Notes under the pieces: model-generated
What the model was told of the DNA's origin: nothing
The model's input: the letters and a program-made list of their open reading frames with translations, nothing else
Databases searched by the model: none
Program-made: the position numbers and the translations under genes
DNA from: an uncultured Pelagibacteraceae bacterium
GTDB taxonomy: Bacteria; Pseudomonadota; Alphaproteobacteria; Pelagibacterales; Pelagibacteraceae
Length of the DNA: 64,000 nt
Reading direction: 5' to 3'
NCBI GenBank assembly: GCA_902536975.1
Contig: CACAZG010000002.1
Coordinates: 1-64,000, forward strand
Shown here: in pieces, positions 1 to 64,000 of the stretch
Layout: each line of letters begins with the position of its first letter
Position numbering within the stretch: the stretch's first letter is position 1

Positions 1-575
1 TTATTTTTAGCAGCAATTTTTGATGCTATAATTCCAGAAATACCACCACCTATAATTAACACATCACAATGAACATGTTTATGGTCGTACAATTCAGGAT
101 CGGGTTTTGTTGGTGATTTCCCTAGTCCTGCGGACCATCTTATCAACGGTTCATAAATTTTTTTCCAGAAACTTTTAGGCCACATAAAAGTCTTATAATA
201 AAAACCTGCAGGTATAAATGGAGATATAAAATTGTTAATTCCTCCTATGTCAAAATTAACACTGGGCCAACAATTTTGACTTGAGGCTTTTAAACCTTCA
301 TACAATTCGATCTCTGTAGCTCTAACATTAGGTTCTGTTAAATCTGTATCGTCGTTAATTTGACATATCGCATTAGGTTCTTCTGATCCACAAGACATTA
401 TTCCTCTTGGACGGTGATATTTAAAGCTTCTACCAACTAAATGAACTCCATTTGAAATTAGGGCAGATGCTAAAGTATCACCTTCAAAACCGTGATAAGA
501 TTTTCCATTAAAATCGAATGAAACTATTTTAGTTTGATCTACGTGTTTGGTCTTATTAACTCTATATTTTGTCAT
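1..575 (-). CDS. soxA: Sarcosine oxidase alpha subunit (N-terminal part, truncated by window edge)
   Basis: Translation from ATG at 575 (MTKYRVNKTKHVDQTKIVSFDFNGKSYHGFEGDTLASALISNGVHLVGRSFKYHRPRGIMSCGSEEPNA...DVLIIGGGISG) has the SoxA N-terminal ferredoxin-like domain followed by an FAD motif; adjacent to soxD and soxB. Confidence 0.9.
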   Translation of the reverse strand, partial: MTKYRVNKTKHVDQTKIVSFDFNGKSYHGFEGDTLASALISNGVHLVGRSFKYHRPRGIMSCGSEEPNAICQINDDTDLTEPNVRATEIELYEGLKASSQNCWPSVNFDIGGINNFISPFIPAGFYYKTFMWPKSFWKKIYEPLIRWSAGLGKSPTKPDPELYDHKHVHCDVLIIGGGISGIIASKIAAKN

Positions 576-851
576 TTATTCCACCGGTGGTTTTTCGCCC
601 ATTTTATAAACTGCGTGTATCTTGTCATTTGATGTGTCTCTAACCATATTAAACCATTTTCTACATCCATGAGCATGGTTCCATCTTTCTAACTGAACTC
701 CTTTAATATTCTTTCTCATAAATAGATATTCTGCCCATTGATCATCACTTAGCTCAGTTGGTTGTTTTGGTCTAACTATGTGAGCTTCACCTCCGCATGA
801 AAATTCACTTTGGTCTCTTTCACCACAATATGGACAATTTATTAAAAACAT
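576..851 (-). CDS. soxD: Sarcosine oxidase delta subunit
   Basis: 91 aa, CPYCG...EFSCGGEAH...HGCRKWFN zinc-binding pattern typical of SoxD; operon context. Confidence 0.92.
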   Translation of the reverse strand: MFLINCPYCGERDQSEFSCGGEAHIVRPKQPTELSDDQWAEYLFMRKNIKGVQLERWNHAHGCRKWFNMVRDTSNDKIHAVYKMGEKPPVE

Positions 852-2104
852 TAGTGTGCTACAGCGGCTGCACCATGCTCATCAACTAGATCTCCACTTA
901 CAAATCGATTAAGATTAAATGCAGCATTTAATTTATGTGGTTCATCATTAGCAATAGTGTGTGCAAATAAATCACCAGATCCAGGTGTTGCTTTAAAACC
1001 TCCAGTACCCCAACCACAGTTAAAATAGAGTCCTTTTATATTTGTTTTACTAATTATTGGACTTGCATCAGGACATATATCAACAATTCCTCCCCATTGT
1101 CTCAACATTTTCATTCGGCTAAAAATAGGGTACAGCTCCAATATTGCTTTTAATGTTCCTTCGACAACATCGTGACTACCTCTTTGAGTATAAGAAACAT
1201 AAGCATCCGTACCAGCGCCAATCACAAGTTCACCTTTGTCAGACTGACTAACATATGCGTGTACAGCGTTCGACATTACTACAGTATCAATTATTGGTTT
1301 AACTGGTTCTGAAACTAACGCTTGTAAAGGTTTACTTTCCAGTGGTAATTTTAATCCTGCCATGTTAGCAATTACACTTGAGTGTCCTGCTGCAACAACA
1401 CCAATTTTTTTTGTTTTTATAAATCCTTTTGATGTTTCAACACCTTCAACTTGATCTCCTATTCTTTTAATACCTTTAACTTCACAATTTTGAATTATAT
1501 CAACTCCCATTTCATTAGCTCCTCTTGCATAACCCCATGCAACAGCATCATGTCTAGCAGTTCCCGCTCTTCTTTGTAATGTTCCACCAAGAACAGGGTA
1601 TCTTATATCTGGAGAAGTATTTATTATTGGACAAAATTCTTTTACTTGATCTGTATTCAACCAAACTGCATCAATACCATTAAGTCTGTTTGCGTGAGTT
1701 CTTCTTTTTAAATCTCTTACATCTTGAAGGTTATGGGCTAAATTCATAACTCCCCTTTGACTGAACATTATATTATAATTTAATTCTTGAGATAAATTTT
1801 CCCAAATTTTTAATGCATGGTCGTATAATCCAGCACTTGCATCCCATAAATAATTTGATCTTATAATTGTAGTGTTTCTCCCTGTATTTCCTCCACCAAT
1901 CCAGCTTTTTTCTAATACAGCAATATTTCTCATGTTATGTTTTTTAGCTAGATAGTAAGCTGTTGCTAAACCGTGGCCACCACCACCTATTATAATAGCT
2001 TCATATTCTTTTTTTGGCTCAGGATCTCCCCAAGCTTGCTTCCAGTTTTCATGCTGTGAAAAAGCATTTTTAATAAGTGAGAATATCGAATATTTGTTTT
2101 TCAT
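851..2104 (-). CDS. soxB: Sarcosine oxidase beta subunit (FAD-dependent)
   Basis: 417 aa, [14 protein letters not shown] dinucleotide-binding motif, SoxB-like sequence; overlaps soxD by 1 nt. Confidence 0.93.
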
Positions 2105-2168
2105 AATTGCCAGAAATTACTTGATTAATATTGAATATTCAATGATTTCAAGTTACACATCTATGTAC

Positions 2169-2263
2169 GGAAGGATGGGTGAGCTGGTTGAAACCAGCGG
2201 TTTGCTAAACCGCCGTACGCTTGAAAAGGTGTACCGAGGGTTCGAATCCCTCTCCTTCCGCCA
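2169..2263 (+). tRNA. tRNA-Ser(GCT)
   Basis: GGAAGGA...TCCTTCC acceptor stem, long variable arm, anticodon loop TTGCTAA, T-arm GGTTCGAATCC, encoded CCA. Confidence 0.95.
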
Positions 2264-4459
2264 TTAGTATAGTGGCTTATTTTTAAAAAAATCGCTGAGA
2301 TAAATCGGTTTTTGAGACAATATGTACCTATAAACATTATAATTTTCCAAAACTCTTTGAACGTAATTTCTTGTTTCTTTAAATTTTATTAGCTCAACCC
2401 AATCTACATAATCTATTTGTTTTTTTTGGGGATCTTTGTTTAATTTCTTCCAGTACTTAACTCTTTTGGGTCCTGCATTATAAGCAGCTGTAGCAAAAGG
2501 GTAGGATCCTTTATAATTACTAATCAATCCAGCAATATAATGAGATCCTAAATTTATATTATATTCAGGGTCAGTTGTTAATTTTGATTTAGAGTAAACA
2601 AGTTTAGCTTGCTTTGAAACTGTTTTAGCAGTGTATGGCATAAGCTGCATTAATCCTTGAGCACCAACTCTGCTTCTAGCCGAGGTATCAAATTCACTTT
2701 CCTGTCTTATAATAGATAATATTAAAGCTGGATCAGGAATTTTCCTGCCACCTACAAATTTTGGCACACTCATGATTGGGTAATTAAATTGGTTATGAAA
2801 TCTTTTTTGATATGAAGCTATTTTAGAAACTTGTATTGCAAAATCAAATCGTGAAATATTGGACGCCAGTTTCGCAGCTAAAACCTCGCTTCCTTTTTCT
2901 ATATTATCATTAGCTAAATGTCTTAATATATGTTTGGTGTATTTATCTTTATTTAAATAATCAAGTAGATCCACAATTGCGACAAGTTTTTTTAAATAAA
3001 ATTCTTGCTCATATTTATCATCAACAAACATTAATTTATCTAATTCAAATTTTTCTTGCGGTTTAACTTTCATATGTGAAAGTTGTCCATAATAAGTTGT
3101 TAAATATTTTGATCCTTCAAAATACCATTTGTTAGAATTTTCTTTATCATTAACTTTTTCATAAGTTCTTCCCAACCAGTAAGCACCTCTAGAAAGACTT
3201 ATTGGGTAGTTAACACTGTAATAAAAATTTTTAAAATGGTTTTCTGCCAGCTCAGGTCTTTTTAAAAAACTTAATGCTATCCAGCCGCTCATCCATTCGG
3301 CTTCTGCATATTCAGGACCCTCTGACATTGCATGTTTTGAAACTATTTTATAAGCAGTATTATATTTTTTTTTATATAATAAAGATCTTCCAATTATTGA
3401 TCTTTCTTTCCACCATTTATCAGGTCTAACTAAATATTCCTTTGTATTTTGAATATTATTTAATATTTCTAATGAACTATCTACTCGACCTTTTTTTCTT
3501 CTCCATTTTAACCTGTCATATTTTAAGCCAGGGTCATTTTTTAATTTTTGTGGTACTTTTTTTATTGCCTCATCAACACCATAGCCTCTACTTATTAATA
3601 TTTGTCTAGCTGTATAAAGTAATTGATAATCTTTTGGTAAATATCTAATAATTCTTTTTAGGTCCCAGTGTTTACCTTCCCACGCATAATAATCTGCTCG
3701 TTTAATATAATCTGATGTATCTAAAGTATTTTTAAACTTCTTTCTAAAATATTTTAAGCTATTTGTATTTAAGTCAGCATTTACAAAACCTTCTTTGACA
3801 AGCTTAATCCCTTCACCCGATCTACCAACTCTTATCAAACTTTCACCTAACATCATTTTTCCATATCCACTTAAGGGTTCATTTTTTGTAAACCAATTAA
3901 TTATTTCTGAAGGTGATTGATTTTGTAAATTGATCTTGTGTTCAGCTAGATATTTAATTCTATCAAATCTTGGATAATCTTTAACCCTTTCAATAAACCT
4001 CTTATATTCAGAAAATGGCGCTTTGTTTCCAGATGTTAATAAATGTCTCCATTCGATAAAATCGTAAATTGAGGGGGCTCTAGCCTTTTTTGCAACTATT
4101 TTAGCATCTTTCCAATTAGACTTTTCCATAAATTTAATTGCTTGGTTTGCATAATCAAAATCTCTTTCACTATAGTATTTTGTTTTTTTTGCAGTCCTTA
4201 ATAACTGTTTTTTAACAAAGAGTGGTTTTTTTGGAGGTAATAAAATTCCAAATATTTCTTTAGGTAGATCTTTATCATTTTTTAAGCTTTGTTTTTCATC
4301 AACAGTGCCTGGTTTAAAAGGAGGTATAATTAACTTGCTTTTATAAGATGGTTTTTTTTTCGGTATTATTAATTCATTTGAATATGATGATTGAAAAAAG
4401 CTCAAAAAAAATATAATTGTAAATAAGAATTTAGATTTTCTAAAAATCATTTCTAACAA
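2264..4459 (-). CDS. slt: Soluble lytic murein transglycosylase (SLT domain)
   Basis: 731 aa; C-terminal ESEFDTSARSRVGAQGLMQLMPYTA...AYNAGP SLT motif; N-terminal signal sequence; stop codon abuts tRNA-Ser. Confidence 0.88.
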   Translation of the reverse strand: MLEMIFRKSKFLFTIIFFLSFFQSSYSNELIIPKKKPSYKSKLIIPPFKPGTVDEKQSLKNDKDLPKEIFGILLPPKKPLFVKKQLLRTAKKTKYYSERDFDYANQAIKFMEKSNWKDAKIVAKKARAPSIYDFIEWRHLLTSGNKAPFSEYKRFIERVKDYPRFDRIKYLAEHKINLQNQSPSEIINWFTKNEPLSGYGKMMLGESLIRVGRSGEGIKLVKEGFVNADLNTNSLKYFRKKFKNTLDTSDYIKRADYYAWEGKHWDLKRIIRYLPKDYQLLYTARQILISRGYGVDEAIKKVPQKLKNDPGLKYDRLKWRRKKGRVDSSLEILNNIQNTKEYLVRPDKWWKERSIIGRSLLYKKKYNTAYKIVSKHAMSEGPEYAEAEWMSGWIALSFLKRPELAENHFKNFYYSVNYPISLSRGAYWLGRTYEKVNDKENSNKWYFEGSKYLTTYYGQLSHMKVKPQEKFELDKLMFVDDKYEQEFYLKKLVAIVDLLDYLNKDKYTKHILRHLANDNIEKGSEVLAAKLASNISRFDFAIQVSKIASYQKRFHNQFNYPIMSVPKFVGGRKIPDPALILSIIRQESEFDTSARSRVGAQGLMQLMPYTAKTVSKQAKLVYSKSKLTTDPEYNINLGSHYIAGLISNYKGSYPFATAAYNAGPKRVKYWKKLNKDPQKKQIDYVDWVELIKFKETRNYVQRVLENYNVYRYILSQKPIYLSDFFKNKPLY

Positions 4460-4477
4460 CTTATGATATAAATATTT

Positions 4478-5364
4478 ATGTTTAAAGGTTCAAATGTGGC
4501 TTTAGTAACACCTTTTAAAGGCGATAGTCTTGATGAGGAAACTTACATTAAAATTATTAATTTCCATTTAGAAAATGGCACAAATGGACTTGTGCCAGCA
4601 GGTACAACAGGCGAATCTCCAACTTTATCACATAACGAACATGAAAAAGTAATTGAGCTTTGTATACAAGAGGCAAAAGGAAAGATACCAGTAATAGCTG
4701 GAACAGGATCTAATTCAACTGCTGAAGCAATTTCACTAACAAAGCATGCTGAAAAAGCTGGAGCCGATGGTGCCTTGATTGTAACCCCATATTACAATAA
4801 ACCTACTCAGGAGGGCTTATATGCCCATTATAAAGCTATTAATGACAACTGTGGGATACCTATAATAATTTACAATATTCCGGGTAGATCAGTGATAGAT
4901 ATGACAGTTGATACAATGGCTAGATTATTTGAGCTTAAAAACATAGTTGGAGTTAAAGATGCAACTGGAGATCTGGATAGAGTTGATGAAACATTTAAAA
5001 AATTGGTAATGAATTTGTTCAATTAACAGGCGAGGATGGACTAGCTTTTGAATATAATAAAAGGGGAGGTGTAGGATGTATTTCAGTAACAGCTAATATT
5101 GCTCCAAAGATGTGTTCAGACATGCAAAAATTTTCTAAATCAATTGATAAAGATGAATTAAAAAGAGCAGAGGAAATTGATAAAAAACTACAACCTGTTC
5201 ATAAATCATTATTTATTGAAAGTAATCCGTCTCCAGTAAAATATGCTGCAAAACTTATTGGTCTCTGTGACGACAAAGTCAGACTGCCACTAGTAACAGT
5301 TTTAGAAAAAACTAAAAGTGAAGTGAAAAAAGCTCTTTTATCAGCCGAATTAATTAATGAATAA
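4478..5364 (+). pseudogene. dapA: 4-hydroxy-tetrahydrodipicolinate synthase, interrupted by a -1 frameshift in a poly-A run (ORFs 4478..5026 and 5110..5364)
   Basis: [13 protein letters not shown]...[14 protein letters not shown]...YNIPGRS...GVKDATGD is DapA. Frame is lost at tttAAAAAAttggt (about 4994-5006); adding one A restores ...[43 protein letters not shown]... Confidence 0.88.
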
Positions 5365-5827
5365 CAAAACCAATACTGGTTTTAAAATTATTACAATAAA
5401 TAGAAAAGCATCTTTTAATTATTTTTTTAAGGAACTATTTGAAGCAGGAATAGTCTTAAAAGGATCCGAGATAAAATCTGTAAGATTAGGAAAGATTAAT
5501 ATTGCGGATTCATATGCTATTGACAAAGAGGGAGAAATATTTCTGATAAACTCACATATACCTATCTATAAGCAAGCAAGTTATTCAAATCATAATCCAT
5601 ATTCTGAAAGAAAATTATTACTTAATAAAAAAGAAATTAATAAGATAATTGGTAGAATTCATGAGGACGGGCTAACTATCGTACCTACTAAAATGTATTT
5701 TAAAAAAGGAAAAGCTAAATTAGAAATTGCTGTTGCTAAAGGTAAAAAGCAATTTGATAAAAGACTTACAAAAAAAACAAGAGATTGGAACCGTGAAAAA
5801 GCAAGATACATCAGGAAATCAAGTTAA
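5357..5827 (+). CDS. smpB: SsrA-binding protein
   Basis: 156 aa; [19 protein letters not shown]...KKQFDKR...RDWNREKAR signature. Confidence 0.95.
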
Positions 5828-6323
5828 TTCTGTTTATCTTGCTTTTGGTTCTAACTTGGGTGATAGAAAAAATAACTTAAATAAAGCTTTAAGTTTATTA
5901 AAAAAAGAAAATATTATTATTAAAAAGACATCAAAATTGTATAGATCAAAATCCTGGCCAAATGAAAATTTCCCTGAATTTTTCAATTTTGTAACATTAA
6001 TTGAAACAAAAATTAATTTAAAAAAATTATTCTTCAAAATCAAAAACGTTGAATCTAAAATTGGAAGAATTAAATCAAAAAGAAATTTTCCCAGAGTTTG
6101 TGATATTGATATTATTGATTTTAATGGTCAAATAATTCAAAAAAAAATTGGGATTAATGAAATCAATGTACCTCATGAAAGAATGCACAGTAGAAATTTT
6201 GTATTAGTTCCATTATTTGAAATAAATAAAGATTGGTTTCATCCTAAACTTAACAAAAACATAGTATTTTTGTTATCAAATTTATCTTCTGAACAATTAT
6301 TGGGTATTAAAATTGTTCAATAA
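5793..6323 (+). CDS. folK: 2-amino-4-hydroxy-6-hydroxymethyldihydropteridine pyrophosphokinase
   Basis: [15 protein letters not shown]...[12 protein letters not shown]...[16 protein letters not shown] motifs; start placed at in-frame GTG 5793 because the ATG at 5727 lies deep in smpB. Confidence 0.88.
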
Positions 6324-6339
6324 AATGATATAAATAATT

Positions 6340-8082
6340 ATGCTTAAATCTGAGGAATTAATAAATAAAGTTAAAAATTATAACAAATTTTTAAATCCTG
6401 AAACTTTATCAAAAGCTTACGATTTTGCTTTAAAAGCTCATGAAAAACAAAAAAGAGATGAAGGATCGCCATATATTATTCACCCAATTGCGGTTGCAGA
6501 TATTTTAACAGAGTTAAAACTCGATAGTGCCACAATAGCAACAGGACTACTTCATGATACAATCGAAGATACTTACGCAACTTACAACACTATAGAATCT
6601 GAGTTCGGTAAAGAAGTTGCTGATTTGGTTGATGGAGTTACAAAAATTTCAGTTTTTGAAAATCAAGCAATTTCAAATTCTAAAGCTGAAAACTTTAGAA
6701 AACTAATTTTAGCAACTTCTAAAGATATAAGAGTTTTGCTTGTTAAACTAGCAGACAGATTGCATAACATGCGAACAATAAAAGTTGTAGAGAAAGAAAA
6801 ACAAATTAGAAAAGCAAAAGAGACTATGGAAATCTATGCTCCACTTGCCGATAGAATGGGAATGCATCGTATAAGAGATGAACTAGAAGATCTTTCCTTT
6901 GAAGTTTTAAATGAGGATGCAAGAAAATTAATTAAAGATCGATTGGATAAAATTAAAGAAAATAACCTTATTAATTTTAATAATATTTCTGATCAATTCT
7001 CTGAAATTTTAAAAGATAAAAATATAAATCCTCAAATTGTTGGACGAGAGAAAACTCCTTTTTCAATTTGGAGGAAAATTCAAAAGAAGAGAACCTCACT
7101 TGAGCAGATTACTGACATAATTGGATTTAGAATTATATTAGAGAATATTGATGATTGTTATAAATCATTAGGTATTTTTCATAGCAAATGGAATTGTATT
7201 CCAGGTAAATTCAAAGATTATATTTCTTCACCAAAAATTAACAAATATCAATCATTACATACTGCAATAATTGGACCAAACAAGAGACCAATAGAGATTC
7301 AGTTAAGAACTAAACAAATGCATGAATTTGCGGAAAGAGGTATTGCGTCACACTGGAAATATAAATCATCTGAAAAATTTAATTCTTTGACTTGGAAAGA
7401 ATATGATTGGTTAGCAGATTTAGTTGAAATTATTGATAAAAATGAAAATCCAGATGATTCTTATGAGTATACAAAACTTCAAATGTTCCAAGAAAATGCT
7501 TTTTGCTTTACACCGAAAGGATCTATCATAAAACTTCCAAAGGATGCTACACCTATTGATTTTGCTTATGCTGTGCATACACAAATAGGTGATGCAGCAA
7601 TTGGTTGTGAAATAAATGGAAAAGACAGTGCTTTACAATCTATATTGAGAAATGGCGATGTTGTAAAAATAATTACTTCAAAAAAAGCCTCACCCTCATT
7701 ACACTGGTTATCAAGCACAAAGACTGGAAAAGCGAGAGCTGCGATTAGACGTTATTGGCAGTATCGCGAAAACAATAAACCAATTAAAGAAAAAAAATAT
7801 AATACTACTCTTTGGATATCTCTTCCTGATGAACCTGGTAAAATGGGCGACGTCACAACAATGATAGGTGAAAATTTTGTAAACATTTCTAGTGTAGAAA
7901 TGGTTGAAAAACTTAACGGAAGAATCAATTTCAAATTTAATTTGATTATACATGATCTTAAAAACTTTACAAAATTGATAAGTGAACTAAAACAAAAAGA
8001 ATATAAATTTAAAATTATAAGACATAAAAATAAAAAATATGCTTTCTTTAAAAAACTCTTTAGCAGTTTTAAGAAAAACTGA
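6340..8082 (+). CDS. spoT: Bifunctional (p)ppGpp synthetase/hydrolase, RelA/SpoT family
   Basis: 580 aa; intact HD region HPIAVADILTELKLDSATIATGLLHDTIEDT, synthetase, TGS (FCFTPKGSIIKLPKDATPIDFAYAVHT) and ACT regions. Confidence 0.93.
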   Translation: MLKSEELINKVKNYNKFLNPETLSKAYDFALKAHEKQKRDEGSPYIIHPIAVADILTELKLDSATIATGLLHDTIEDTYATYNTIESEFGKEVADLVDGVTKISVFENQAISNSKAENFRKLILATSKDIRVLLVKLADRLHNMRTIKVVEKEKQIRKAKETMEIYAPLADRMGMHRIRDELEDLSFEVLNEDARKLIKDRLDKIKENNLINFNNISDQFSEILKDKNINPQIVGREKTPFSIWRKIQKKRTSLEQITDIIGFRIILENIDDCYKSLGIFHSKWNCIPGKFKDYISSPKINKYQSLHTAIIGPNKRPIEIQLRTKQMHEFAERGIASHWKYKSSEKFNSLTWKEYDWLADLVEIIDKNENPDDSYEYTKLQMFQENAFCFTPKGSIIKLPKDATPIDFAYAVHTQIGDAAIGCEINGKDSALQSILRNGDVVKIITSKKASPSLHWLSSTKTGKARAAIRRYWQYRENNKPIKEKKYNTTLWISLPDEPGKMGDVTTMIGENFVNISSVEMVEKLNGRINFKFNLIIHDLKNFTKLISELKQKEYKFKIIRHKNKKYAFFKKLFSSFKKN

Positions 8083-8629
8083 TGCGCTGTTAGACGGTCA
8101 TTTTGTATTATCTTCAGGTCTACATTCACCATCTTATGTACAGTGTGCAAAATTACTTAGTTTCCCAAACAAGTCTGAAAAATTTACAAGATCTTTGGCA
8201 AACAAAATCAAAAGAACATTTAAAAATATTGATTTAATCCTTTCTCCAGCAATGGGTGGAATTGTTATTGGTTATGAGGTCGGAAGAATTTTGAGGAAAG
8301 AAACAATTTTTTGTGAACGAGTAAATGGAACTTTTAAATTAAGAAGAGGCTTCAAAATAAAAAAAAAATCAAGAGTTTTAATTATTGAAGATGTTATAAC
8401 GACAGGAAAATCAAGTCTAGAATGTGTAAAATTAGTAAAAAAATCTGGTGCAGTTCTGTTAGGATTTGCTTGTTTAATTGATAGATCTGAAAAAAAAACT
8501 TTAAAAATCAAAGGAAAAAAAATTGTTACACAAATAAAATTAAAAATTCCTACATATAAAGAAAATAATATTCCTGAAACTTTAAAAAAAATTCCAATTA
8601 CAAAACCTGGGAGTAGATTTATAAAATGA
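8039..8629 (+). CDS. pyrE: Orotate phosphoribosyltransferase
   Basis: GHFVLSSGLHSPSYVQCAKLL...VLIIEDVITTGKSSLE PRPP motif. Confidence 0.93.
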   Translation: MLSLKNSLAVLRKTDALLDGHFVLSSGLHSPSYVQCAKLLSFPNKSEKFTRSLANKIKRTFKNIDLILSPAMGGIVIGYEVGRILRKETIFCERVNGTFKLRRGFKIKKKSRVLIIEDVITTGKSSLECVKLVKKSGAVLLGFACLIDRSEKKTLKIKGKKIVTQIKLKIPTYKENNIPETLKKIPITKPGSRFIK

Positions 8630-9345
8630 AAAAAAGACTAGGGGTAAACATAGATCATGTTGCAACACTAAGAAATGCTAGAGGTGAACAACATCCCGAT
8701 CCCTATACTGTGGCTTTAGAAGTTTTAAAATCTGGAGCGGATTCTATTACAATTCATTTAAGAGAAGATAGAAGACATATAAAAGATATTGATTTAAAGA
8801 TTTTATCTTCCAACAAAATAATTCCAATCAATTTAGAAATAGCCTCTGATGCAACTATGGTTAAAATTGCACTTAAACATAAACCATCTTTTATCTGTCT
8901 TGTACCAGAAAAAAGAAACGAAATTACCACAGAAGGTGGACTAAATTTAAAAAAAAATAGAAATAAAATTAAAAAAATATTAGATGCCTTCAATGAAAAT
9001 AATATTAGAACTAGCTTATTTATAAATCCTTCAATGAAAGATATAAAATTATCAAAAATCTTAGGAAGCAAATGTATAGAAATTCATACTGGTAAGATTT
9101 CTAATCAAATAAAGCAGGGTAAAAATTATTCTAAAGAATTTAATAAAATTAAAAAATGTGCAACTTATGCTAAAAATATAGGTTTAGAAGTCCACGCAGG
9201 ACATGGAATGGATTATAAGACGACGAAAATACTTAACAAAATAAAACAAATTGAGGAATTTAATATAGGACATTTTATAATTGGGGAATCTGTTTCTCAT
9301 GGAATTTCAAAAGTAGTTAAAAAGTTTATTAATATATTAAGATAA
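8626..9345 (+). CDS. pdxJ: Pyridoxine 5'-phosphate synthase
   Basis: LGVNIDHVATLRNARGEQHPDPYTVA...ITIHLREDRRHI. Confidence 0.96.
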   Translation: MKKRLGVNIDHVATLRNARGEQHPDPYTVALEVLKSGADSITIHLREDRRHIKDIDLKILSSNKIIPINLEIASDATMVKIALKHKPSFICLVPEKRNEITTEGGLNLKKNRNKIKKILDAFNENNIRTSLFINPSMKDIKLSKILGSKCIEIHTGKISNQIKQGKNYSKEFNKIKKCATYAKNIGLEVHAGHGMDYKTTKILNKIKQIEEFNIGHFIIGESVSHGISKVVKKFINILR

Positions 9346-9734
9346 TGGATATTATAGGTAATTGCGTTGATATTATTAAAAATAGTAGAATTAATAAGTC
9401 ATTAAAAATAAAAGGATTTTTAAATAGAATATTTACTAAAAAAGAAATTAAACAGGGAAAAAAATTAAAAAATAAAATTAATTTTTATGCAAAAAGGTTT
9501 GCCGCGAAAGAAGCATTTGTCAAGGCTATCGGAACCGGATTCAGATCAGATATAAATTTTATAGATATTGAAATTAAGAATTATAAAAGTGGAAAACCAT
9601 ATATTTTTTTATCAAAAAAATTAAAAAATTTTCTTAAAAAAAAATTTAAAATTCAAAAATATAAGATTTTTTTATCACTTTCTGATGAAAAGGATTACTC
9701 AATTGCATTTGTCGTTATAGATAAAAGAATATGA
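9345..9734 (+). CDS. acpS: Holo-[acyl-carrier-protein] synthase
   Basis: GNCVDII...FLNRIFTKKEI...RFAAKEAFVKAIGTGF; pdxJ-acpS-lepB order. Confidence 0.93.
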   Translation: MDIIGNCVDIIKNSRINKSLKIKGFLNRIFTKKEIKQGKKLKNKINFYAKRFAAKEAFVKAIGTGFRSDINFIDIEIKNYKSGKPYIFLSKKLKNFLKKKFKIQKYKIFLSLSDEKDYSIAFVVIDKRI

Positions 9735-10459
9735 AAAAAATAATAATCGAAAACCTTAAAACTATAATTTATGCACTTATTATTGCTGTTTTAATTAGAT
9801 CAATTTTATTACAACCATTTTATATTCCGTCCTCATCAATGGAACCAAATTTATTAGTTGGAGACAGACTTTTTGTTACAAAATTTACATTCGGTTATAG
9901 CAAGCATTCCTTTCCATTTAGTCCGCCAATTTTTAAAGATCGTATTTTTAGTAACGACCCTGAAAGAGGGGATGTTGCTGTATTTAAAACTCCAGCGGAC
10001 AATAGAACTGATTATATTAAACGTATAATTGGATTGCCCGGAGATACAATTCAATTCATTAACGGTAATCTTTACTTAAATGGAAATCAAATTTTAAAAA
10101 CAATAAGATCAAAAAATGTGACTAATTATTGTGGCAAAACAAAAATAAATGTTAATACATTTGAAGAAAAATTACCTAATGGCAAAGTTTATTTGGCCTC
10201 TTATAGAACAGATATTACTTTTGCAAACTCTGATAAATACATCGTTCCAAAAGACCATTTATTTTTCTTGGGAGATAATAGAGATTGCTCAAAAGACAGT
10301 AGATTTTTGTCTGAAGTTGGTTATGTGCATAAAAATAACCTTGTTGGTAAAGCTCAAATATTATTTTTTTCATCAGATCCGTTTGTAGGTAGTATTGTAA
10401 AATTTTGGAAATGGAATGAGATATTAAGACTTAATAGATTTTTCAAAATAATTAAATAA
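9731..10459 (+). CDS. lepB: Signal peptidase I
   Basis: IPSSSMEPNLLVGDRLFV...GDVAVFK...DYIKRIIGLPGD...FLGDNRDCSKDSR. Confidence 0.95.
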   Translation: MKKIIIENLKTIIYALIIAVLIRSILLQPFYIPSSSMEPNLLVGDRLFVTKFTFGYSKHSFPFSPPIFKDRIFSNDPERGDVAVFKTPADNRTDYIKRIIGLPGDTIQFINGNLYLNGNQILKTIRSKNVTNYCGKTKINVNTFEEKLPNGKVYLASYRTDITFANSDKYIVPKDHLFFLGDNRDCSKDSRFLSEVGYVHKNNLVGKAQILFFSSDPFVGSIVKFWKWNEILRLNRFFKIIK

Positions 10460-10461
10460 TC

Positions 10462-11127
10462 ATGGATAAAATAAAAATTCTTCAAAAAAAAATCAAAGTA
10501 GAGTTTAAAAACGAAAAAATTCTTTTGCAGGCCATCACTCATAAAAGTTTTGATTCTAATAACAATTATGAAAATCTTGAATTTTTAGGTGATAGAGTGC
10601 TTGGGCTTGTTGTTTCCAAAAAACTATTTGAGTTATTTCCAAATGAAAAAGTAGGATCTTTAGATAAAAAATTAGCTTCTTTGGTAAATAAAAATAAATG
10701 CTTAGAAGTTGGCAATTTATTAGATCTTAAAGAGTATATTATTACAGGTAATTCAAAATCGAGTAAAAATATAGTAGAAAATAAGATTATTTCAGATTGT
10801 TGTGAAGCAATAATCGGGGCAATTTATTTAGACAGGGGATTTGAAGTTTCTAAAATCTTTATTCTTAAACAATGGAAAAATTTAATAAATAATGCAGAAA
10901 CAACTTTTGTTGATCCTAAAACAAGACTTCAAGAATACTCTTTAAAAAATTATAAAACATTGCCTATTTATAAATTAGTTTCTAATACGGGACCAAGACA
11001 TAAACCCAAATTTAAAGTTGGAGTTAAACTTAGAAATGGTAATTATGTTTATGCAAAAGGATCTTCAAAGAAAATTGCAGAACAGGCTGCTGCTCTTGAA
11101 CTTCTCAAAAAAAATAATCTAAAATGA
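10462..11127 (+). CDS. rnc: Ribonuclease III
   Basis: NLEFLGDRVLGLV signature, C-terminal dsRBD. Confidence 0.95.
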   Translation: MDKIKILQKKIKVEFKNEKILLQAITHKSFDSNNNYENLEFLGDRVLGLVVSKKLFELFPNEKVGSLDKKLASLVNKNKCLEVGNLLDLKEYIITGNSKSSKNIVENKIISDCCEAIIGAIYLDRGFEVSKIFILKQWKNLINNAETTFVDPKTRLQEYSLKNYKTLPIYKLVSNTGPRHKPKFKVGVKLRNGNYVYAKGSSKKIAEQAAALELLKKNNLK

Positions 11128-11798
11128 ATTGGCAAGATAAAGGCTATTTGTTATCTTTAAACAAATATAATGAAAATTCATCAATAGCTGAATTCTTTAC
11201 AGAAAATAATGGAAAAATAATAGGGGTAATTTTTGGCTCAACATCAAAAAAAATTAAAAGTTATTTATTAATAGGTAATAAATTTCACATAAATTCAAAA
11301 CTTAGAGAAGATGGTAGATTAGGTTACCTTAAAGTGGAAATCGATGAAATTAAAACACCAGTTTATTTAGAAAATAAAAAAAAATTATTTTGTATTATTT
11401 ATTGCATGAACTTAATCAGAATTCTCACTGTTGAAAATGAAAAAAATACAGAATTATATAATCTTGTTGATAAATTGTTCCAAATTATCGATCTTAATAA
11501 TTGGCTTGTCGAATTTTTATATTTAGAACTCAATATTCTGAAATCTATTGGATATGACATTAATTTTAAAGATTATGTGGTTTATAAGAAAATTAATGGT
11601 GAAGCAAAATATGTTGTAGACTCAAATCAAAAAATTATACCCAATTTTTTAATAGATAAAAAAATCATTCCTAAAAATCAAACAGATATTTATACTGGTT
11701 ATTCTATAGTTGGAGATTTTCTGGATAAAACTATCATTAAACCTAACAACAAAAGTTTTCCTTCTTCAAGGAATGATTTTATTAACTTGATTAAATAA
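11124..11798 (+). CDS. recO: DNA repair protein RecO
   Basis: N-terminal MNWQDKGYLLSLNKYNENSSIAEFFTENNGKIIGVIFGSTSKK RecO OB-fold pattern; downstream of rnc. Confidence 0.85.
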   Translation: MNWQDKGYLLSLNKYNENSSIAEFFTENNGKIIGVIFGSTSKKIKSYLLIGNKFHINSKLREDGRLGYLKVEIDEIKTPVYLENKKKLFCIIYCMNLIRILTVENEKNTELYNLVDKLFQIIDLNNWLVEFLYLELNILKSIGYDINFKDYVVYKKINGEAKYVVDSNQKIIPNFLIDKKIIPKNQTDIYTGYSIVGDFLDKTIIKPNNKSFPSSRNDFINLIK

Positions 11799-12779
11799 TT
11801 AAAGATCAATTTGATTTGCAAAATATGTTACTATGCCGTTTGCTCCAGCTCTTTTAAGAGAAGTAAGAGACTCTATAATAGAATCTTTGTTTATTATATT
11901 TTTATTAATTCCATTCATTATTAAACTGTACTCACCAGATACTTGATAAGCCAACACTGGAATTTTAAAATTATCTTTTACTTTTTTAATTATATCAAGA
12001 TAAGGCATGCCAGGTTTAACCATTACTATATCAGCACCTTCTTTCACATCTAATGAAACCTCTCTTAAAGACTCATCAGAATTTCTAAAATCCATTTGGT
12101 ATGTTTTTTTATCACCTTTTAATAATTTTTTTGATCCAACAGCGTCTCTAAATGGTCCATAAAAGCTAGAGGAAAATTTAACTGCGTATGACAATATCTG
12201 AACATCATTTAAATTATTTATGTCTAATGCCTTTCTTATTTTGCCAATCCTTCCATCCATCATATCTGAAGGAGCAATAACATCACATCCCATTTTAGCT
12301 TGTAAAACAGCTTGCTTAGTTAATATTTCTACTGTTTCGTCATTTAAAATATTGTTTTTTTTTAACAATCCGTCATGACCATGTGATGTGTAAGGATCAA
12401 GTGCCACATCACACATGACTCCAATTTTATTTTTAAATTTCCTTTTAATATATTCTATTCCCCTACAAACTAAATTGTCAGGATTTAAGGCCTCAGAACC
12501 ATATTCATCTTTTTTTTTCGTTTCAGTATGAGGAAATAAAGCAACCATTGGAATTCCTTTGTTTATTGCTTTAGCTATTACAGAATTTAATCTATCTACA
12601 CTATATCTAAAAACATTTGGCATAGATTTTATTGATTCTTTTTTATTTTTCCCTTCAATCAAAAAAATAGGTAATATTAAATCACTATAAGACAATGAGT
12701 TTTCCTGAATAAGTCTTCTAGACCATGCATATTTTCTTGATCTTCTGAGCCTTAAATTTGGATATTTTCCTGTTATCAT
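11799..12779 (-). CDS. hemB: Delta-aminolevulinic acid dehydratase
   Basis: RLRRSRKYAWSRRL...VALDPYTSHGHDG...VIAPSDMMDGRIG...MVKPGMPYLDII. Confidence 0.96.
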   Translation of the reverse strand: MITGKYPNLRLRRSRKYAWSRRLIQENSLSYSDLILPIFLIEGKNKKESIKSMPNVFRYSVDRLNSVIAKAINKGIPMVALFPHTETKKKDEYGSEALNPDNLVCRGIEYIKRKFKNKIGVMCDVALDPYTSHGHDGLLKKNNILNDETVEILTKQAVLQAKMGCDVIAPSDMMDGRIGKIRKALDINNLNDVQILSYAVKFSSSFYGPFRDAVGSKKLLKGDKKTYQMDFRNSDESLREVSLDVKEGADIVMVKPGMPYLDIIKKVKDNFKIPVLAYQVSGEYSLIMNGINKNIINKDSIIESLTSLKRAGANGIVTYFANQIDL

Positions 12780-12847
12780 ATTGTATTTTTATTATGCGAC
12801 AAATGTATTATACAAATATATATAGAAATGAGTAGAAAACAATCTTC

Positions 12848-13489
12848 ATGACGTCCATTAAAGATAAAATTGTAAATCTAAATCTTCATAACGATAATGA
12901 TAGAGTATTAGATTTTAGCGATTTTCAAAAGCAAACTGTACAATTCGATATTGATAAACTGCAAGGTGCATATAATCAAATTGTAAAAATTAAAAAATTT
13001 GAAGATGCGGGTGTAACAAACTTTGGAGCAATATCATTAACTCAAATACCTGGAGATCCAGATTCTATAACTGGAAATAAGGCTAGAGGAGTGTACTGGA
13101 CAAAACCAGATAAATCTGGAAAAGAAGTTTCAAGAGATGTTAATATTGACGAGTCAAAATATTCTGAATTTATCAAAGATTATGAGAATACTTACTTTAA
13201 AGAGGTTTACGATATTCTCTCTTCAAAATATAAGCTGGGAAGAGTAAGAATATTATTAAAAGAACCTAGATCAACTTTGAGCTGGCATAGAGATCCAGAA
13301 CCAAGACTGCATATACCTATAATAACCAATCCTGGATGTTTAATGGTAATAGATAATGTTGCAATGCATATGCCCGCAGATGGATCTGTTTGGGTAACAA
13401 ATAATACAAAATATCACAATGCTTTTAACGGTGGAGAAGAGAATAGAATTCACCTTGTAGCGTGTGTTCTAGATTATAAGTTTAACTAA
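12848..13489 (+). CDS. Putative Fe(II)/2-oxoglutarate-dependent oxygenase (aspartyl/asparaginyl hydroxylase-like cupin fold)
   Basis: SWHRDPEPRLHIPIITNPGCLMVID...TKYHNAFNGGEENRIHLV: HxD...H facial triad and downstream Arg. Confidence 0.65.
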   Translation: MTSIKDKIVNLNLHNDNDRVLDFSDFQKQTVQFDIDKLQGAYNQIVKIKKFEDAGVTNFGAISLTQIPGDPDSITGNKARGVYWTKPDKSGKEVSRDVNIDESKYSEFIKDYENTYFKEVYDILSSKYKLGRVRILLKEPRSTLSWHRDPEPRLHIPIITNPGCLMVIDNVAMHMPADGSVWVTNNTKYHNAFNGGEENRIHLVACVLDYKFN

Positions 13490-13490
13490 T

Positions 13491-13913
13491 TTGAAAAATA
13501 TATATATCGCATCAGACCACGCTGGATTTAACCTTAAAGAAAGTATAAAAAAAAAATATTCAAAAAAATATAATTTATTTGATCTAGGACCAGACAAATC
13601 ATCCAAATCTGTAAATTATCCTGATTATGCTCATAAATTATCAAAAAAAATAAATAATAAGCAAAATATTGGAATTTTAGTATGTGGATCGGGAATGGGT
13701 ATGTCAATGTCGGCTAATAAGCACAAAAATATTAGAGCGGCATTATGTTATTCTGTAAAAAACGCTAAATTATCTAGATTGCATAATGATGCAAATGTCA
13801 TTACATTAGGAGAAAGGTTGATTAGTAAAAATTTAGCTTTTAAATGTATAAATGCATTCTTAAATACTAAGTTTGAAGGCGGAAGACATTTAAAAAGAGT
13901 TAAAAAAATATAA
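13491..13913 (+). CDS. rpiB: Ribose 5-phosphate isomerase B
   Basis: [14 protein letters not shown]...[17 protein letters not shown]...LGERL; TTG start. Confidence 0.94.
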
Positions 13914-13917
13914 AATT

Positions 13918-15228
13918 ATGTCAAGTGAAACAAAATATTTAAACAGTGAGTACAAAGACTTTTTTGAAAAAAGTTTATTAGAAAGTGACCCTGAAATTTA
14001 TAAAGCTATAAATGATGAGTTAGTCAGACAACAAAATCACATTGAGTTAATAGCGTCTGAAAATATTGTATCTCAAGCGGTGCTTGAAGCTCAAGGCTCA
14101 GTACTTACAAATAAGTATGCAGAAGGTTATCCAGGAAAAAGATATTACAATGGTTGCGAACATGTTGATGTAGCTGAACAACTAGCAATTGATAGACTTA
14201 AAAAATTGTTTAATTGTAAATTTGCTAATGCACAACCTCATTCTGGTGCCCAAGCAAATGGAGCGGTATTTTTAGCACTACTTAAACCAGGTGACACTTT
14301 TATGGGCATGAGTTTAAATTCAGGAGGTCACATTACACATGGTTTAAAAATTTCTATGTCAGGTAAATGGTTTAATGCAATAGGGTATGATGTTGATAAA
14401 AAATCTGAACTTATTGATTATGATAATGTTGAAAAACTAGCAATCGAACATAAGCCTAAACTAATAATTGCGGGTGGAAGTGCTTATTCAAGAGTGATTG
14501 ATTTTAAAAGATTTAGAGAAATTGCTGATAAGATTGGTGCATATCTTATGGTCGATATGGCCCATTTTTCTGGATTAGTTGCTGGTAAAGGTTATCCAAA
14601 TCCTTGTGACTATGCCCATGTAGTCACATCAACTACTCATAAAGTGTTTAGAAGTGCTAGAGGTGGAATAATTTTAACAAATCATGAAGATTTATCAAAA
14701 AAATTTAATACAGCAGTTTTTCCTGGTTACCAAGGAGGACCTTTAATGCATATCATTGCTGCAAAAGCTGTAGGTTTTAAAGAAGCATTAAAACCAGAAT
14801 TTAAAGAATATATAAAAACTGTTTTAGCTAATGCAAAAATATTGGCAGAAACTTTAAAAAATAATGGTTTTAAAATTTATTCAGGAGGTACTGATACACA
14901 CTTAATGTTAGTTGATTTAAGACCTTTTAAAGTAAAGGGAAATACAGCTGCTGAAAGTTTATCAAGAGCAAACATTACATGTAATAAAAATGGTATTCCA
15001 TTTGATACTGAAAGCCCAATGGTGACATCTGGAATTAGACTAGGCTCTCAAGCTGCTACAACTAGAGGGTTTGGTTTGAAAGAATTTCAAAAAGTAGGAG
15101 ATTTAATAACAAAAACTATTCAAGGTCTTTCAGAAAATCCTGAAGATAACTCTAAAATTGAGGATGAAGTAAGAAAAGAAGTTGTTAGCCTATGCTCAAA
15201 TTTTCCTATATATAAGCACTTAGGTTAA
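13918..15228 (+). CDS. glyA: Serine hydroxymethyltransferase
   Basis: [41 protein letters not shown]...[12 protein letters not shown]. Confidence 0.97.
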
Positions 15229-15237
15229 TTTAATCGT

Positions 15238-15696
15238 ATGATTTGTCCATGCAGCAAGAAAGGTGATACCTCGGTAGTTGACTCAAGACCTACTGAAGAT
15301 GGTACGGCAATTAGAAGAAGAAGACTTTGTAGTTGTGGTGAAAGATTTACTACATTTGAAAGAGTTCAATTTAGAGAACTTATAGTAGTTAAGAAAAATG
15401 GAAGAAAATCATCATTTGATAGAGAAAAACTTTCAAAATCAATATATGTTGCTTTGAAAAAAAGACCGATTGATACAGAAACAGCTGAAAAATTTATTTC
15501 AAAAATAAGCAGATCTCTTGAGGAATTAGGTCAAAGTGAAATTTCATCTAATACTATTGGAACTATGGTTATGGAAGGTCTCAAAGAACTTGATCCTGTA
15601 GCATATGTTCGTTTTGCATCTGTTTATAGAAATTTTAGAGAAGAAAAAGACTTTGTTCAATTTGTGGATAGAATAGATGTCTTTAAAAAAAGATAA
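15238..15696 (+). CDS. nrdR: Transcriptional repressor NrdR
   Basis: [42 protein letters not shown]. Confidence 0.96.
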
Positions 15697-16774
15697 TTAT
15701 AAATCTATAGACAAAAAAATTATGAACTTTGCTATTAATATAGCGGAGAATAATAAGTATTTAACTGGAACAAACCCATCAGTTGGTTGTGTAATTTTAA
15801 AAAATAACGAAATTATATCTTTTGCAACAACTAATTATGGTGGAAGACCTCATGCAGAAAGTATTGCATTAAATAAAAATAGAGACAACAAAGGGGCAAC
15901 TTTGTATTCAACACTCGAACCGTGCTCACATCAAGGAAAAACACCTCCGTGCACAAATGCTATAATAAAAAATAAAGTTAAAAAAGTTTATTATTCAATA
16001 GAGGATAAAGATTTACGTACATTTAATAAAACAAAAAAAATTTTAAAATCAAAAAATATAATTTCAAAATCAGGACTTCAAAAACATAGAGTTTATAATC
16101 TCTACAAAGAATATAACTATATAAGATCTAATAAGTCTCCCTATATAATTGGAAAAATTGCAAGTTCCTCAAATTTAAATATTTTAAGAAATAATTCTCC
16201 AATAACAAATGAGCATTCAAGACGTGTTTCACATCTTTTAAGATTTCAAAATCATGCAATATTAACATCTTATAAAACAATAAATACTGATAATCCAAGA
16301 CTCAATTGTAGATTAAATGAATTAGAAAAATTTTCACCTACAGTGATTGTAATTGATAAAAATTTAAAAATAAACATAAACTCTTTTGTCATAAAAAATT
16401 CAAAAAAAAGAAAGTTAATTATTTTTCACTGCTCTCAAAATATCTCTAAAATAAAACTATTAAAAAAAAAAGGAGTAAAACTTATTTATCAAAAAGTTGA
16501 GAATACCTCTCATTTTAATCTTAAAAAATTAACTCATAAAATTTATACTTTGGGTCTACATAGGATTTTAGTGGAGGCAGGCAAGGATCTATTGACCAAT
16601 TTTCTTAATGAAAATTTGTTAAATGAATTTTATTTTTTTAAAAGCGACAAAAAAATCTCAAACAGGTATAAAATTAATATATCATCGTTAATTAAAATGA
16701 TTAAAAATAACTACAAAAATCAGAAAAAAATAAATACGTATTTAGATAACGATACACTTACTCATTATTTTTAA
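15677..16774 (+). CDS. ribD: Bifunctional pyrimidine deaminase/reductase
   Basis: [10 protein letters not shown]...HAESIAL...[17 protein letters not shown] deaminase zinc motif; start of rib cluster. Confidence 0.92.
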
Positions 16775-16775
16775 A

Positions 16776-17369
16776 ATGTTTAATGGAATTATATTTAACA
16801 AAGGAAAAATAAGCAGCATCAAAAAAAGAGCTAGGGGAATTAATTTATTCATTAGATCTTCTTTGAAAGTGTCAAATAAAAATCTAGGCATTTCGGTTTC
16901 TTGTGATGGAGTTTGTCTTACTTTAATCTCATATAAAAATAAGATTTTAGAATTTTATTTATCAAATGAAACATTGGCTAAATCAAAATATAAAAATATA
17001 AAAATTGGAGATGAAATTAATTTAGAAAAACCATTAAAATTTGGTGATAATATTTCAGGTCATATTTGTCAGGGTCATGTTGATACAGTCTGTTCTCTAA
17101 AAAGTATTAAAAAAGTTGATAAGTCACACATATTAGAGTTTAGAATAAGTAATTTACTTAAAAAACAATTAGTTGAAAAAGCATCTATATTAATTAATGG
17201 AGTATCACTTACTATTTCAAAAATTAAAAAAAATTCCTTTGAAATATGGGTTATACCTCACACATTAAAATTGACAAATTTAATTAATTTAAAGAAAAAT
17301 GATTTAGTAAACGTTGAAATAGATATTATGTCTAAATATGTAAAAAAGTTTGTTAATGAAAAAAAGTAA
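16776..17369 (+). CDS. ribE: Riboflavin synthase (alpha subunit)
   Basis: MFNGIIFNKGKI...GVCLTLIS...GHICQGHVDTV...LINGVSLTI duplicated lumazine-binding repeats. Confidence 0.92.
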   Translation: MFNGIIFNKGKISSIKKRARGINLFIRSSLKVSNKNLGISVSCDGVCLTLISYKNKILEFYLSNETLAKSKYKNIKIGDEINLEKPLKFGDNISGHICQGHVDTVCSLKSIKKVDKSHILEFRISNLLKKQLVEKASILINGVSLTISKIKKNSFEIWVIPHTLKLTNLINLKKNDLVNVEIDIMSKYVKKFVNEKK

Positions 17370-18471
17370 TTTTAGTTCAATAGAAAGTATTATTAAGACT
17401 GTCAAAAAAAATGGAATGTATATTCTTGTAGATGACGAAAGCAAACATGAAGAAATGGAAAATGAAGGCGATTTAGTAATATCCACATCTGCCGTCAATC
17501 CTAAACACATAAATTTTATGGCAAAACACGCTAGAGGATTAATCTGTTTAGCAATGGATAGTGCACAATCAAAAAAAATTGGACTAACTTTAGCTTCACC
17601 AATTAATCAATCTAGAAGCAAAACAGCTTTCACATATTCTATAGAAGCTAAAAAAGGAGTCACAACGGGTATATCGGCTTATGATCGTGCAAAAACAATT
17701 AAAGTTGCATCTAATAAAAATGCAAAAAAAAACGATATTGTATCACCTGGTCATATATTTCCAGTTATAGCAAGAGATGGGGGTGTTCTTGTTCGAGCGG
17801 GTCACACAGAGGCTTCAGTTGATATATCAAAACTTGCCAAAAAAAATAATTCTGCTGTTATTTGTGAAATCATGGCAGATGATGGAAAAATGGCAACAGG
17901 CAAAACTCTATTTAATTTTGCAAAAAAACATAAACTTAAAATAGGAAAGATTGAGGATTTAATTGCATATAGATTAAAGAGAGAGAAACTAATTAAATTA
18001 AAGAAGACTTCATCAATAATTGTTCAAAAACAAAAATTTAAAATTAAAGTATTTGAAAATATTCTTGATGGATCCGAAAATTTTGCATTGATAAAAGGAT
18101 CTTTAAAAAAAGGGATCATTCCAAGATTAAGAGTAATATCATCTAATGTAGTTCAAAATTATCTTATTAACCAAAAACTTCCAAATTCATTTGAAAAAAC
18201 AATTACTTATTTTAAAAAATATAGTAATTGTGTTCTTGTATTTATTAGAGATCCTAATTTAAAATCAGTTACACAAACACTCAAACAGTATAAAAGTAAA
18301 ACTTTCTATAAAAAAGGTCATGATAAATTGATTAGAAACTATGGTATTGGTGCCCAAATTATTAAATCTTTAAACATTAAAAATATGATACTTGTTACAA
18401 GATCAAAAAAAAAAGTGATAGGATTAGACGGGTATGGAATTAAAATCAAAAAACAGGAAATTATAAAGTGA
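17350..18471 (+). CDS. ribBA: RibBA: DHBP synthase with degenerate GTP cyclohydrolase II-like C-terminus
   Basis: DDESKHEEMENEGDLVIS...ARGLICLAM...GHTEASVDISKLA (RibB); C-terminal half lacks the GCHII Cys zinc motif. Confidence 0.9.
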   Translation: MLMKKSNFSSIESIIKTVKKNGMYILVDDESKHEEMENEGDLVISTSAVNPKHINFMAKHARGLICLAMDSAQSKKIGLTLASPINQSRSKTAFTYSIEAKKGVTTGISAYDRAKTIKVASNKNAKKNDIVSPGHIFPVIARDGGVLVRAGHTEASVDISKLAKKNNSAVICEIMADDGKMATGKTLFNFAKKHKLKIGKIEDLIAYRLKREKLIKLKKTSSIIVQKQKFKIKVFENILDGSENFALIKGSLKKGIIPRLRVISSNVVQNYLINQKLPNSFEKTITYFKKYSNCVLVFIRDPNLKSVTQTLKQYKSKTFYKKGHDKLIRNYGIGAQIIKSLNIKNMILVTRSKKKVIGLDGYGIKIKKQEIIK

Positions 18472-18854
18472 AAAAAAAAATTCTAATTGTTGTTGCTAGT
18501 TATTATGATGACATTGCTAGTTCTTTATTAAAGAGTGCAAAAAATAAAATAAAAAACAGATGTATTATTGATGTGATTAAAGTGCCGGGTGCATTTGAAA
18601 TTCCAGTTACTATCGCTAAAAATCAAAAAAAATATAATGGATTTATTGCTTTAGGCTGTGTGATTAAGGGACAAACACCGCATTTTGATTTTATATCAAA
18701 ATCTACAACAGATGCACTAATGACATTATCAATTGCATCTAAAAAACCTGTCGGTAACGGCGTCATCACATGTTTAAATAAAAAACAAGCTATAGCACGA
18801 GGCAAGAAAGGTTCTGAAGCAGCAGAAGCAGTATTATCAATTCTTTTTCAATAA
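18468..18854 (+). CDS. ribH: 6,7-dimethyl-8-ribityllumazine synthase
   Basis: VPGAFEIPVTIAK...FIALGCVIKGQTPHFDFIS. Confidence 0.95.
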   Translation: MKKKILIVVASYYDDIASSLLKSAKNKIKNRCIIDVIKVPGAFEIPVTIAKNQKKYNGFIALGCVIKGQTPHFDFISKSTTDALMTLSIASKKPVGNGVITCLNKKQAIARGKKGSEAAEAVLSILFQ

Positions 18855-18857
18855 ATT

Positions 18858-19262
18858 ATGACTGTTCAATTCTCTCCACAAAAAAATCCCAGAGTAATAA
18901 TTATACAAAAACTTTATGGTAAACTTTATAACAATGAAGGAAGTATTACTTTTCCAAAGCACAGGTTTAAAAAGTTCATTAAAGATATAGTCAATGGAAC
19001 TATAGAGAGAGAAGAATTAATAAACGCAGAAATTAATAACCACTTAAATCAAGATTTGAAAATTAAAAACATGGATAAAGTTTTTCAAATTATTATCAAA
19101 AGTGCGATTTTTGAATTTTTATATAAACCTAACACCTCAATCAAAATTATTATAAATGAGTATTTAAAAGCATCAAATTTCTTTATTGATGACTCACAAA
19201 CTAAATATTTAAATGCATTATTAGATAAAATTTCAAAAAAAATTAGAATTAGCAATGAATGA
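18858..19262 (+). CDS. nusB: Transcription antitermination protein NusB
   Basis: NusB-like length and C-terminus (IIIKSAIFEFLYKPNTSIKIIINEYLKASNFF); ribH-nusB-thiL order. Confidence 0.85.
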   Translation: MTVQFSPQKNPRVIIIQKLYGKLYNNEGSITFPKHRFKKFIKDIVNGTIEREELINAEINNHLNQDLKIKNMDKVFQIIIKSAIFEFLYKPNTSIKIIINEYLKASNFFIDDSQTKYLNALLDKISKKIRISNE

Positions 19263-20220
19263 ATTTGCCCTAATTCAAAATTATTTTAAAAAATTAACTT
19301 ATAATAACCCATCTGCATTAGATTTAAACGATGATGTTTTCTTTGACAAAAAAAATAACCTTGTTGTTTCATCTGATACTTATGTTGAAGGTATTCATTT
19401 TCTTAATTTTAAAAGTCCAGATCTAGTAATTAAAAAAATAATAAGATCTTCAATATCAGATTTGTATTGTAAGGGCGTAAAACCAAAATTTATTTTTATT
19501 GGTGCTAGTGGCAATAATATTTCATTTTCAAAAAAAAATATGAACCTTGTCTATAAAAGTTTAAAACAAGAACAAAAAAAATTTAAATTCAAATTATCAG
19601 GTGGTGATACAACAAAATCAAATCAAACAGTATTTACAATTACTAGTATAGGATATTCAAAAAAAATAGTCCAAAGAAATAAATGTAAAAATAATGATGA
19701 TATTTATGTGACTGGAAACCTTGGCGATAGTTATTTAGGTTTATTACTTTTGAAAAAAAAATTATTTTTAAGAAGTACAAAACAAAAAAAATATTTCATT
19801 CAAAAATATTATAAACCAGATTTGCCTACAATAATTAGCTCAAAACTAAAAAATTTTGCCAATTCATCAATTGATATATCAGATGGTTTATTTGGTGATT
19901 TGATTAAATTAATCAATAAAAGTAAATTATATTTTAGATTAGATCTTGAAAAAATACCCATTTCTTCAAAACTAAATACTTGTCTTTTGAAAATGAATAA
20001 AAAAAAATTAAATTTTATTTCTAAAGGAGATGATTATCAAATTTTATTTACTTCCTCAAAATCTAATAGAAAATATATTAAATCTTTGTCTAAACAAATG
20101 AATCAAAAAGTGACTTTAATAGGAAATTTAACCAATGAAATCAAAAGTAATCAAATTATCTATAATAAGAAGCTTTTAAAACACAGATATAATGAGGGAT
20201 ATTCCCATAATTTTTCATAA
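19255..20220 (+). CDS. thiL: Thiamine-monophosphate kinase
   Basis: LNDDVFF...SSDTYVEGIHFL...SDLYCKGVKPKFIFIG...SGGDTTKS. Confidence 0.93.
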   Translation: MNEFALIQNYFKKLTYNNPSALDLNDDVFFDKKNNLVVSSDTYVEGIHFLNFKSPDLVIKKIIRSSISDLYCKGVKPKFIFIGASGNNISFSKKNMNLVYKSLKQEQKKFKFKLSGGDTTKSNQTVFTITSIGYSKKIVQRNKCKNNDDIYVTGNLGDSYLGLLLLKKKLFLRSTKQKKYFIQKYYKPDLPTIISSKLKNFANSSIDISDGLFGDLIKLINKSKLYFRLDLEKIPISSKLNTCLLKMNKKKLNFISKGDDYQILFTSSKSNRKYIKSLSKQMNQKVTLIGNLTNEIKSNQIIYNKKLLKHRYNEGYSHNFS

Positions 20221-20291
20221 AGTTAAACATTGCGTTTTATAGTATTTTTTGTATTACATTGACCCCATAAATATATTTAACAAAGGATCCA

Positions 20292-22397
20292 ATGAACTCA
20301 TCAACAGAAATAATACTTTTATACATTATAGCAGCTGGGATTATATCAATCATTTATGGTTTTTTTACAGGTCGAAATATTTTAAACTCAAGCTCTGGCA
20401 ATGCTAAAATGATAGAAATAGCATCAGCTATTCAAGAGGGCGCTCGTGCATATTTAAACAGACAATATAAAACTATTGCTATAGTTGGGGTTGTTGTTTT
20501 AGTTATTATATCTGTCGCATTTAGTCCTTTGGTGGGTTTAGGTTATTTAATTGGAGCTGCATTATCTGGAATAGCTGGTTATGTTGGTATGCTTGTTTCG
20601 GTCCAAGCTAACGTAAGAACTGCTGAGGCTTCAAGAAAAAGTCTAGCAAACGGTTTATCAATTGCATTTAAATCTGGAGCCGTAACCGGTATGTTGGTTG
20701 CTGGATTAGCTTTGTTGTCAATTGCAGTATATTATTATTTTCTTGTTAAGATTGGTATAGATGAGAGAGAAATAGTTAATGCTTTAGTTGCTCTAGGATT
20801 TGGTGCTTCACTTATATCTATATTCGCTAGGTTAGGTGGAGGAATTTTTACTAAGGGTGCAGATGTTGGTGCTGATTTAGTTGGAAAAGTAGAAGCAGGA
20901 ATCCCTGAAGATGACCCTAGAAACCCAGCTGTAATTGCTGACAATGTTGGTGACAATGTTGGTGATTGTGCTGGTATGGCAGCCGATCTATTCGAAACAT
21001 ATGCTGTAACAATAGTTGCTACAATGGTTCTATCGTCAATATTTTTTATCGGTGATTTTAGTATGATGATTTATCCTTTAGCAATTGGTGGCGCATGCAT
21101 ACTTACATCTATTTTAGGAACTTTTTTTGTAACTCTTGGAAGCGATAAGAATATAATGAAGGCTATGTATAAAGGATTTGTCATAACTGCTATAAGTTCT
21201 CTCGTTATTCTGTATCCAATTACTAAATATGTAATTGGTTTTACTACTGAGTATATCGTAAATGATAAATCATTTACTGGATTAAGCTTATATTTTTGTG
21301 GAATAATAGGTCTTATTATTACAGGATTAATAATCTGGATTACTGAATACTATACAGGTACAGATTATAGACCAGTTAAAAGTGTAGCTCAGTCTTCAAC
21401 AACTGGACATGGAACTAATGTTATTCAAGGATTGGCAGTTTCAATGGAAGCAACTGCTATCCCTGCATTAATCATTGTTGGTGGAATATTATTAACTAAT
21501 CATATTGCTGGCCTGTATGGAATTGCTATTGCAGTTACCACAATGCTTGCGCTTGCAGGTATGGTTGTAGCTTTAGATGCATATGGTCCAGTTACTGATA
21601 ATGCTGGTGGAATTGCAGAAATGTCAAATCTTCCAAAAAACGTTAGAAAAACTACTGATGCATTAGATGCTGTAGGGAATACAACAAAGGCAGTAACAAA
21701 AGGATATGCTATCGGGTCAGCTGGACTTGGAGCTTTAGTTTTATTTGCTGCTTATACAGAGGATATTAAACATTTTTCTAAAGTCGCTGGTTCTAATTTA
21801 GAAGGAATTATAGTTACATTTGATTTATCCAATCCATTTGTTGTTGTAGGTTTATTAATTGGTGGAATGCTTCCGTATTTATTTGGATCTATGGGTATGC
21901 AAGCAGTTGGAAGAGCAGGTGGTGCAGTAGTTATTGAGGTTAGAAGACAGTTCAAAAAGATACCTGGTATAATGAAGCGTAAAGCTAAGCCAGATTATGG
22001 TAGATTAGTCGATTTATTGACTAAAGCTGCGATCAAGGAAATGATAATTCCATCATTGTTGCCAGTTTTATCTCCTATAGTGCTTTACATAATTATTTAT
22101 TTTATTGGTGGACAAGTAGCGGCTTTATCAGCAGTAGGTGCGATGCTTTTAGGAGTAATTATTACTGGATTATTTGTTGCTGTTTCGATGACAGCCGGAG
22201 GTGGAGCCTGGGATAATGCTAAAAAATATATAGAGGATGGTAAATTTGGTGGAAAAGGCTCTGAAGCTCATAAAGCAGCTGTAACTGGAGATACAGTTGG
22301 AGATCCCTACAAAGATACAGCTGGTCCTGCGGTAAACCCAATGATAAAAATTACAAATATTGTTGCACTATTGTTATTAGCTGTAATTGCAGGTTAA
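20292..22397 (+). CDS. hppA: Membrane-bound proton-translocating pyrophosphatase
   Basis: 701 aa polytopic; [50 protein letters not shown] substrate motif. Confidence 0.97.
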
Positions 22398-23365
22398 GAA
22401 ATAATCTTTTTATACTTGCCAAAATTAGTTATCCAGGTATTTTCCCAGTCTTCGTTGATTGTTGGTACTGATCTGGAAATGTGATGGCTTAGTGAACCTA
22501 CAGGAGCAAAACAATTAACTCTTTTGTAAATTTCATGTAAAGGTTTCTCAAAAGGTTCATTAATTGATTCTCCAACTTTCCTAATTCCTTCTCTATTTTT
22601 TTTTAAGATTTCTTTAGTAAACATAATGGTCAATAGAGTTTCGCTTACTTTTCTCCATCTGTAATTATTGCCAATAAGTAAAGTTGTTTCATAAAGGGAG
22701 TCATAAAAAAAAGGATAATCACTAGGACACAAAATTATATCATTTTTAATTAACGAAGAAATTCTACTAAAAGTATAAATAATTTCCTGAATACTCTCTT
22801 TTTCAAAAAGGTAATCATCTTCAATAAAAAAAATTAAATCTTCTGCTTTTTCAGCTTGATCACAGCATTCTAAATATGTTCCTCTATTTCCACTAATTTT
22901 AGTTTTATATTTGATAACTTTAAATTTATCTGAACTTAAAATTTTAATAATTTTATCATCGAATGTATCATTAGATTTATCAGCAATTAAATTAATTGTT
23001 ATATCTAACTCATTATTATTTAAAAAGTGTAGAATGGACTCCTTCAAACTAATTAAACATACGCAAATTAAGGTTTCTTTATTAATGTTAGGAACAATTC
23101 TTTTCCATGAATCAGTCGAATTCCATAGGTTATTACTTGGAGAATATCTAAAATAAATATCAAGTTTTTTAACTTTTCTTGTTAAATCTAGATATCCAAG
23201 TGAGTAATTAAAAGATTTTTTGTTTAATTTAACAATATTTCCACTAGTAGATTTATAATTTGGATTTATTATATTTAAAGTTTCCTTTTCATAGGCATAA
23301 ACATTAAGGAGTTTGAGTAAAATTCTTTTGAGTTTATTTTGTTTGTTGTATTTTCTAGTGAACAT
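22394..23365 (-). CDS. Glycosyltransferase (GT-A-like)
   Basis: [17 protein letters not shown] acidic DxD-like motif; surface-polysaccharide island context. Confidence 0.6.
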
Positions 23366-23431
23366 TTAAATATTTTTTATAAATTTACTAATTTGTTTAT
23401 ATTAATTATATTTAAATGTTTAAACTATTAT

Positions 23432-23713
23432 ATGAATTATTATGTATATATTATAATAACTAAAAAAATTAATAGATATATAACTTATGTGGGATATACA
23501 AAAAACTTAAAGAAAAGAATATTATTGCACAACTCTAGCAAAGGAGCCAAATTTACAAAGGGAAATAAATGGTATCTTATTTACAAAAAAACTTATAATT
23601 CAAAGATTATTGCAATGCAGGAAGAATATAAATTAAAAAAAAATTATAAATTAAGGTCAATCATTAAAAAAAAATTTCTAATCAATGAAAATATCGATTT
23701 TACTACCATATAA
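23432..23713 (+). CDS. GIY-YIG domain nuclease (UPF0213-like)
   Basis: YVYIIITKKINRYITYVGYTKNLKKRILLHNSSKGAKFTKGNKWYLIYKKTY; start at in-frame ATG 23432. Confidence 0.75.
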   Translation: MNYYVYIIITKKINRYITYVGYTKNLKKRILLHNSSKGAKFTKGNKWYLIYKKTYNSKIIAMQEEYKLKKNYKLRSIIKKKFLINENIDFTTI

Positions 23714-25799
23714 AGAAAACTTTTCACCAGAATACGCTGGTGCTGTTTCCCTATTTGTAAAAGATACTGTGAAAATAAGTTCGTTCAAAAATAGTATTAA
23801 AGTTTACGGAAATACAAATTATAAAAAAGGTTTTAATATTAAATATCAAAATTTAAATCTAAAAAAAAAATTTTTAAATAGTACAAGTAAACTTTATGTA
23901 AAGAGTTTTTTAAATGGTGAATTAAAAAGAAAATCAGATTTAATTGAGATACATAATAGGCCACTTTACGTAAAATATATTAATGAAAAAATTAATACAA
24001 ATTTGGTGTTATATTATCACAATGATCCTTTATCTATGAGTGGATCAATTTCAGAAGACGAAAGATATTTTCTATTGGAAAGATGTAAATTTATCATTGT
24101 TATAAGTGAATGGATTAAAAAAAGATTTTTAAAAAATTTAAAAGTTGATCAATCTATTTTAAGAAAAATAATTGTTATCCCTCATTCAACCAATAAAATT
24201 AATAAATTACATATAATTAACAAAAAAAATAAAACTATCATATTTGTAGGAAAATTAAATTCACAAAAAGGTTATGATATTTTTGGAAATGTTATATTAA
24301 AAATTCTTGATAAAAATAAAAAATGGAACAGTATAGTTGTAGGTGATGAAGAAAGAGAGAAACTTACATTTGAGCATCCGAGATTAATAGTTAAGGGATT
24401 TATCGAACATAACAAAGTTATAAAACTATTTGAAAAATCAAGTATTGCAGTGGTTCCATCGAGATGGGAAGAACCTCTTGGAAGAACCGGTCTTGAAGCA
24501 TCAAGTAGAGGATGTGCAACAATCGTTAGTAATAGAGGTGGATTACCAGAAACTATTACAAATGGCATAATTTTAAAAAAATTGAATGAAAAGGAACTAT
24601 TCAAGCAAATTCAAATTTTGATTGATAACTATAAATTAAGAAAAAAATTACAAATTAAATCAATTAAAAACTTTAAACTAGATCATAAATTTATTGCAAA
24701 CAAAATTGATATTGTAAGACGTAAGATCAATGAACAATTCTTTTTTAACATAGATAAAAAAAGTAAATTAAAAATAATACATATTACAAATTTTAATCAA
24801 AGGTATTTCGGAAGACTTCATTTTAACACAGGTACACGAATTAATAATGGCTTGATAAGACTTGGTCACAATGTTTTAAGCATATCAGACAGAGATTTAG
24901 TTAGTTTTTCAAAATCAATCAGAGACTATAATGGAGCCAAATTTTTAAATAACTTAGTAGAGAAAACTATATATAATTTTAAACCAGACTTAGTTATTTT
25001 AGGTCATGCTGATAGAGTTAATTCAGACATGTTATCTGATGTGAAAAATAAATTTCCATCTATAAAAACTTCACAATGGTTTTTGGACCCTATAACTAAA
25101 AAGGGTCCTGATTATATTAAAAATAAAAATAGAATTTTAGATAAAGAGAAATCTTGCGATACAAATTTCCTAACAACAGACCCAAAATCATTGGATTTTT
25201 CGTTAAATAATTCTTTTTATATCCCAAATCCTTGTGATCCATCAATTGATAAACTACAAAACTTTAATCAAAATCCTAGTTTAGATATTTTTTATGCAAT
25301 TAGTCATGGTGTTCATCGTGGAATTTTAAGGCCAGGAAAACTCGATGAAAGAGAAGTATTTATTAAGAAGCTTATAAATAGGTGTAAAGATATAGAATTT
25401 GATATATATGGTATGTTTGATAGACAACCAGTTTGGGGTAATGATTTTATTGAAATTATTTCAAACTCCAAAATGGGTTTAAATTTAAGTAGGGGAAAAC
25501 CCGTAAAATATTATAGCAGTGATAGAATAGCACAACTCATGGGCAACGGACTTTTAACTTTTATTGATGAAAAAACTAAATATAACGATTTTTTTTCAAA
25601 CAATGAATTGGTGTTTTATAAATCCATTGATGATTTATCTGAAAAAATTAAAAAATTTCAGAAAGATGTTCGAAATTTAAAAAAAATTGCCAAAAATGGA
25701 CACCACAAATATCATAAATATTTTAACTCAACAAAAGTTGCAAATTACATAATAGACAAAACTTACGGAATAAATTCGAAATACTATTGGGATAATTAA
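23685..25799 (+). CDS. Two-domain glycosyltransferase: N-terminal GT4-like plus C-terminal CgeB-like domain
   Basis: 704 aa; IIFVGKLNSQKGYDIF...VPSRWEEPLGRTGLEASSRG (GT4); C-terminal NSKMGLNLSRGKPVKYYSSDRIAQLMGNGLLTFIDEKT (CgeB-like). Confidence 0.78.
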   Translation: MKISILLPYKENFSPEYAGAVSLFVKDTVKISSFKNSIKVYGNTNYKKGFNIKYQNLNLKKKFLNSTSKLYVKSFLNGELKRKSDLIEIHNRPLYVKYINEKINTNLVLYYHNDPLSMSGSISEDERYFLLERCKFIIVISEWIKKRFLKNLKVDQSILRKIIVIPHSTNKINKLHIINKKNKTIIFVGKLNSQKGYDIFGNVILKILDKNKKWNSIVVGDEEREKLTFEHPRLIVKGFIEHNKVIKLFEKSSIAVVPSRWEEPLGRTGLEASSRGCATIVSNRGGLPETITNGIILKKLNEKELFKQIQILIDNYKLRKKLQIKSIKNFKLDHKFIANKIDIVRRKINEQFFFNIDKKSKLKIIHITNFNQRYFGRLHFNTGTRINNGLIRLGHNVLSISDRDLVSFSKSIRDYNGAKFLNNLVEKTIYNFKPDLVILGHADRVNSDMLSDVKNKFPSIKTSQWFLDPITKKGPDYIKNKNRILDKEKSCDTNFLTTDPKSLDFSLNNSFYIPNPCDPSIDKLQNFNQNPSLDIFYAISHGVHRGILRPGKLDEREVFIKKLINRCKDIEFDIYGMFDRQPVWGNDFIEIISNSKMGLNLSRGKPVKYYSSDRIAQLMGNGLLTFIDEKTKYNDFFSNNELVFYKSIDDLSEKIKKFQKDVRNLKKIAKNGHHKYHKYFNSTKVANYIIDKTYGINSKYYWDN

Positions 25800-26789
25800 A
25801 TGAAAATTTGTTTTTTAGATAAAACAGATTTTAAATATTCTTTTAAAGACAAGTATTCACCAAAACTTAGAGGAGCCGAGACAACTCTAATTAATTTAAG
25901 TTATAATTTAAAATTATTAGGTTGTAGTATTTATATCTTTAATAATTGTTCAAATGAATATAATGAAAATAATTATTACTGGACAGATTTAAGTAATATA
26001 AAATCAAATAAAATTATTTTTGACATTGCAATATCAAATGGAGATATCAATTTATTGGATAATATTATTTCTAAAAAAAAATATGCCATTTCATACAGCC
26101 TTCAAAATTTAGAAAAATTTATTCGAAAAAAACAAGTAAAGGCTTTTATAAAAAATAAACCTAAAATTGTTTTTATTGGAAAATATCATAGTTCAAAAAG
26201 GCCATTACTAACAAGAATTTTTGGACATAAATATTTAATATTAGCTGTAGATGACATTTTTAATAATACAAAAATAGATAATAAGATTGATAATTATAAA
26301 GCTATATTTACTTCTAGACCTGACAGAAACCTTAAAATACTGCTTGATATTTGGAGTAGCAAAATACATTCTAGAAATACAAAATATAAACTCTATGTCA
26401 CTCCATCGAAAGAAATTTTAAATTACAAAAGTAACAACATTTTTCCAAGAAATATGATCGATCAAAAAGACTATTTGAATAATATTAAAAACTCTAGACT
26501 AATGTTGATACCTGGTCATAAAGCTGAGCTTTTTTGTTTGGCGGCTGAAGAAGCTAGAGAACTTTGTATCCCAATTGTAACAATGGGTATTGGATCATTA
26601 AAAGAAAGAGTAGAGCATAATGTTACTGGGCTAATTGCAAGAGATAAAAATGAATTTGCTGATTATGCTATTAAGTTATTTGAAAATGACGAATTATGGA
26701 ATAAGATTAGAACAAATCTTCTTAAAAAAAGAGGTATTAGTAATTGGCAATCTTCTGCTAAAAAATTTTTAGAGGAAATTAAGAGCTAG
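25800..26789 (+). CDS. Glycosyltransferase (GT4-like)
   Basis: LRGAETTLINLSYNLKLLGCSIYIF...LIPGHKAELFCLAAEEARELCIPIVTMGIGSLKERVEHNVTGLIA. Confidence 0.72.
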   Translation: MKICFLDKTDFKYSFKDKYSPKLRGAETTLINLSYNLKLLGCSIYIFNNCSNEYNENNYYWTDLSNIKSNKIIFDIAISNGDINLLDNIISKKKYAISYSLQNLEKFIRKKQVKAFIKNKPKIVFIGKYHSSKRPLLTRIFGHKYLILAVDDIFNNTKIDNKIDNYKAIFTSRPDRNLKILLDIWSSKIHSRNTKYKLYVTPSKEILNYKSNNIFPRNMIDQKDYLNNIKNSRLMLIPGHKAELFCLAAEEARELCIPIVTMGIGSLKERVEHNVTGLIARDKNEFADYAIKLFENDELWNKIRTNLLKKRGISNWQSSAKKFLEEIKS

Positions 26790-27818
26790 ATGAAAAAAAA
26801 AGCAATTATTACAGGAATAATGGGGCAAGATGGTGCATATCTTGCTAAATTTTTATTAAAAAAAAATTATGATGTTTATGGTACTTATAGGAGAAATTCA
26901 AATTTAGATATTAATAGACTTAAAAAACTCAACATTTATAATAAGATCAAACTTCTAGATTTAGAAATAACAGAATTTGCATCAGTTAATCACACGATAA
27001 AAAGAATCTTACCTGACGAAATATACAATTTAGCAGCCATGTCTTTTGTAGGTAGTTCATTCAATCAACCAATTTATACATTGAATACAAATACTATAGG
27101 CGTTTTAAACTTTTTAGAAACATTAAAAAGTACAAAAAAAAATATTTCTTTTTATCAGGCCTCAACATCAGAAATGTTTGGAAATTTTACCAATAATGCT
27201 ATTGATGAAAATACACCTTTTGATCCTGCTAGTCCTTATGGAATAAGTAAAGTAACTTCACATTTTTTAGTTAAATTATATAGAAAAGCTTTCAATTTGA
27301 ATTGTTGCTCTGGCATTTTATTCAATCATGAGTCACCACTAAGGGGTGAAGAGTTTGTAACTAAAAAAATAGTTAAACAACTATGTGAAATTTTAAAAAA
27401 AAAAAGGAATGTAATTAAAATAGGTAATGTATATTCTAAAAGAGATTGGGGATATGCACCAGAATATGTTGAAGCTATGTGGAAAATGCTTCAATTAAAA
27501 AAGAAAAATGATTTTGTAATTGGTACTGGAAAAACCTATACAATAAAATATTTTATAAATGAGACTTGTAGATATTTGAAAATCCCAATTAAATGGAAAG
27601 GCAAAGGATTAAATGAATACTGTCTGAATAAAAAAAATAATAAAAAAATTATTGTAATTGATAAAAAATATTATAGACCGTTAGATGTCTATAGTTTAAA
27701 AAGTAAGCCTAGTAGAGCAAAAAAAATACTTAAGTGGAGTTATAGGACAAATTTAAAAGGATTGATAAAACAAATGTGTGACTCAGAGTTGAAAGAGTTG
27801 AATGTCAAAATCAAGTGA
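26790..27818 (+). CDS. gmd: GDP-mannose 4,6-dehydratase
   Basis: ITGIMGQDGAYLAKFLLKKNYDVYGTYRR...YNLAAMSFVGSSF...ASTSEMFG...PYGISK...LFNHESPLRGEEFVTKKI. Confidence 0.9.
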   Translation: MKKKAIITGIMGQDGAYLAKFLLKKNYDVYGTYRRNSNLDINRLKKLNIYNKIKLLDLEITEFASVNHTIKRILPDEIYNLAAMSFVGSSFNQPIYTLNTNTIGVLNFLETLKSTKKNISFYQASTSEMFGNFTNNAIDENTPFDPASPYGISKVTSHFLVKLYRKAFNLNCCSGILFNHESPLRGEEFVTKKIVKQLCEILKKKRNVIKIGNVYSKRDWGYAPEYVEAMWKMLQLKKKNDFVIGTGKTYTIKYFINETCRYLKIPIKWKGKGLNEYCLNKKNNKKIIVIDKKYYRPLDVYSLKSKPSRAKKILKWSYRTNLKGLIKQMCDSELKELNVKIK

Positions 27819-28833
27819 AAAAAAAATATTAATCTTAAAAAATGACAGGGCAGGTGATCTATTTACATCTTTAAAGCTGATTTCATCGTTGTCAAAAGAT
27901 AATATTATCAAAATCTATTTATCTGAATTGAATTATGGTTTTTCTTTTTTTTTCAAAAATTCCAATGTAAGGAAAATAAATTTAAACCCTAATTTATTAG
28001 ATAAAATGGCTATATTATTAGATATTGTTAAAAGTAATTACCGAGAAATTTACATACTTACACCAAAGAAGTTCTACTTTGTTTTACCATTAATATTTAG
28101 AAAAATAAAATTTTATGCGATTGTTTATAATAATTACTCTAAACTAAGACCAAACAAATTTTTACGAAAATTCATATTTAAATTTAACATAATTTATAGG
28201 GATAAAATAAATAAGCATTCATATAGAAATGCACAGTTAAACCTTTTAGATGATGGGACTAAAATAGATAATCAATTTCTTAATTTAAATATACCAGATC
28301 TATCAATTGATAAGAAAAAACTTTTACCAAAAAATTTTATTTTTTTTCAATTTAGGTATAAATTCTTTGAAATACTAGAATGGGACTTCAATCAAATTAG
28401 TGAATTTTTATACCTTTTAAACAATAAATATGAATATGTTTTATTTTGCTCTGATAAAGAAATCAATATAAATACAAAAAAATACGTAGATTTCTTCCTA
28501 AAGGAATTTTCAAGTATAGATTTAAACAATCTTAAAACTGTAAATAAAAATAGCAAAAGCATAATTTATTTAAATGATTTAGATTCTTTTGACATGTTTC
28601 ATATAACTAAGTTAGCTAAATTTAACATTGGCCCACATGGAATAATAAGTCATCTGTCTTATTTTCATAAGGTTCCGTCTTTAAATTTATTTAATTTCGA
28701 AATCTTTAACAAGGCTGATTTTGTTCATCAGAAAATAAGTTTTTCTGAATGGTATAAAGATATGAACTTTAACTTTTCATTTTTAAATAAAAACTTCTCA
28801 AAAACAAAAAAAAAAATTATGAAAAATATATAA
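27802..28833 (+). CDS. Glycosyltransferase family 9 (heptosyltransferase-like)
   Basis: ILILKNDRAGDLFTSLKLISSL N-terminus typical of GT9; lipopolysaccharide-type context. Confidence 0.6.
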   Translation: MSKSSEKKILILKNDRAGDLFTSLKLISSLSKDNIIKIYLSELNYGFSFFFKNSNVRKINLNPNLLDKMAILLDIVKSNYREIYILTPKKFYFVLPLIFRKIKFYAIVYNNYSKLRPNKFLRKFIFKFNIIYRDKINKHSYRNAQLNLLDDGTKIDNQFLNLNIPDLSIDKKKLLPKNFIFFQFRYKFFEILEWDFNQISEFLYLLNNKYEYVLFCSDKEININTKKYVDFFLKEFSSIDLNNLKTVNKNSKSIIYLNDLDSFDMFHITKLAKFNIGPHGIISHLSYFHKVPSLNLFNFEIFNKADFVHQKISFSEWYKDMNFNFSFLNKNFSKTKKKIMKNI

Positions 28834-28857
28834 TCCATTATAATAGAAATACTTTTA

Positions 28858-29367
28858 ATGCTTAAAAAAACTTTTTTTTTAGATAGGGATGGGGTTATTA
28901 ATGAGGATAATGGTTATGTAACTAAAGTTTCTCAATTTATTTTCACCAGAGGCGCATGTGAAGCTATCAGATATTTAAATATGCAAAATTTTCTAGTAAT
29001 TATAATTACCAATCAAGCGGCTATTGGAAAAAACTTAATGTCCGAGGATGATCTTTTTAAAATTCACAAATACATGAAGGATTATTTATTAAATTCTTGT
29101 CAAGCACATATTGATGATATTTTTTATTCACCATACTTTAAGGATTCTAAAATACCTTTATATACACAAAATCAAAATGATAGAAAACCGGACAATGGCC
29201 TTATCATAAAAGCAATAGAAAAATGGAATGTTGATATAAAAAATAGTTTTTTTATAGGTGATAATACCACTGATAAAATTGCTGCTGAAAAAAGTAATAT
29301 TAAATTTTATTTTAAAGAAAATAATTCTTTATATGATCAAATTAGAAATATTATTGAGAATATATAA
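28858..29367 (+). CDS. HAD-IIIA family phosphatase (GmhB/HisB-like)
   Basis: FFLDRDGVINEDNGYV...IITNQAAIGKNLMSEDDL...RKPDNGLIIKAIEKW...FIGDNTTDKIAAEKS. Confidence 0.85.
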   Translation: MLKKTFFLDRDGVINEDNGYVTKVSQFIFTRGACEAIRYLNMQNFLVIIITNQAAIGKNLMSEDDLFKIHKYMKDYLLNSCQAHIDDIFYSPYFKDSKIPLYTQNQNDRKPDNGLIIKAIEKWNVDIKNSFFIGDNTTDKIAAEKSNIKFYFKENNSLYDQIRNIIENI

Positions 29368-30321
29368 TTAAATGTTTATTTTATTTAATGCATTATTTTT
29401 AAAGATATTTGCTTCTTTAATATATCTTCTAACCATTTGTGTTGTTTTATGACCGGTCATTGCCATAATACTTCGTTCATCAGCTCCAGATTCTGCAGCA
29501 ACAGTTGCAAAACCTGATCTTAGGCTGTGACCTGCAAAATTTTTATTTTCTATTCCTGCTAAATTTAAATATTTTTTTATTATTAAGACTACTGATTGGT
29601 CAGTTAATCTTTTTTCTGTTAAAACCGATCCTTTAGAAAACTTTCTAAAAACAGGTCCTGTCTTTATTTTTGAAATGTCTAACCATTTTTTAAGGTTAAT
29701 TACTGGACAATAGTTCTGATCATTAAAATAGGGCAAACCTTTGAGCATACCTTTACCAAATTGATCAGTCTTTGATCTCTTAATAGTGATTTTAAGACCC
29801 TCATTTACAAATTCTAAATCTTCATGGTCAATTGAAACCAGTTCTGTTCTTCTAAATCCTCCTCCAAAACCTATTAATATTATTGATTTATCTCGTAGTT
29901 TATTAATATCTGTAATCCTTTGTTCATCTATTACATTAATTATTGATTTTAAATGACTGATTAATAATGGTTTTTTACCTGTTTGAACACTTCCTTTAAC
30001 TCTTTTTATTCCCATTAAATTTTCAACAATAATTGGATGTTTAGAATCTAAATAGTGTCCTTTAAGCTTGTGAACCATACTAATAGATACCAATCTTCGT
30101 CTTAAAGTGCTGATTTTTGAGTTTTTTGATAGATGAGTTATATATAAGGAAACAATTTTTGGTTCAGTTGGAAGTGAATTTAAGCCATGCTTTGCACAAA
30201 AAGCTCCAAAGTCTTTAAAGTCAGATTTGTAAGCTCTTAGAGTGTTATTGGCTTTAGAGCTTTTTAGATTATTTAAAGTTGCTTCGTGAAGTAATTTTAA
30301 ATCTGTTGTCAGTTCACTCAT
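29368..30321 (-). CDS. Tyrosine recombinase / site-specific integrase
   Basis: Core-binding domain plus catalytic residues GGFRRTEL, HSLRSGF, GHKTTQMVRRYI (R...K...HxxR...H...Y). Confidence 0.9.
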   Translation of the reverse strand: MSELTTDLKLLHEATLNNLKSSKANNTLRAYKSDFKDFGAFCAKHGLNSLPTEPKIVSLYITHLSKNSKISTLRRRLVSISMVHKLKGHYLDSKHPIIVENLMGIKRVKGSVQTGKKPLLISHLKSIINVIDEQRITDINKLRDKSIILIGFGGGFRRTELVSIDHEDLEFVNEGLKITIKRSKTDQFGKGMLKGLPYFNDQNYCPVINLKKWLDISKIKTGPVFRKFSKGSVLTEKRLTDQSVVLIIKKYLNLAGIENKNFAGHSLRSGFATVAAESGADERSIMAMTGHKTTQMVRRYIKEANIFKNNALNKINI

Positions 30322-30325
30322 ATTA

Positions 30326-30358
30326 TAACTATTGATAACAATTAATTATCACTAGTAA
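30326..30358. repeat. Imperfect inverted repeat 13-7-13 next to recombinase start (possible recombination or operator site)
   Basis: taactattgataa - caattaa - ttatcactagtaa; arms match at 11/13 positions. Confidence 0.45.
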
Positions 30359-30406
30359 TAATATAACTCATTTTATATGTCAAGCATTTAATGTAAAAGT
30401 TTCTCA

Positions 30407-30571
30407 ATGCCTAAATATGTAATTATTGGTCTTATTGTTGTTATTGTAACGTTCCTAATTATGAATTACTGGCCAAAACTAAAAGAACAAACAAGAAATC
30501 GAATTTTAATGGTTATTTTTGGCATATTTTTCATAAGCATATTTGTACTGTTATTTCTATTAATGTTTTGA
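30407..30571 (+). CDS. Small predicted membrane protein (54 aa)
   Basis: MPKYVIIGLIVVIVTFLIMNYWPKLKEQTRNRILMVIFGIFFISIFVLLFLLMF, two hydrophobic helices; ends 6 nt before the next CDS. Confidence 0.55.
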   Translation: MPKYVIIGLIVVIVTFLIMNYWPKLKEQTRNRILMVIFGIFFISIFVLLFLLMF

Positions 30572-30577
30572 GGTAAA

Positions 30578-31051
30578 TTGATCGATATTTTAAGCATTCT
30601 TGTAGCTGGTATATTTTCTTGCATAATTTTGGATATTCTAGGTTATTTACTTAAATTATTAGGTATTCCTGAGCCATCCTGGGGAATTGTTGGTAGGTGG
30701 GCCTATTATATGCTTAAAAATGGATCTTTTAACAATCCAAATATAGAACAAATGCAAAATGTTAAATATGAGGTCTTATTGGGGTGGATTTTTCACTACT
30801 ACGTATCAATTTGTTGGGCTGTGATATATTATTTTTTCTTTATACAAATAGGCTTAAAAATGACTTATTTTTCAGGCTTTATTTTTGGAGCTCTTACAAC
30901 TTTAGCACCATTATTAATATTTTTGCCTTTTACTGGACAAGGTATATTTGCAATAAATACGGATATACCAGTTAAAACTTCTATTATGTTCTTGATACGT
31001 CACTCAATTTATGGAATTGCGATGTATGAGGGTTTTAGATGGTTTATTTAA
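30578..31051 (+). CDS. DUF2938-like integral membrane protein
   Basis: 157 aa polytopic, PEPSWGIVGRWAYYM...GWIFHYYVSICWA...LIRHSIYGIAMYEGFRW; TTG start. Confidence 0.7.
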   Translation: MIDILSILVAGIFSCIILDILGYLLKLLGIPEPSWGIVGRWAYYMLKNGSFNNPNIEQMQNVKYEVLLGWIFHYYVSICWAVIYYFFFIQIGLKMTYFSGFIFGALTTLAPLLIFLPFTGQGIFAINTDIPVKTSIMFLIRHSIYGIAMYEGFRWFI

Positions 31052-31082
31052 AGCTTTAGATTGAGTTATCCCCACTATTCTA

Positions 31083-31343
31083 CCCTGTTAAAAACCCACA
31101 AATTTCAACCATAAAGTGATACATACAACCTACTCTATCTGATATTGTTCAAAATGAATTAAGAGGCAACTCTTAACTGACCAGCTGGGGAAAAACCGAG
31201 AGGTTCAAGCCCAGAGGGCAGAAAGCTCTACAGAGTAGCGCTAAAATAGTAGAGTGGAAGGCATGGCGGTAGCGCATAAAACGACGTGCCAAAAACTACT
31301 GTTCTTTGTGCCTGAAAAGGTACAAGGAAACAGGGTTTTTTTT
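31083..31343 (+). ncRNA. Putative structured non-coding RNA or 5' leader, family not recognised (5' end uncertain)
   Basis: Locally GC-richer than the AT-rich surroundings; hairpin ttaagag-GCAA-ctcttaa (31159-31176); nested hairpin ctggg...aacc-GAGA-ggtt...cccag (31185-31214); ctctac/gtagag (31226-31231/31249-31254); ggcatg/cgtgcc (31260-31265/31285-31290); long-range CTACTCT/AGAGTAG and CCCTGTT/AACAGGG pairings; terminator at 3' end. Confidence 0.7.
31299..31343 (+). terminator. Rho-independent terminator of the putative ncRNA/leader
   Basis: ctgtt-ctttgtgcc-tgaaaa-ggtacaagg-aaacag hairpin (31299-31333) followed by ggTTTTTTTT (T8 at 31336-31343). Confidence 0.85.
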
Positions 31344-31348
31344 CTGTT

Positions 31349-31624
31349 ATGATCCTAAAAGGCACTAAATTTCAATTAAAAGTTTGGAAATATCTTAAAA
31401 AAATACCAAAAGGTCAGTTACGAACTTATTCTGATGTAGCAAAGGCTATAAATAAACCAAAATCAGTAAGAGCTGTGGCAAATGCAATAGGAAAGAACCC
31501 ATATGCCCCAAAAATACCTTGTCACAGAGTAATCAGGTCGGATGGTTCATTGGGCGGCTATTCAGGCAAAGGTGGGATAAATACTAAGAGAAAATTACTC
31601 AAATCAGAGGGTATTTTGCTCTAG
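31349..31624 (+). CDS. ogt: Methylated-DNA--protein-cysteine methyltransferase (minimal, DNA-binding/active-site domain only)
   Basis: 91 aa; FQLKVWKYLKKIPKGQLRTYSDVA...NPYAPKIPCHRVIRSDGSLGGYSGG-type region with PCHRV active-site Cys. Confidence 0.9.
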   Translation: MILKGTKFQLKVWKYLKKIPKGQLRTYSDVAKAINKPKSVRAVANAIGKNPYAPKIPCHRVIRSDGSLGGYSGKGGINTKRKLLKSEGILL

Positions 31625-32132
31625 AAATGTTAAAAATCAACGGTTTTTGCTTATAATACAGTATTTAGTCATTTTTTTCAATATCACCTATAAGTTGCAC
31701 CATAAAACAGAAAATGTTTAAAATAGAGGGTATTTTGGGCTTTTAAATGCTATATTCTATTTTTGCAAAGCTAATTAAAATTACTCATTATTCTATCAAA
31801 AATTCTGATTTTAATATTTTAAATAATCGCAATTAAATATCTTTGAATATTATAAACTAGTAAAAATAACATATTTACTTGCTTTTTTAAGCATCTGAAT
31901 TATTAAATTTAAGGAACTATTATTTTAGCTTATAAGTAAGATAAAATCCCTACCCTATTTACTTAAATCTTCTTAGAAATTTATTAAATAATAAAAAATA
32001 ATGACTACTAGCTTTGTTATAAAAATCAAATTTATATATTAATTATATATATTGTAAATAATAAAAAAAAATCAATAATAACAATTATTTATTAATAATA
32101 ATTTAAGTATTAGTTTAATATATAAGTAAGTA

Positions 32133-32993
32133 TTACTTACCTATATAAAGTTTAGATAAATAATATTCTCTCCTAGATATATATAAACCACAAAGAACAA
32201 TTATAAAAAGCCCCAAATATGTCCAATTATCTGGCAATTCATTGAATATATAATAACTAAGCAAAATATTAGTAATAATTTCAGTATATCCAAGAGGAGC
32301 AAGTTTAGAGGCATCTGCTAATTTTAATGATAGGATTATAAAAAGATGTGCAATTGCAGCTATAAAGCCAATTAAAGCCATCATAATCCACTGACTATTA
32401 GATGGTTGTATCCAGACACCTGGCATAAAGAAAGTCATTACTATAGTCCCTACTGTTCCAGCAAATAACAAAGTCAAAAGTGAGTTATCTGATGAACTTA
32501 ATTTTCGAGTAATAATTAAGTAAAACCCATAGCAAATACCATTACCCAAGGCAGCTAAAGTTGCCAAATTAATCTCTATAAAACCTGGTCTGATTACAAT
32601 TAAGGTACCTATAAAACCCATAGATACTGCAGTCCACCTTCTTAAACCCACCTTTTCATTTAGAAAAAAAGGTGACATTGCAGTTACACATATAGGAGCG
32701 ACAAATGCTAGTGTAAGTGCTTTTGGTAATGAAATTTCAGAAATTGCATAAAAGAATAAATAAGTGGAAAATACAAAAATCAACCCTCTTATCAATTGTA
32801 GTAAAGGTTTTTTACTCCAAACTAAAGATTTTCTATCAAAAATAAGCATTATTAAAAGAGCAAAAACAACTGTAAAAAAATATCTAGCCCAAGTAATTTG
32901 CAAAACATCCATAGAAGAGCTTAAATATTTAGCAAAAGCATCCATAAAAGGAACAATCATCCAAGCGGATGCATTGAGTATCACAGCCTTCAT
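32133..32993 (-). CDS. EamA/DMT family transporter
   Basis: 286 aa, about 10 TM segments, two EamA-like halves. Confidence 0.85.
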   Translation of the reverse strand: MKAVILNASAWMIVPFMDAFAKYLSSSMDVLQITWARYFFTVVFALLIMLIFDRKSLVWSKKPLLQLIRGLIFVFSTYLFFYAISEISLPKALTLAFVAPICVTAMSPFFLNEKVGLRRWTAVSMGFIGTLIVIRPGFIEINLATLAALGNGICYGFYLIITRKLSSSDNSLLTLLFAGTVGTIVMTFFMPGVWIQPSNSQWIMMALIGFIAAIAHLFIILSLKLADASKLAPLGYTEIITNILLSYYIFNELPDNWTYLGLFIIVLCGLYISRREYYLSKLYIGK

Positions 32994-33009
32994 GAAAGAA
33001 ACATAGCTC

Positions 33010-33909
33010 TTAATTAAAGTATTTTAAAGCAAAGAATACAGTTATTGGGACTGTTATTAAAGACATCAAAGTTGAAACAACAATTGTACTAGAAATATTA
33101 TCTACAATTTCTTTTGGAGAATACATAGAGGCAACTAAATAACAAAGAATGGCACTAGGCATCGATGATTGTATTAATAAAACTCCTGCTGCAAAGCCAG
33201 ATAAATTAAAAAAAGATATCAGAGCAAAGCCTATTAAAGGACCTATAATAACTCTTCCAGTGGATGTAATTAAAGCGTCCTTAAATGAAAAAACTTTCAT
33301 TTGTGTTAGAGATACACCTAAAGACATTAAAATCATTACAATCATTCCGTAAGCTAAAAGCATAACAGTATTCAAAACAAATATTGGTAAAGCTATTTCG
33401 TAATATAGAAATAGGATTGTTGCAATTATTGCATAAAATGATGGGCTTTTAACTATTACATTTAAATCAAATTCTCTTTTAGCCAGAAAAATATTAAGAG
33501 TGAAATGCAGTAAAACAACCAATGATGATATAGCTGCGGCTATTCCCATACCAAGTTTTCCATATGCAAACAAACATATTGGGATACCCATATTACCAGT
33601 ATTAGGTAGAAAGAATGTTGGTAATTCTCTAAGATAGTCTTTTTTCATTAATAATAGGAAAATTAATCCAACGATTAAAAAAGAAGTCAAAAGAATAATA
33701 GCGTATAAAAAATACTCAGAGAACATTGCAAAAGTTACACCACTAGCTGATATAGAAAATATTACTATAGATGGTGTACCGAAATTAGCTGAGTAAGTCG
33801 TTATAAAAGATGTATCAAAGTTTGGATTTTTTTTACCAAGAAAGTAACCAATACCTACAATAAAAAAAACTGGAAATAGAACTTCAAAAAGTTTGATATA
33901 AAGTTCCAT
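33010..33909 (-). CDS. Auxin efflux carrier (AEC) family transporter
   Basis: 299 aa polytopic; FFLPNTGNMGIPICLFAYG motif. Confidence 0.85.
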   Translation of the reverse strand: MELYIKLFEVLFPVFFIVGIGYFLGKKNPNFDTSFITTYSANFGTPSIVIFSISASGVTFAMFSEYFLYAIILLTSFLIVGLIFLLLMKKDYLRELPTFFLPNTGNMGIPICLFAYGKLGMGIAAAISSLVVLLHFTLNIFLAKREFDLNVIVKSPSFYAIIATILFLYYEIALPIFVLNTVMLLAYGMIVMILMSLGVSLTQMKVFSFKDALITSTGRVIIGPLIGFALISFFNLSGFAAGVLLIQSSMPSAILCYLVASMYSPKEIVDNISSTIVVSTLMSLITVPITVFFALKYFN

Positions 33910-35198
33910 TAAAATAATCTTATTAATACTGGATTTTTAATTATGTTTCGATTTAATTTAAAAGATTTAATACATTTTTGAGAACTTAATTCATTTGCAT
34001 CATGAGTAATAATTACAATTGATGCTGTTTTTTTTTTACTATTTGGTATCTGGATAATTCTTTGAATTGATATTTTATAGTTTGCAAAAATTTTTGTAAT
34101 AGATGACAAAACTCCTGGTTTATCTTTAACTTCTAGTCTTACATACAGTGAATTAGATGAAATATCTTTATTAAAAATTTTTGGTTTTTGTCTTTTTGTT
34201 CTAGTAATTCCAAAAGGAAATTTAATATTTCCTCTTAAAATAGACAACAGGTCTGACATTATCGCGGATGATGTTGGTCCAGGTCCTGCTCCTTCACCTT
34301 GTAAAACACTCTCTCCTATTGGTGATCCATTTAAAATTACAGCATTCATCACGCCACTAACATTTCCGATATAAGAGTCTTTGTTAACCATGCAGGGATG
34401 AACTCTCTCAAAAATACGATTTTTAATAATCTCTGTAATACCAAGTAATTTAATTCTAAAGTTTAACTGATTGGCTATTTCAATATCTTTAAATTCAATA
34501 TTTTCGATACCTTCCATCAAACAGTTTGATTTTGAAATTTTTTTATTAAATGCTAGTGAAGAAAGTATTTTTATTTTTGCCAATGCATCATATCCATTTA
34601 AATCTAATTTAGGATTTCCAGGTTCAGCATAACCGAGGTTCTGAGCTTTTTTTAAAACACTATCAAAACTATCTTTAGTTTTTTCCATCTCGGACAAAAT
34701 ATAATTACATGTGCCATTAAGAATTCCATAAACTTTTGTTATTTTATTAGTTGCAAGACCTTCTTTTATAATTCTAATTATTGGTATACCTCCAGCCACA
34801 GATGCTTCGAATTCTAAATTTACTTTATTTTTTTCAGCTAATTCACCAAGCTTATCTCCATGTTTAGATATGAGTGCTTTATTTGGTGTAATAACATGAA
34901 TTTTATTTTTTAAAGCGGTTTCAATAACTTTCTTTGATATTCCACCTGATAAACCGATTGCTTCGATTATTATATGAAGATTTTTTATTTTTAAAATATC
35001 TAAAGGGTTTGAGTAAAATATTTTTTTGTTTATTTTAAATTTTCTTTTTTTGTTTTTATTTTTAGCTGAGATCCCAACAACTTTTATTTTCTTTCCAGTC
35101 TTAATTTCAATATCTTTTTTTTTAATATTTAACTCATTGTATACATATGATCCTATTTGACCGAGACCGATTACAGCAATATTTATATTTTTACTCAT
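33909..35198 (-). CDS. hom: Homoserine dehydrogenase
   Basis: IAVIGLGQIGSYV...TPNKALISKHGDKL...ASVAGGIPIIRIIKEGLATNKITKVYGILNGTCNYILSEM; C-terminal ACT domain. Confidence 0.95.
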   Translation of the reverse strand: MSKNINIAVIGLGQIGSYVYNELNIKKKDIEIKTGKKIKVVGISAKNKNKKRKFKINKKIFYSNPLDILKIKNLHIIIEAIGLSGGISKKVIETALKNKIHVITPNKALISKHGDKLGELAEKNKVNLEFEASVAGGIPIIRIIKEGLATNKITKVYGILNGTCNYILSEMEKTKDSFDSVLKKAQNLGYAEPGNPKLDLNGYDALAKIKILSSLAFNKKISKSNCLMEGIENIEFKDIEIANQLNFRIKLLGITEIIKNRIFERVHPCMVNKDSYIGNVSGVMNAVILNGSPIGESVLQGEGAGPGPTSSAIMSDLLSILRGNIKFPFGITRTKRQKPKIFNKDISSNSLYVRLEVKDKPGVLSSITKIFANYKISIQRIIQIPNSKKKTASIVIITHDANELSSQKCIKSFKLNRNIIKNPVLIRLF

Positions 35199-35204
35199 TT
35201 TTCA

Positions 35205-35408
35205 TTAATCTAATTTAGGAAAATCACTTAGTTCTCCATATTTAATTACATTATTTTTAAACTCATCAAAAGAGGTTTCATTTTCAAAATTTAGTTTTGT
35301 AATATCTGAATTTATGTTTTCTTCATCAACTTTCCACATTGAAACAGGATGATTTAGAGAACAATGTGATAAAATAATTAAAAATAATATGATTAGTATT
35401 TTTCTACA
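35205..35408 (-). CDS. Small predicted lipoprotein
   Basis: MCRKILIILFLIILSHCSLNHPVSMW: hydrophobic segment and lipobox-like LSHC; internal ATG start preferred over 35429. Confidence 0.45.
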   Translation of the reverse strand, partial: CRKILIILFLIILSHCSLNHPVSMWKVDEENINSDITKLNFENETSFDEFKNNVIKYGELSDFPKLD

Positions 35409-36429
35409 CATTAAGGCCTTCACCTTCATTAAATTTAAAATAATAATTCATATTTTGCACAGCTTGTCCCCCACCACCTTTAATCAAATTATCAATTGCA
35501 GACAATATTATTATTTTATCTTTATATTTGCTATTACATACTGAAATTAAACAATTATTAGTATTAATTACATCGTTAGTGCTTAAAAATGTATTTATTT
35601 TAGAAATTTTCACAAACTTATGACTTTTGTAGTGATTGGTTAAAACATTTTTAATTTTTCTTAGGGTAGCACCCTTTTTTATATCAACATATATAGTACT
35701 TAATATTCCTCTAAACATTGGTGTAAGATGTGGAGTAAAATGAAATTTATTTTTTTTTTCAGTTTTTAAGTCTAATTCTTGTTGAATTTCAGAATTATGT
35801 CTATGATTTGCTAATCCATAAGCACTAAGGGACTCGTATAGATTTTTATTTTTAAATTTTTTATGCACCCCTCTTCCAGCTCCTGAATAACCAGATTTAG
35901 AGTCTATGATAATTGTTTTGTTATTAATTAGGTTTTTTTTTATTAATGGAATTAGTGGAATTAATACCGTAGTTGGATAACATCCAGGACAAGATATAAT
36001 TTTAAATTTTTTTATTAATTTTCCACTTATTTCTGGAATAGAATAAATACTATCTTTAATTAGATTTGAGGCGCGATGTTTAATTTTATACCATTTTTCA
36101 TATTCATTTTTAGTATTGAGTCTAAAATCTGCTGCAAGATCTATAAGGAGATTATTTTTTTTTAGATATTTTGATATAGATTGGGCTTCACCATTTGGAA
36201 GTGCTGTAAATATAATATCTACATCTGATAGGTATTTTTTGTTAAACTTGGATATCTTTGGCAGTTGAAACTTCTTTAAATCACTATCATAAAACTCAAT
36301 TTTTTTTCCAACCGATGAACTACCACATAAATATTTTATATTTATATGTTTATGTTTACAAAGGAGCTTTGTTAATTGTAATCCTATATATCCGGTTGCT
36401 CCACAAATAAGTACATTTTTCTTAAGCAT
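35404..36429 (-). CDS. argC: N-acetyl-gamma-glutamyl-phosphate reductase
   Basis: ICGATGYIGLQLTKLL...ISCPGCYPTTVLIPL...SGYSGAGRG. Confidence 0.95.
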   Translation of the reverse strand: MLKKNVLICGATGYIGLQLTKLLCKHKHINIKYLCGSSSVGKKIEFYDSDLKKFQLPKISKFNKKYLSDVDIIFTALPNGEAQSISKYLKKNNLLIDLAADFRLNTKNEYEKWYKIKHRASNLIKDSIYSIPEISGKLIKKFKIISCPGCYPTTVLIPLIPLIKKNLINNKTIIIDSKSGYSGAGRGVHKKFKNKNLYESLSAYGLANHRHNSEIQQELDLKTEKKNKFHFTPHLTPMFRGILSTIYVDIKKGATLRKIKNVLTNHYKSHKFVKISKINTFLSTNDVINTNNCLISVCNSKYKDKIIILSAIDNLIKGGGGQAVQNMNYYFKFNEGEGLNV

Positions 36430-36462
36430 AAATTAATATAACAGTTGAAAATTAAAAAGAAA

Positions 36463-36894
36463 TTATCTTTTAGAGAATTGAAAGCTTCTTCTTGCTTTTG
36501 CTCTACCTGGTTTTTTTCTCTCAACAGATCTAGAGTCTCTGGTTGTTAGTTTTTCCTTACGTAGAGTTGATTTTAATGTTTCATCAAATTTAAGTAAAGC
36601 CCTTGAAATACCATGTACTAATGCACCAGCTTGACCAGTTTGACCTCCTCCAACAACTTTAGATCTAACATCATAATCAGTTGATTGATTTATTATTTCA
36701 AATGGTCTTAAAATTTGCATTTTGTGGTTTGCTCTAGGAAAATAATCATCAAGTGATTTTCCATTAACATAGAATTTACCCGTACCCTTTTTTACCCAAA
36801 CTTTAGCAACTGATTTTTTTCTTCTTCCTGTAGCATATTTGCTATCTTTAAAATCTAATTTTATTTTTGGTGATGATGTTTGATTGCTTTCCAT
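36463..36894 (-). CDS. rpsI: 30S ribosomal protein S9
   Basis: YATGRRKKSVAKVWVKKGTGKFYVNG...GGGQTGQAGALVHGISRALL...DSRSVERKKPGRAKARRSFQFSKR. Confidence 0.98.
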   Translation of the reverse strand: MESNQTSSPKIKLDFKDSKYATGRRKKSVAKVWVKKGTGKFYVNGKSLDDYFPRANHKMQILRPFEIINQSTDYDVRSKVVGGGQTGQAGALVHGISRALLKFDETLKSTLRKEKLTTRDSRSVERKKPGRAKARRSFQFSKR

Positions 36895-36895
36895 A

Positions 36896-37354
36896 TTAAT
36901 TTCTAACTATATTTTTCTCATTAAGTTTACTGATTTCAATTACTTTTGGATTTTGTGCACCATGAGGATGATCAGCTCCAGAATAAATTTTAAGCTTTGA
37001 CAATTGTTTTTTAGCAAGAGCACCGGATGGTAACATTCTTTTGACAGCTAATTTTAAAACTTCACCAGGCTTTTTCTCACTTAATTTTTCTGGCGTTATT
37101 TCTTTTATTCCTCCTGGATAACCAGTGTGCCTGTAATATTTTTTGTTTTGAAATTTATTTCCAGTAAATTTTATTTGGTCTACATTTTTAACAACAACAA
37201 AATCGCCATGATCCATGTGAGGAGTATATTTTGTTTTATTTTTGCCTCTTATAATTTTCGATACAACTGTTGCTAGTCTACCAACAACAGCGCCTGTAGC
37301 GTCAATTTCAAACCACTCGCTATTTATCTCATCTTTTTTAACAAATTTTGTCAT
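36896..37354 (-). CDS. rplM: 50S ribosomal protein L13
   Basis: WFEIDATGAVVGRLATVVSKIIRGKNKTKYTPHMDHGDFVVV...AVKRMLPSG. Confidence 0.98.
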   Translation of the reverse strand: MTKFVKKDEINSEWFEIDATGAVVGRLATVVSKIIRGKNKTKYTPHMDHGDFVVVKNVDQIKFTGNKFQNKKYYRHTGYPGGIKEITPEKLSEKKPGEVLKLAVKRMLPSGALAKKQLSKLKIYSGADHPHGAQNPKVIEISKLNEKNIVRN

Positions 37355-37440
37355 GACTGCGGGATTAATACTTATAATTACTTATATTGTCAATTTATTA
37401 TATTTTTTCAGGACTTAATGGTTGATTGAATTATGAGCAT

Positions 37441-37497
37441 TTATTAGTAATAATGACCTCTTTAAAAAGGAATTCTCTAAGCTAATAATTAAAGGAG
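37441..37497 (+). promoter_or_regulatory. Candidate cis-regulatory RNA leader upstream of metY-like gene (SAM-II/SAM-V-type riboswitch is a hypothesis)
   Basis: TTATTAG (37441-37447) pairs perfectly with CTAATAA (37482-37488), just before the AAAGGAG Shine-Dalgarno (37491-37497); contains AAGCTAA reminiscent of the SAM-II-type core; methionine/sulfur gene downstream. Confidence 0.35.
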
Positions 37498-37501
37498 CCA
37501 A

Positions 37502-38833
37502 ATGAGTGATAAAAAAAAAGAATTAAAACCAAATACTTATAAATTCGATACGTTAAGCCTACATGCTGGTTATCAACCACATAAAAACGCTGGTTCAAGA
37601 CAAGTACCAATTTACCAAACTACATCATATTTGTTTGATGATGTTGACCATGCCGCTGCTCTGTTTAATTTAGAAAGAGGTGGACATATATATAGCAGAA
37701 TTTCAAATCCAACAGTTGGTGTATTAGAAGAAAGAGTCGCCTCTCTTGAAGGTGGTACAGCTGCATTAGCTACATCCTCAGGAATGAGTGCAATTTTTTT
37801 AACTGTAATGACTTTGTGTGAAGCTGGTGATCACTTAGTTGTATCATCACAATTATATGGAGGTACTGTAAACTTATTTAGGTTAACATTACCTAAATTT
37901 GGCATTAAATGTACTTTTGTTAAGCCAAGAGACACAGAAGGTTTTAAAAAAGCAATTCAAAAAAATACTAAAGGAATTTTTGGAGAACTAGTTGGTAACC
38001 CAGGTAATGAGATAATGAATATGCCTGAAATTGCTAAAATTGCACATGAGGCTGGTATACCATTAATGGTTGATGCAACTTATCAAACTCCTTATTTGTG
38101 CAAACCTTTTGAACATGGAGCTGATATAGTTATTCACTCACTTACAAAATGGATGGCTGGACATGGATCTTCAATGGCAGGAATATTAGTTGAAGGTGGA
38201 AAATTTGATTGGATGCAAAATGATAAATTTCCAACTATGACAAAACCATATGAAGGTTATCACGGTTTATCTTTTGCTGAAGAATTTGGTCCAACAGCTT
38301 TTACAATGAAAGCCAGAGCTGAAGGTATGAGAGATTTTGGTCCTTGTTTAAGTCCACAAAATGCATGGAATGTTTTACAAGGTATAGAGACTTTATCAGT
38401 TAGAATGAAAAAACATTGTTCGAACGCAGAAGAGATGGTCAAATATTTAATGAACCATGAAAGTGTTGCATGGGTATCGCATCCAAGTGTTCCTGATCAC
38501 CCAGATCATGAATTGGCAAAAAAACTTTTACCTAATGGAAGAGGTTCAATGATAGCATTTGGTATTAAAGGTGGAAAAGAAGCTGGTGTGGCATTTATCA
38601 ATAATGTAAAACTAGCATCTCACCTAGCAAATGTAGGAGACACAAGAACTTTAGTCATACATCCTGCATCAGGAACTCATTCTCAAATGGATGAGGCAAC
38701 TTTAAAGTTTGCTGGACTTTCACATGATATGATTAGATTGTCTGTTGGCATTGAAGATATTGATGATATAAAAAATGATTTCGAGGTTGGTTTTAGAGCT
38801 GCAAGAAAACCAAGACTTGTATCTAATCAATGA
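37502..38833 (+). CDS. metY: O-acetylhomoserine sulfhydrylase-like Cys/Met metabolism PLP enzyme (copy 1)
   Basis: YSRISNPTVGVLEERVASLEGGTAALATSSGMSA...VIHSLTKWMAGHG PLP lysine motif. Confidence 0.85.
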   Translation: MSDKKKELKPNTYKFDTLSLHAGYQPHKNAGSRQVPIYQTTSYLFDDVDHAAALFNLERGGHIYSRISNPTVGVLEERVASLEGGTAALATSSGMSAIFLTVMTLCEAGDHLVVSSQLYGGTVNLFRLTLPKFGIKCTFVKPRDTEGFKKAIQKNTKGIFGELVGNPGNEIMNMPEIAKIAHEAGIPLMVDATYQTPYLCKPFEHGADIVIHSLTKWMAGHGSSMAGILVEGGKFDWMQNDKFPTMTKPYEGYHGLSFAEEFGPTAFTMKARAEGMRDFGPCLSPQNAWNVLQGIETLSVRMKKHCSNAEEMVKYLMNHESVAWVSHPSVPDHPDHELAKKLLPNGRGSMIAFGIKGGKEAGVAFINNVKLASHLANVGDTRTLVIHPASGTHSQMDEATLKFAGLSHDMIRLSVGIEDIDDIKNDFEVGFRAARKPRLVSNQ

Positions 38834-39648
38834 AATTTAAAGTAAATAATAACGAAGTTTATGCTTCAACGGGAGGAAGACCGTTTGATAAAAAAAAACC
38901 TTTAATAATATTCGTTCATGGCAGTGGATTAACTCATATGACATGGGTTCTACAAACTCGATACTTTGCATTTCATGGATATAATGCTTTAGCTGTTGAT
39001 TTGCCTGGTCACGGTCTATCAGGAGGAGAAAGTTTAAAATCAATAGAAGAAATGGCTGACTGGGTTAGTGCTGTAATTGATGCAGTTGGTCACAAAGAAG
39101 CCTCTTTGGTTGGTCACTCTCAAGGATGTTTAGTTACTGTGGAATGTACTTCACGATACCCTGATAAAATTAAAACATTAAGTTTAATGGGCGGTGCTGG
39201 TGCAATACCAATGAACCCTCAATTACTTTCATTAGCTGAAAATAATGATCCAAAAGCAGTAGATTTGATGATGGATTGGGCTCACGGCCCAGCAGGACAT
39301 TTTGGAGGACATCCAGTACCTGGATTGTATCATATAAATACAGGAACAATGTTAGCGAAATCACGTACTATACAAAACACTCTTGGTGTTGATTTCAGAG
39401 CTTGTGATAATTACAAAAATGGTTTTGAAGCTGCAAAAAAAATTAAATGCCCTACACTATCGATTTTAGCAACTGATGATAAAATGTGTCCTGTAAAAGA
39501 GGGAAAGAAATTAGCAGCTTTAATTGAAGGTAGCCAGGTCGACATTATAGATAACTGTGGTCATATGATGTTATTAGAAGAAGCAGACAGAGTTTTATCA
39601 GTGCTTAAAAAATTTATAACTACAAATTATCCCCCATTATCAAGTTAA
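38830..39648 (+). CDS. Alpha/beta hydrolase
   Basis: IIFVHGSGLTHMTW...VDLPGHGLSGG...LVGHSQGCLV...DNCGHMMLLEEADRV: Ser nucleophile elbow and catalytic His. Confidence 0.88.
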   Translation: MKFKVNNNEVYASTGGRPFDKKKPLIIFVHGSGLTHMTWVLQTRYFAFHGYNALAVDLPGHGLSGGESLKSIEEMADWVSAVIDAVGHKEASLVGHSQGCLVTVECTSRYPDKIKTLSLMGGAGAIPMNPQLLSLAENNDPKAVDLMMDWAHGPAGHFGGHPVPGLYHINTGTMLAKSRTIQNTLGVDFRACDNYKNGFEAAKKIKCPTLSILATDDKMCPVKEGKKLAALIEGSQVDIIDNCGHMMLLEEADRVLSVLKKFITTNYPPLSS

Positions 39649-39709
39649 ATTTAAGCTTGATTGTGTTTTTTCATTAAAGTTAAATGGGTTTTTAAACGGA
39701 AGGGGAAAA

Positions 39710-41035
39710 ATGAGTAAAAATAAAAATCCAGAAACAATAGCTTTACATGGTGGAGATTACAGAAGTGATCCAGCTACTACTGCTGTAGCAGTTCCACTAT
39801 ATAGAACAACTTCATATCAATTTAATGATACTGATCATGCAGCAAATTTATTTGCCTTAAAAGAATTTGGAAACATATACACAAGAATTATGAATCCAAC
39901 TAATGATGTTTTAGAAAAAAGAGTTGCAGCTCTTGAAGGTGGATTAGCTGCGGTTACAGTTGGATCAGGGCAAGCTGCTTCAACTTTTGCGATCATGAAC
40001 GTTTGTCAATCTGGCGATAATTTTATTAGTTCTACTGATTTATATGGTGGAACAGTAAATTTATTTACTCACACTCTTAAAAAGTTGGGTATTGAATGTA
40101 GATATGCTGATCCTTCAGATCCAAGTAATTTTGAAAAATTAATTGATGATAAGACTAGATGTTTTTATGCAGAAACATTGCCAAATCCATACCTTAGAGT
40201 ATTTCCAATTAAAGAAGTTTCAGACATTGGGAGAAAACATAATATACCATTAATAATGGATAACACTGCATCACCTGTGATTTGCAAACCAATTGAACAT
40301 GGAGCAGCAGTTGTAGTGCATTCGTTAACTAAATTTATAGGTGGACACGGAACAGTAATAGGAGGTTGTCTTATTGATGGTGGTAATTTTGATTGGACAA
40401 AAGATCCAAAAAGACAACCTCTATTTAATGAGCCTGATGCTAGTTATGGTGGGGCTAAATGGGGTGAAGTAGTGCCACAATTAACAGGAGCAAATGTTTC
40501 ATTTGCAGTAAGAGCAAGAGTATGTCTTTTAAGAGATCTTGGAGCTCCATTAGCGCCGGACAATGCTTGGGGCATAATCCAAGGATTAGAAACTGCACCT
40601 TTAAGAATGAAACAACATTGTTCAAATGCAGAAAAAGCAGTTGCATTTTTACAAAAACATAAAAATGTTGATAGAGTTATATATCCTACTCTTCATGAGG
40701 GTGAAATCGCTGCAAGATCAAAAAAATACCTTAAAGGTGGAAATGGTGCATTAGTTGGTATTGAAGTTAAGGGAGGAGTTGAGGCTGGCAAAAAATTCAT
40801 TGAGTCTCTTAAAATGTTTTATCATGTTGCAAATATTGGTGACGCTAGAAGTTTAGCTATACACCCAGCCACAACAACCCATAGCCAATTAACTGAAGAG
40901 GAGTTATTAGCTGCAGGTGTTACACCAGGTTATGTAAGGTTATCTATTGGTATAGAACACCCTGATGATATAATAGCAGATTTAGATCAAGCTTTAGGCG
41001 CATCAGGAAAACCTAGTTTGAAGGCTGTAAGTTAA
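39710..41035 (+). CDS. O-acetylhomoserine sulfhydrylase-like Cys/Met metabolism PLP enzyme (copy 2)
   Basis: YTRIMNPTNDVLEKRVAALEGGLAAVTVGSGQAA...VVHSLTKFIGGHG; paralogous to 37502..38833. Confidence 0.85.
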   Translation: MSKNKNPETIALHGGDYRSDPATTAVAVPLYRTTSYQFNDTDHAANLFALKEFGNIYTRIMNPTNDVLEKRVAALEGGLAAVTVGSGQAASTFAIMNVCQSGDNFISSTDLYGGTVNLFTHTLKKLGIECRYADPSDPSNFEKLIDDKTRCFYAETLPNPYLRVFPIKEVSDIGRKHNIPLIMDNTASPVICKPIEHGAAVVVHSLTKFIGGHGTVIGGCLIDGGNFDWTKDPKRQPLFNEPDASYGGAKWGEVVPQLTGANVSFAVRARVCLLRDLGAPLAPDNAWGIIQGLETAPLRMKQHCSNAEKAVAFLQKHKNVDRVIYPTLHEGEIAARSKKYLKGGNGALVGIEVKGGVEAGKKFIESLKMFYHVANIGDARSLAIHPATTTHSQLTEEELLAAGVTPGYVRLSIGIEHPDDIIADLDQALGASGKPSLKAVS

Positions 41036-42044
41036 ACTTAGTATTTATAAATAAAAAATAGATACAAGAACTTACTAAAAAAATAGAACTTATTTGGTGC
41101 ATTGATGCAATTATAATCTGTGCACCATGTAATAAGGTTAGTATTCCTAATATAATTTGTAAAATAATAAAAAAACCTAAAACATTTACAGGCTTATACA
41201 AACATTTGTTCTTATTTTTATATACATTAAAAAAAATACAAAGATAAAAGAAACCTATCAAATACGCTAGATTTCTATGAATAAATTGAACTAGAGAAGG
41301 ATCACTAAAAGCAGAAATTTTAAAAAGATTTGATAGATTATTATCGTCAGGAAAAAAAGAATTACCCATTAAAGGCCATGAGTTATAAATTTTACCTGCA
41401 TCCATACCAGAAACAAACGCACCTATAGTAATTTGTATAAGAATTAACATCAAAAAGGTAAATGTAAAAAAAGTATTTATTGTATTTTGATTATTTTTTG
41501 AGGCTTTAATTTTTAAATAGTTCCAAAAAATCAAGGATAAAATAATAAAAGCTATTAATAAATGTACAGATAATCTAAAATGACTAACATCTACCCTATC
41601 AACTAATCCACTGCTAACCATATACCAACCAATAAATCCCTGGAAACATATTAGTAAAAATATGAAATATAGGTTTAATAATTTTTTAAATTTAATTTTA
41701 AAGGTAAAATAAATTAGTGGAATTAAAAAAGAGATACCAATTAATCTTCCTAGAAATCTGTGAGCCCATTCCCACCAGAAAATTACCTTAAATTCCTTCA
41801 TATTCATGTCATAATTTTGAAGTTTGAATTCGGGAATTTCTTTGTATAAATCAAAGTACATATTCCATTGTGAATTGTTTAATGGAGGTAATAAACCTGA
41901 GAATAACTGCCATTGAGTGATGGATAATCCAGAATCTGTCAATCTCGTAAGTCCTCCAACTATTATCATTATAGAAATAAGTATAAACATGAACATTAAC
42001 CATGAAGAAATTTGATAATTTACTCTTAGATTTTCACTATACAT
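41013..42044 (-). CDS. ctaA: Heme A synthase (COX15/CtaA)
   Basis: VGGLTRLTDSGLSITQWQLFSGLLPPLN...FKVIFWWEWAHRFLGRLIG. Confidence 0.95.
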   Translation of the reverse strand: MYSENLRVNYQISSWLMFMFILISIMIIVGGLTRLTDSGLSITQWQLFSGLLPPLNNSQWNMYFDLYKEIPEFKLQNYDMNMKEFKVIFWWEWAHRFLGRLIGISFLIPLIYFTFKIKFKKLLNLYFIFLLICFQGFIGWYMVSSGLVDRVDVSHFRLSVHLLIAFIILSLIFWNYLKIKASKNNQNTINTFFTFTFLMLILIQITIGAFVSGMDAGKIYNSWPLMGNSFFPDDNNLSNLFKISAFSDPSLVQFIHRNLAYLIGFFYLCIFFNVYKNKNKCLYKPVNVLGFFIILQIILGILTLLHGAQIIIASMHQISSIFLVSSCIYFLFINTKFNLQPSN

Positions 42045-42087
42045 GAACGGATAAATATAATAATTTTTAAATTATCCAATTATATAA

Positions 42088-42381
42088 ATGTCGCCATTAA
42101 AAAAAAGAAAACTCAGTAAAATAAGATCTGATTTAGATAAACTTGATAATTCCTTAATTAAAATAATTAAAAAAAGGACGAATTTGGTTAAAAAAGTTTT
42201 AGCTCTAAAAGAAAAAAGAAAACAAATTGTTGATCAAAAAAGAATCAACTTAATTCTCAAAAATATAAAGAAAAAATCAATTAAAAATAAAATTGATCCA
42301 AAAATTACCCACAGGATATGGAAAAATATGATTTTAGCTTATATTGATTTTGAAAGGAGAAATTTTAAAAAAAGAAAATAA
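42088..42381 (+). CDS. Chorismate mutase (AroQ type)
   Basis: LDKLDNSLIKIIKKRTNLVKKVLALKEKRKQIVDQKRINLIL. Confidence 0.82.
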   Translation: MSPLKKRKLSKIRSDLDKLDNSLIKIIKKRTNLVKKVLALKEKRKQIVDQKRINLILKNIKKKSIKNKIDPKITHRIWKNMILAYIDFERRNFKKRK

Positions 42382-42382
42382 A

Positions 42383-42574
42383 CTATTTGCTATGTGGTGG
42401 TAATTTCTTTTCAATAAAAATTTCGTGTTTTCTTGTTGCTGGATTATATTTTTTTGCTTTTAGCTTAACTTTAGCTTTTTCGCCACCAGCTGGTTTTTTT
42501 ACATAATAGAAAAAAGGGCTATCTGGTTTTTCTTCTGGAACAAGTCTTACTTTAACATGAGTTTTTTTAGCCAT
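42383..42574 (-). CDS. rpmG: 50S ribosomal protein L33
   Basis: MAKKTHVKVRLVPEEKPDSPFFYYVKK...LKAKKYNPATRKHEIFIEKKLPPHSK. Confidence 0.92.
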   Translation of the reverse strand: MAKKTHVKVRLVPEEKPDSPFFYYVKKPAGGEKAKVKLKAKKYNPATRKHEIFIEKKLPPHSK

Positions 42575-42947
42575 TTTTTTCTTTAATTACAGTAATTAAG
42601 TTTTTTATTTTTTTTAATTTAGATTTAATATTATTTTTTTGTTTTATAGTGTTATTGTATAATTCGTCAATATCAGAATTTTCTGAATTTAGCACCTTTT
42701 TTACACCATTTAATGTCATACCTTTATCTTTTAATAAATATTTAATTTTTTTTAAAATATTAATGTCTTTTTCGTCGTAATATCTTCTTTTCCCAAAAAA
42801 AATCTTCGGTTTAATTTGTTTAAATTCTTTTTCCCAAAATCTAATAGTATGAGTTGAAAGATTTCCAGTTTTTTTATTTATAAGATTTAGCAATGCTGCC
42901 ACTTCTCCAATACTTTTATATTTAGAATTTTCTTTAGTATTAGACAT
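42567..42947 (-). CDS. MerR family transcriptional regulator
   Basis: KSIGEVAALLNLINKKTGNLSTHTIRFWEKEFKQIKPKIFFGKRRYYDEKDINILKKIKYLL; next to ihfA. Confidence 0.88.
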   Translation of the reverse strand: MSNTKENSKYKSIGEVAALLNLINKKTGNLSTHTIRFWEKEFKQIKPKIFFGKRRYYDEKDINILKKIKYLLKDKGMTLNGVKKVLNSENSDIDELYNNTIKQKNNIKSKLKKIKNLITVIKEKNG

Positions 42948-43233
42948 CTCTGTTAATATATTCTTTAAATTCTTTAGAAGCTTTAAATAATATCACATTT
43001 CTCTCAGAAATAATTGTTACTTCTTTTGTCCTAGGATTGCGTCCCACTCTCTGATTTTTTTTTCTCAAAATAAAAGTTCCAAATTTAGCAATCTTAACTT
43101 TCTTATTTTTATTAATATTTTCTAATATTATTTGAAGTATATCATCTAACAATGTTTCACTTATTTTTTTTGAAAAACCTATTTGCATATAAATAGAATT
43201 GACAATATCTTTTTTTGTTAGGTTAACTCTCAT
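42940..43233 (-). CDS. ihfA: Integration host factor alpha subunit (HU/IHF family)
   Basis: LTKKDIVNSIYMQIGFSKKISETLLDDILQII...VKIAKFGTFILRKKNQRVGRNPRTKE. Confidence 0.9.
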   Translation of the reverse strand: MRVNLTKKDIVNSIYMQIGFSKKISETLLDDILQIILENINKNKKVKIAKFGTFILRKKNQRVGRNPRTKEVTIISERNVILFKASKEFKEYINRDV

Positions 43234-44241
43234 CTATCTTATATTCTCTTTTATTTGTTCTATAAGTTTTCCTCTAATAGTCTGCTCACAAACTTTTAGA
43301 GAATTTGCAAAACCTATAGAATCTGTTGATCCATGACTCTTTATAACAGGCTTACTAAGTCCTAGCAAAATTGCACCATTATACAATCTTGGGTCTAGTT
43401 TATTCTTAAATTTTTGTAAATTTTTAAAATTTAACAATGAAGATAATTTTCCAATTATGTTAGATGATAAAGCTTTTTTAAGTTCACTTATAATAAAGTT
43501 TGATGTTCCTTCAGCGGTTTTTAGAGCAATATTTCCTGTAAATCCATCTGCAACAATTACATTTACATCACCTTCCATTATATTATTACCTTCAATATAG
43601 CCATTGAAATCAAATAATTGATATTTTTTTTCATTAAGTATTTGATAGGTATCTTTAATCATTGCATTTCCTTTTAATTCTTCAGATCCTATATTAAGCA
43701 AAGCAACATTTGGTTTAACATTTTCATACAAGGCTTTAAGAAGTGCAGAACCCATAATTGAAAAATCTACTAGATTTTTTGAACTACATTCAATGTTTGC
43801 GCCTAAATCTAAAACTACATTCATCCCTCGTTTACTTGGCCATAATGCTGATAAGGCAGGCTTATCAATATTGTCAATCATTTTTAAATTTAATTTTGAT
43901 ATTAGGAAAAGAGCTCCTGTGTTACCAGCAGAAACTATTGCATGAGCCTCATCATTTTTTAATGACTCTATAGCAAGCCATAAACTAGTTTTTTTTCCTC
44001 TTTTAGCAGCTACTAAAGCGGTATCTTCATTTTCAACGATTTTGTCAGTGTGTGAAATCGTAAATCTATCAGATTGTAAATTATACTTTTTTATTAATGG
44101 GTCTATAAGATTTTGATTCCCAAATATTTTATATTGAACTTTTAATGACTTTTTTGAATGTATAGAAATACCCTCAATGATTTTATTTGGCGAGTTATCA
44201 CCACCCATTGCATCAATGGCAATAATTATTGGGTTGTTCAT
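43234..44241 (-). CDS. plsX: Phosphate acyltransferase PlsX
   Basis: IAIDAMGGDNSPNKIIEG...AIVSAGNTGALFLIS...VIVADGFTGNIALKTAEGT. Confidence 0.96.
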   Translation of the reverse strand: MNNPIIIAIDAMGGDNSPNKIIEGISIHSKKSLKVQYKIFGNQNLIDPLIKKYNLQSDRFTISHTDKIVENEDTALVAAKRGKKTSLWLAIESLKNDEAHAIVSAGNTGALFLISKLNLKMIDNIDKPALSALWPSKRGMNVVLDLGANIECSSKNLVDFSIMGSALLKALYENVKPNVALLNIGSEELKGNAMIKDTYQILNEKKYQLFDFNGYIEGNNIMEGDVNVIVADGFTGNIALKTAEGTSNFIISELKKALSSNIIGKLSSLLNFKNLQKFKNKLDPRLYNGAILLGLSKPVIKSHGSTDSIGFANSLKVCEQTIRGKLIEQIKENIR

Positions 44242-44247
44242 ATGAAA

Positions 44248-44427
44248 CTATTCTTTGGGATCTATAACTTGTCTACCCTTATAAAAGCCTGTTTTTAAAT
44301 CTAGGTGATGAGACAATCTGTATTCACCTGACTTTTTATCCTCGATTATATTTTTCGAGGACTCATGAATATGAGAGCGTCTTTTTCCAGCTCTAGATTT
44401 TGTTGTTTTTCGTTTAGGTACAGCCAT
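44248..44427 (-). CDS. rpmF: 50S ribosomal protein L32 (absent from the supplied ORF track)
   Basis: Manual translation: [59 protein letters not shown] (59 aa). Confidence 0.93.
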
Positions 44428-44429
44428 AA

Positions 44430-44903
44430 TTAAAATTTAAGTTCTATTATATCTTTTGTAAAGTTTTTTAAAGGTTTTTTTATAAGAAAATCTCTATATT
44501 TATCAAAATAATTAACTAATAAATCATTATGCCCTTTAATATTCATTAATCCTTCAATGAAATCAATTTTATCAGAATTATCTATATTTTCCCATTTTTC
44601 AACTTTTTCTAAAATACTGTAAAAAAGATTCACATAATCCTTCATTTTTTTATTAACAGAAACATCTCCATATCCAATTTCTCGTATGGATAATTCTATC
44701 TGTCTAATTACAAAATCAAATAAATTTTGAGCTTCATTTTTAGAAATTTCTTCTTTGAAATGTTTTAAAAAAAAACCAAAATGAAATAATAAAACTATTA
44801 ATCTGTCAGAAAAAGTATCAGAATTTTTTAAATTAATATAAAGATTTTTATTTCTAGTTAATTTTATTAAATTATTGTAAATATTTAGATAATCATTATT
44901 CAT
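44430..44903 (-). CDS. Ubiquinol-cytochrome c chaperone-like protein (CBP3 family)
   Basis: [22 protein letters not shown]...[41 protein letters not shown]; near plsX/rpmF as in other alphaproteobacteria. Confidence 0.78.
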
Positions 44904-45356
44904 ATGAAAAATACCTTATTAATTTTTCTATTATTTTTTACACTTAATTGTTCAATAAATAAAGTTTCAAATACGCATGGTATTAGATTTATTGATAAAA
45001 AATTTGACAAAATTTTATTAAATAAATCAAATAAAAATGATGTAAGAAAAATCATTGGCCCACCATCTTCTATCAGTTCTTTTGGAGACGTATGGTTTTA
45101 TATTGAAAGAAAAAAAGTAAACCAATCAATCTACAAATTAGGTAAAAAAAAGATATTAAATAATAATATAATTATTATAGAATATAATTCTATGGGTATT
45201 GTTAAAAAGAAACAATTATTAGACATCAATGATATGAATGATATTAAAATAGCAGAAGAAATTACTGAAAAGAAATTTAATCAAGATGGAACTCTATATA
45301 ATATTTTAACAACACTGAGGGAAAAAATAAATGCTCCAACTAGGAGAAAAAAATAA
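44904..45356 (+). CDS. bamE: Outer membrane assembly lipoprotein BamE/SmpA
   Basis: Lipobox LNC; KNDVRKIIGPPSSISSFGDVWFYIERK. Confidence 0.85.
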   Translation: MKNTLLIFLLFFTLNCSINKVSNTHGIRFIDKKFDKILLNKSNKNDVRKIIGPPSSISSFGDVWFYIERKKVNQSIYKLGKKKILNNNIIIIEYNSMGIVKKKQLLDINDMNDIKIAEEITEKKFNQDGTLYNILTTLREKINAPTRRKK

Positions 45357-45357
45357 T

Positions 45358-45432
45358 TGGCGGTCCCTAGGGGAATCGAACCCCTCTTTCATGGATGAAA
45401 ACCATGTGTCCTAACCGATAGACGAAGGGACC
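45358..45432 (-). tRNA. tRNA-Glu(TTC)
   Basis: Reverse complement GGTCCCTTCGTCTATCGGTTAGGACACATGGTTTTCATCCATG...GGGGTTCGATTCCCCTAGGGACCGCCA; anticodon loop TTTTCAT. Confidence 0.96.
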
Positions 45433-45467
45433 AGTCGATGATCTTTTATTGTAAATCTTTAAAATAA

Positions 45468-46415
45468 TCAAGTAATCGAAACCTCTTTTTTTACAACTTC
45501 TAAAATAGATTTATTGTGAGTAATAATTGTCTCAGTAATATATTTATTGTTTTTTTTAATAATTCCATTAATTAATTCGCCAGAAGTAATTCCTGTCGCA
45601 CAAAAAATACTTTCACCTTTTATGATTTCATTAATTTCATACTTTTTATTTAAGTCTTTTATACCCATTTGTTTAGCTCTATTAATATCTTTGCTAGAAT
45701 TAAATAAAAATCTTCCTTGAAAATTGCAATTTAATGTTTGAAGTGCAGCTGCTGAAATAACTCCTTCAGGGCCTCCTCCAGTTCCCATAAATATATCAAC
45801 ACCAAATTTTTTATCGGATACTAATAAAGCGCCAGCAACATCACCATCTGAAATATATTTAATATTTACATTCAACCTTTTAAGTTCACTAATTATTTGT
45901 TTGTGCCTGGGTCTATCAAGAATACAAACCGTTATATCAGTATTTTTTTTATTTGTTACTACTGAATAGTTTTGTATGTTTTGTTCAACTGTATTATCAA
46001 GATCAACTGTATCCTTAGGAATATTGTTTCCTGTAGCTATTTTTTGCATATATGTTTCTGGCGCATTAAAAAGATTTCCTTTTTCTGAAACTGCTAAAAC
46101 AGACATTGCTCCAGGAAGATTCTTAGCAACAAAGTTAGTTCCTTCTACTGGGTCTACAGCTATATCAATAAGAGGTCCATTGCCATTTCCAATTTTTTCT
46201 CCAATGTAAAGCATTGGGGCCTCATCTAATTCTCCCTCACCAATCACAACTTCGCCTTTTATGCTCAATTTATTAAGTTGGTTTCTCATAATGTCTGTAG
46301 CAGCTTTATCGGCTAGAATTTTGTCATTTTTCCCAATGTAAGGATAACAAGCTATTGCTGAATTAGATGTTATATCTATAAGACTATTCAGTAAATCTTT
46401 TGATAATTTCATCAA
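45468..46415 (-). CDS. glpX: Class II fructose-1,6-bisphosphatase
   Basis: KNDKILADKAATDIMRNQL...GEVVIGEGELDEAPMLYIGE...DIAVDPVEGTNFVA...GTGGGPEGVISAAAL. Confidence 0.95.
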   Translation of the reverse strand: MMKLSKDLLNSLIDITSNSAIACYPYIGKNDKILADKAATDIMRNQLNKLSIKGEVVIGEGELDEAPMLYIGEKIGNGNGPLIDIAVDPVEGTNFVAKNLPGAMSVLAVSEKGNLFNAPETYMQKIATGNNIPKDTVDLDNTVEQNIQNYSVVTNKKNTDITVCILDRPRHKQIISELKRLNVNIKYISDGDVAGALLVSDKKFGVDIFMGTGGGPEGVISAAALQTLNCNFQGRFLFNSSKDINRAKQMGIKDLNKKYEINEIIKGESIFCATGITSGELINGIIKKNNKYITETIITHNKSILEVVKKEVSIT

Positions 46416-46418
46416 AGT

Positions 46419-47414
46419 TTAAATTTCTAATTTACGCTCTGGATCTTCATGCTCTAATTTAAGCTCGAATTCTCTTAATCGTTTATAAACACTTGCAAGC
46501 TCTATAATTGTTGGCCAGGCTTTTAAGATATATTGCATTGATCCTTCCACACGACCAAATGCTCTTATGATTTGTTGCATTACACCTAATGTAACAGCAC
46601 CAGCAACAATTGCAGGAGCTAGAAATACGTAAGCTGATAAAACATTAGCCTGAAGGTAAGCTATTCTCCCAATATTGAAATAAAGATATCTTATATAACT
46701 CAGAAAATGTATGTTTCTTACTCCATCAAACAGTTCCTCGATGGTTTTTGGTCTTACTGATCCGTCGTCCTCGGCTATTACTAATATTTTTCTGTAAGCT
46801 GCCTCTTTTTTCTGGAGATCATATTCGACTCCAACTAGTCTTAAAATAAGACCGAGAACAATCAAAAAAATAGTACCGCCAACTGACCATATTAAAGCAC
46901 CGACTATTAAACCATAATCCCAATCTCCAAAAAAGAAAATTGGTATACCAATACTTAAACCAAATAATATAGGCATAAATTCTACCAGGATCATAATTGC
47001 TTCTATAAAACTCGTTCCTAATGACTCCATTATTCTTGAAAATTTTATTGTATCCTCTTGAACTCTTTGTGATGCACCTTCAATTTTACGAGCCTTTTCA
47101 TAGACACTATGGTAATATTCAACCATTGCCGTTCTCCATCTAAACAAATAATGTGATGTAAAGTAACTTACAACAACAGCTACTCCTACATACATTGCTG
47201 CTAAAGTAATAAATGAAAACAAACTTGCCCAATATTCATCAATAGTTATTGCATTTGGTGCACCCAATGCTTTTTGTATCATGTCGTAAAATTCACCAAA
47301 CCATTCGTTAATTTTTACATCGATTTTTACCTGTATCCAAAGTGATGATAGTATAATTATTGAACCTATCCACGACCATAAATACCATTTTTTAATTGTA
47401 AAAAATCTAAACAT
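46419..47414 (-). CDS. SbmA/BacA-like family transporter
   Basis: 331 aa; WSWIGSIIILSSLWIQVKIDVKINEWFGEFYDMIQ...YFTSHYLFRWRTAMVEYY. Confidence 0.85.
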   Translation of the reverse strand: MFRFFTIKKWYLWSWIGSIIILSSLWIQVKIDVKINEWFGEFYDMIQKALGAPNAITIDEYWASLFSFITLAAMYVGVAVVVSYFTSHYLFRWRTAMVEYYHSVYEKARKIEGASQRVQEDTIKFSRIMESLGTSFIEAIMILVEFMPILFGLSIGIPIFFFGDWDYGLIVGALIWSVGGTIFLIVLGLILRLVGVEYDLQKKEAAYRKILVIAEDDGSVRPKTIEELFDGVRNIHFLSYIRYLYFNIGRIAYLQANVLSAYVFLAPAIVAGAVTLGVMQQIIRAFGRVEGSMQYILKAWPTIIELASVYKRLREFELKLEHEDPERKLEI

Positions 47415-47695
47415 TACTTAATAAAATTATCTGCATAAGATTTTTTAATTACTTTTCTTTGTTTTGGTTCAATTACTTCAAAATTAATATTATTTTTTTT
47501 AGCATATTCTATAGCAAGTTCTTTAGATTTAAATTCTAAGTTTAACTCAGAATAAGTATCAGTTGAACTCTCCCATCCCATTAAAGGATTCTTCAAAGGA
47601 TCATCAGTTATGAATTCAATTATCCACTTTTCAAACTTCTTGACCCCTGATTGCATTGCAGTTTTTGAAGGTTTGTAGATTTTAGCTTTTTTCAT
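47414..47695 (-). CDS. NADH dehydrogenase accessory subunit (NDUFS4-like, ETC complex I conserved region)
   Basis: IYKPSKTAMQSGVKKFEKWIIEF...NPLMGWESSTDTYSELNLEFKSKELAIEYAKKNNINFEV. Confidence 0.9.
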   Translation of the reverse strand: MKKAKIYKPSKTAMQSGVKKFEKWIIEFITDDPLKNPLMGWESSTDTYSELNLEFKSKELAIEYAKKNNINFEVIEPKQRKVIKKSYADNFIK

Positions 47696-47701
47696 AATTA
47701 A

Positions 47702-47778
<77 letters not shown>

Positions 47779-47873
47779 ATTGCAGTACTAATACAGCAGA
47801 TAAATCAAAATTCAAAGGTTATAATAGTTATAAAATTCTAATAAATTTGATATTTAATGCTATAAGAGATCTT

Positions 47874-48389
47874 ATGATCATAGAATGCCCCATTTGTAAT
47901 AAAAAATTCAACCTAAATGAAAAATTATTACCTAAAAATGGGAGATTATTAAAATGCAGTTCTTGTGAACATATTTGGCATTATAAAACATCCTTGGGAG
48001 ATAAAATAGATGAAGTAAAATTATTTCAAAAAAAAGAAATAGGTTCTGAAGTTGCACCAAAGATTGAAAAAAAAAATGTTGAAAATAATCAGCAAATCAT
48101 TAATGAAATTGCTTCAAAAGTAGGTAAAAATAATTTAACTGACAAAAAAGATAATTCTTTTAAAATTTTAAATGAAAAGAAAAAAAAAATAGACAACAAA
48201 GAACCAAAAATAAAAATGATATTATCAAACTTTTTAATTATAATTATATCTTTAATAGGAATAATATTTTTAATTGACACATTTAAAGTTTATATATCTA
48301 GTTATTTTCCGTCTATATCACCATTATTAGATAGTTTTTACGAAACTTTGTTAGATTTAAAACTTTTTTTTAAAGATCTTACTAATTAA
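47874..48389 (+). CDS. Zinc-ribbon (MJ0042-type) domain membrane protein
   Basis: MIIECPICNKKFNLNEKLLPKNGRLLKCSSCEHIWHY plus C-terminal TM helix; start moved downstream of tRNA-Pro. Confidence 0.75.
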   Translation: MIIECPICNKKFNLNEKLLPKNGRLLKCSSCEHIWHYKTSLGDKIDEVKLFQKKEIGSEVAPKIEKKNVENNQQIINEIASKVGKNNLTDKKDNSFKILNEKKKKIDNKEPKIKMILSNFLIIIISLIGIIFLIDTFKVYISSYFPSISPLLDSFYETLLDLKLFFKDLTN

Positions 48390-48391
48390 TT

Positions 48392-49564
48392 ATGATTCAA
48401 AAAATTACAAAAGGATTTACTTCATTTTTTAAACTTGAATCGGCAAGTGGAATTGTTTTACTTTTTGCAGCAATTATAGCATTAATTATAAGTAATTCAG
48501 AATTATCAGTTTTATATTTCTCAACATTAGAAAAGTATTTGTTTATTGGAATAAATAATTTTGGCATCAAGCTGTCAGTGTTGCATTGGATAAATGATGC
48601 ATTAATGGCAATTTTTTTCTTTTTTGTGACTCTTGAAATTAAAAGAGAATTTTTACAGGGTGAATTATCAAATATTAAACAAGCTCTGCTTCCAATAATT
48701 GCTGCTGTAGGTGGAATGGTAGTTCCTGCATTTATTTATGTTCTTGTAAATCTAGGAGATGGAGAAACTTTAAGAGGTTGGGCAATACCATCAGCTACAG
48801 ATATAGCTTTTTCTTTGGGTGTGTTGTCACTATTAGGAAGTAGAGTTCCTTTGTCTTTAAAAGTATTTCTAACAGCTTTAGCAATCATAGATGATTTAGG
48901 TGCAATAGTTATAATAGCTCTGTTTTATTCTGGTGATTTAAGTTTTAAATATCTTTCGTTGATGCTTTTAGCATTTATCGTTTTATTAATTATAAATAAA
49001 TTTAATATAAAAAAATTTTTACCCTATTTAATTGTCGGAATTTTTTTATGGGATTTTACACATAACTCAGGTATTCACGCAACGATTGCTGGTGTATTAC
49101 TTGCAATAACAATACCTCATAGAAAAAAAGATAAAGATTTTTCACTTTTAATTAAAGTGGAACATGCAATAAGTCCTTATGTTGCATTTGGAATAATGCC
49201 TATTTTTGCTTTTGCAAATGCAGGTGTTTCTTTAGATGGATTATCTTTTTCGTCTTTATTAGATAAAGTTCCTTTAGGCATAGTTTTAGGACTGTTTGTT
49301 GGAAAACAATTAGGTGTATTTATATTTTCATACGCTTCCATAAAATTAAAAATTGCTCAAATGCCAAGTAATACTAGTTGGTATAATTTCTATGGTGTAG
49401 GTGTTTTAACAGGAATTGGTTTTACGATGAGTTTATTTGTTGGTAATTTGGCATTTGTTGACAATTTACAATATATGGATGGCGTAAAAATTGGAGTTCT
49501 AACTGGGTCATTATTATCCACTTTATTTGGTTACTTTTTAATATTACTTACCCCAAATAAATAA
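48392..49564 (+). CDS. nhaA: Na+/H+ antiporter NhaA
   Basis: WINDALMAIFFFFVTLEIKREFLQGEL...AIPSATDIAFSLGVLSLLGSRVP...LAIIDDLGAI. Confidence 0.97.
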   Translation: MIQKITKGFTSFFKLESASGIVLLFAAIIALIISNSELSVLYFSTLEKYLFIGINNFGIKLSVLHWINDALMAIFFFFVTLEIKREFLQGELSNIKQALLPIIAAVGGMVVPAFIYVLVNLGDGETLRGWAIPSATDIAFSLGVLSLLGSRVPLSLKVFLTALAIIDDLGAIVIIALFYSGDLSFKYLSLMLLAFIVLLIINKFNIKKFLPYLIVGIFLWDFTHNSGIHATIAGVLLAITIPHRKKDKDFSLLIKVEHAISPYVAFGIMPIFAFANAGVSLDGLSFSSLLDKVPLGIVLGLFVGKQLGVFIFSYASIKLKIAQMPSNTSWYNFYGVGVLTGIGFTMSLFVGNLAFVDNLQYMDGVKIGVLTGSLLSTLFGYFLILLTPNK

Positions 49565-49572
49565 TTAAAATA

Positions 49573-50121
49573 ATGAAGAACATATTAATATTTGGGTTTG
49601 CTATAATTATGATTTTTTTTAAGAGTACTTCACATGCTGAGTATGAAAAAATATTTTTTGACTTTAAAATAAAGAGTATTAGAGGCGATACAATTGATTT
49701 AAATGATTTTAAAGGTAAACCAGTTTTACTTGTAAATACTGCAAGTTACTGTGGTTTTACTAAACAATATGAAGACATGCAAGAACTATGGGAAAATTAT
49801 AGAGATAGAGGATTAATTGTTCTAGGAATTCCATCAAATTCTTTTAATCAAGAAAAAAGCAATAATAATGAGGTTAAAAATTTTTGTGAAGTCAATTTTA
49901 ATATTAATTTTCCACTAGCAGAAATCACAGAAGTTAAAGGTGAAAAAGCTCATGATATTTATAAATGGGCAAAAAAAAACTATGGCAAATCAGCTGTACC
50001 AAAATGGAATTTTTATAAAATACTAATTAATAAAGATGGAAAAATCGAGGACACTTTTGCGTCTTTAACAAGACCTACTTCAAAAAAAATAACCAAAAAG
50101 ATTGAAAAAATACTAAATTAA
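49573..50121 (+). CDS. Glutathione peroxidase family protein
   Basis: GKPVLLVNTASYCGFTKQYEDMQELW...VLGIPSNSFNQE...KWNFYKILINKDG. Confidence 0.94.
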   Translation: MKNILIFGFAIIMIFFKSTSHAEYEKIFFDFKIKSIRGDTIDLNDFKGKPVLLVNTASYCGFTKQYEDMQELWENYRDRGLIVLGIPSNSFNQEKSNNNEVKNFCEVNFNINFPLAEITEVKGEKAHDIYKWAKKNYGKSAVPKWNFYKILINKDGKIEDTFASLTRPTSKKITKKIEKILN

Positions 50122-50886
50122 AAAAGACAAACCGTCGTATGCAGGCATAATATTATTTGGTAAACTTTTATTAATTTTTTTGTAATCAATTTCGTTACTT
50201 AAATTGGTAAGAATTACCTTATTAGGTTTTATTTTATCGACTAATTTCAAAACATCCTCTAAATTAAAATGAGTTGGATGATATTTATACCTCAAGCAAT
50301 CAACAACTAAATATTTCAAATTTTTTAAATATTTTAAATCTTTACTTTTTATTTTATTTACATCTGGCACATAAGCACATTTGTTATTAATAATAAAACA
50401 TGTACTTTTAATTGACCCATGTTGGACTTTTAAAGATTTTATAATAATTTTTTTTTTAAAATCTTTAAAAATGTGTATTTTTTTTAGTACTTTAGAATCA
50501 AGTATTGATGGATAATTTTTGTAGTTCTTGAAACAATAATTAAAATTACTTTTAAGGTATTTTCTGGTTGGCAAATCTGCGTAAATAGGTATTTTTTTTT
50601 TATTTTTTAATGAGAATACTCTTAACTCATTAATACCGTGAGTTTGATCAGCATGATAATGTGTATAAAATACTTTATCAATATTTCTAATTTTATTTTC
50701 TAACAATTGTGATTTTAAATCAGGAGAGGTATCAATGAGTATATTTAAATTTTTAGAACTTATTACTGCCGAACATCTAGATCGAATGTTTTTTTTATTT
50801 TTTGGATCACAATTTCCATAATAACCATCAATACGGGGAATGCCTAAAGAACTACCACAGCCCAAAATAGTAAATCTTAAGCTCAT
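50113..50886 (-). CDS. MBL-fold metallo-hydrolase (PhnP-like)
   Basis: FTILGCGSSLGIPRI...VFYTHYHADQTHGINELR. Confidence 0.9.
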   Translation of the reverse strand: MSLRFTILGCGSSLGIPRIDGYYGNCDPKNKKNIRSRCSAVISSKNLNILIDTSPDLKSQLLENKIRNIDKVFYTHYHADQTHGINELRVFSLKNKKKIPIYADLPTRKYLKSNFNYCFKNYKNYPSILDSKVLKKIHIFKDFKKKIIIKSLKVQHGSIKSTCFIINNKCAYVPDVNKIKSKDLKYLKNLKYLVVDCLRYKYHPTHFNLEDVLKLVDKIKPNKVILTNLSNEIDYKKINKSLPNNIMPAYDGLSFLI

Positions 50887-51653
50887 ATGCTAAAGAAAAG
50901 TTTATTAAAATTGTCAGTAGTTATTTTATCGAGCTCATCCTCTTTAAGATTTTTTAATTCTGAAAGTTTTTTTAAAGTATAATGTACAAATGATGGTTCA
51001 TTTTTTTTACCTCTCATTGGTTCAGGAGCTAAAAAGGGACTATCTGTTTCTATCAGCAATCTTTCAGAAGGCAATTGTTTAAAAGTGTTTTGAAGTTCGG
51101 TGCTATTCTTAAATGTAATAATACCACTTGCGGAAAAATAAGTATTAAGTTCCAATAATTTTAAAGCAAAAGCAAGTGATCCAGTAAAACAATGCATAAG
51201 TATTTTTAGTTTCTTACTGTAATTTTTTAATATATCAAAAGTTTCAGTTTCTGCATTTCTCGAATGGACAATTAATGGAATATCAAGCTCCAACGCTGCA
51301 TTAATATGATTCTTGAAACTTTTTATCTGTTTTTCTTTATCACTATTATTGTAATAAAAATCTAAACCAGTCTCACCCACTCCAATAATTTTATTATTTG
51401 ATTTGATTTTTTCTGTTATTTCATCTTTGGATAGTTGGTCAGTGTTTGTTTCGTGTGGATGAATTCCAAATGTGCCAAATATCATTTCATCCTTACTTAC
51501 AATTTCTAGAATTTTGGGAAAACCATTCAATGTTGTAGAAATTGTAAGAACTTTACTAACACCTACATTTTTACATCTTAACAATACATCATTTATATCA
51601 TGGATTAATGGTTCATGGTCAAGATGACAATGTGAATCAATCATTTTTTTCAA
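50883..51653 (-). CDS. tatD: TatD family DNase
   Basis: MIDSHCHLDHEP...GIHPHETN...IGVGETGLDFYYN...LIETDSPFLAPEPMRGKKNEPS. Confidence 0.95.
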   Translation of the reverse strand: MKKMIDSHCHLDHEPLIHDINDVLLRCKNVGVSKVLTISTTLNGFPKILEIVSKDEMIFGTFGIHPHETNTDQLSKDEITEKIKSNNKIIGVGETGLDFYYNNSDKEKQIKSFKNHINAALELDIPLIVHSRNAETETFDILKNYSKKLKILMHCFTGSLAFALKLLELNTYFSASGIITFKNSTELQNTFKQLPSERLLIETDSPFLAPEPMRGKKNEPSFVHYTLKKLSELKNLKEDELDKITTDNFNKLFFSI

Positions 51654-53175
51654 TCTTTCTGAATAATATATCTAATTTGTTTAATTTAAGACCTCTACTT
51701 AAATAATTATTATCCTTAATTGTCTCAAAATGAATTTTATCTTCCTTTATATCAAATACCTCTAACACCTTTAGGGATGAACTTGGTATTATTGGATATA
51801 GTAATATAGTGACTTTTCTTATTAACTCCAATGCAACATAAATAATAGTATTCATTCTTAATTTGTCACTCTTTTTTTTCCAAGGTTCTTGATCATTAAA
51901 ATACTTATTTGCAGCAAATAACTGTTCAACTATAAAATTTATATATAAATTTACATCCTGATTATCAGAATATTTTAATAAATTTTCATAATGTTTTGAG
52001 TATTGATCTAAGATCAATTTGTCATCTTCTGTAAAGTTATCATAATCAGGAATTTCAAAATTAGAATTTTTATCACAGAACGCCAAAACCCTTTGGCACA
52101 AATTTCCATAATTGTTAGCCAAATCACTATTTATACATGACTCTAATTTTTCCTGTGAAATATTTCCATCGTTACCGAATGAAACTTCTTTAATTAAATA
52201 ATATCTTAAAGGATCTAAACCATAAGTATCTATAATTTCAAGCGGATCTAAAATATTACCTTTAGATTTTGACATTTTTTCATCACCTGAGAGTATCCAT
52301 CCGTGACCAAATACTCTTTTTGGTGGATTTATATCAGCAGCTAACAAAAAAGCTGGCCAGTAAATTGCATGGAATCTTAATATATCTTTCCCTATTAAAT
52401 GGAGATCTGCAGGCCAAAAGGATTTATATAAATTGTCACTCTCATTTGGATAATTTAAAGCACTTAGATAATTTGTTAAAGCATCCAACCAAACATAAAT
52501 AACATGATCTTTATTAGAAGGAACTTTTATTCCCCAATTGAAAGATTTTCTACTGACAGATAAATCTTTTAATCCTGATTTGACAAAACTAACAACTTCA
52601 TTTTTTCTTGTTTCAGGTAGTATAAAGTCTGGATTTTTATCATAAAATTCTATCAATTTATCTTGCCAATTAGATAATTTGAAAAAATATGACTCTTCTT
52701 CAACCCACTCGACTTTAGATCCTGAGGTGATTGCTTTTTTTGTTCCATCCAAATCTTGAATTTCACTATCAGTGTAAAACGCTTCATCTGAAACAGAATA
52801 CCAACCCGAGTACTTTGATAAGTAAATTTCACCTTTTTTTTCTAAAATATTCCAAAGATTTTCAACAGATTTAGTATGTCTAGTTTCTGTAGTTCTTATA
52901 AAATCGTTATTTGACAGGTTTAATGTTTCAGATAAATCTCTAAAAGTTTTACTAATTTCATCACAAAACAATAATGGATCCATTTTTTTTTCTTCAGCAG
53001 CACGTTGTATTTTTTGTCCATGCTCATCCGTGCCAGTTAAAAAATAAACATTAAAGCCCTGTATTCTTTTTAATCTTGCAAAAAAGTCAGCAATTATACT
53101 CGAATATGCGTGACCCATATGAGGTTTTGCAGATGGATAATATATTGGTGTTGTAATGTAGTAATTTTTATTCAC
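51637..53175 (-). CDS. metG: Methionyl-tRNA synthetase
   Basis: YYITTPIYYPSAKPHMGHAYSSIIADFFAR...KMSKSKGNILDP. Confidence 0.97.
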   Translation of the reverse strand: MNKNYYITTPIYYPSAKPHMGHAYSSIIADFFARLKRIQGFNVYFLTGTDEHGQKIQRAAEEKKMDPLLFCDEISKTFRDLSETLNLSNNDFIRTTETRHTKSVENLWNILEKKGEIYLSKYSGWYSVSDEAFYTDSEIQDLDGTKKAITSGSKVEWVEEESYFFKLSNWQDKLIEFYDKNPDFILPETRKNEVVSFVKSGLKDLSVSRKSFNWGIKVPSNKDHVIYVWLDALTNYLSALNYPNESDNLYKSFWPADLHLIGKDILRFHAIYWPAFLLAADINPPKRVFGHGWILSGDEKMSKSKGNILDPLEIIDTYGLDPLRYYLIKEVSFGNDGNISQEKLESCINSDLANNYGNLCQRVLAFCDKNSNFEIPDYDNFTEDDKLILDQYSKHYENLLKYSDNQDVNLYINFIVEQLFAANKYFNDQEPWKKKSDKLRMNTIIYVALELIRKVTILLYPIIPSSSLKVLEVFDIKEDKIHFETIKDNNYLSRGLKLNKLDILFRKIEKND

Positions 53176-54088
53176 TTAATAATTTATCATTAAATTCTAG
53201 AAAAAATGATTCAAAATCTAAATTATATTTTTTAACAGAAGAAAGTTTTAAATAAAAATACTTTTTAATTTTGAATGAAATATTCTTAGAGTTATTTATA
53301 TTTTTGTAGAAAAAAAGTTCAATAAGCAAATTCAAATATTTTTTAATAAATTCATCAGATATATATAGTTTATTTTTGATAATATAGGACAATAAATTCT
53401 CGATAGTGCACTCTTTTATGGATAAATCGTTAATTTCTAGAAATTTTACCAATGATATTAAAAACGATGGCGAATTATAATTGTTTATAAAGTCCAAGTT
53501 TATATCTTTGTACTTATTACTATTAAAATAATAATTCACAATCGCGATTGCTTCTGAATTCATTAATCCCAATTTAAATTCTATACATCTTGATCTAATT
53601 GTTTCTAAAATCTTAAATTCAGAATTATTAATTAAAATATAATAAGTTATGTTATTAGGTTCCTCGATAGATTTTAGTAGAGCATTTGCAGAATTAGTGC
53701 CTAATAAGTTTATGTCCTCAATTATTATAAATTTCCTCTCGTTATTGAAAGAGGTTTTATTGGTAAACTGAATCATTTCTCTAATTTGGTCAATATCAAT
53801 TATTTTTTTATCCTTTTTTTTTTGAATTTTATAAATATTAGGGTGAGAATTAGTGGAAATAAGTAAAGATAAGTTATTATTTATATTATACTCATTATTC
53901 TTTAAATCATAAAATTGCTCATTGTTTTTAGAATAAAGGTAATTTAAAAGATGATTTACTAAAAGTTTTTTTCCTATACCTTGAGGACCATTTAATAAAA
54001 TCTTATTTGGAAATTTTTCTATTTGGTCTAAATAAATTAAATTGCTAAATAGAGTTTTGTGTCCAAAAAGTTTACTTGTTTCACTCAT
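53168..54088 (-). CDS. holB: DNA polymerase III delta' subunit
   Basis: KILLNGPQGIGKKLLVNHLL...NSANALLKSIEEPNNITYYILI. Confidence 0.88.
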   Translation of the reverse strand: MSETSKLFGHKTLFSNLIYLDQIEKFPNKILLNGPQGIGKKLLVNHLLNYLYSKNNEQFYDLKNNEYNINNNLSLLISTNSHPNIYKIQKKKDKKIIDIDQIREMIQFTNKTSFNNERKFIIIEDINLLGTNSANALLKSIEEPNNITYYILINNSEFKILETIRSRCIEFKLGLMNSEAIAIVNYYFNSNKYKDINLDFINNYNSPSFLISLVKFLEINDLSIKECTIENLLSYIIKNKLYISDEFIKKYLNLLIELFFYKNINNSKNISFKIKKYFYLKLSSVKKYNLDFESFFLEFNDKLLSE

Positions 54089-54709
54089 TTATTTTAAAAT
54101 TTTTTTTATTTTGTTAATTAATTTATTTTCAATAACTTTTAAACTATATTTGTTGCTATCTAGAATTAAGTATTTAGATCTATTTTTAAGCGCAATTTTT
54201 AAAAATCCTTTTTGAACTTTATTATAAAAATTATATTTAAAATTATCGTATTTATTGTTATTTTTTCTTGATTTAAGCCTTTTTAGCATATTTTTTTTAT
54301 TTACAACGCTTAAGAAGGTAAAATTTGGTTTAAAATTACCCAATAAAAAATTGTTCATTATTAAAATTAAATTTTTATCTAATCCCATGCCATAATGTTG
54401 ATATGCTAATGTCGAGTCTATAAACCTATCAATCAATATAACTTTTTTTTTATAATTCTCTTTTAAAATTTTATCAAAATTCTCTGATCTAGATGCCATA
54501 AGCAAAAATAAGTCAGTTTTATTATTTAATTTTGATTTTTTATTTAACATTAATAGTCTTAATTTTTCAGAAAAATTAGTTCCACCAGGCTCTCTAAAAC
54601 TGATGTATTTTATGTTATTTTTTTTAAAATATTTAATAACTTTTCTTAGATTAGTTGATTTTCCAGAAGTCTCTATACCTTCAAAAACTATTACAGGGTT
54701 ATTAGACAT
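54089..54709 (-). CDS. tmk: Thymidylate kinase
   Basis: PVIVFEGIETSGKSTNLRKV...REPGGTNFSEKLR...DRFIDSTLAYQHYG. Confidence 0.94.
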   Translation of the reverse strand: MSNNPVIVFEGIETSGKSTNLRKVIKYFKKNNIKYISFREPGGTNFSEKLRLLMLNKKSKLNNKTDLFLLMASRSENFDKILKENYKKKVILIDRFIDSTLAYQHYGMGLDKNLILIMNNFLLGNFKPNFTFLSVVNKKNMLKRLKSRKNNNKYDNFKYNFYNKVQKGFLKIALKNRSKYLILDSNKYSLKVIENKLINKIKKILK

Positions 54710-55856
54710 CGCCCCAGATTAGGAAATTTATTGAAGAAATAAATCTAGCAAATATATTTTGTCTTTTTACATTTTCAAAAGCTAATAAATCATATTCTCC
54801 AATTTGTTCATCTTTATAAGTAATTTTAACTTTACCAATTTTGTCATTTTTTAATATTGGAGCTTTTAATGGCCCTTGATAATCAATCGAAACTTTTAGA
54901 TATTTTTTTTTTGCTTTTGGAATAGTTTTATAAACGTCTTCATTAATAAAAGATTTAACTGTTTTTTGAGTTCCTTGCCAAACTTCAAGCTCGTCAAATA
55001 TTTCGTCTTTCTTAGCAATATTAATCGTATCAAAATTAGTTATTCCATATGTTAATAATTTTAATGACTCTTTTGATCTTGAATTTTTTGATTTAAAACC
55101 ACTTCCTACTGCAATTATTCTTCTCTCATTTCTTTTAATTGTCGAGGCCAATGAATACTTTTCATATGCAAGATATCCTGTTTTTATTCCGTCAACACCA
55201 ATATTTTTATAAAGTAAAGGATTACGGTTACCTTGTTTTATTGGATCTCCACCAGTTCTGTCCCATGTAAATTCAGTTTCCTTATAATATTCATAGTAGT
55301 TTGGATAATTTTTTATTAAGTAATTGGACATAATTAATATATCTCTAACTGTTGATAAATTGTCTGGAGCATTTATTCCTGATGAGTTTGAAAAATTAGT
55401 ATTTTCCATACCAATTTCTCTTGCTTTTTCAGTCATCATAATAGCAAATTCTTCTTCTGTCCCTGCAATGCCCTCTGCGAGTGCAATACAAGCATCATTT
55501 CCTGATGAAACAATTATACCTCTTAGTAAATTTTCAACAGTTATTTCATCTCCAACCATAATAAACATTGATGAATATCCTGCTTGAGATAATCTCCAAG
55601 CATTTTCTGATACTAAAAATTTATCATCTAAAGATAATTCACCACTTTTGAGCAAATCAAAGGCTATAATTGAAGTCATGATTTTTGTCATAGAAGCAGG
55701 AAAAATTTGCCTATCTGCATCTTTTTCGAACAATATTTTTCCTGATAAGTAATCTTGTACAATTGCAGTTCTAGCATTTACATCAAAGTTTGCTAAAACT
55801 GGTTTGGTCAAATATGATAGAGATATTAAAAGACATAATAAATTTTTTATTTTCAT
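54702..55856 (-). CDS. D-alanyl-D-alanine carboxypeptidase (penicillin-binding protein)
   Basis: FPASMTKIMTSIIAFD (SxxK), SGNDACIALAE (SxN), DGIKTGY (KTG). Confidence 0.94.
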   Translation of the reverse strand: MKIKNLLCLLISLSYLTKPVLANFDVNARTAIVQDYLSGKILFEKDADRQIFPASMTKIMTSIIAFDLLKSGELSLDDKFLVSENAWRLSQAGYSSMFIMVGDEITVENLLRGIIVSSGNDACIALAEGIAGTEEEFAIMMTEKAREIGMENTNFSNSSGINAPDNLSTVRDILIMSNYLIKNYPNYYEYYKETEFTWDRTGGDPIKQGNRNPLLYKNIGVDGIKTGYLAYEKYSLASTIKRNERRIIAVGSGFKSKNSRSKESLKLLTYGITNFDTINIAKKDEIFDELEVWQGTQKTVKSFINEDVYKTIPKAKKKYLKVSIDYQGPLKAPILKNDKIGKVKITYKDEQIGEYDLLAFENVKRQNIFARFISSINFLIWGDV

Positions 55857-56677
55857 AGCTTAATTATTTCAATACTATCAAAATTAAGGTTTTCGATATT
55901 ATGAAATCCTTTCTTTAATTTTTCAAAATCTTTATATGGTCCTTTATAAACTCTAAAATTATTTTGTGACAACTTTTTGATTAAAATATTTTTAATTTTA
56001 TACTCCTCAAATAACCTATTTTTTAACATAATAGCAGAATCTTCAAAATAAAAATCTGCAAATTTAATTATGTAATTGAAATTTGTTACAAAATTTTCAA
56101 TTTTAGATTCTTTTTTTTCAGTTTCCAAACTTATACTCTGAACCATTATATCGTCGACTGGAGCTTTATTGGCTACTTCTTTTTCTTCATCAAATGTTTT
56201 TACATCATTTGCAACATACAATTTATTAGAATTGATAGTTTCAATGTGCACATAAGGTTCGCTAGAATTTATTGATAATTCACTTGCAATTCTATTTGTA
56301 ATTACTGAATTATAATAAATAGGTAAAGTAGTTTTGTTTTTGACAACAGTTAATAAGGACTTTCCATTAATTATATTTGTTATTCTAACCGGGGTTCCAT
56401 TAGGTAAATTAGGACTTAATATATTAATTGATGTATCATCTAATTTATAGGCTAATGAATTACTTGAATCTTCACTATATATTAAAGCAAAACCTTTGTT
56501 AGAATAAACAATATTAACTAATTCTTCTTTTTCAATTTTTTTTATTTCTTTAATTTCTTTTTTTTGAACTATAGATTTTGTCTCTTCAGGCTTGTTCTTA
56601 ATATTAATATTTGAAGAATGATGTTCACAAGCAAATAAAGATATAAATATAAGATATAAAATATATTTAAATTGCAT
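55853..56677 (-). CDS. Rare lipoprotein A-like protein with C-terminal SPOR-like domain
   Basis: Lipobox LFAC; LPNGTPVRITNIINGKSLLTVVKNKT (RlpA-like); C-terminal NFRVYKGPYKDFEKLKKGF (SPOR-like). Confidence 0.72.
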   Translation of the reverse strand: MQFKYILYLIFISLFACEHHSSNINIKNKPEETKSIVQKKEIKEIKKIEKEELVNIVYSNKGFALIYSEDSSNSLAYKLDDTSINILSPNLPNGTPVRITNIINGKSLLTVVKNKTTLPIYYNSVITNRIASELSINSSEPYVHIETINSNKLYVANDVKTFDEEKEVANKAPVDDIMVQSISLETEKKESKIENFVTNFNYIIKFADFYFEDSAIMLKNRLFEEYKIKNILIKKLSQNNFRVYKGPYKDFEKLKKGFHNIENLNFDSIEIIKL

Positions 56678-57665
56678 TTTTAAACTTACTTTTCAATGTA
56701 CAAACAGCTAATGCAAATCTTAAGGATCTATTCCATTTTAAAATTAATTCGTAATTATCAAAAACTACATAAGCTGGGGTTAATTTTTTTGCATCTGGAA
56801 TAATATCATAATCAGGAGTTACTAGTGCTGCATTTAAATTATCAAGATCATTAAGTATTTCGTTATTTTTAATATACCTTTTTAAATAGGATATTTTATT
56901 TTTATGTTTAATTTTTTTTGCAGATGTATTTAAATATTTGTGGGGTGTTTCATTTATAAGCTCAACTTTGTAAAAACATGGTGTATTATTATTCCACCCT
57001 ATTTTATTTAAGTAATTAGCAGCAGATGCAAATGAATCTTCAATATTTTTTAAGTTTATAGTTTTATCTTTATTATAATCAATGGCATAATTTTTAATAG
57101 TGGAAGGCATAAATTGGAAATTGCCAAATGCTCCTGCCCACGATCCTAAATAATTATTTGGATTTATAATTTCATTATCAAACAGTATTAAAAGAGTTAT
57201 GAGCTCTGAGGTAAAAAATTCGCTTCTTCTTTGGTCATAACTTAGAGTTGCCAGAGATGAAACAATATCCATTTTTCCTAAATAGTTGCCAAAATTTGTC
57301 TCAATACCCATAAGAGACAAAAGCAGGTTCTTATCAACAGAAAATTCTTTAGTAATTTTATCAATTATTTTTTTATTTTTGCTGTAGATTTTTATTCCAG
57401 TTTTTACTCTTTTAATGTTAGCTCTTTTAGACACGTATGTTTTAGTATCCTCATAAAATTCTGGCTGGTATCTGTCAAATTTAATAACATCTTTTAAAAA
57501 AATAGATTTACCAACAGTATTTTCAATTGTTTTTAAACTTACACCCCTCTCTAAAGCAATTGATTGAAATTTTTTCTTCCACGCTTCAAATTCAGCATCA
57601 GAAGCATAAGCTTTAAAATTTATAATAATACAAAGAAAAAAAATATAAATTTTAATTTTTTTCAT
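56667..57665 (-). CDS. mltB: Lytic murein transglycosylase (MltB family)
   Basis: LLSLMGIETNFGNYLGKMDIVSSLATLSYDQRR...SWAGAFGNFQFMPSTI...YNKDKTINLKNIEDSFASAANYL. Confidence 0.92.
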   Translation of the reverse strand: MKKIKIYIFFLCIIINFKAYASDAEFEAWKKKFQSIALERGVSLKTIENTVGKSIFLKDVIKFDRYQPEFYEDTKTYVSKRANIKRVKTGIKIYSKNKKIIDKITKEFSVDKNLLLSLMGIETNFGNYLGKMDIVSSLATLSYDQRRSEFFTSELITLLILFDNEIINPNNYLGSWAGAFGNFQFMPSTIKNYAIDYNKDKTINLKNIEDSFASAANYLNKIGWNNNTPCFYKVELINETPHKYLNTSAKKIKHKNKISYLKRYIKNNEILNDLDNLNAALVTPDYDIIPDAKKLTPAYVVFDNYELILKWNRSLRFALAVCTLKSKFKNAI

Positions 57666-58533
57666 AAATATCTTTCAAATATATAAATACAGCAATCCAT
57701 ATTAAAATAAAACTAACTAACTGATTTATATTAAACTGCTCATTATAAATAAAAAAACCAAGTAAAAATTGAAAAGTTGGAGTGATATAAAAGATCATTC
57801 CAGCAGGTCCTAGTCCCGCTAGCTCAACGCCACGCACATATAAAAAGAGTGGAATCACAGTCATTGGCCCTGCCAACATAAGCAACAGCATTATTGAAGG
57901 TTCTGATAAGCTAAAGTCATTATAATTATTTATAGTTATAAAATAGAATGCCACTAAAACGAATGGGAGTATATAGAGGCTTTCTATAAAAAGCCCCACA
58001 TCTGTTTCAACATTAATTTTTTTTCTTAATAAATTGTAAAAACTCCAACTCAATGCAACAATTAATCCTACCCATGGAATTGAATTAAAATCTAATATCA
58101 GTAAATAACTAACTGAAGTAATTACTAAAAGTATTGAAATCTTTCCTTTTTTTGTGATCGGTTCTTTAAAAAAAAAATTACCTAAAAAAACACTTATGAT
58201 TGGCATTATAAAATAGCCAAAACTGGCATCTATTATTTTATCTACACTAACAGCATAAATCCAAACACCCCAATTAACAAAAATTAAAAAACCAGAGATA
58301 AAAAGAATAAATAATTTTTTTTTATCTATAAGAATTTTTTTAAAAATACTCCACTTAGAAAATAAAAAAGTAGTAATTAATAATATAAATGCTGTCCAAA
58401 CACTTCTATGAATTAATACTTCCACATGTCCTGCAAAAGAAATATATTTGAAATATATAACACCAAAAAAACCCCACCAAAAAGAACCAAATGATGTAAG
58501 CAGAACTCCTTTATTAAATTTTTTTTTGTTCAT
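57652..58533 (-). CDS. rarD: RarD-like EamA family permease
   Basis: GVLLTSFGSFWWGFFGVIYFKYISFAGHVEVLIHRSVWTAFILL...NWGVWIYAV. Confidence 0.88.
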   Translation of the reverse strand: MNKKKFNKGVLLTSFGSFWWGFFGVIYFKYISFAGHVEVLIHRSVWTAFILLITTFLFSKWSIFKKILIDKKKLFILFISGFLIFVNWGVWIYAVSVDKIIDASFGYFIMPIISVFLGNFFFKEPITKKGKISILLVITSVSYLLILDFNSIPWVGLIVALSWSFYNLLRKKINVETDVGLFIESLYILPFVLVAFYFITINNYNDFSLSEPSIMLLLMLAGPMTVIPLFLYVRGVELAGLGPAGMIFYITPTFQFLLGFFIYNEQFNINQLVSFILIWIAVFIYLKDIYEKN

Positions 58534-58617
58534 TTTTAATTAATTGAATAGTTTAAGTAACTACTTAAGTCATTTTATTCTTGAAATATATATTAATAAT
58601 AATAAAACCTTGCTCAC

Positions 58618-58707
58618 GGAGAGATGGCTGAGCGGTTGAAAGCACCGGTCTTGAAAACCGGCAAAGGGGCAACTCTTTCCTGGGTTCGAATCCCAGTCTC
58701 TCCGCCA
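58618..58707 (+). tRNA. tRNA-Ser(TGA)
   Basis: GGAGAGATGGCTGAGCGGTTGAAAGCACCGGTCTTGAAAACCGG...GGGTTCGAATCCCAGTCTCTCCGCCA. Confidence 0.97.
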
Positions 58708-58708
58708 T

Positions 58709-58954
58709 CTATTTAAAATCAATTAATAGTTTTAAGATTTTTTTATTTTCAAAGCTTATTTCATTTTTTGAAATTTTAGAAATATCTTCGTCATTCATGT
58801 TAACCAATAAATCTAAATCTTTTAAATCATCTATTGATAATGTATCAATAACTGATTTAACAAAACTACTTACAAAAATATCCATTTCTTTTGTACCTCT
58901 ATATTGAGATCTATAAATAATTTTATTAATTAAATTTTGTTTATTTGAATTCAT
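58709..58954 (-). CDS. sdhE: Succinate dehydrogenase assembly factor 2 family (SdhE)
   Basis: LINKIIYRSQYRGTKEMDIFVSSFV matches the SdhE RGxxE motif; next to recG. Confidence 0.88.
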   Translation of the reverse strand: MNSNKQNLINKIIYRSQYRGTKEMDIFVSSFVKSVIDTLSIDDLKDLDLLVNMNDEDISKISKNEISFENKKILKLLIDFK

Positions 58955-58980
58955 TGCTTATAAACATATATATATATTTA

Positions 58981-61023
58981 ATGAGCAATTTTGAATATTT
59001 ATTGTCACCCATCGATAAAATAAAAGGTGTTGGTAAAAAAACATTAAGATCATTTAATAAAAAAAAAATATTTACAATTTTTGATCTATTGTGGCATTTA
59101 CCAGTATCAAAAATTGAAACTGCTGAGGATACAGAGATTGAAGATTTACAAATAGGTAAGAATTACAACATTAAAGTAAAACCCATTAAATATAATTTTC
59201 CACGGATAAGAAATTTACCTAATAAAGTTATATGTGAAAAAAATGGTGTAAAAATAGATTGTATTTTTTTTAATAGTTATGAAGGATACATAAGAAAACT
59301 ACTGCCTTTAAATGAAGAAATCATAATTAATGGTAAAGCAAATAATTTTAGAAATAAATTCCAATTTGTTAACCCAAGACTAGTAAAACCAAACAGCTCA
59401 GTATTAATAGAGGATGAAAATAAATATAGTCTGACAGAAGGTTTAACATTGACTAAATATAATCAAATAATAAATAGTGTTTTTCAAAATTTGCCTGATT
59501 TAGATGAGTGGTTGCCAAAGGAAATATCTAATTTGTTTGATAATGTATCATGGAAAGAGTGTGTTGTTAAAATTCACAAGGAAGAAATCACAAAAATTAA
59601 AGATACAAAATATTTCAGAAGACTTGTATTTGATGAAATTTTTGCAAATTTTTTACTTTCTTCAAATATAAGAAGTAAAATTAAAAAAATAAAAAAAAAA
59701 AATAAAACTTTAGACTCCAAATACCAGGATAAAATAATCAATAATTTAAAATTCAAACTTACTGATGATCAAATATTTGCGTTAAAAAATATAAATAAAG
59801 ATATGGAGTCCAAACAAAAAATGTTTAGATTGTTACAAGGGGATGTGGGATCAGGAAAAACAATAGTCGCCGTAATATCAGCTTTAAATTCCATAAGAGC
59901 TGGCTATCAAGTTGCAATAATGGCTCCAACTGAAATATTAGCTATTCAACATTATAAATTTATATTAGAAAATTTTAATGATTATTGTAATCCTGAAATA
60001 TTAACTGGAAAAACAGAGTATAAAAAAAGAAAAAAAGTTTTAAACGATCTTTCAAATAATAAGATTGATATTTTAATTGGTACACATTCTCTATTCCAAG
60101 AAAAAATTACTTATTTTAATTTAGGATTAATAATTATAGATGAGCAGCATAAATTTGGAGTTAACCAAAGAAAAAAGCTTTCAGATAAAGGAGGTAAAGA
60201 TTGCGATGTACTAGTAATGTCAGCAACACCTATACCGAGAACAATGATGATGACAATTTATGGAGATATGGACATTTCTTTAATTAAATCTAAACCAAAA
60301 AATCGACAGCCAATAAAAACATACAGTAAATACGAAGCAAAAATTGATGAAGTTATTAAATTTATTAAAAGCGAAATATCAAAAGAAAATCAAGTATTCT
60401 GGGTTTGTCCTTTGATAAAAGAGTCAAAAAAAATGGATCATCAATCTGCTACAGAAAAATATAAATATCTAAGTAAAATTTTTAAAGATAGAGTCGATAT
60501 AATTCATGGTGGTATGGGAAAAGAAGAAAAAGACAGTGTATTGAATAAGTTTAATGATAGAAATATAGATATATTAGTTTCAACTACTGTAATAGAAGTT
60601 GGAATTGATTTTCCCAATGCAAATGTAATTGTCATTGAAAATTCAAATAAATATGGATTATCCCAACTACATCAACTAAGAGGTCGTGTGGGGAGAGGCA
60701 ACAAAGAGTCAACTTGTATATTGATGTTCAAGACAGGACTAAGTGAAAACGCTCGAAAAAGAATTACAATACTAAAAAACTCTAATGATGGTTTTAAAAT
60801 TGCTGAGGAAGATTTAAAAATAAGAGGATATGGTGATATTTTAGGATTTAAACAGAGCGGTTTAAAAAAATATAACTTAGCAGATCCTATTCAGCACGAA
60901 GATCTATTCAAAGTTGCTGAAAGAGAAATTAAAAAAATTGAAAAAAACAATATCAAAATAAAAAATTATAATAAGCTTATTAAGTTGTATGATAAAGTGT
61001 CTGTAATTAATGACACTATTTAG
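58981..61023 (+). CDS. recG: ATP-dependent DNA helicase RecG
   Basis: RLLQGDVGSGKTIVAVISALN...MAPTEILAIQH...IIDEQHKFGVNQR...VMSATPIPRTMMMTIYGDMD...QLHQLRGRVGRG. Confidence 0.96.
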   Translation: MSNFEYLLSPIDKIKGVGKKTLRSFNKKKIFTIFDLLWHLPVSKIETAEDTEIEDLQIGKNYNIKVKPIKYNFPRIRNLPNKVICEKNGVKIDCIFFNSYEGYIRKLLPLNEEIIINGKANNFRNKFQFVNPRLVKPNSSVLIEDENKYSLTEGLTLTKYNQIINSVFQNLPDLDEWLPKEISNLFDNVSWKECVVKIHKEEITKIKDTKYFRRLVFDEIFANFLLSSNIRSKIKKIKKKNKTLDSKYQDKIINNLKFKLTDDQIFALKNINKDMESKQKMFRLLQGDVGSGKTIVAVISALNSIRAGYQVAIMAPTEILAIQHYKFILENFNDYCNPEILTGKTEYKKRKKVLNDLSNNKIDILIGTHSLFQEKITYFNLGLIIIDEQHKFGVNQRKKLSDKGGKDCDVLVMSATPIPRTMMMTIYGDMDISLIKSKPKNRQPIKTYSKYEAKIDEVIKFIKSEISKENQVFWVCPLIKESKKMDHQSATEKYKYLSKIFKDRVDIIHGGMGKEEKDSVLNKFNDRNIDILVSTTVIEVGIDFPNANVIVIENSNKYGLSQLHQLRGRVGRGNKESTCILMFKTGLSENARKRITILKNSNDGFKIAEEDLKIRGYGDILGFKQSGLKKYNLADPIQHEDLFKVAEREIKKIEKNNIKIKNYNKLIKLYDKVSVINDTI

Positions 61024-61648
61024 TTTTGGTGTCCGAAGTCCCGGCTGAAACTATGAATTTTGAAGCTTCTTCAAAGGTCATATCTAAATAAACAATTTCA
61101 CTTTTTGGAAACATCAATAAAAAACCGCTCGTTGGATTAGGAGTAGTTGGAACAAAAACATTAACTAAATCTGTATTTGTTTTTTTTGATATTTCACCTT
61201 TATTTTCTTTAGTAGCAAATCCAACTGCCCATGTTCCTTTTCTAGGATATTGTATTAAGACAACACTTTTCTTAGAACCTTTCTTTGGTGCGAAAGTTTC
61301 TGTCATTTGTCCAATTGCTGAATAAATAGTTCTTAAAATTGGTATTTTTTTTAGCAAATCATTAAACAACTGCAAAAATTTTTTACCAATAAATGATAAT
61401 GATAGACCTCCCACAAAAGTAATAAAAATTACAGAAAGTAGAATTTCTAAACCAGGTATTGCAAATGGCAGATAACTATTGGGATTTATCCCTGGAGGAA
61501 TTAATTTTGATGAAATTGAGATAAAAAATGTAGTTAAGTATAGAGTAATGCCAATTGGAACTAAAACTACAATTCCTGTAATAAAATAGTTTCTTAATCT
61601 TGCAATAAATGAGATTCTTTTTCTTCTAAATTTAGACATTTCTAACAA
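61016..61648 (-). CDS. DUF502 family membrane protein
   Basis: ITGIVVLVPIGITLYLTTFFI...PILRTIYSAIGQMTETF...PTTPNPTSGFLLMFPKSEIVYLDMTFEEASKFIVSAG. Confidence 0.92.
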   Translation of the reverse strand: MLEMSKFRRKRISFIARLRNYFITGIVVLVPIGITLYLTTFFISISSKLIPPGINPNSYLPFAIPGLEILLSVIFITFVGGLSLSFIGKKFLQLFNDLLKKIPILRTIYSAIGQMTETFAPKKGSKKSVVLIQYPRKGTWAVGFATKENKGEISKKTNTDLVNVFVPTTPNPTSGFLLMFPKSEIVYLDMTFEEASKFIVSAGTSDTKTK

Positions 61649-61677
61649 TTGATTAATAATTACATGTAATATAAATA

Positions 61678-62508
61678 TTGTTAAAAGTGAATAGAAGAAA
61701 TTTTATATATTTGATGGGTTGTGGCTGCATTTCTGCTGGTTTACACGCCTGCACAAGTGCTCCAATCACCGATAGAAGACAATTGAAATTAATTCCAGAA
61801 TCGAAGTTAAATGCACAAGCAGCTCAATTGTATGAACAAGTTAAACTAAAAGCTAAATTAAGTGACGATAAAGAAAGTTTAGATAAAATAGTATCAATTG
61901 GCTCAAAAATAGAAACTTCAATATCAGAGTATTTTTATAAAAATAATATGGATGATCCAACTAAAAATTTTTCTTGGGAATATATTTTAATTGACAATAA
62001 AAAAGTTAAAAATGCTTGGTGCATGCCTGGAGGAAAAATTGCAGTATACACAGGGATGTTAGATATAACAAAAAATGACGATGGACTAGCTGCCGTTATG
62101 GGTCATGAAATAGCTCATGCTGTTGCAAAACATTCAGTAGAAAGAGCAAGTAGAACAGTGTTATTAAATACAACAACAGGTATAATAGATATTGCTACTG
62201 GGGGAAAGTTGTCTCAAGTTAATAGAACTACGGGAATGAATACGGTTGGATTATTATCTCAGATAGGAATTATGAACCCCTTTACTAGAAAACAAGAAAG
62301 TGAAGCTGATTATTTGGGATTAATTTTTTCATCATTATCTGGATATGATATAAGAGAAACTACTCAAATTTGGGAGAGAATGAAAGAAGCTAACAAAGGA
62401 AAAGAGCCGCCTGAATTCATGAGCACCCATCCCTCTAATGATAGAAGAATTGAACAAATAAATAATTGGATGAATGAAATTATTTTAAAATATCCGCCGA
62501 TAGCCTAA
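61678..62508 (+). CDS. M48 family metalloprotease (lipoprotein-like)
   Basis: VMGHEIAHAVAKHSVERAS HEXXH motif; EADYLGLIFSSLSGYD; STHPSNDRRI. Confidence 0.93.
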   Translation: MLKVNRRNFIYLMGCGCISAGLHACTSAPITDRRQLKLIPESKLNAQAAQLYEQVKLKAKLSDDKESLDKIVSIGSKIETSISEYFYKNNMDDPTKNFSWEYILIDNKKVKNAWCMPGGKIAVYTGMLDITKNDDGLAAVMGHEIAHAVAKHSVERASRTVLLNTTTGIIDIATGGKLSQVNRTTGMNTVGLLSQIGIMNPFTRKQESEADYLGLIFSSLSGYDIRETTQIWERMKEANKGKEPPEFMSTHPSNDRRIEQINNWMNEIILKYPPIA

Positions 62509-62512
62509 ATAA

Positions 62513-62588
<76 letters not shown>

Positions 62589-62638
62589 CCAAACAAAAAT
62601 CTTATATTGATTTTTTAATATTTGGCAATGGTTAAAAT

Positions 62639-63757
62639 TTACAAAATATTTATATACTTATCGTGAAATTGATCAAAAGTTCCCATTTTGATATTTTTTC
62701 TGATTTCAAACATTAGTTCTTGATAAAAGTTTATATTATTTAAAGTTAAAAGCATTGAAGAGAGCATTTCATCCGTTTTATGCAAGTGATTCAAGTAATT
62801 CTTTGAATATTTATTCAAATCAAATTTTGTCATGTTTGCGTCTAAAGGTGTATTGTCATTTTTGTATTGAGAATTTCTAATTTGAATTCTGCCGTTCCAA
62901 GTAAAAGCTAAACCTGTTCTTCCTGATCTAGTTGGTAAAACACAATCAAACATATCAATTCCTCTTTTAACAGCACCTAGTATGTCCGATGGAGTTCCAA
63001 CGCCCATTAAATATCTTGGTTTATCCAATGGTAAATAATTCTTAATATCATCTAATACATTAAACATCTCTTTTTGAGTTTCACCAACAGCCAATCCACC
63101 AATTGCATATCCATCAAAATTTATTTCAATTAATTTTTTTAAAGATTCAATTCTAAGATCTTTGAATAAGCCTCCCTGAACTATTCCAAATAGTGCTTTA
63201 AGTGGATTATTTCCAAATTCTTTTTTAGATCTAATTGCCCATAGAGTTGATAGTTCCATTGAATCTTTAATTTTATTATAATCTTTTGTATTTTTTGGAC
63301 ACTCATCCATGACCATAACAATATCTGAATTTAGTTTTTTTTGAATTTTAATACTTTCCTCAGGACCCAATATAAATGTTTTACCATCAATATGTGATTG
63401 AAAAATTGCACCTTTGTCTTTATCAATTTTGTTAAATTTAGATAACGACATCACTTGATAACCACCAGAGTCTGTTAAAATTGGGAGTTTACAATTCATA
63501 AATTCATGAAGACCTCCGACAGACTCAATTCTTTTGGTACCTGGTCTTATCATTAAATGATAAGTGTTTGAAAGAATTATTTCACTCCCGGTTTTAATAA
63601 TATCATCAATAAAAACTCCTTTAACTGTAGCTTGGGTTCCTACGGGCATAAAGGCAGGAGTATTTATATTTCCACGATGAGTTTCTATTAATCCTACACG
63701 ATAATTTTTATTTTGATATTTTGTGCTAAAAGAAAAATTCTTTTTTATATCTTCCAT
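62639..63757 (-). CDS. tgt: Queuine tRNA-ribosyltransferase
   Basis: TPAFMPVGTQATVKGV...LTDSGGYQVMSLS...GLAVGETQKEMFNVLD...YLMGVGTPSDIL. Confidence 0.97.
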   Translation of the reverse strand: MEDIKKNFSFSTKYQNKNYRVGLIETHRGNINTPAFMPVGTQATVKGVFIDDIIKTGSEIILSNTYHLMIRPGTKRIESVGGLHEFMNCKLPILTDSGGYQVMSLSKFNKIDKDKGAIFQSHIDGKTFILGPEESIKIQKKLNSDIVMVMDECPKNTKDYNKIKDSMELSTLWAIRSKKEFGNNPLKALFGIVQGGLFKDLRIESLKKLIEINFDGYAIGGLAVGETQKEMFNVLDDIKNYLPLDKPRYLMGVGTPSDILGAVKRGIDMFDCVLPTRSGRTGLAFTWNGRIQIRNSQYKNDNTPLDANMTKFDLNKYSKNYLNHLHKTDEMLSSMLLTLNNINFYQELMFEIRKNIKMGTFDQFHDKYINIL

Positions 63758-63767
63758 TCATCCATTA

Positions 63768-64000
63768 TTACTCAGATTTAAAACTAATTATTTTGTCGGG
63801 GTTGGAAACAGATCCATTGGGTCCATCACCTTTTGTAATCATGTCTACAAATTCCATTCCTTCAATAACTTTGCCAAATACAGTATACTGTCTATCAAGA
63901 TGAGGTGTTGGCCCAAAACAAATAAAGAATTGACTGTTAGCACTATTCGGATCAGATGATCTTGCCATTGATAATGTTCCTCGTTCATGTGGCAAGTCGT
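63768..64000 (-). CDS. Cyclophilin-type peptidyl-prolyl cis-trans isomerase (truncated at window edge)
   Basis: [48 protein letters not shown]. Confidence 0.93.

Follow-up and report, generated by a model that had tools for sequence, protein, structure and literature searches.

The results of our analysis indicate that a palindrome and the Cre-family tyrosine recombinase gene adjoining it are likely to be the means by which SAR11 (Pelagibacteraceae) resolves chromosome dimers. A narrower claim appears more probable still, indeed highly so: that the recombinase acts on the palindrome as its crossover site, for whatever use. The palindrome lies in the 64-kb stretch of DNA analysed here (the window). 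An earlier note had described a 33-mer, taactattgataa-caattaa-ttatcactagtaa, at 30326-30358, with 13-nt arms matching at 11/13 positions, and had proposed that it is a lox/dif-like site just upstream of the recombinase, which could be either the crossover site of that enzyme or an autoregulatory operator. The sequence confirms where the 33-mer lies, 5 nt from the ATG of the recombinase (its A at 30321, minus strand). On the minus strand, to which we assign the site, the 7-nt spacer reads TTAATTG and is asymmetric. The 13-7-13 palindrome is real, but its extent had been understated: the full dyad, at 30320-30364 (assigned to neither strand), has 19-nt arms matching at 17/19 positions around the 7-nt spacer and overlaps the beginning of the start codon as well as the -10 box. 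The 33-mer is unique, with 1 copy only in the window when up to 3 mismatches are allowed and only short chance pieces resembling it in the remainder of the source genome (786 kb; a Pelagibacter-like SAR11 draft, 58% complete). In favor of a chance palindrome in AT-rich DNA is that the dyad as first drawn is not rare: 11/13 dyads with a 7-nt spacer are expected about 6 times in the window, and 7 are observed vs. 6.0 in dinucleotide shuffles. The 17/19 dyad with 19-nt arms, by contrast, was reproduced by 0/20 shuffles, and the site is kept in hundreds of genomes, a control pattern in none. Genus-wide conservation, co-varying arms, and the comparison of the extended dyad with shuffles together refute the chance explanation, to which we assign a negligible probability. 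We conclude that conservation, rather than rarity of the 13-7-13 dyad, is the decisive evidence for the palindrome.

Of 399 genomes of the genus, 264 have the exact core, GATAATTAATKGTTATC, and the matching genomes listed have exactly 1 copy each; a reversed control pattern gives 0 matches over the 399 genomes. In the window the core is GATAA-TTAATTG-TTATC (30334-30350, minus strand), of which the GATAA and TTATC ends, set by the search anchor, are near-universal among loci. Of about 200 loci examined, nearly all have the core upstream of the recombinase start, and the few exceptions seen vary in spacer only; a scripted scan of loci finds none in the family without an ATAA-N7-TTAT core. The position of the site before the recombinase is kept family-wide, down to 53-60% protein identity, and the upstream flank varies among relatives while the dyad stays constant. 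The palindrome is thus kept with the recombinase among relatives, at a frequency far above chance; the absence of such conservation, which had been named as grounds for abandoning the proposal, is not what we find. To describe variation within the site we used 125 distinct sites anchored on GATAA-N7-TTATC, a choice that fixes the inner ends and the 7-nt spacing, so that the 7-nt gap between ATAA and TTAT in 125/125 sites follows from the anchor. The spacer is TTAATTG in 76 of these sites and TTAATGG in 39 (together 115/125), and the consensus upstream of the recombinase is GATAA-TTAAT(T/G)G-TTATC; a conserved, asymmetric 7-nt spacer is as would be expected for a crossover region. The outer arms form two symmetric types, A (TTACTA.. 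/ ..TAGTAA; 98/125 sites) and B (TTCC..GGAA; 26/125 sites), and therefore left and right arms co-vary; outer-arm changes between subclades are symmetric, and arm position 8 is complementary in 125/125 sites vs. 67% expected with shuffled pairing.

The gene at 29368-30321 (minus strand) encodes a recombinase of 317 aa in which the catalytic residues R157, K184, H265, R268, H291, and Y300 are present. The recombinase was detected in 142/201 sampled genomes of the genus (single copy, fragments aside), in about 188/223 genomes of the window's family (Pelagibacteraceae), and in 11/11 family genomes that consist of a single contig; a PF00589 search of near-complete genomes of the genus matches essentially one protein, namely the recombinase beside the palindrome. 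About 13% of near-complete family drafts are without a detected recombinase; because these drafts come from single cells or metagenomes, and because the gene lies next to a hypervariable island, assembly loss is a likely cause. In a profile search against solved structures, Cre ranked first (5e-28, 101 bits), followed by XerD (71 bits), an XerC-like archaeal enzyme (62 bits), and XerH (38 bits), and the Cre-type SKT motif (K184) and GHS.R box align in the recombinase. The enzyme belongs neither to the XerH family (38 bits vs. 101 bits for Cre) nor to the XerS family (51.5 bits with the NCBIfam XerS model vs. a cut-off of 267), and the profile and family scores rule out that it is a divergent XerC or XerD. 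In a phylogenetic tree, the SAR11 proteins form one clade nested among plasmid recombinases, with XerC and XerD far outside, the Cre branch itself being long and unsure in its placement. We conclude, on the basis of profiles and phylogeny, that the recombinase is a Cre-family, plasmid-side tyrosine recombinase.

In the genomes sampled, the site lies at the replication terminus, opposite dnaA. In complete genomes it falls at 0.44-0.57 of the circle from dnaA. A terminus test with 20 samples of 20 kb per genome, applied to five complete genomes, one of them of another genus, shows in 5/5 genomes that, of 20 rotations, the one placed exactly at the site gives the strongest purine/pyrimidine polarity switch (permutation p of 0.0003-0.013 per genome), the five genomes being related, so that their agreement does not amount to five independent tests. 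The bin of the GC-skew switch contains or adjoins the site in four genomes (G215, G012, G082, and G230); in G226 the site is only the second-best GC-skew switch, the best lying elsewhere. A sister family of the same order (25 genomes) has two canonical Xer proteins, scoring about 307-326 and 244-258 bits with the XerD model, and has no ortholog of the palindrome-side recombinase. In the window's family, profile searches with PF00589 and TIGR02225 find no canonical XerC or XerD, and TIGR02225 gives only about 70-87 bits (cut-off 329.6), a score that comes from the palindrome-side recombinase. The earlier note had proposed comparison with the organism's true dif site. Since the family has no XerC or XerD, the palindrome is very probably the functional dif itself. 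FtsK with a gamma domain is present in 8/8 genomes. KOPS-like octamers, GGGNAGGG, are too few (15 toward, 5 away) to support a polarity.

Comparison with known terminus systems places the SAR11 module among those with a single recombinase. It resembles XerCD/dif in terminus position, low G+C, ATAA..TTAT inner ends, intergenic location, and single copy number, but XerCD/dif has two recombinases, XerC and XerD, and a 28-bp site of 11-6-11 geometry, whereas SAR11 has one recombinase, neither XerC nor XerD, and a spacer of 7 nt rather than 6 nt. The features of a single-recombinase dif/Xer system are found in the sampled genomes: a single conserved tyrosine recombinase, encoded on the chromosome and intact in its catalytic residues; a single-copy, intergenic, AT-rich dyad at the terminus; and FtsK with a gamma domain. 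XerS/difSL of streptococci and lactococci and XerH/difH of epsilonproteobacteria likewise pair a single recombinase with a genetically linked terminus site, and they work with FtsK and stand in for XerCD (PMC5357621, PMC2731167); the SAR11 system differs from them in that its enzyme is on the Cre/plasmid side, its arms are near-perfectly symmetric, and its site lies within the promoter of the recombinase gene. XerL/dif of Legionellales, from a lineage once believed to have no dif/Xer system, also has a single recombinase and long symmetric arms, and a phage-like element there has a dif mimic (PMC9765430); XerL and dif are >400 kb apart in L. pneumophila and the SAR11 pair is adjacent.

Several relatives of the recombinase have sites of the same kind. 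Close relatives are scarce in Alphaproteobacteria beyond the family (14 of about 286 genomes), and the best outside matches are plasmid-borne (Alicyclobacillus, 43%; Paenibacillus, 41%), some plasmid relatives adjoining ParA or toxin-antitoxin genes. A GATAA-N6/7-TTATC dyad (in one case GACAA-N6-TTGTC) is found near the recombinase on 7/12 plasmids, 6 of the dyads being upstream within about 900 nt and one about 1.1 kb off. The Alicyclobacillus plasmid dyad is a perfect 13-7-13; those of Protochlamydia and Runella are 16-7-16 and 17-7-17; those of Sporosarcina and Iodobacter have 6-nt spacers; that of Chromobacterium lies further from the recombinase; and that of Rickettsiales Ac37b has GACAA/TTGTC ends. 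Five chromosomal relatives have a dyad upstream of the recombinase, each with its own 7-nt spacer. L343 (G730), a chromosomal relative from Alphaproteobacteria that the tree places closest to the SAR11 clade, has GATAACTGTAATTATC, with an inner core identical to that of SloxP; the sequence lies upstream of the matched region by about 300 bp.

Cre/loxP of phage P1 and SCre/SloxP are alike with the SAR11 module in having a Cre-family enzyme and an inverted-repeat site near the recombinase, P1 lox being upstream of cre. SloxP, which contains GATAA-CTGTAA-TTATC and matches a plasmid of Shewanella sp. ANA-3 at 100%, has the GATAA/TTATC core in common with the SAR11 site, with a spacer of 6 nt vs. 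7 nt in SAR11; SCre was not found within 3 kb of SloxP in the plasmid region examined. The arms of loxP are unlike those of the SAR11 site, and the SAR11 recombinase, in contrast to both systems, is a chromosomal single-copy core gene at the terminus, with no extrachromosomal replicon. In the features that mark Cre/lox systems, SAR11 agrees: the closest solved tyrosine recombinase is Cre, the arms are symmetric, the spacer is asymmetric, and the site is near the recombinase gene. The lox/dif-like reading first proposed is supported by the Cre-like profile, by dyads with the same core in plasmid and viral relatives, and by the dif-like position at the terminus.

The site overlaps the recombinase promoter. 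A -35 box, TTGACA, lies at 30378-30383 (minus strand), and a -10 box, TATTAC, at 30355-30360 (minus strand), with 17-nt spacing, overlaps the outer left arm of the dyad; TATAAT is found at equal 17-nt spacing in many B-arm relatives. TTGAC is upstream of the core in 154/154 distinct sites, exactly 33 nt upstream in 142 of them. Recombinase bound at the left arm would lie over the -10 box and would probably repress its own gene; with this overlap, some of the conservation may stem from regulation. The promoter geometry, fixed in 154/154 distinct sites, and the overlap with the -10 box speak for an operator only, a reading in which the recombinase or another dimeric regulator binds the palindrome for promoter control and strand exchange takes place elsewhere. 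Against an operator only are that the site is single-copy, such that the genome has no second crossover site of the same sequence; that plasmid dyads can sit hundreds of bases from the gene; that conservation extends to the asymmetric 7-nt spacer; that the site is at the terminus; and that TTGAC occurs at the host distance from viral site copies in just 8 of 357 site-strands, the viral copies being without the host promoter, which argues against a purely regulatory role. We consider an operator only to be unlikely. As between a crossover site and an operator, the two uses originally suggested, conservation and terminus position support crossover, and the overlap of the left arm with the -10 box of the conserved promoter makes an operator possible as a second role. 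An RNA element, in which the dyad is a hairpin in the mRNA leader serving as attenuator or in translation control, would fit a palindrome located between promoter and start codon. The -10 overlap, though, predicts that transcription begins within the left arm and hence that the mRNA would include only part of the hairpin, and plasmid and viral copies keep core and spacer outside a leader context; an RNA element is very improbable.

Copies of the site are also found in viruses. Scans of IMG/VR identify at least 120 contigs with B-type arms, with a 7-nt spacer in 98/123 sites among the matches listed, and 58 contigs with A-type arms; a control palindrome of equal length and similar composition identifies 20 contigs and shows no preference for a 7-nt spacer. 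A viral scan with the exact core returned several arm-less matches that are probably due to chance, and our conclusions rest on the arm-based scans and the control. Fourteen viral contigs found by the site alone also encode a recombinase of the Cre-like family (among the matches listed), usually with the site 36-470 nt from the recombinase start; recovery of recombinase contigs by a site-only scan is a blind confirmation of the pairing of site with enzyme. In these 14 contigs (L425, L433, L439, L457, and ten others), some GC-rich and some AT-rich, the recombinase is near a TTCCGATAA-N-TTATCGGAA site, and the contigs are probably phage-plasmids with their own Cre/lox systems. A partial match, the 56-kb viral contig L118, was rejected as an unrelated GC-rich element without the site.

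Among the matches listed, 103/154 other site-bearing contigs have proteins in common with the cultured pelagiphages HTVC100P and HTVC106P, and in 13 viral contigs an A copy and a B copy lie less than 200 bp apart and differ in spacer. The pelagiphage dyads (HTVC100P, MW273924, 34320-34351; HTVC106P, MN698244, near 35412) lie in a non-coding stretch upstream of terminase genes, often as two adjacent copies that differ in arms and spacers (for example in L207, L218, L229, and other IMG/VR contigs), and adjacent A-arm/B-arm pairs match the two host arm types. A phage-encoded integrase as the cause of the phage copies was rejected: PF00589 is absent from 18/18 phage or viral records tested, HTVC100P and HTVC106P included, most records being fragments, and HTVC010P-kind pelagiphages have no tyrosine recombinase in the records examined. 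HTVC010P-kind pelagiphages may use the host Cre-like enzyme by way of the site copies that they carry, either for integration at the terminus or for resolution or circularisation of the phage genome, a proposal that we make tentatively and hold somewhat less probable than its negation. No lysogen was found at the host site, there being no listed genome with two exact cores and no host junction among the viral contigs, and integration is therefore put forward simply as a possibility.

The locus adjoins variable DNA. Glycan and sugar-nucleotide genes at 22394-29367, directly downstream of the recombinase, are highly variable among relatives, and 202/204 loci retain a short MGMT-like gene (31349-31624) on the opposite flank; with one flank variable and the other near-constant, the site-recombinase module lies at the border of a hypervariable island. 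An IMES-2 RNA (Rfam RF02035, 161.6 bits) lies at 31152-31292 (plus strand), about 0.8 kb from the site, and 13/20 relatives' loci have IMES-2 upstream of the recombinase at a distance of about 1 kb or less. The near-constant upstream neighbor (202/204), the highly variable downstream genes, and the phage-borne copies of the site would suit a recombinase that is an island or phage integrase, with the palindrome as attachment site, driving exchange of the adjacent hypervariable glycan genes. This is contradicted by the lack of a second site copy in any matching genome listed, by the status of the recombinase as a family-wide single-copy core gene at the terminus, by the phage-ORF matches listed for the flanks, which show no phage gene beyond recombinase homologues, and by the viral contigs, none of which has the host promoter-site junction. 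An integrase seems slightly less probable even than an operator only.

According to the hypothesis that the palindrome and recombinase resolve chromosome dimers, one recombinase protomer would bind each arm, two per site; two occupied sites on a dimeric chromosome would synapse at the terminus, where FtsK may bring them together at the septum and so aid resolution; and strand exchange across the asymmetric 7-nt spacer would turn the dimer into monomers. Recombinase at the left arm and -10 box would probably also shut down its own gene, which makes autoregulation at the site probable. The module probably derives from plasmid-type Cre/lox multimer-resolution systems and has probably taken the place of XerCD/dif.

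A 2009 survey of Xer systems by Carnoy and Roten listed Pelagibacter as without a dif/Xer system (PMC2731167), and we found no earlier description of a SAR11 dimer-resolution system in the open-licence literature. In E. coli, Cre-loxP can replace XerCD-dif at the terminus in a manner dependent on KOPS-guided FtsK, and the engineered dif::loxP strain shows that such a swap is possible (PMC2680272). A 2025 paper suggests that non-XerCD systems do not readily gain FtsK control (PMC11724359), and SAR11 would be a natural test case. For phage biologists, the results offer a concrete site in abundant pelagiphages. For SAR11, the most abundant bacterial clade of the ocean and one previously said to have no such system, the results suggest that the dimer-resolution function would have been swapped, not lost, with a plasmid-type Cre/lox module at the terminus.
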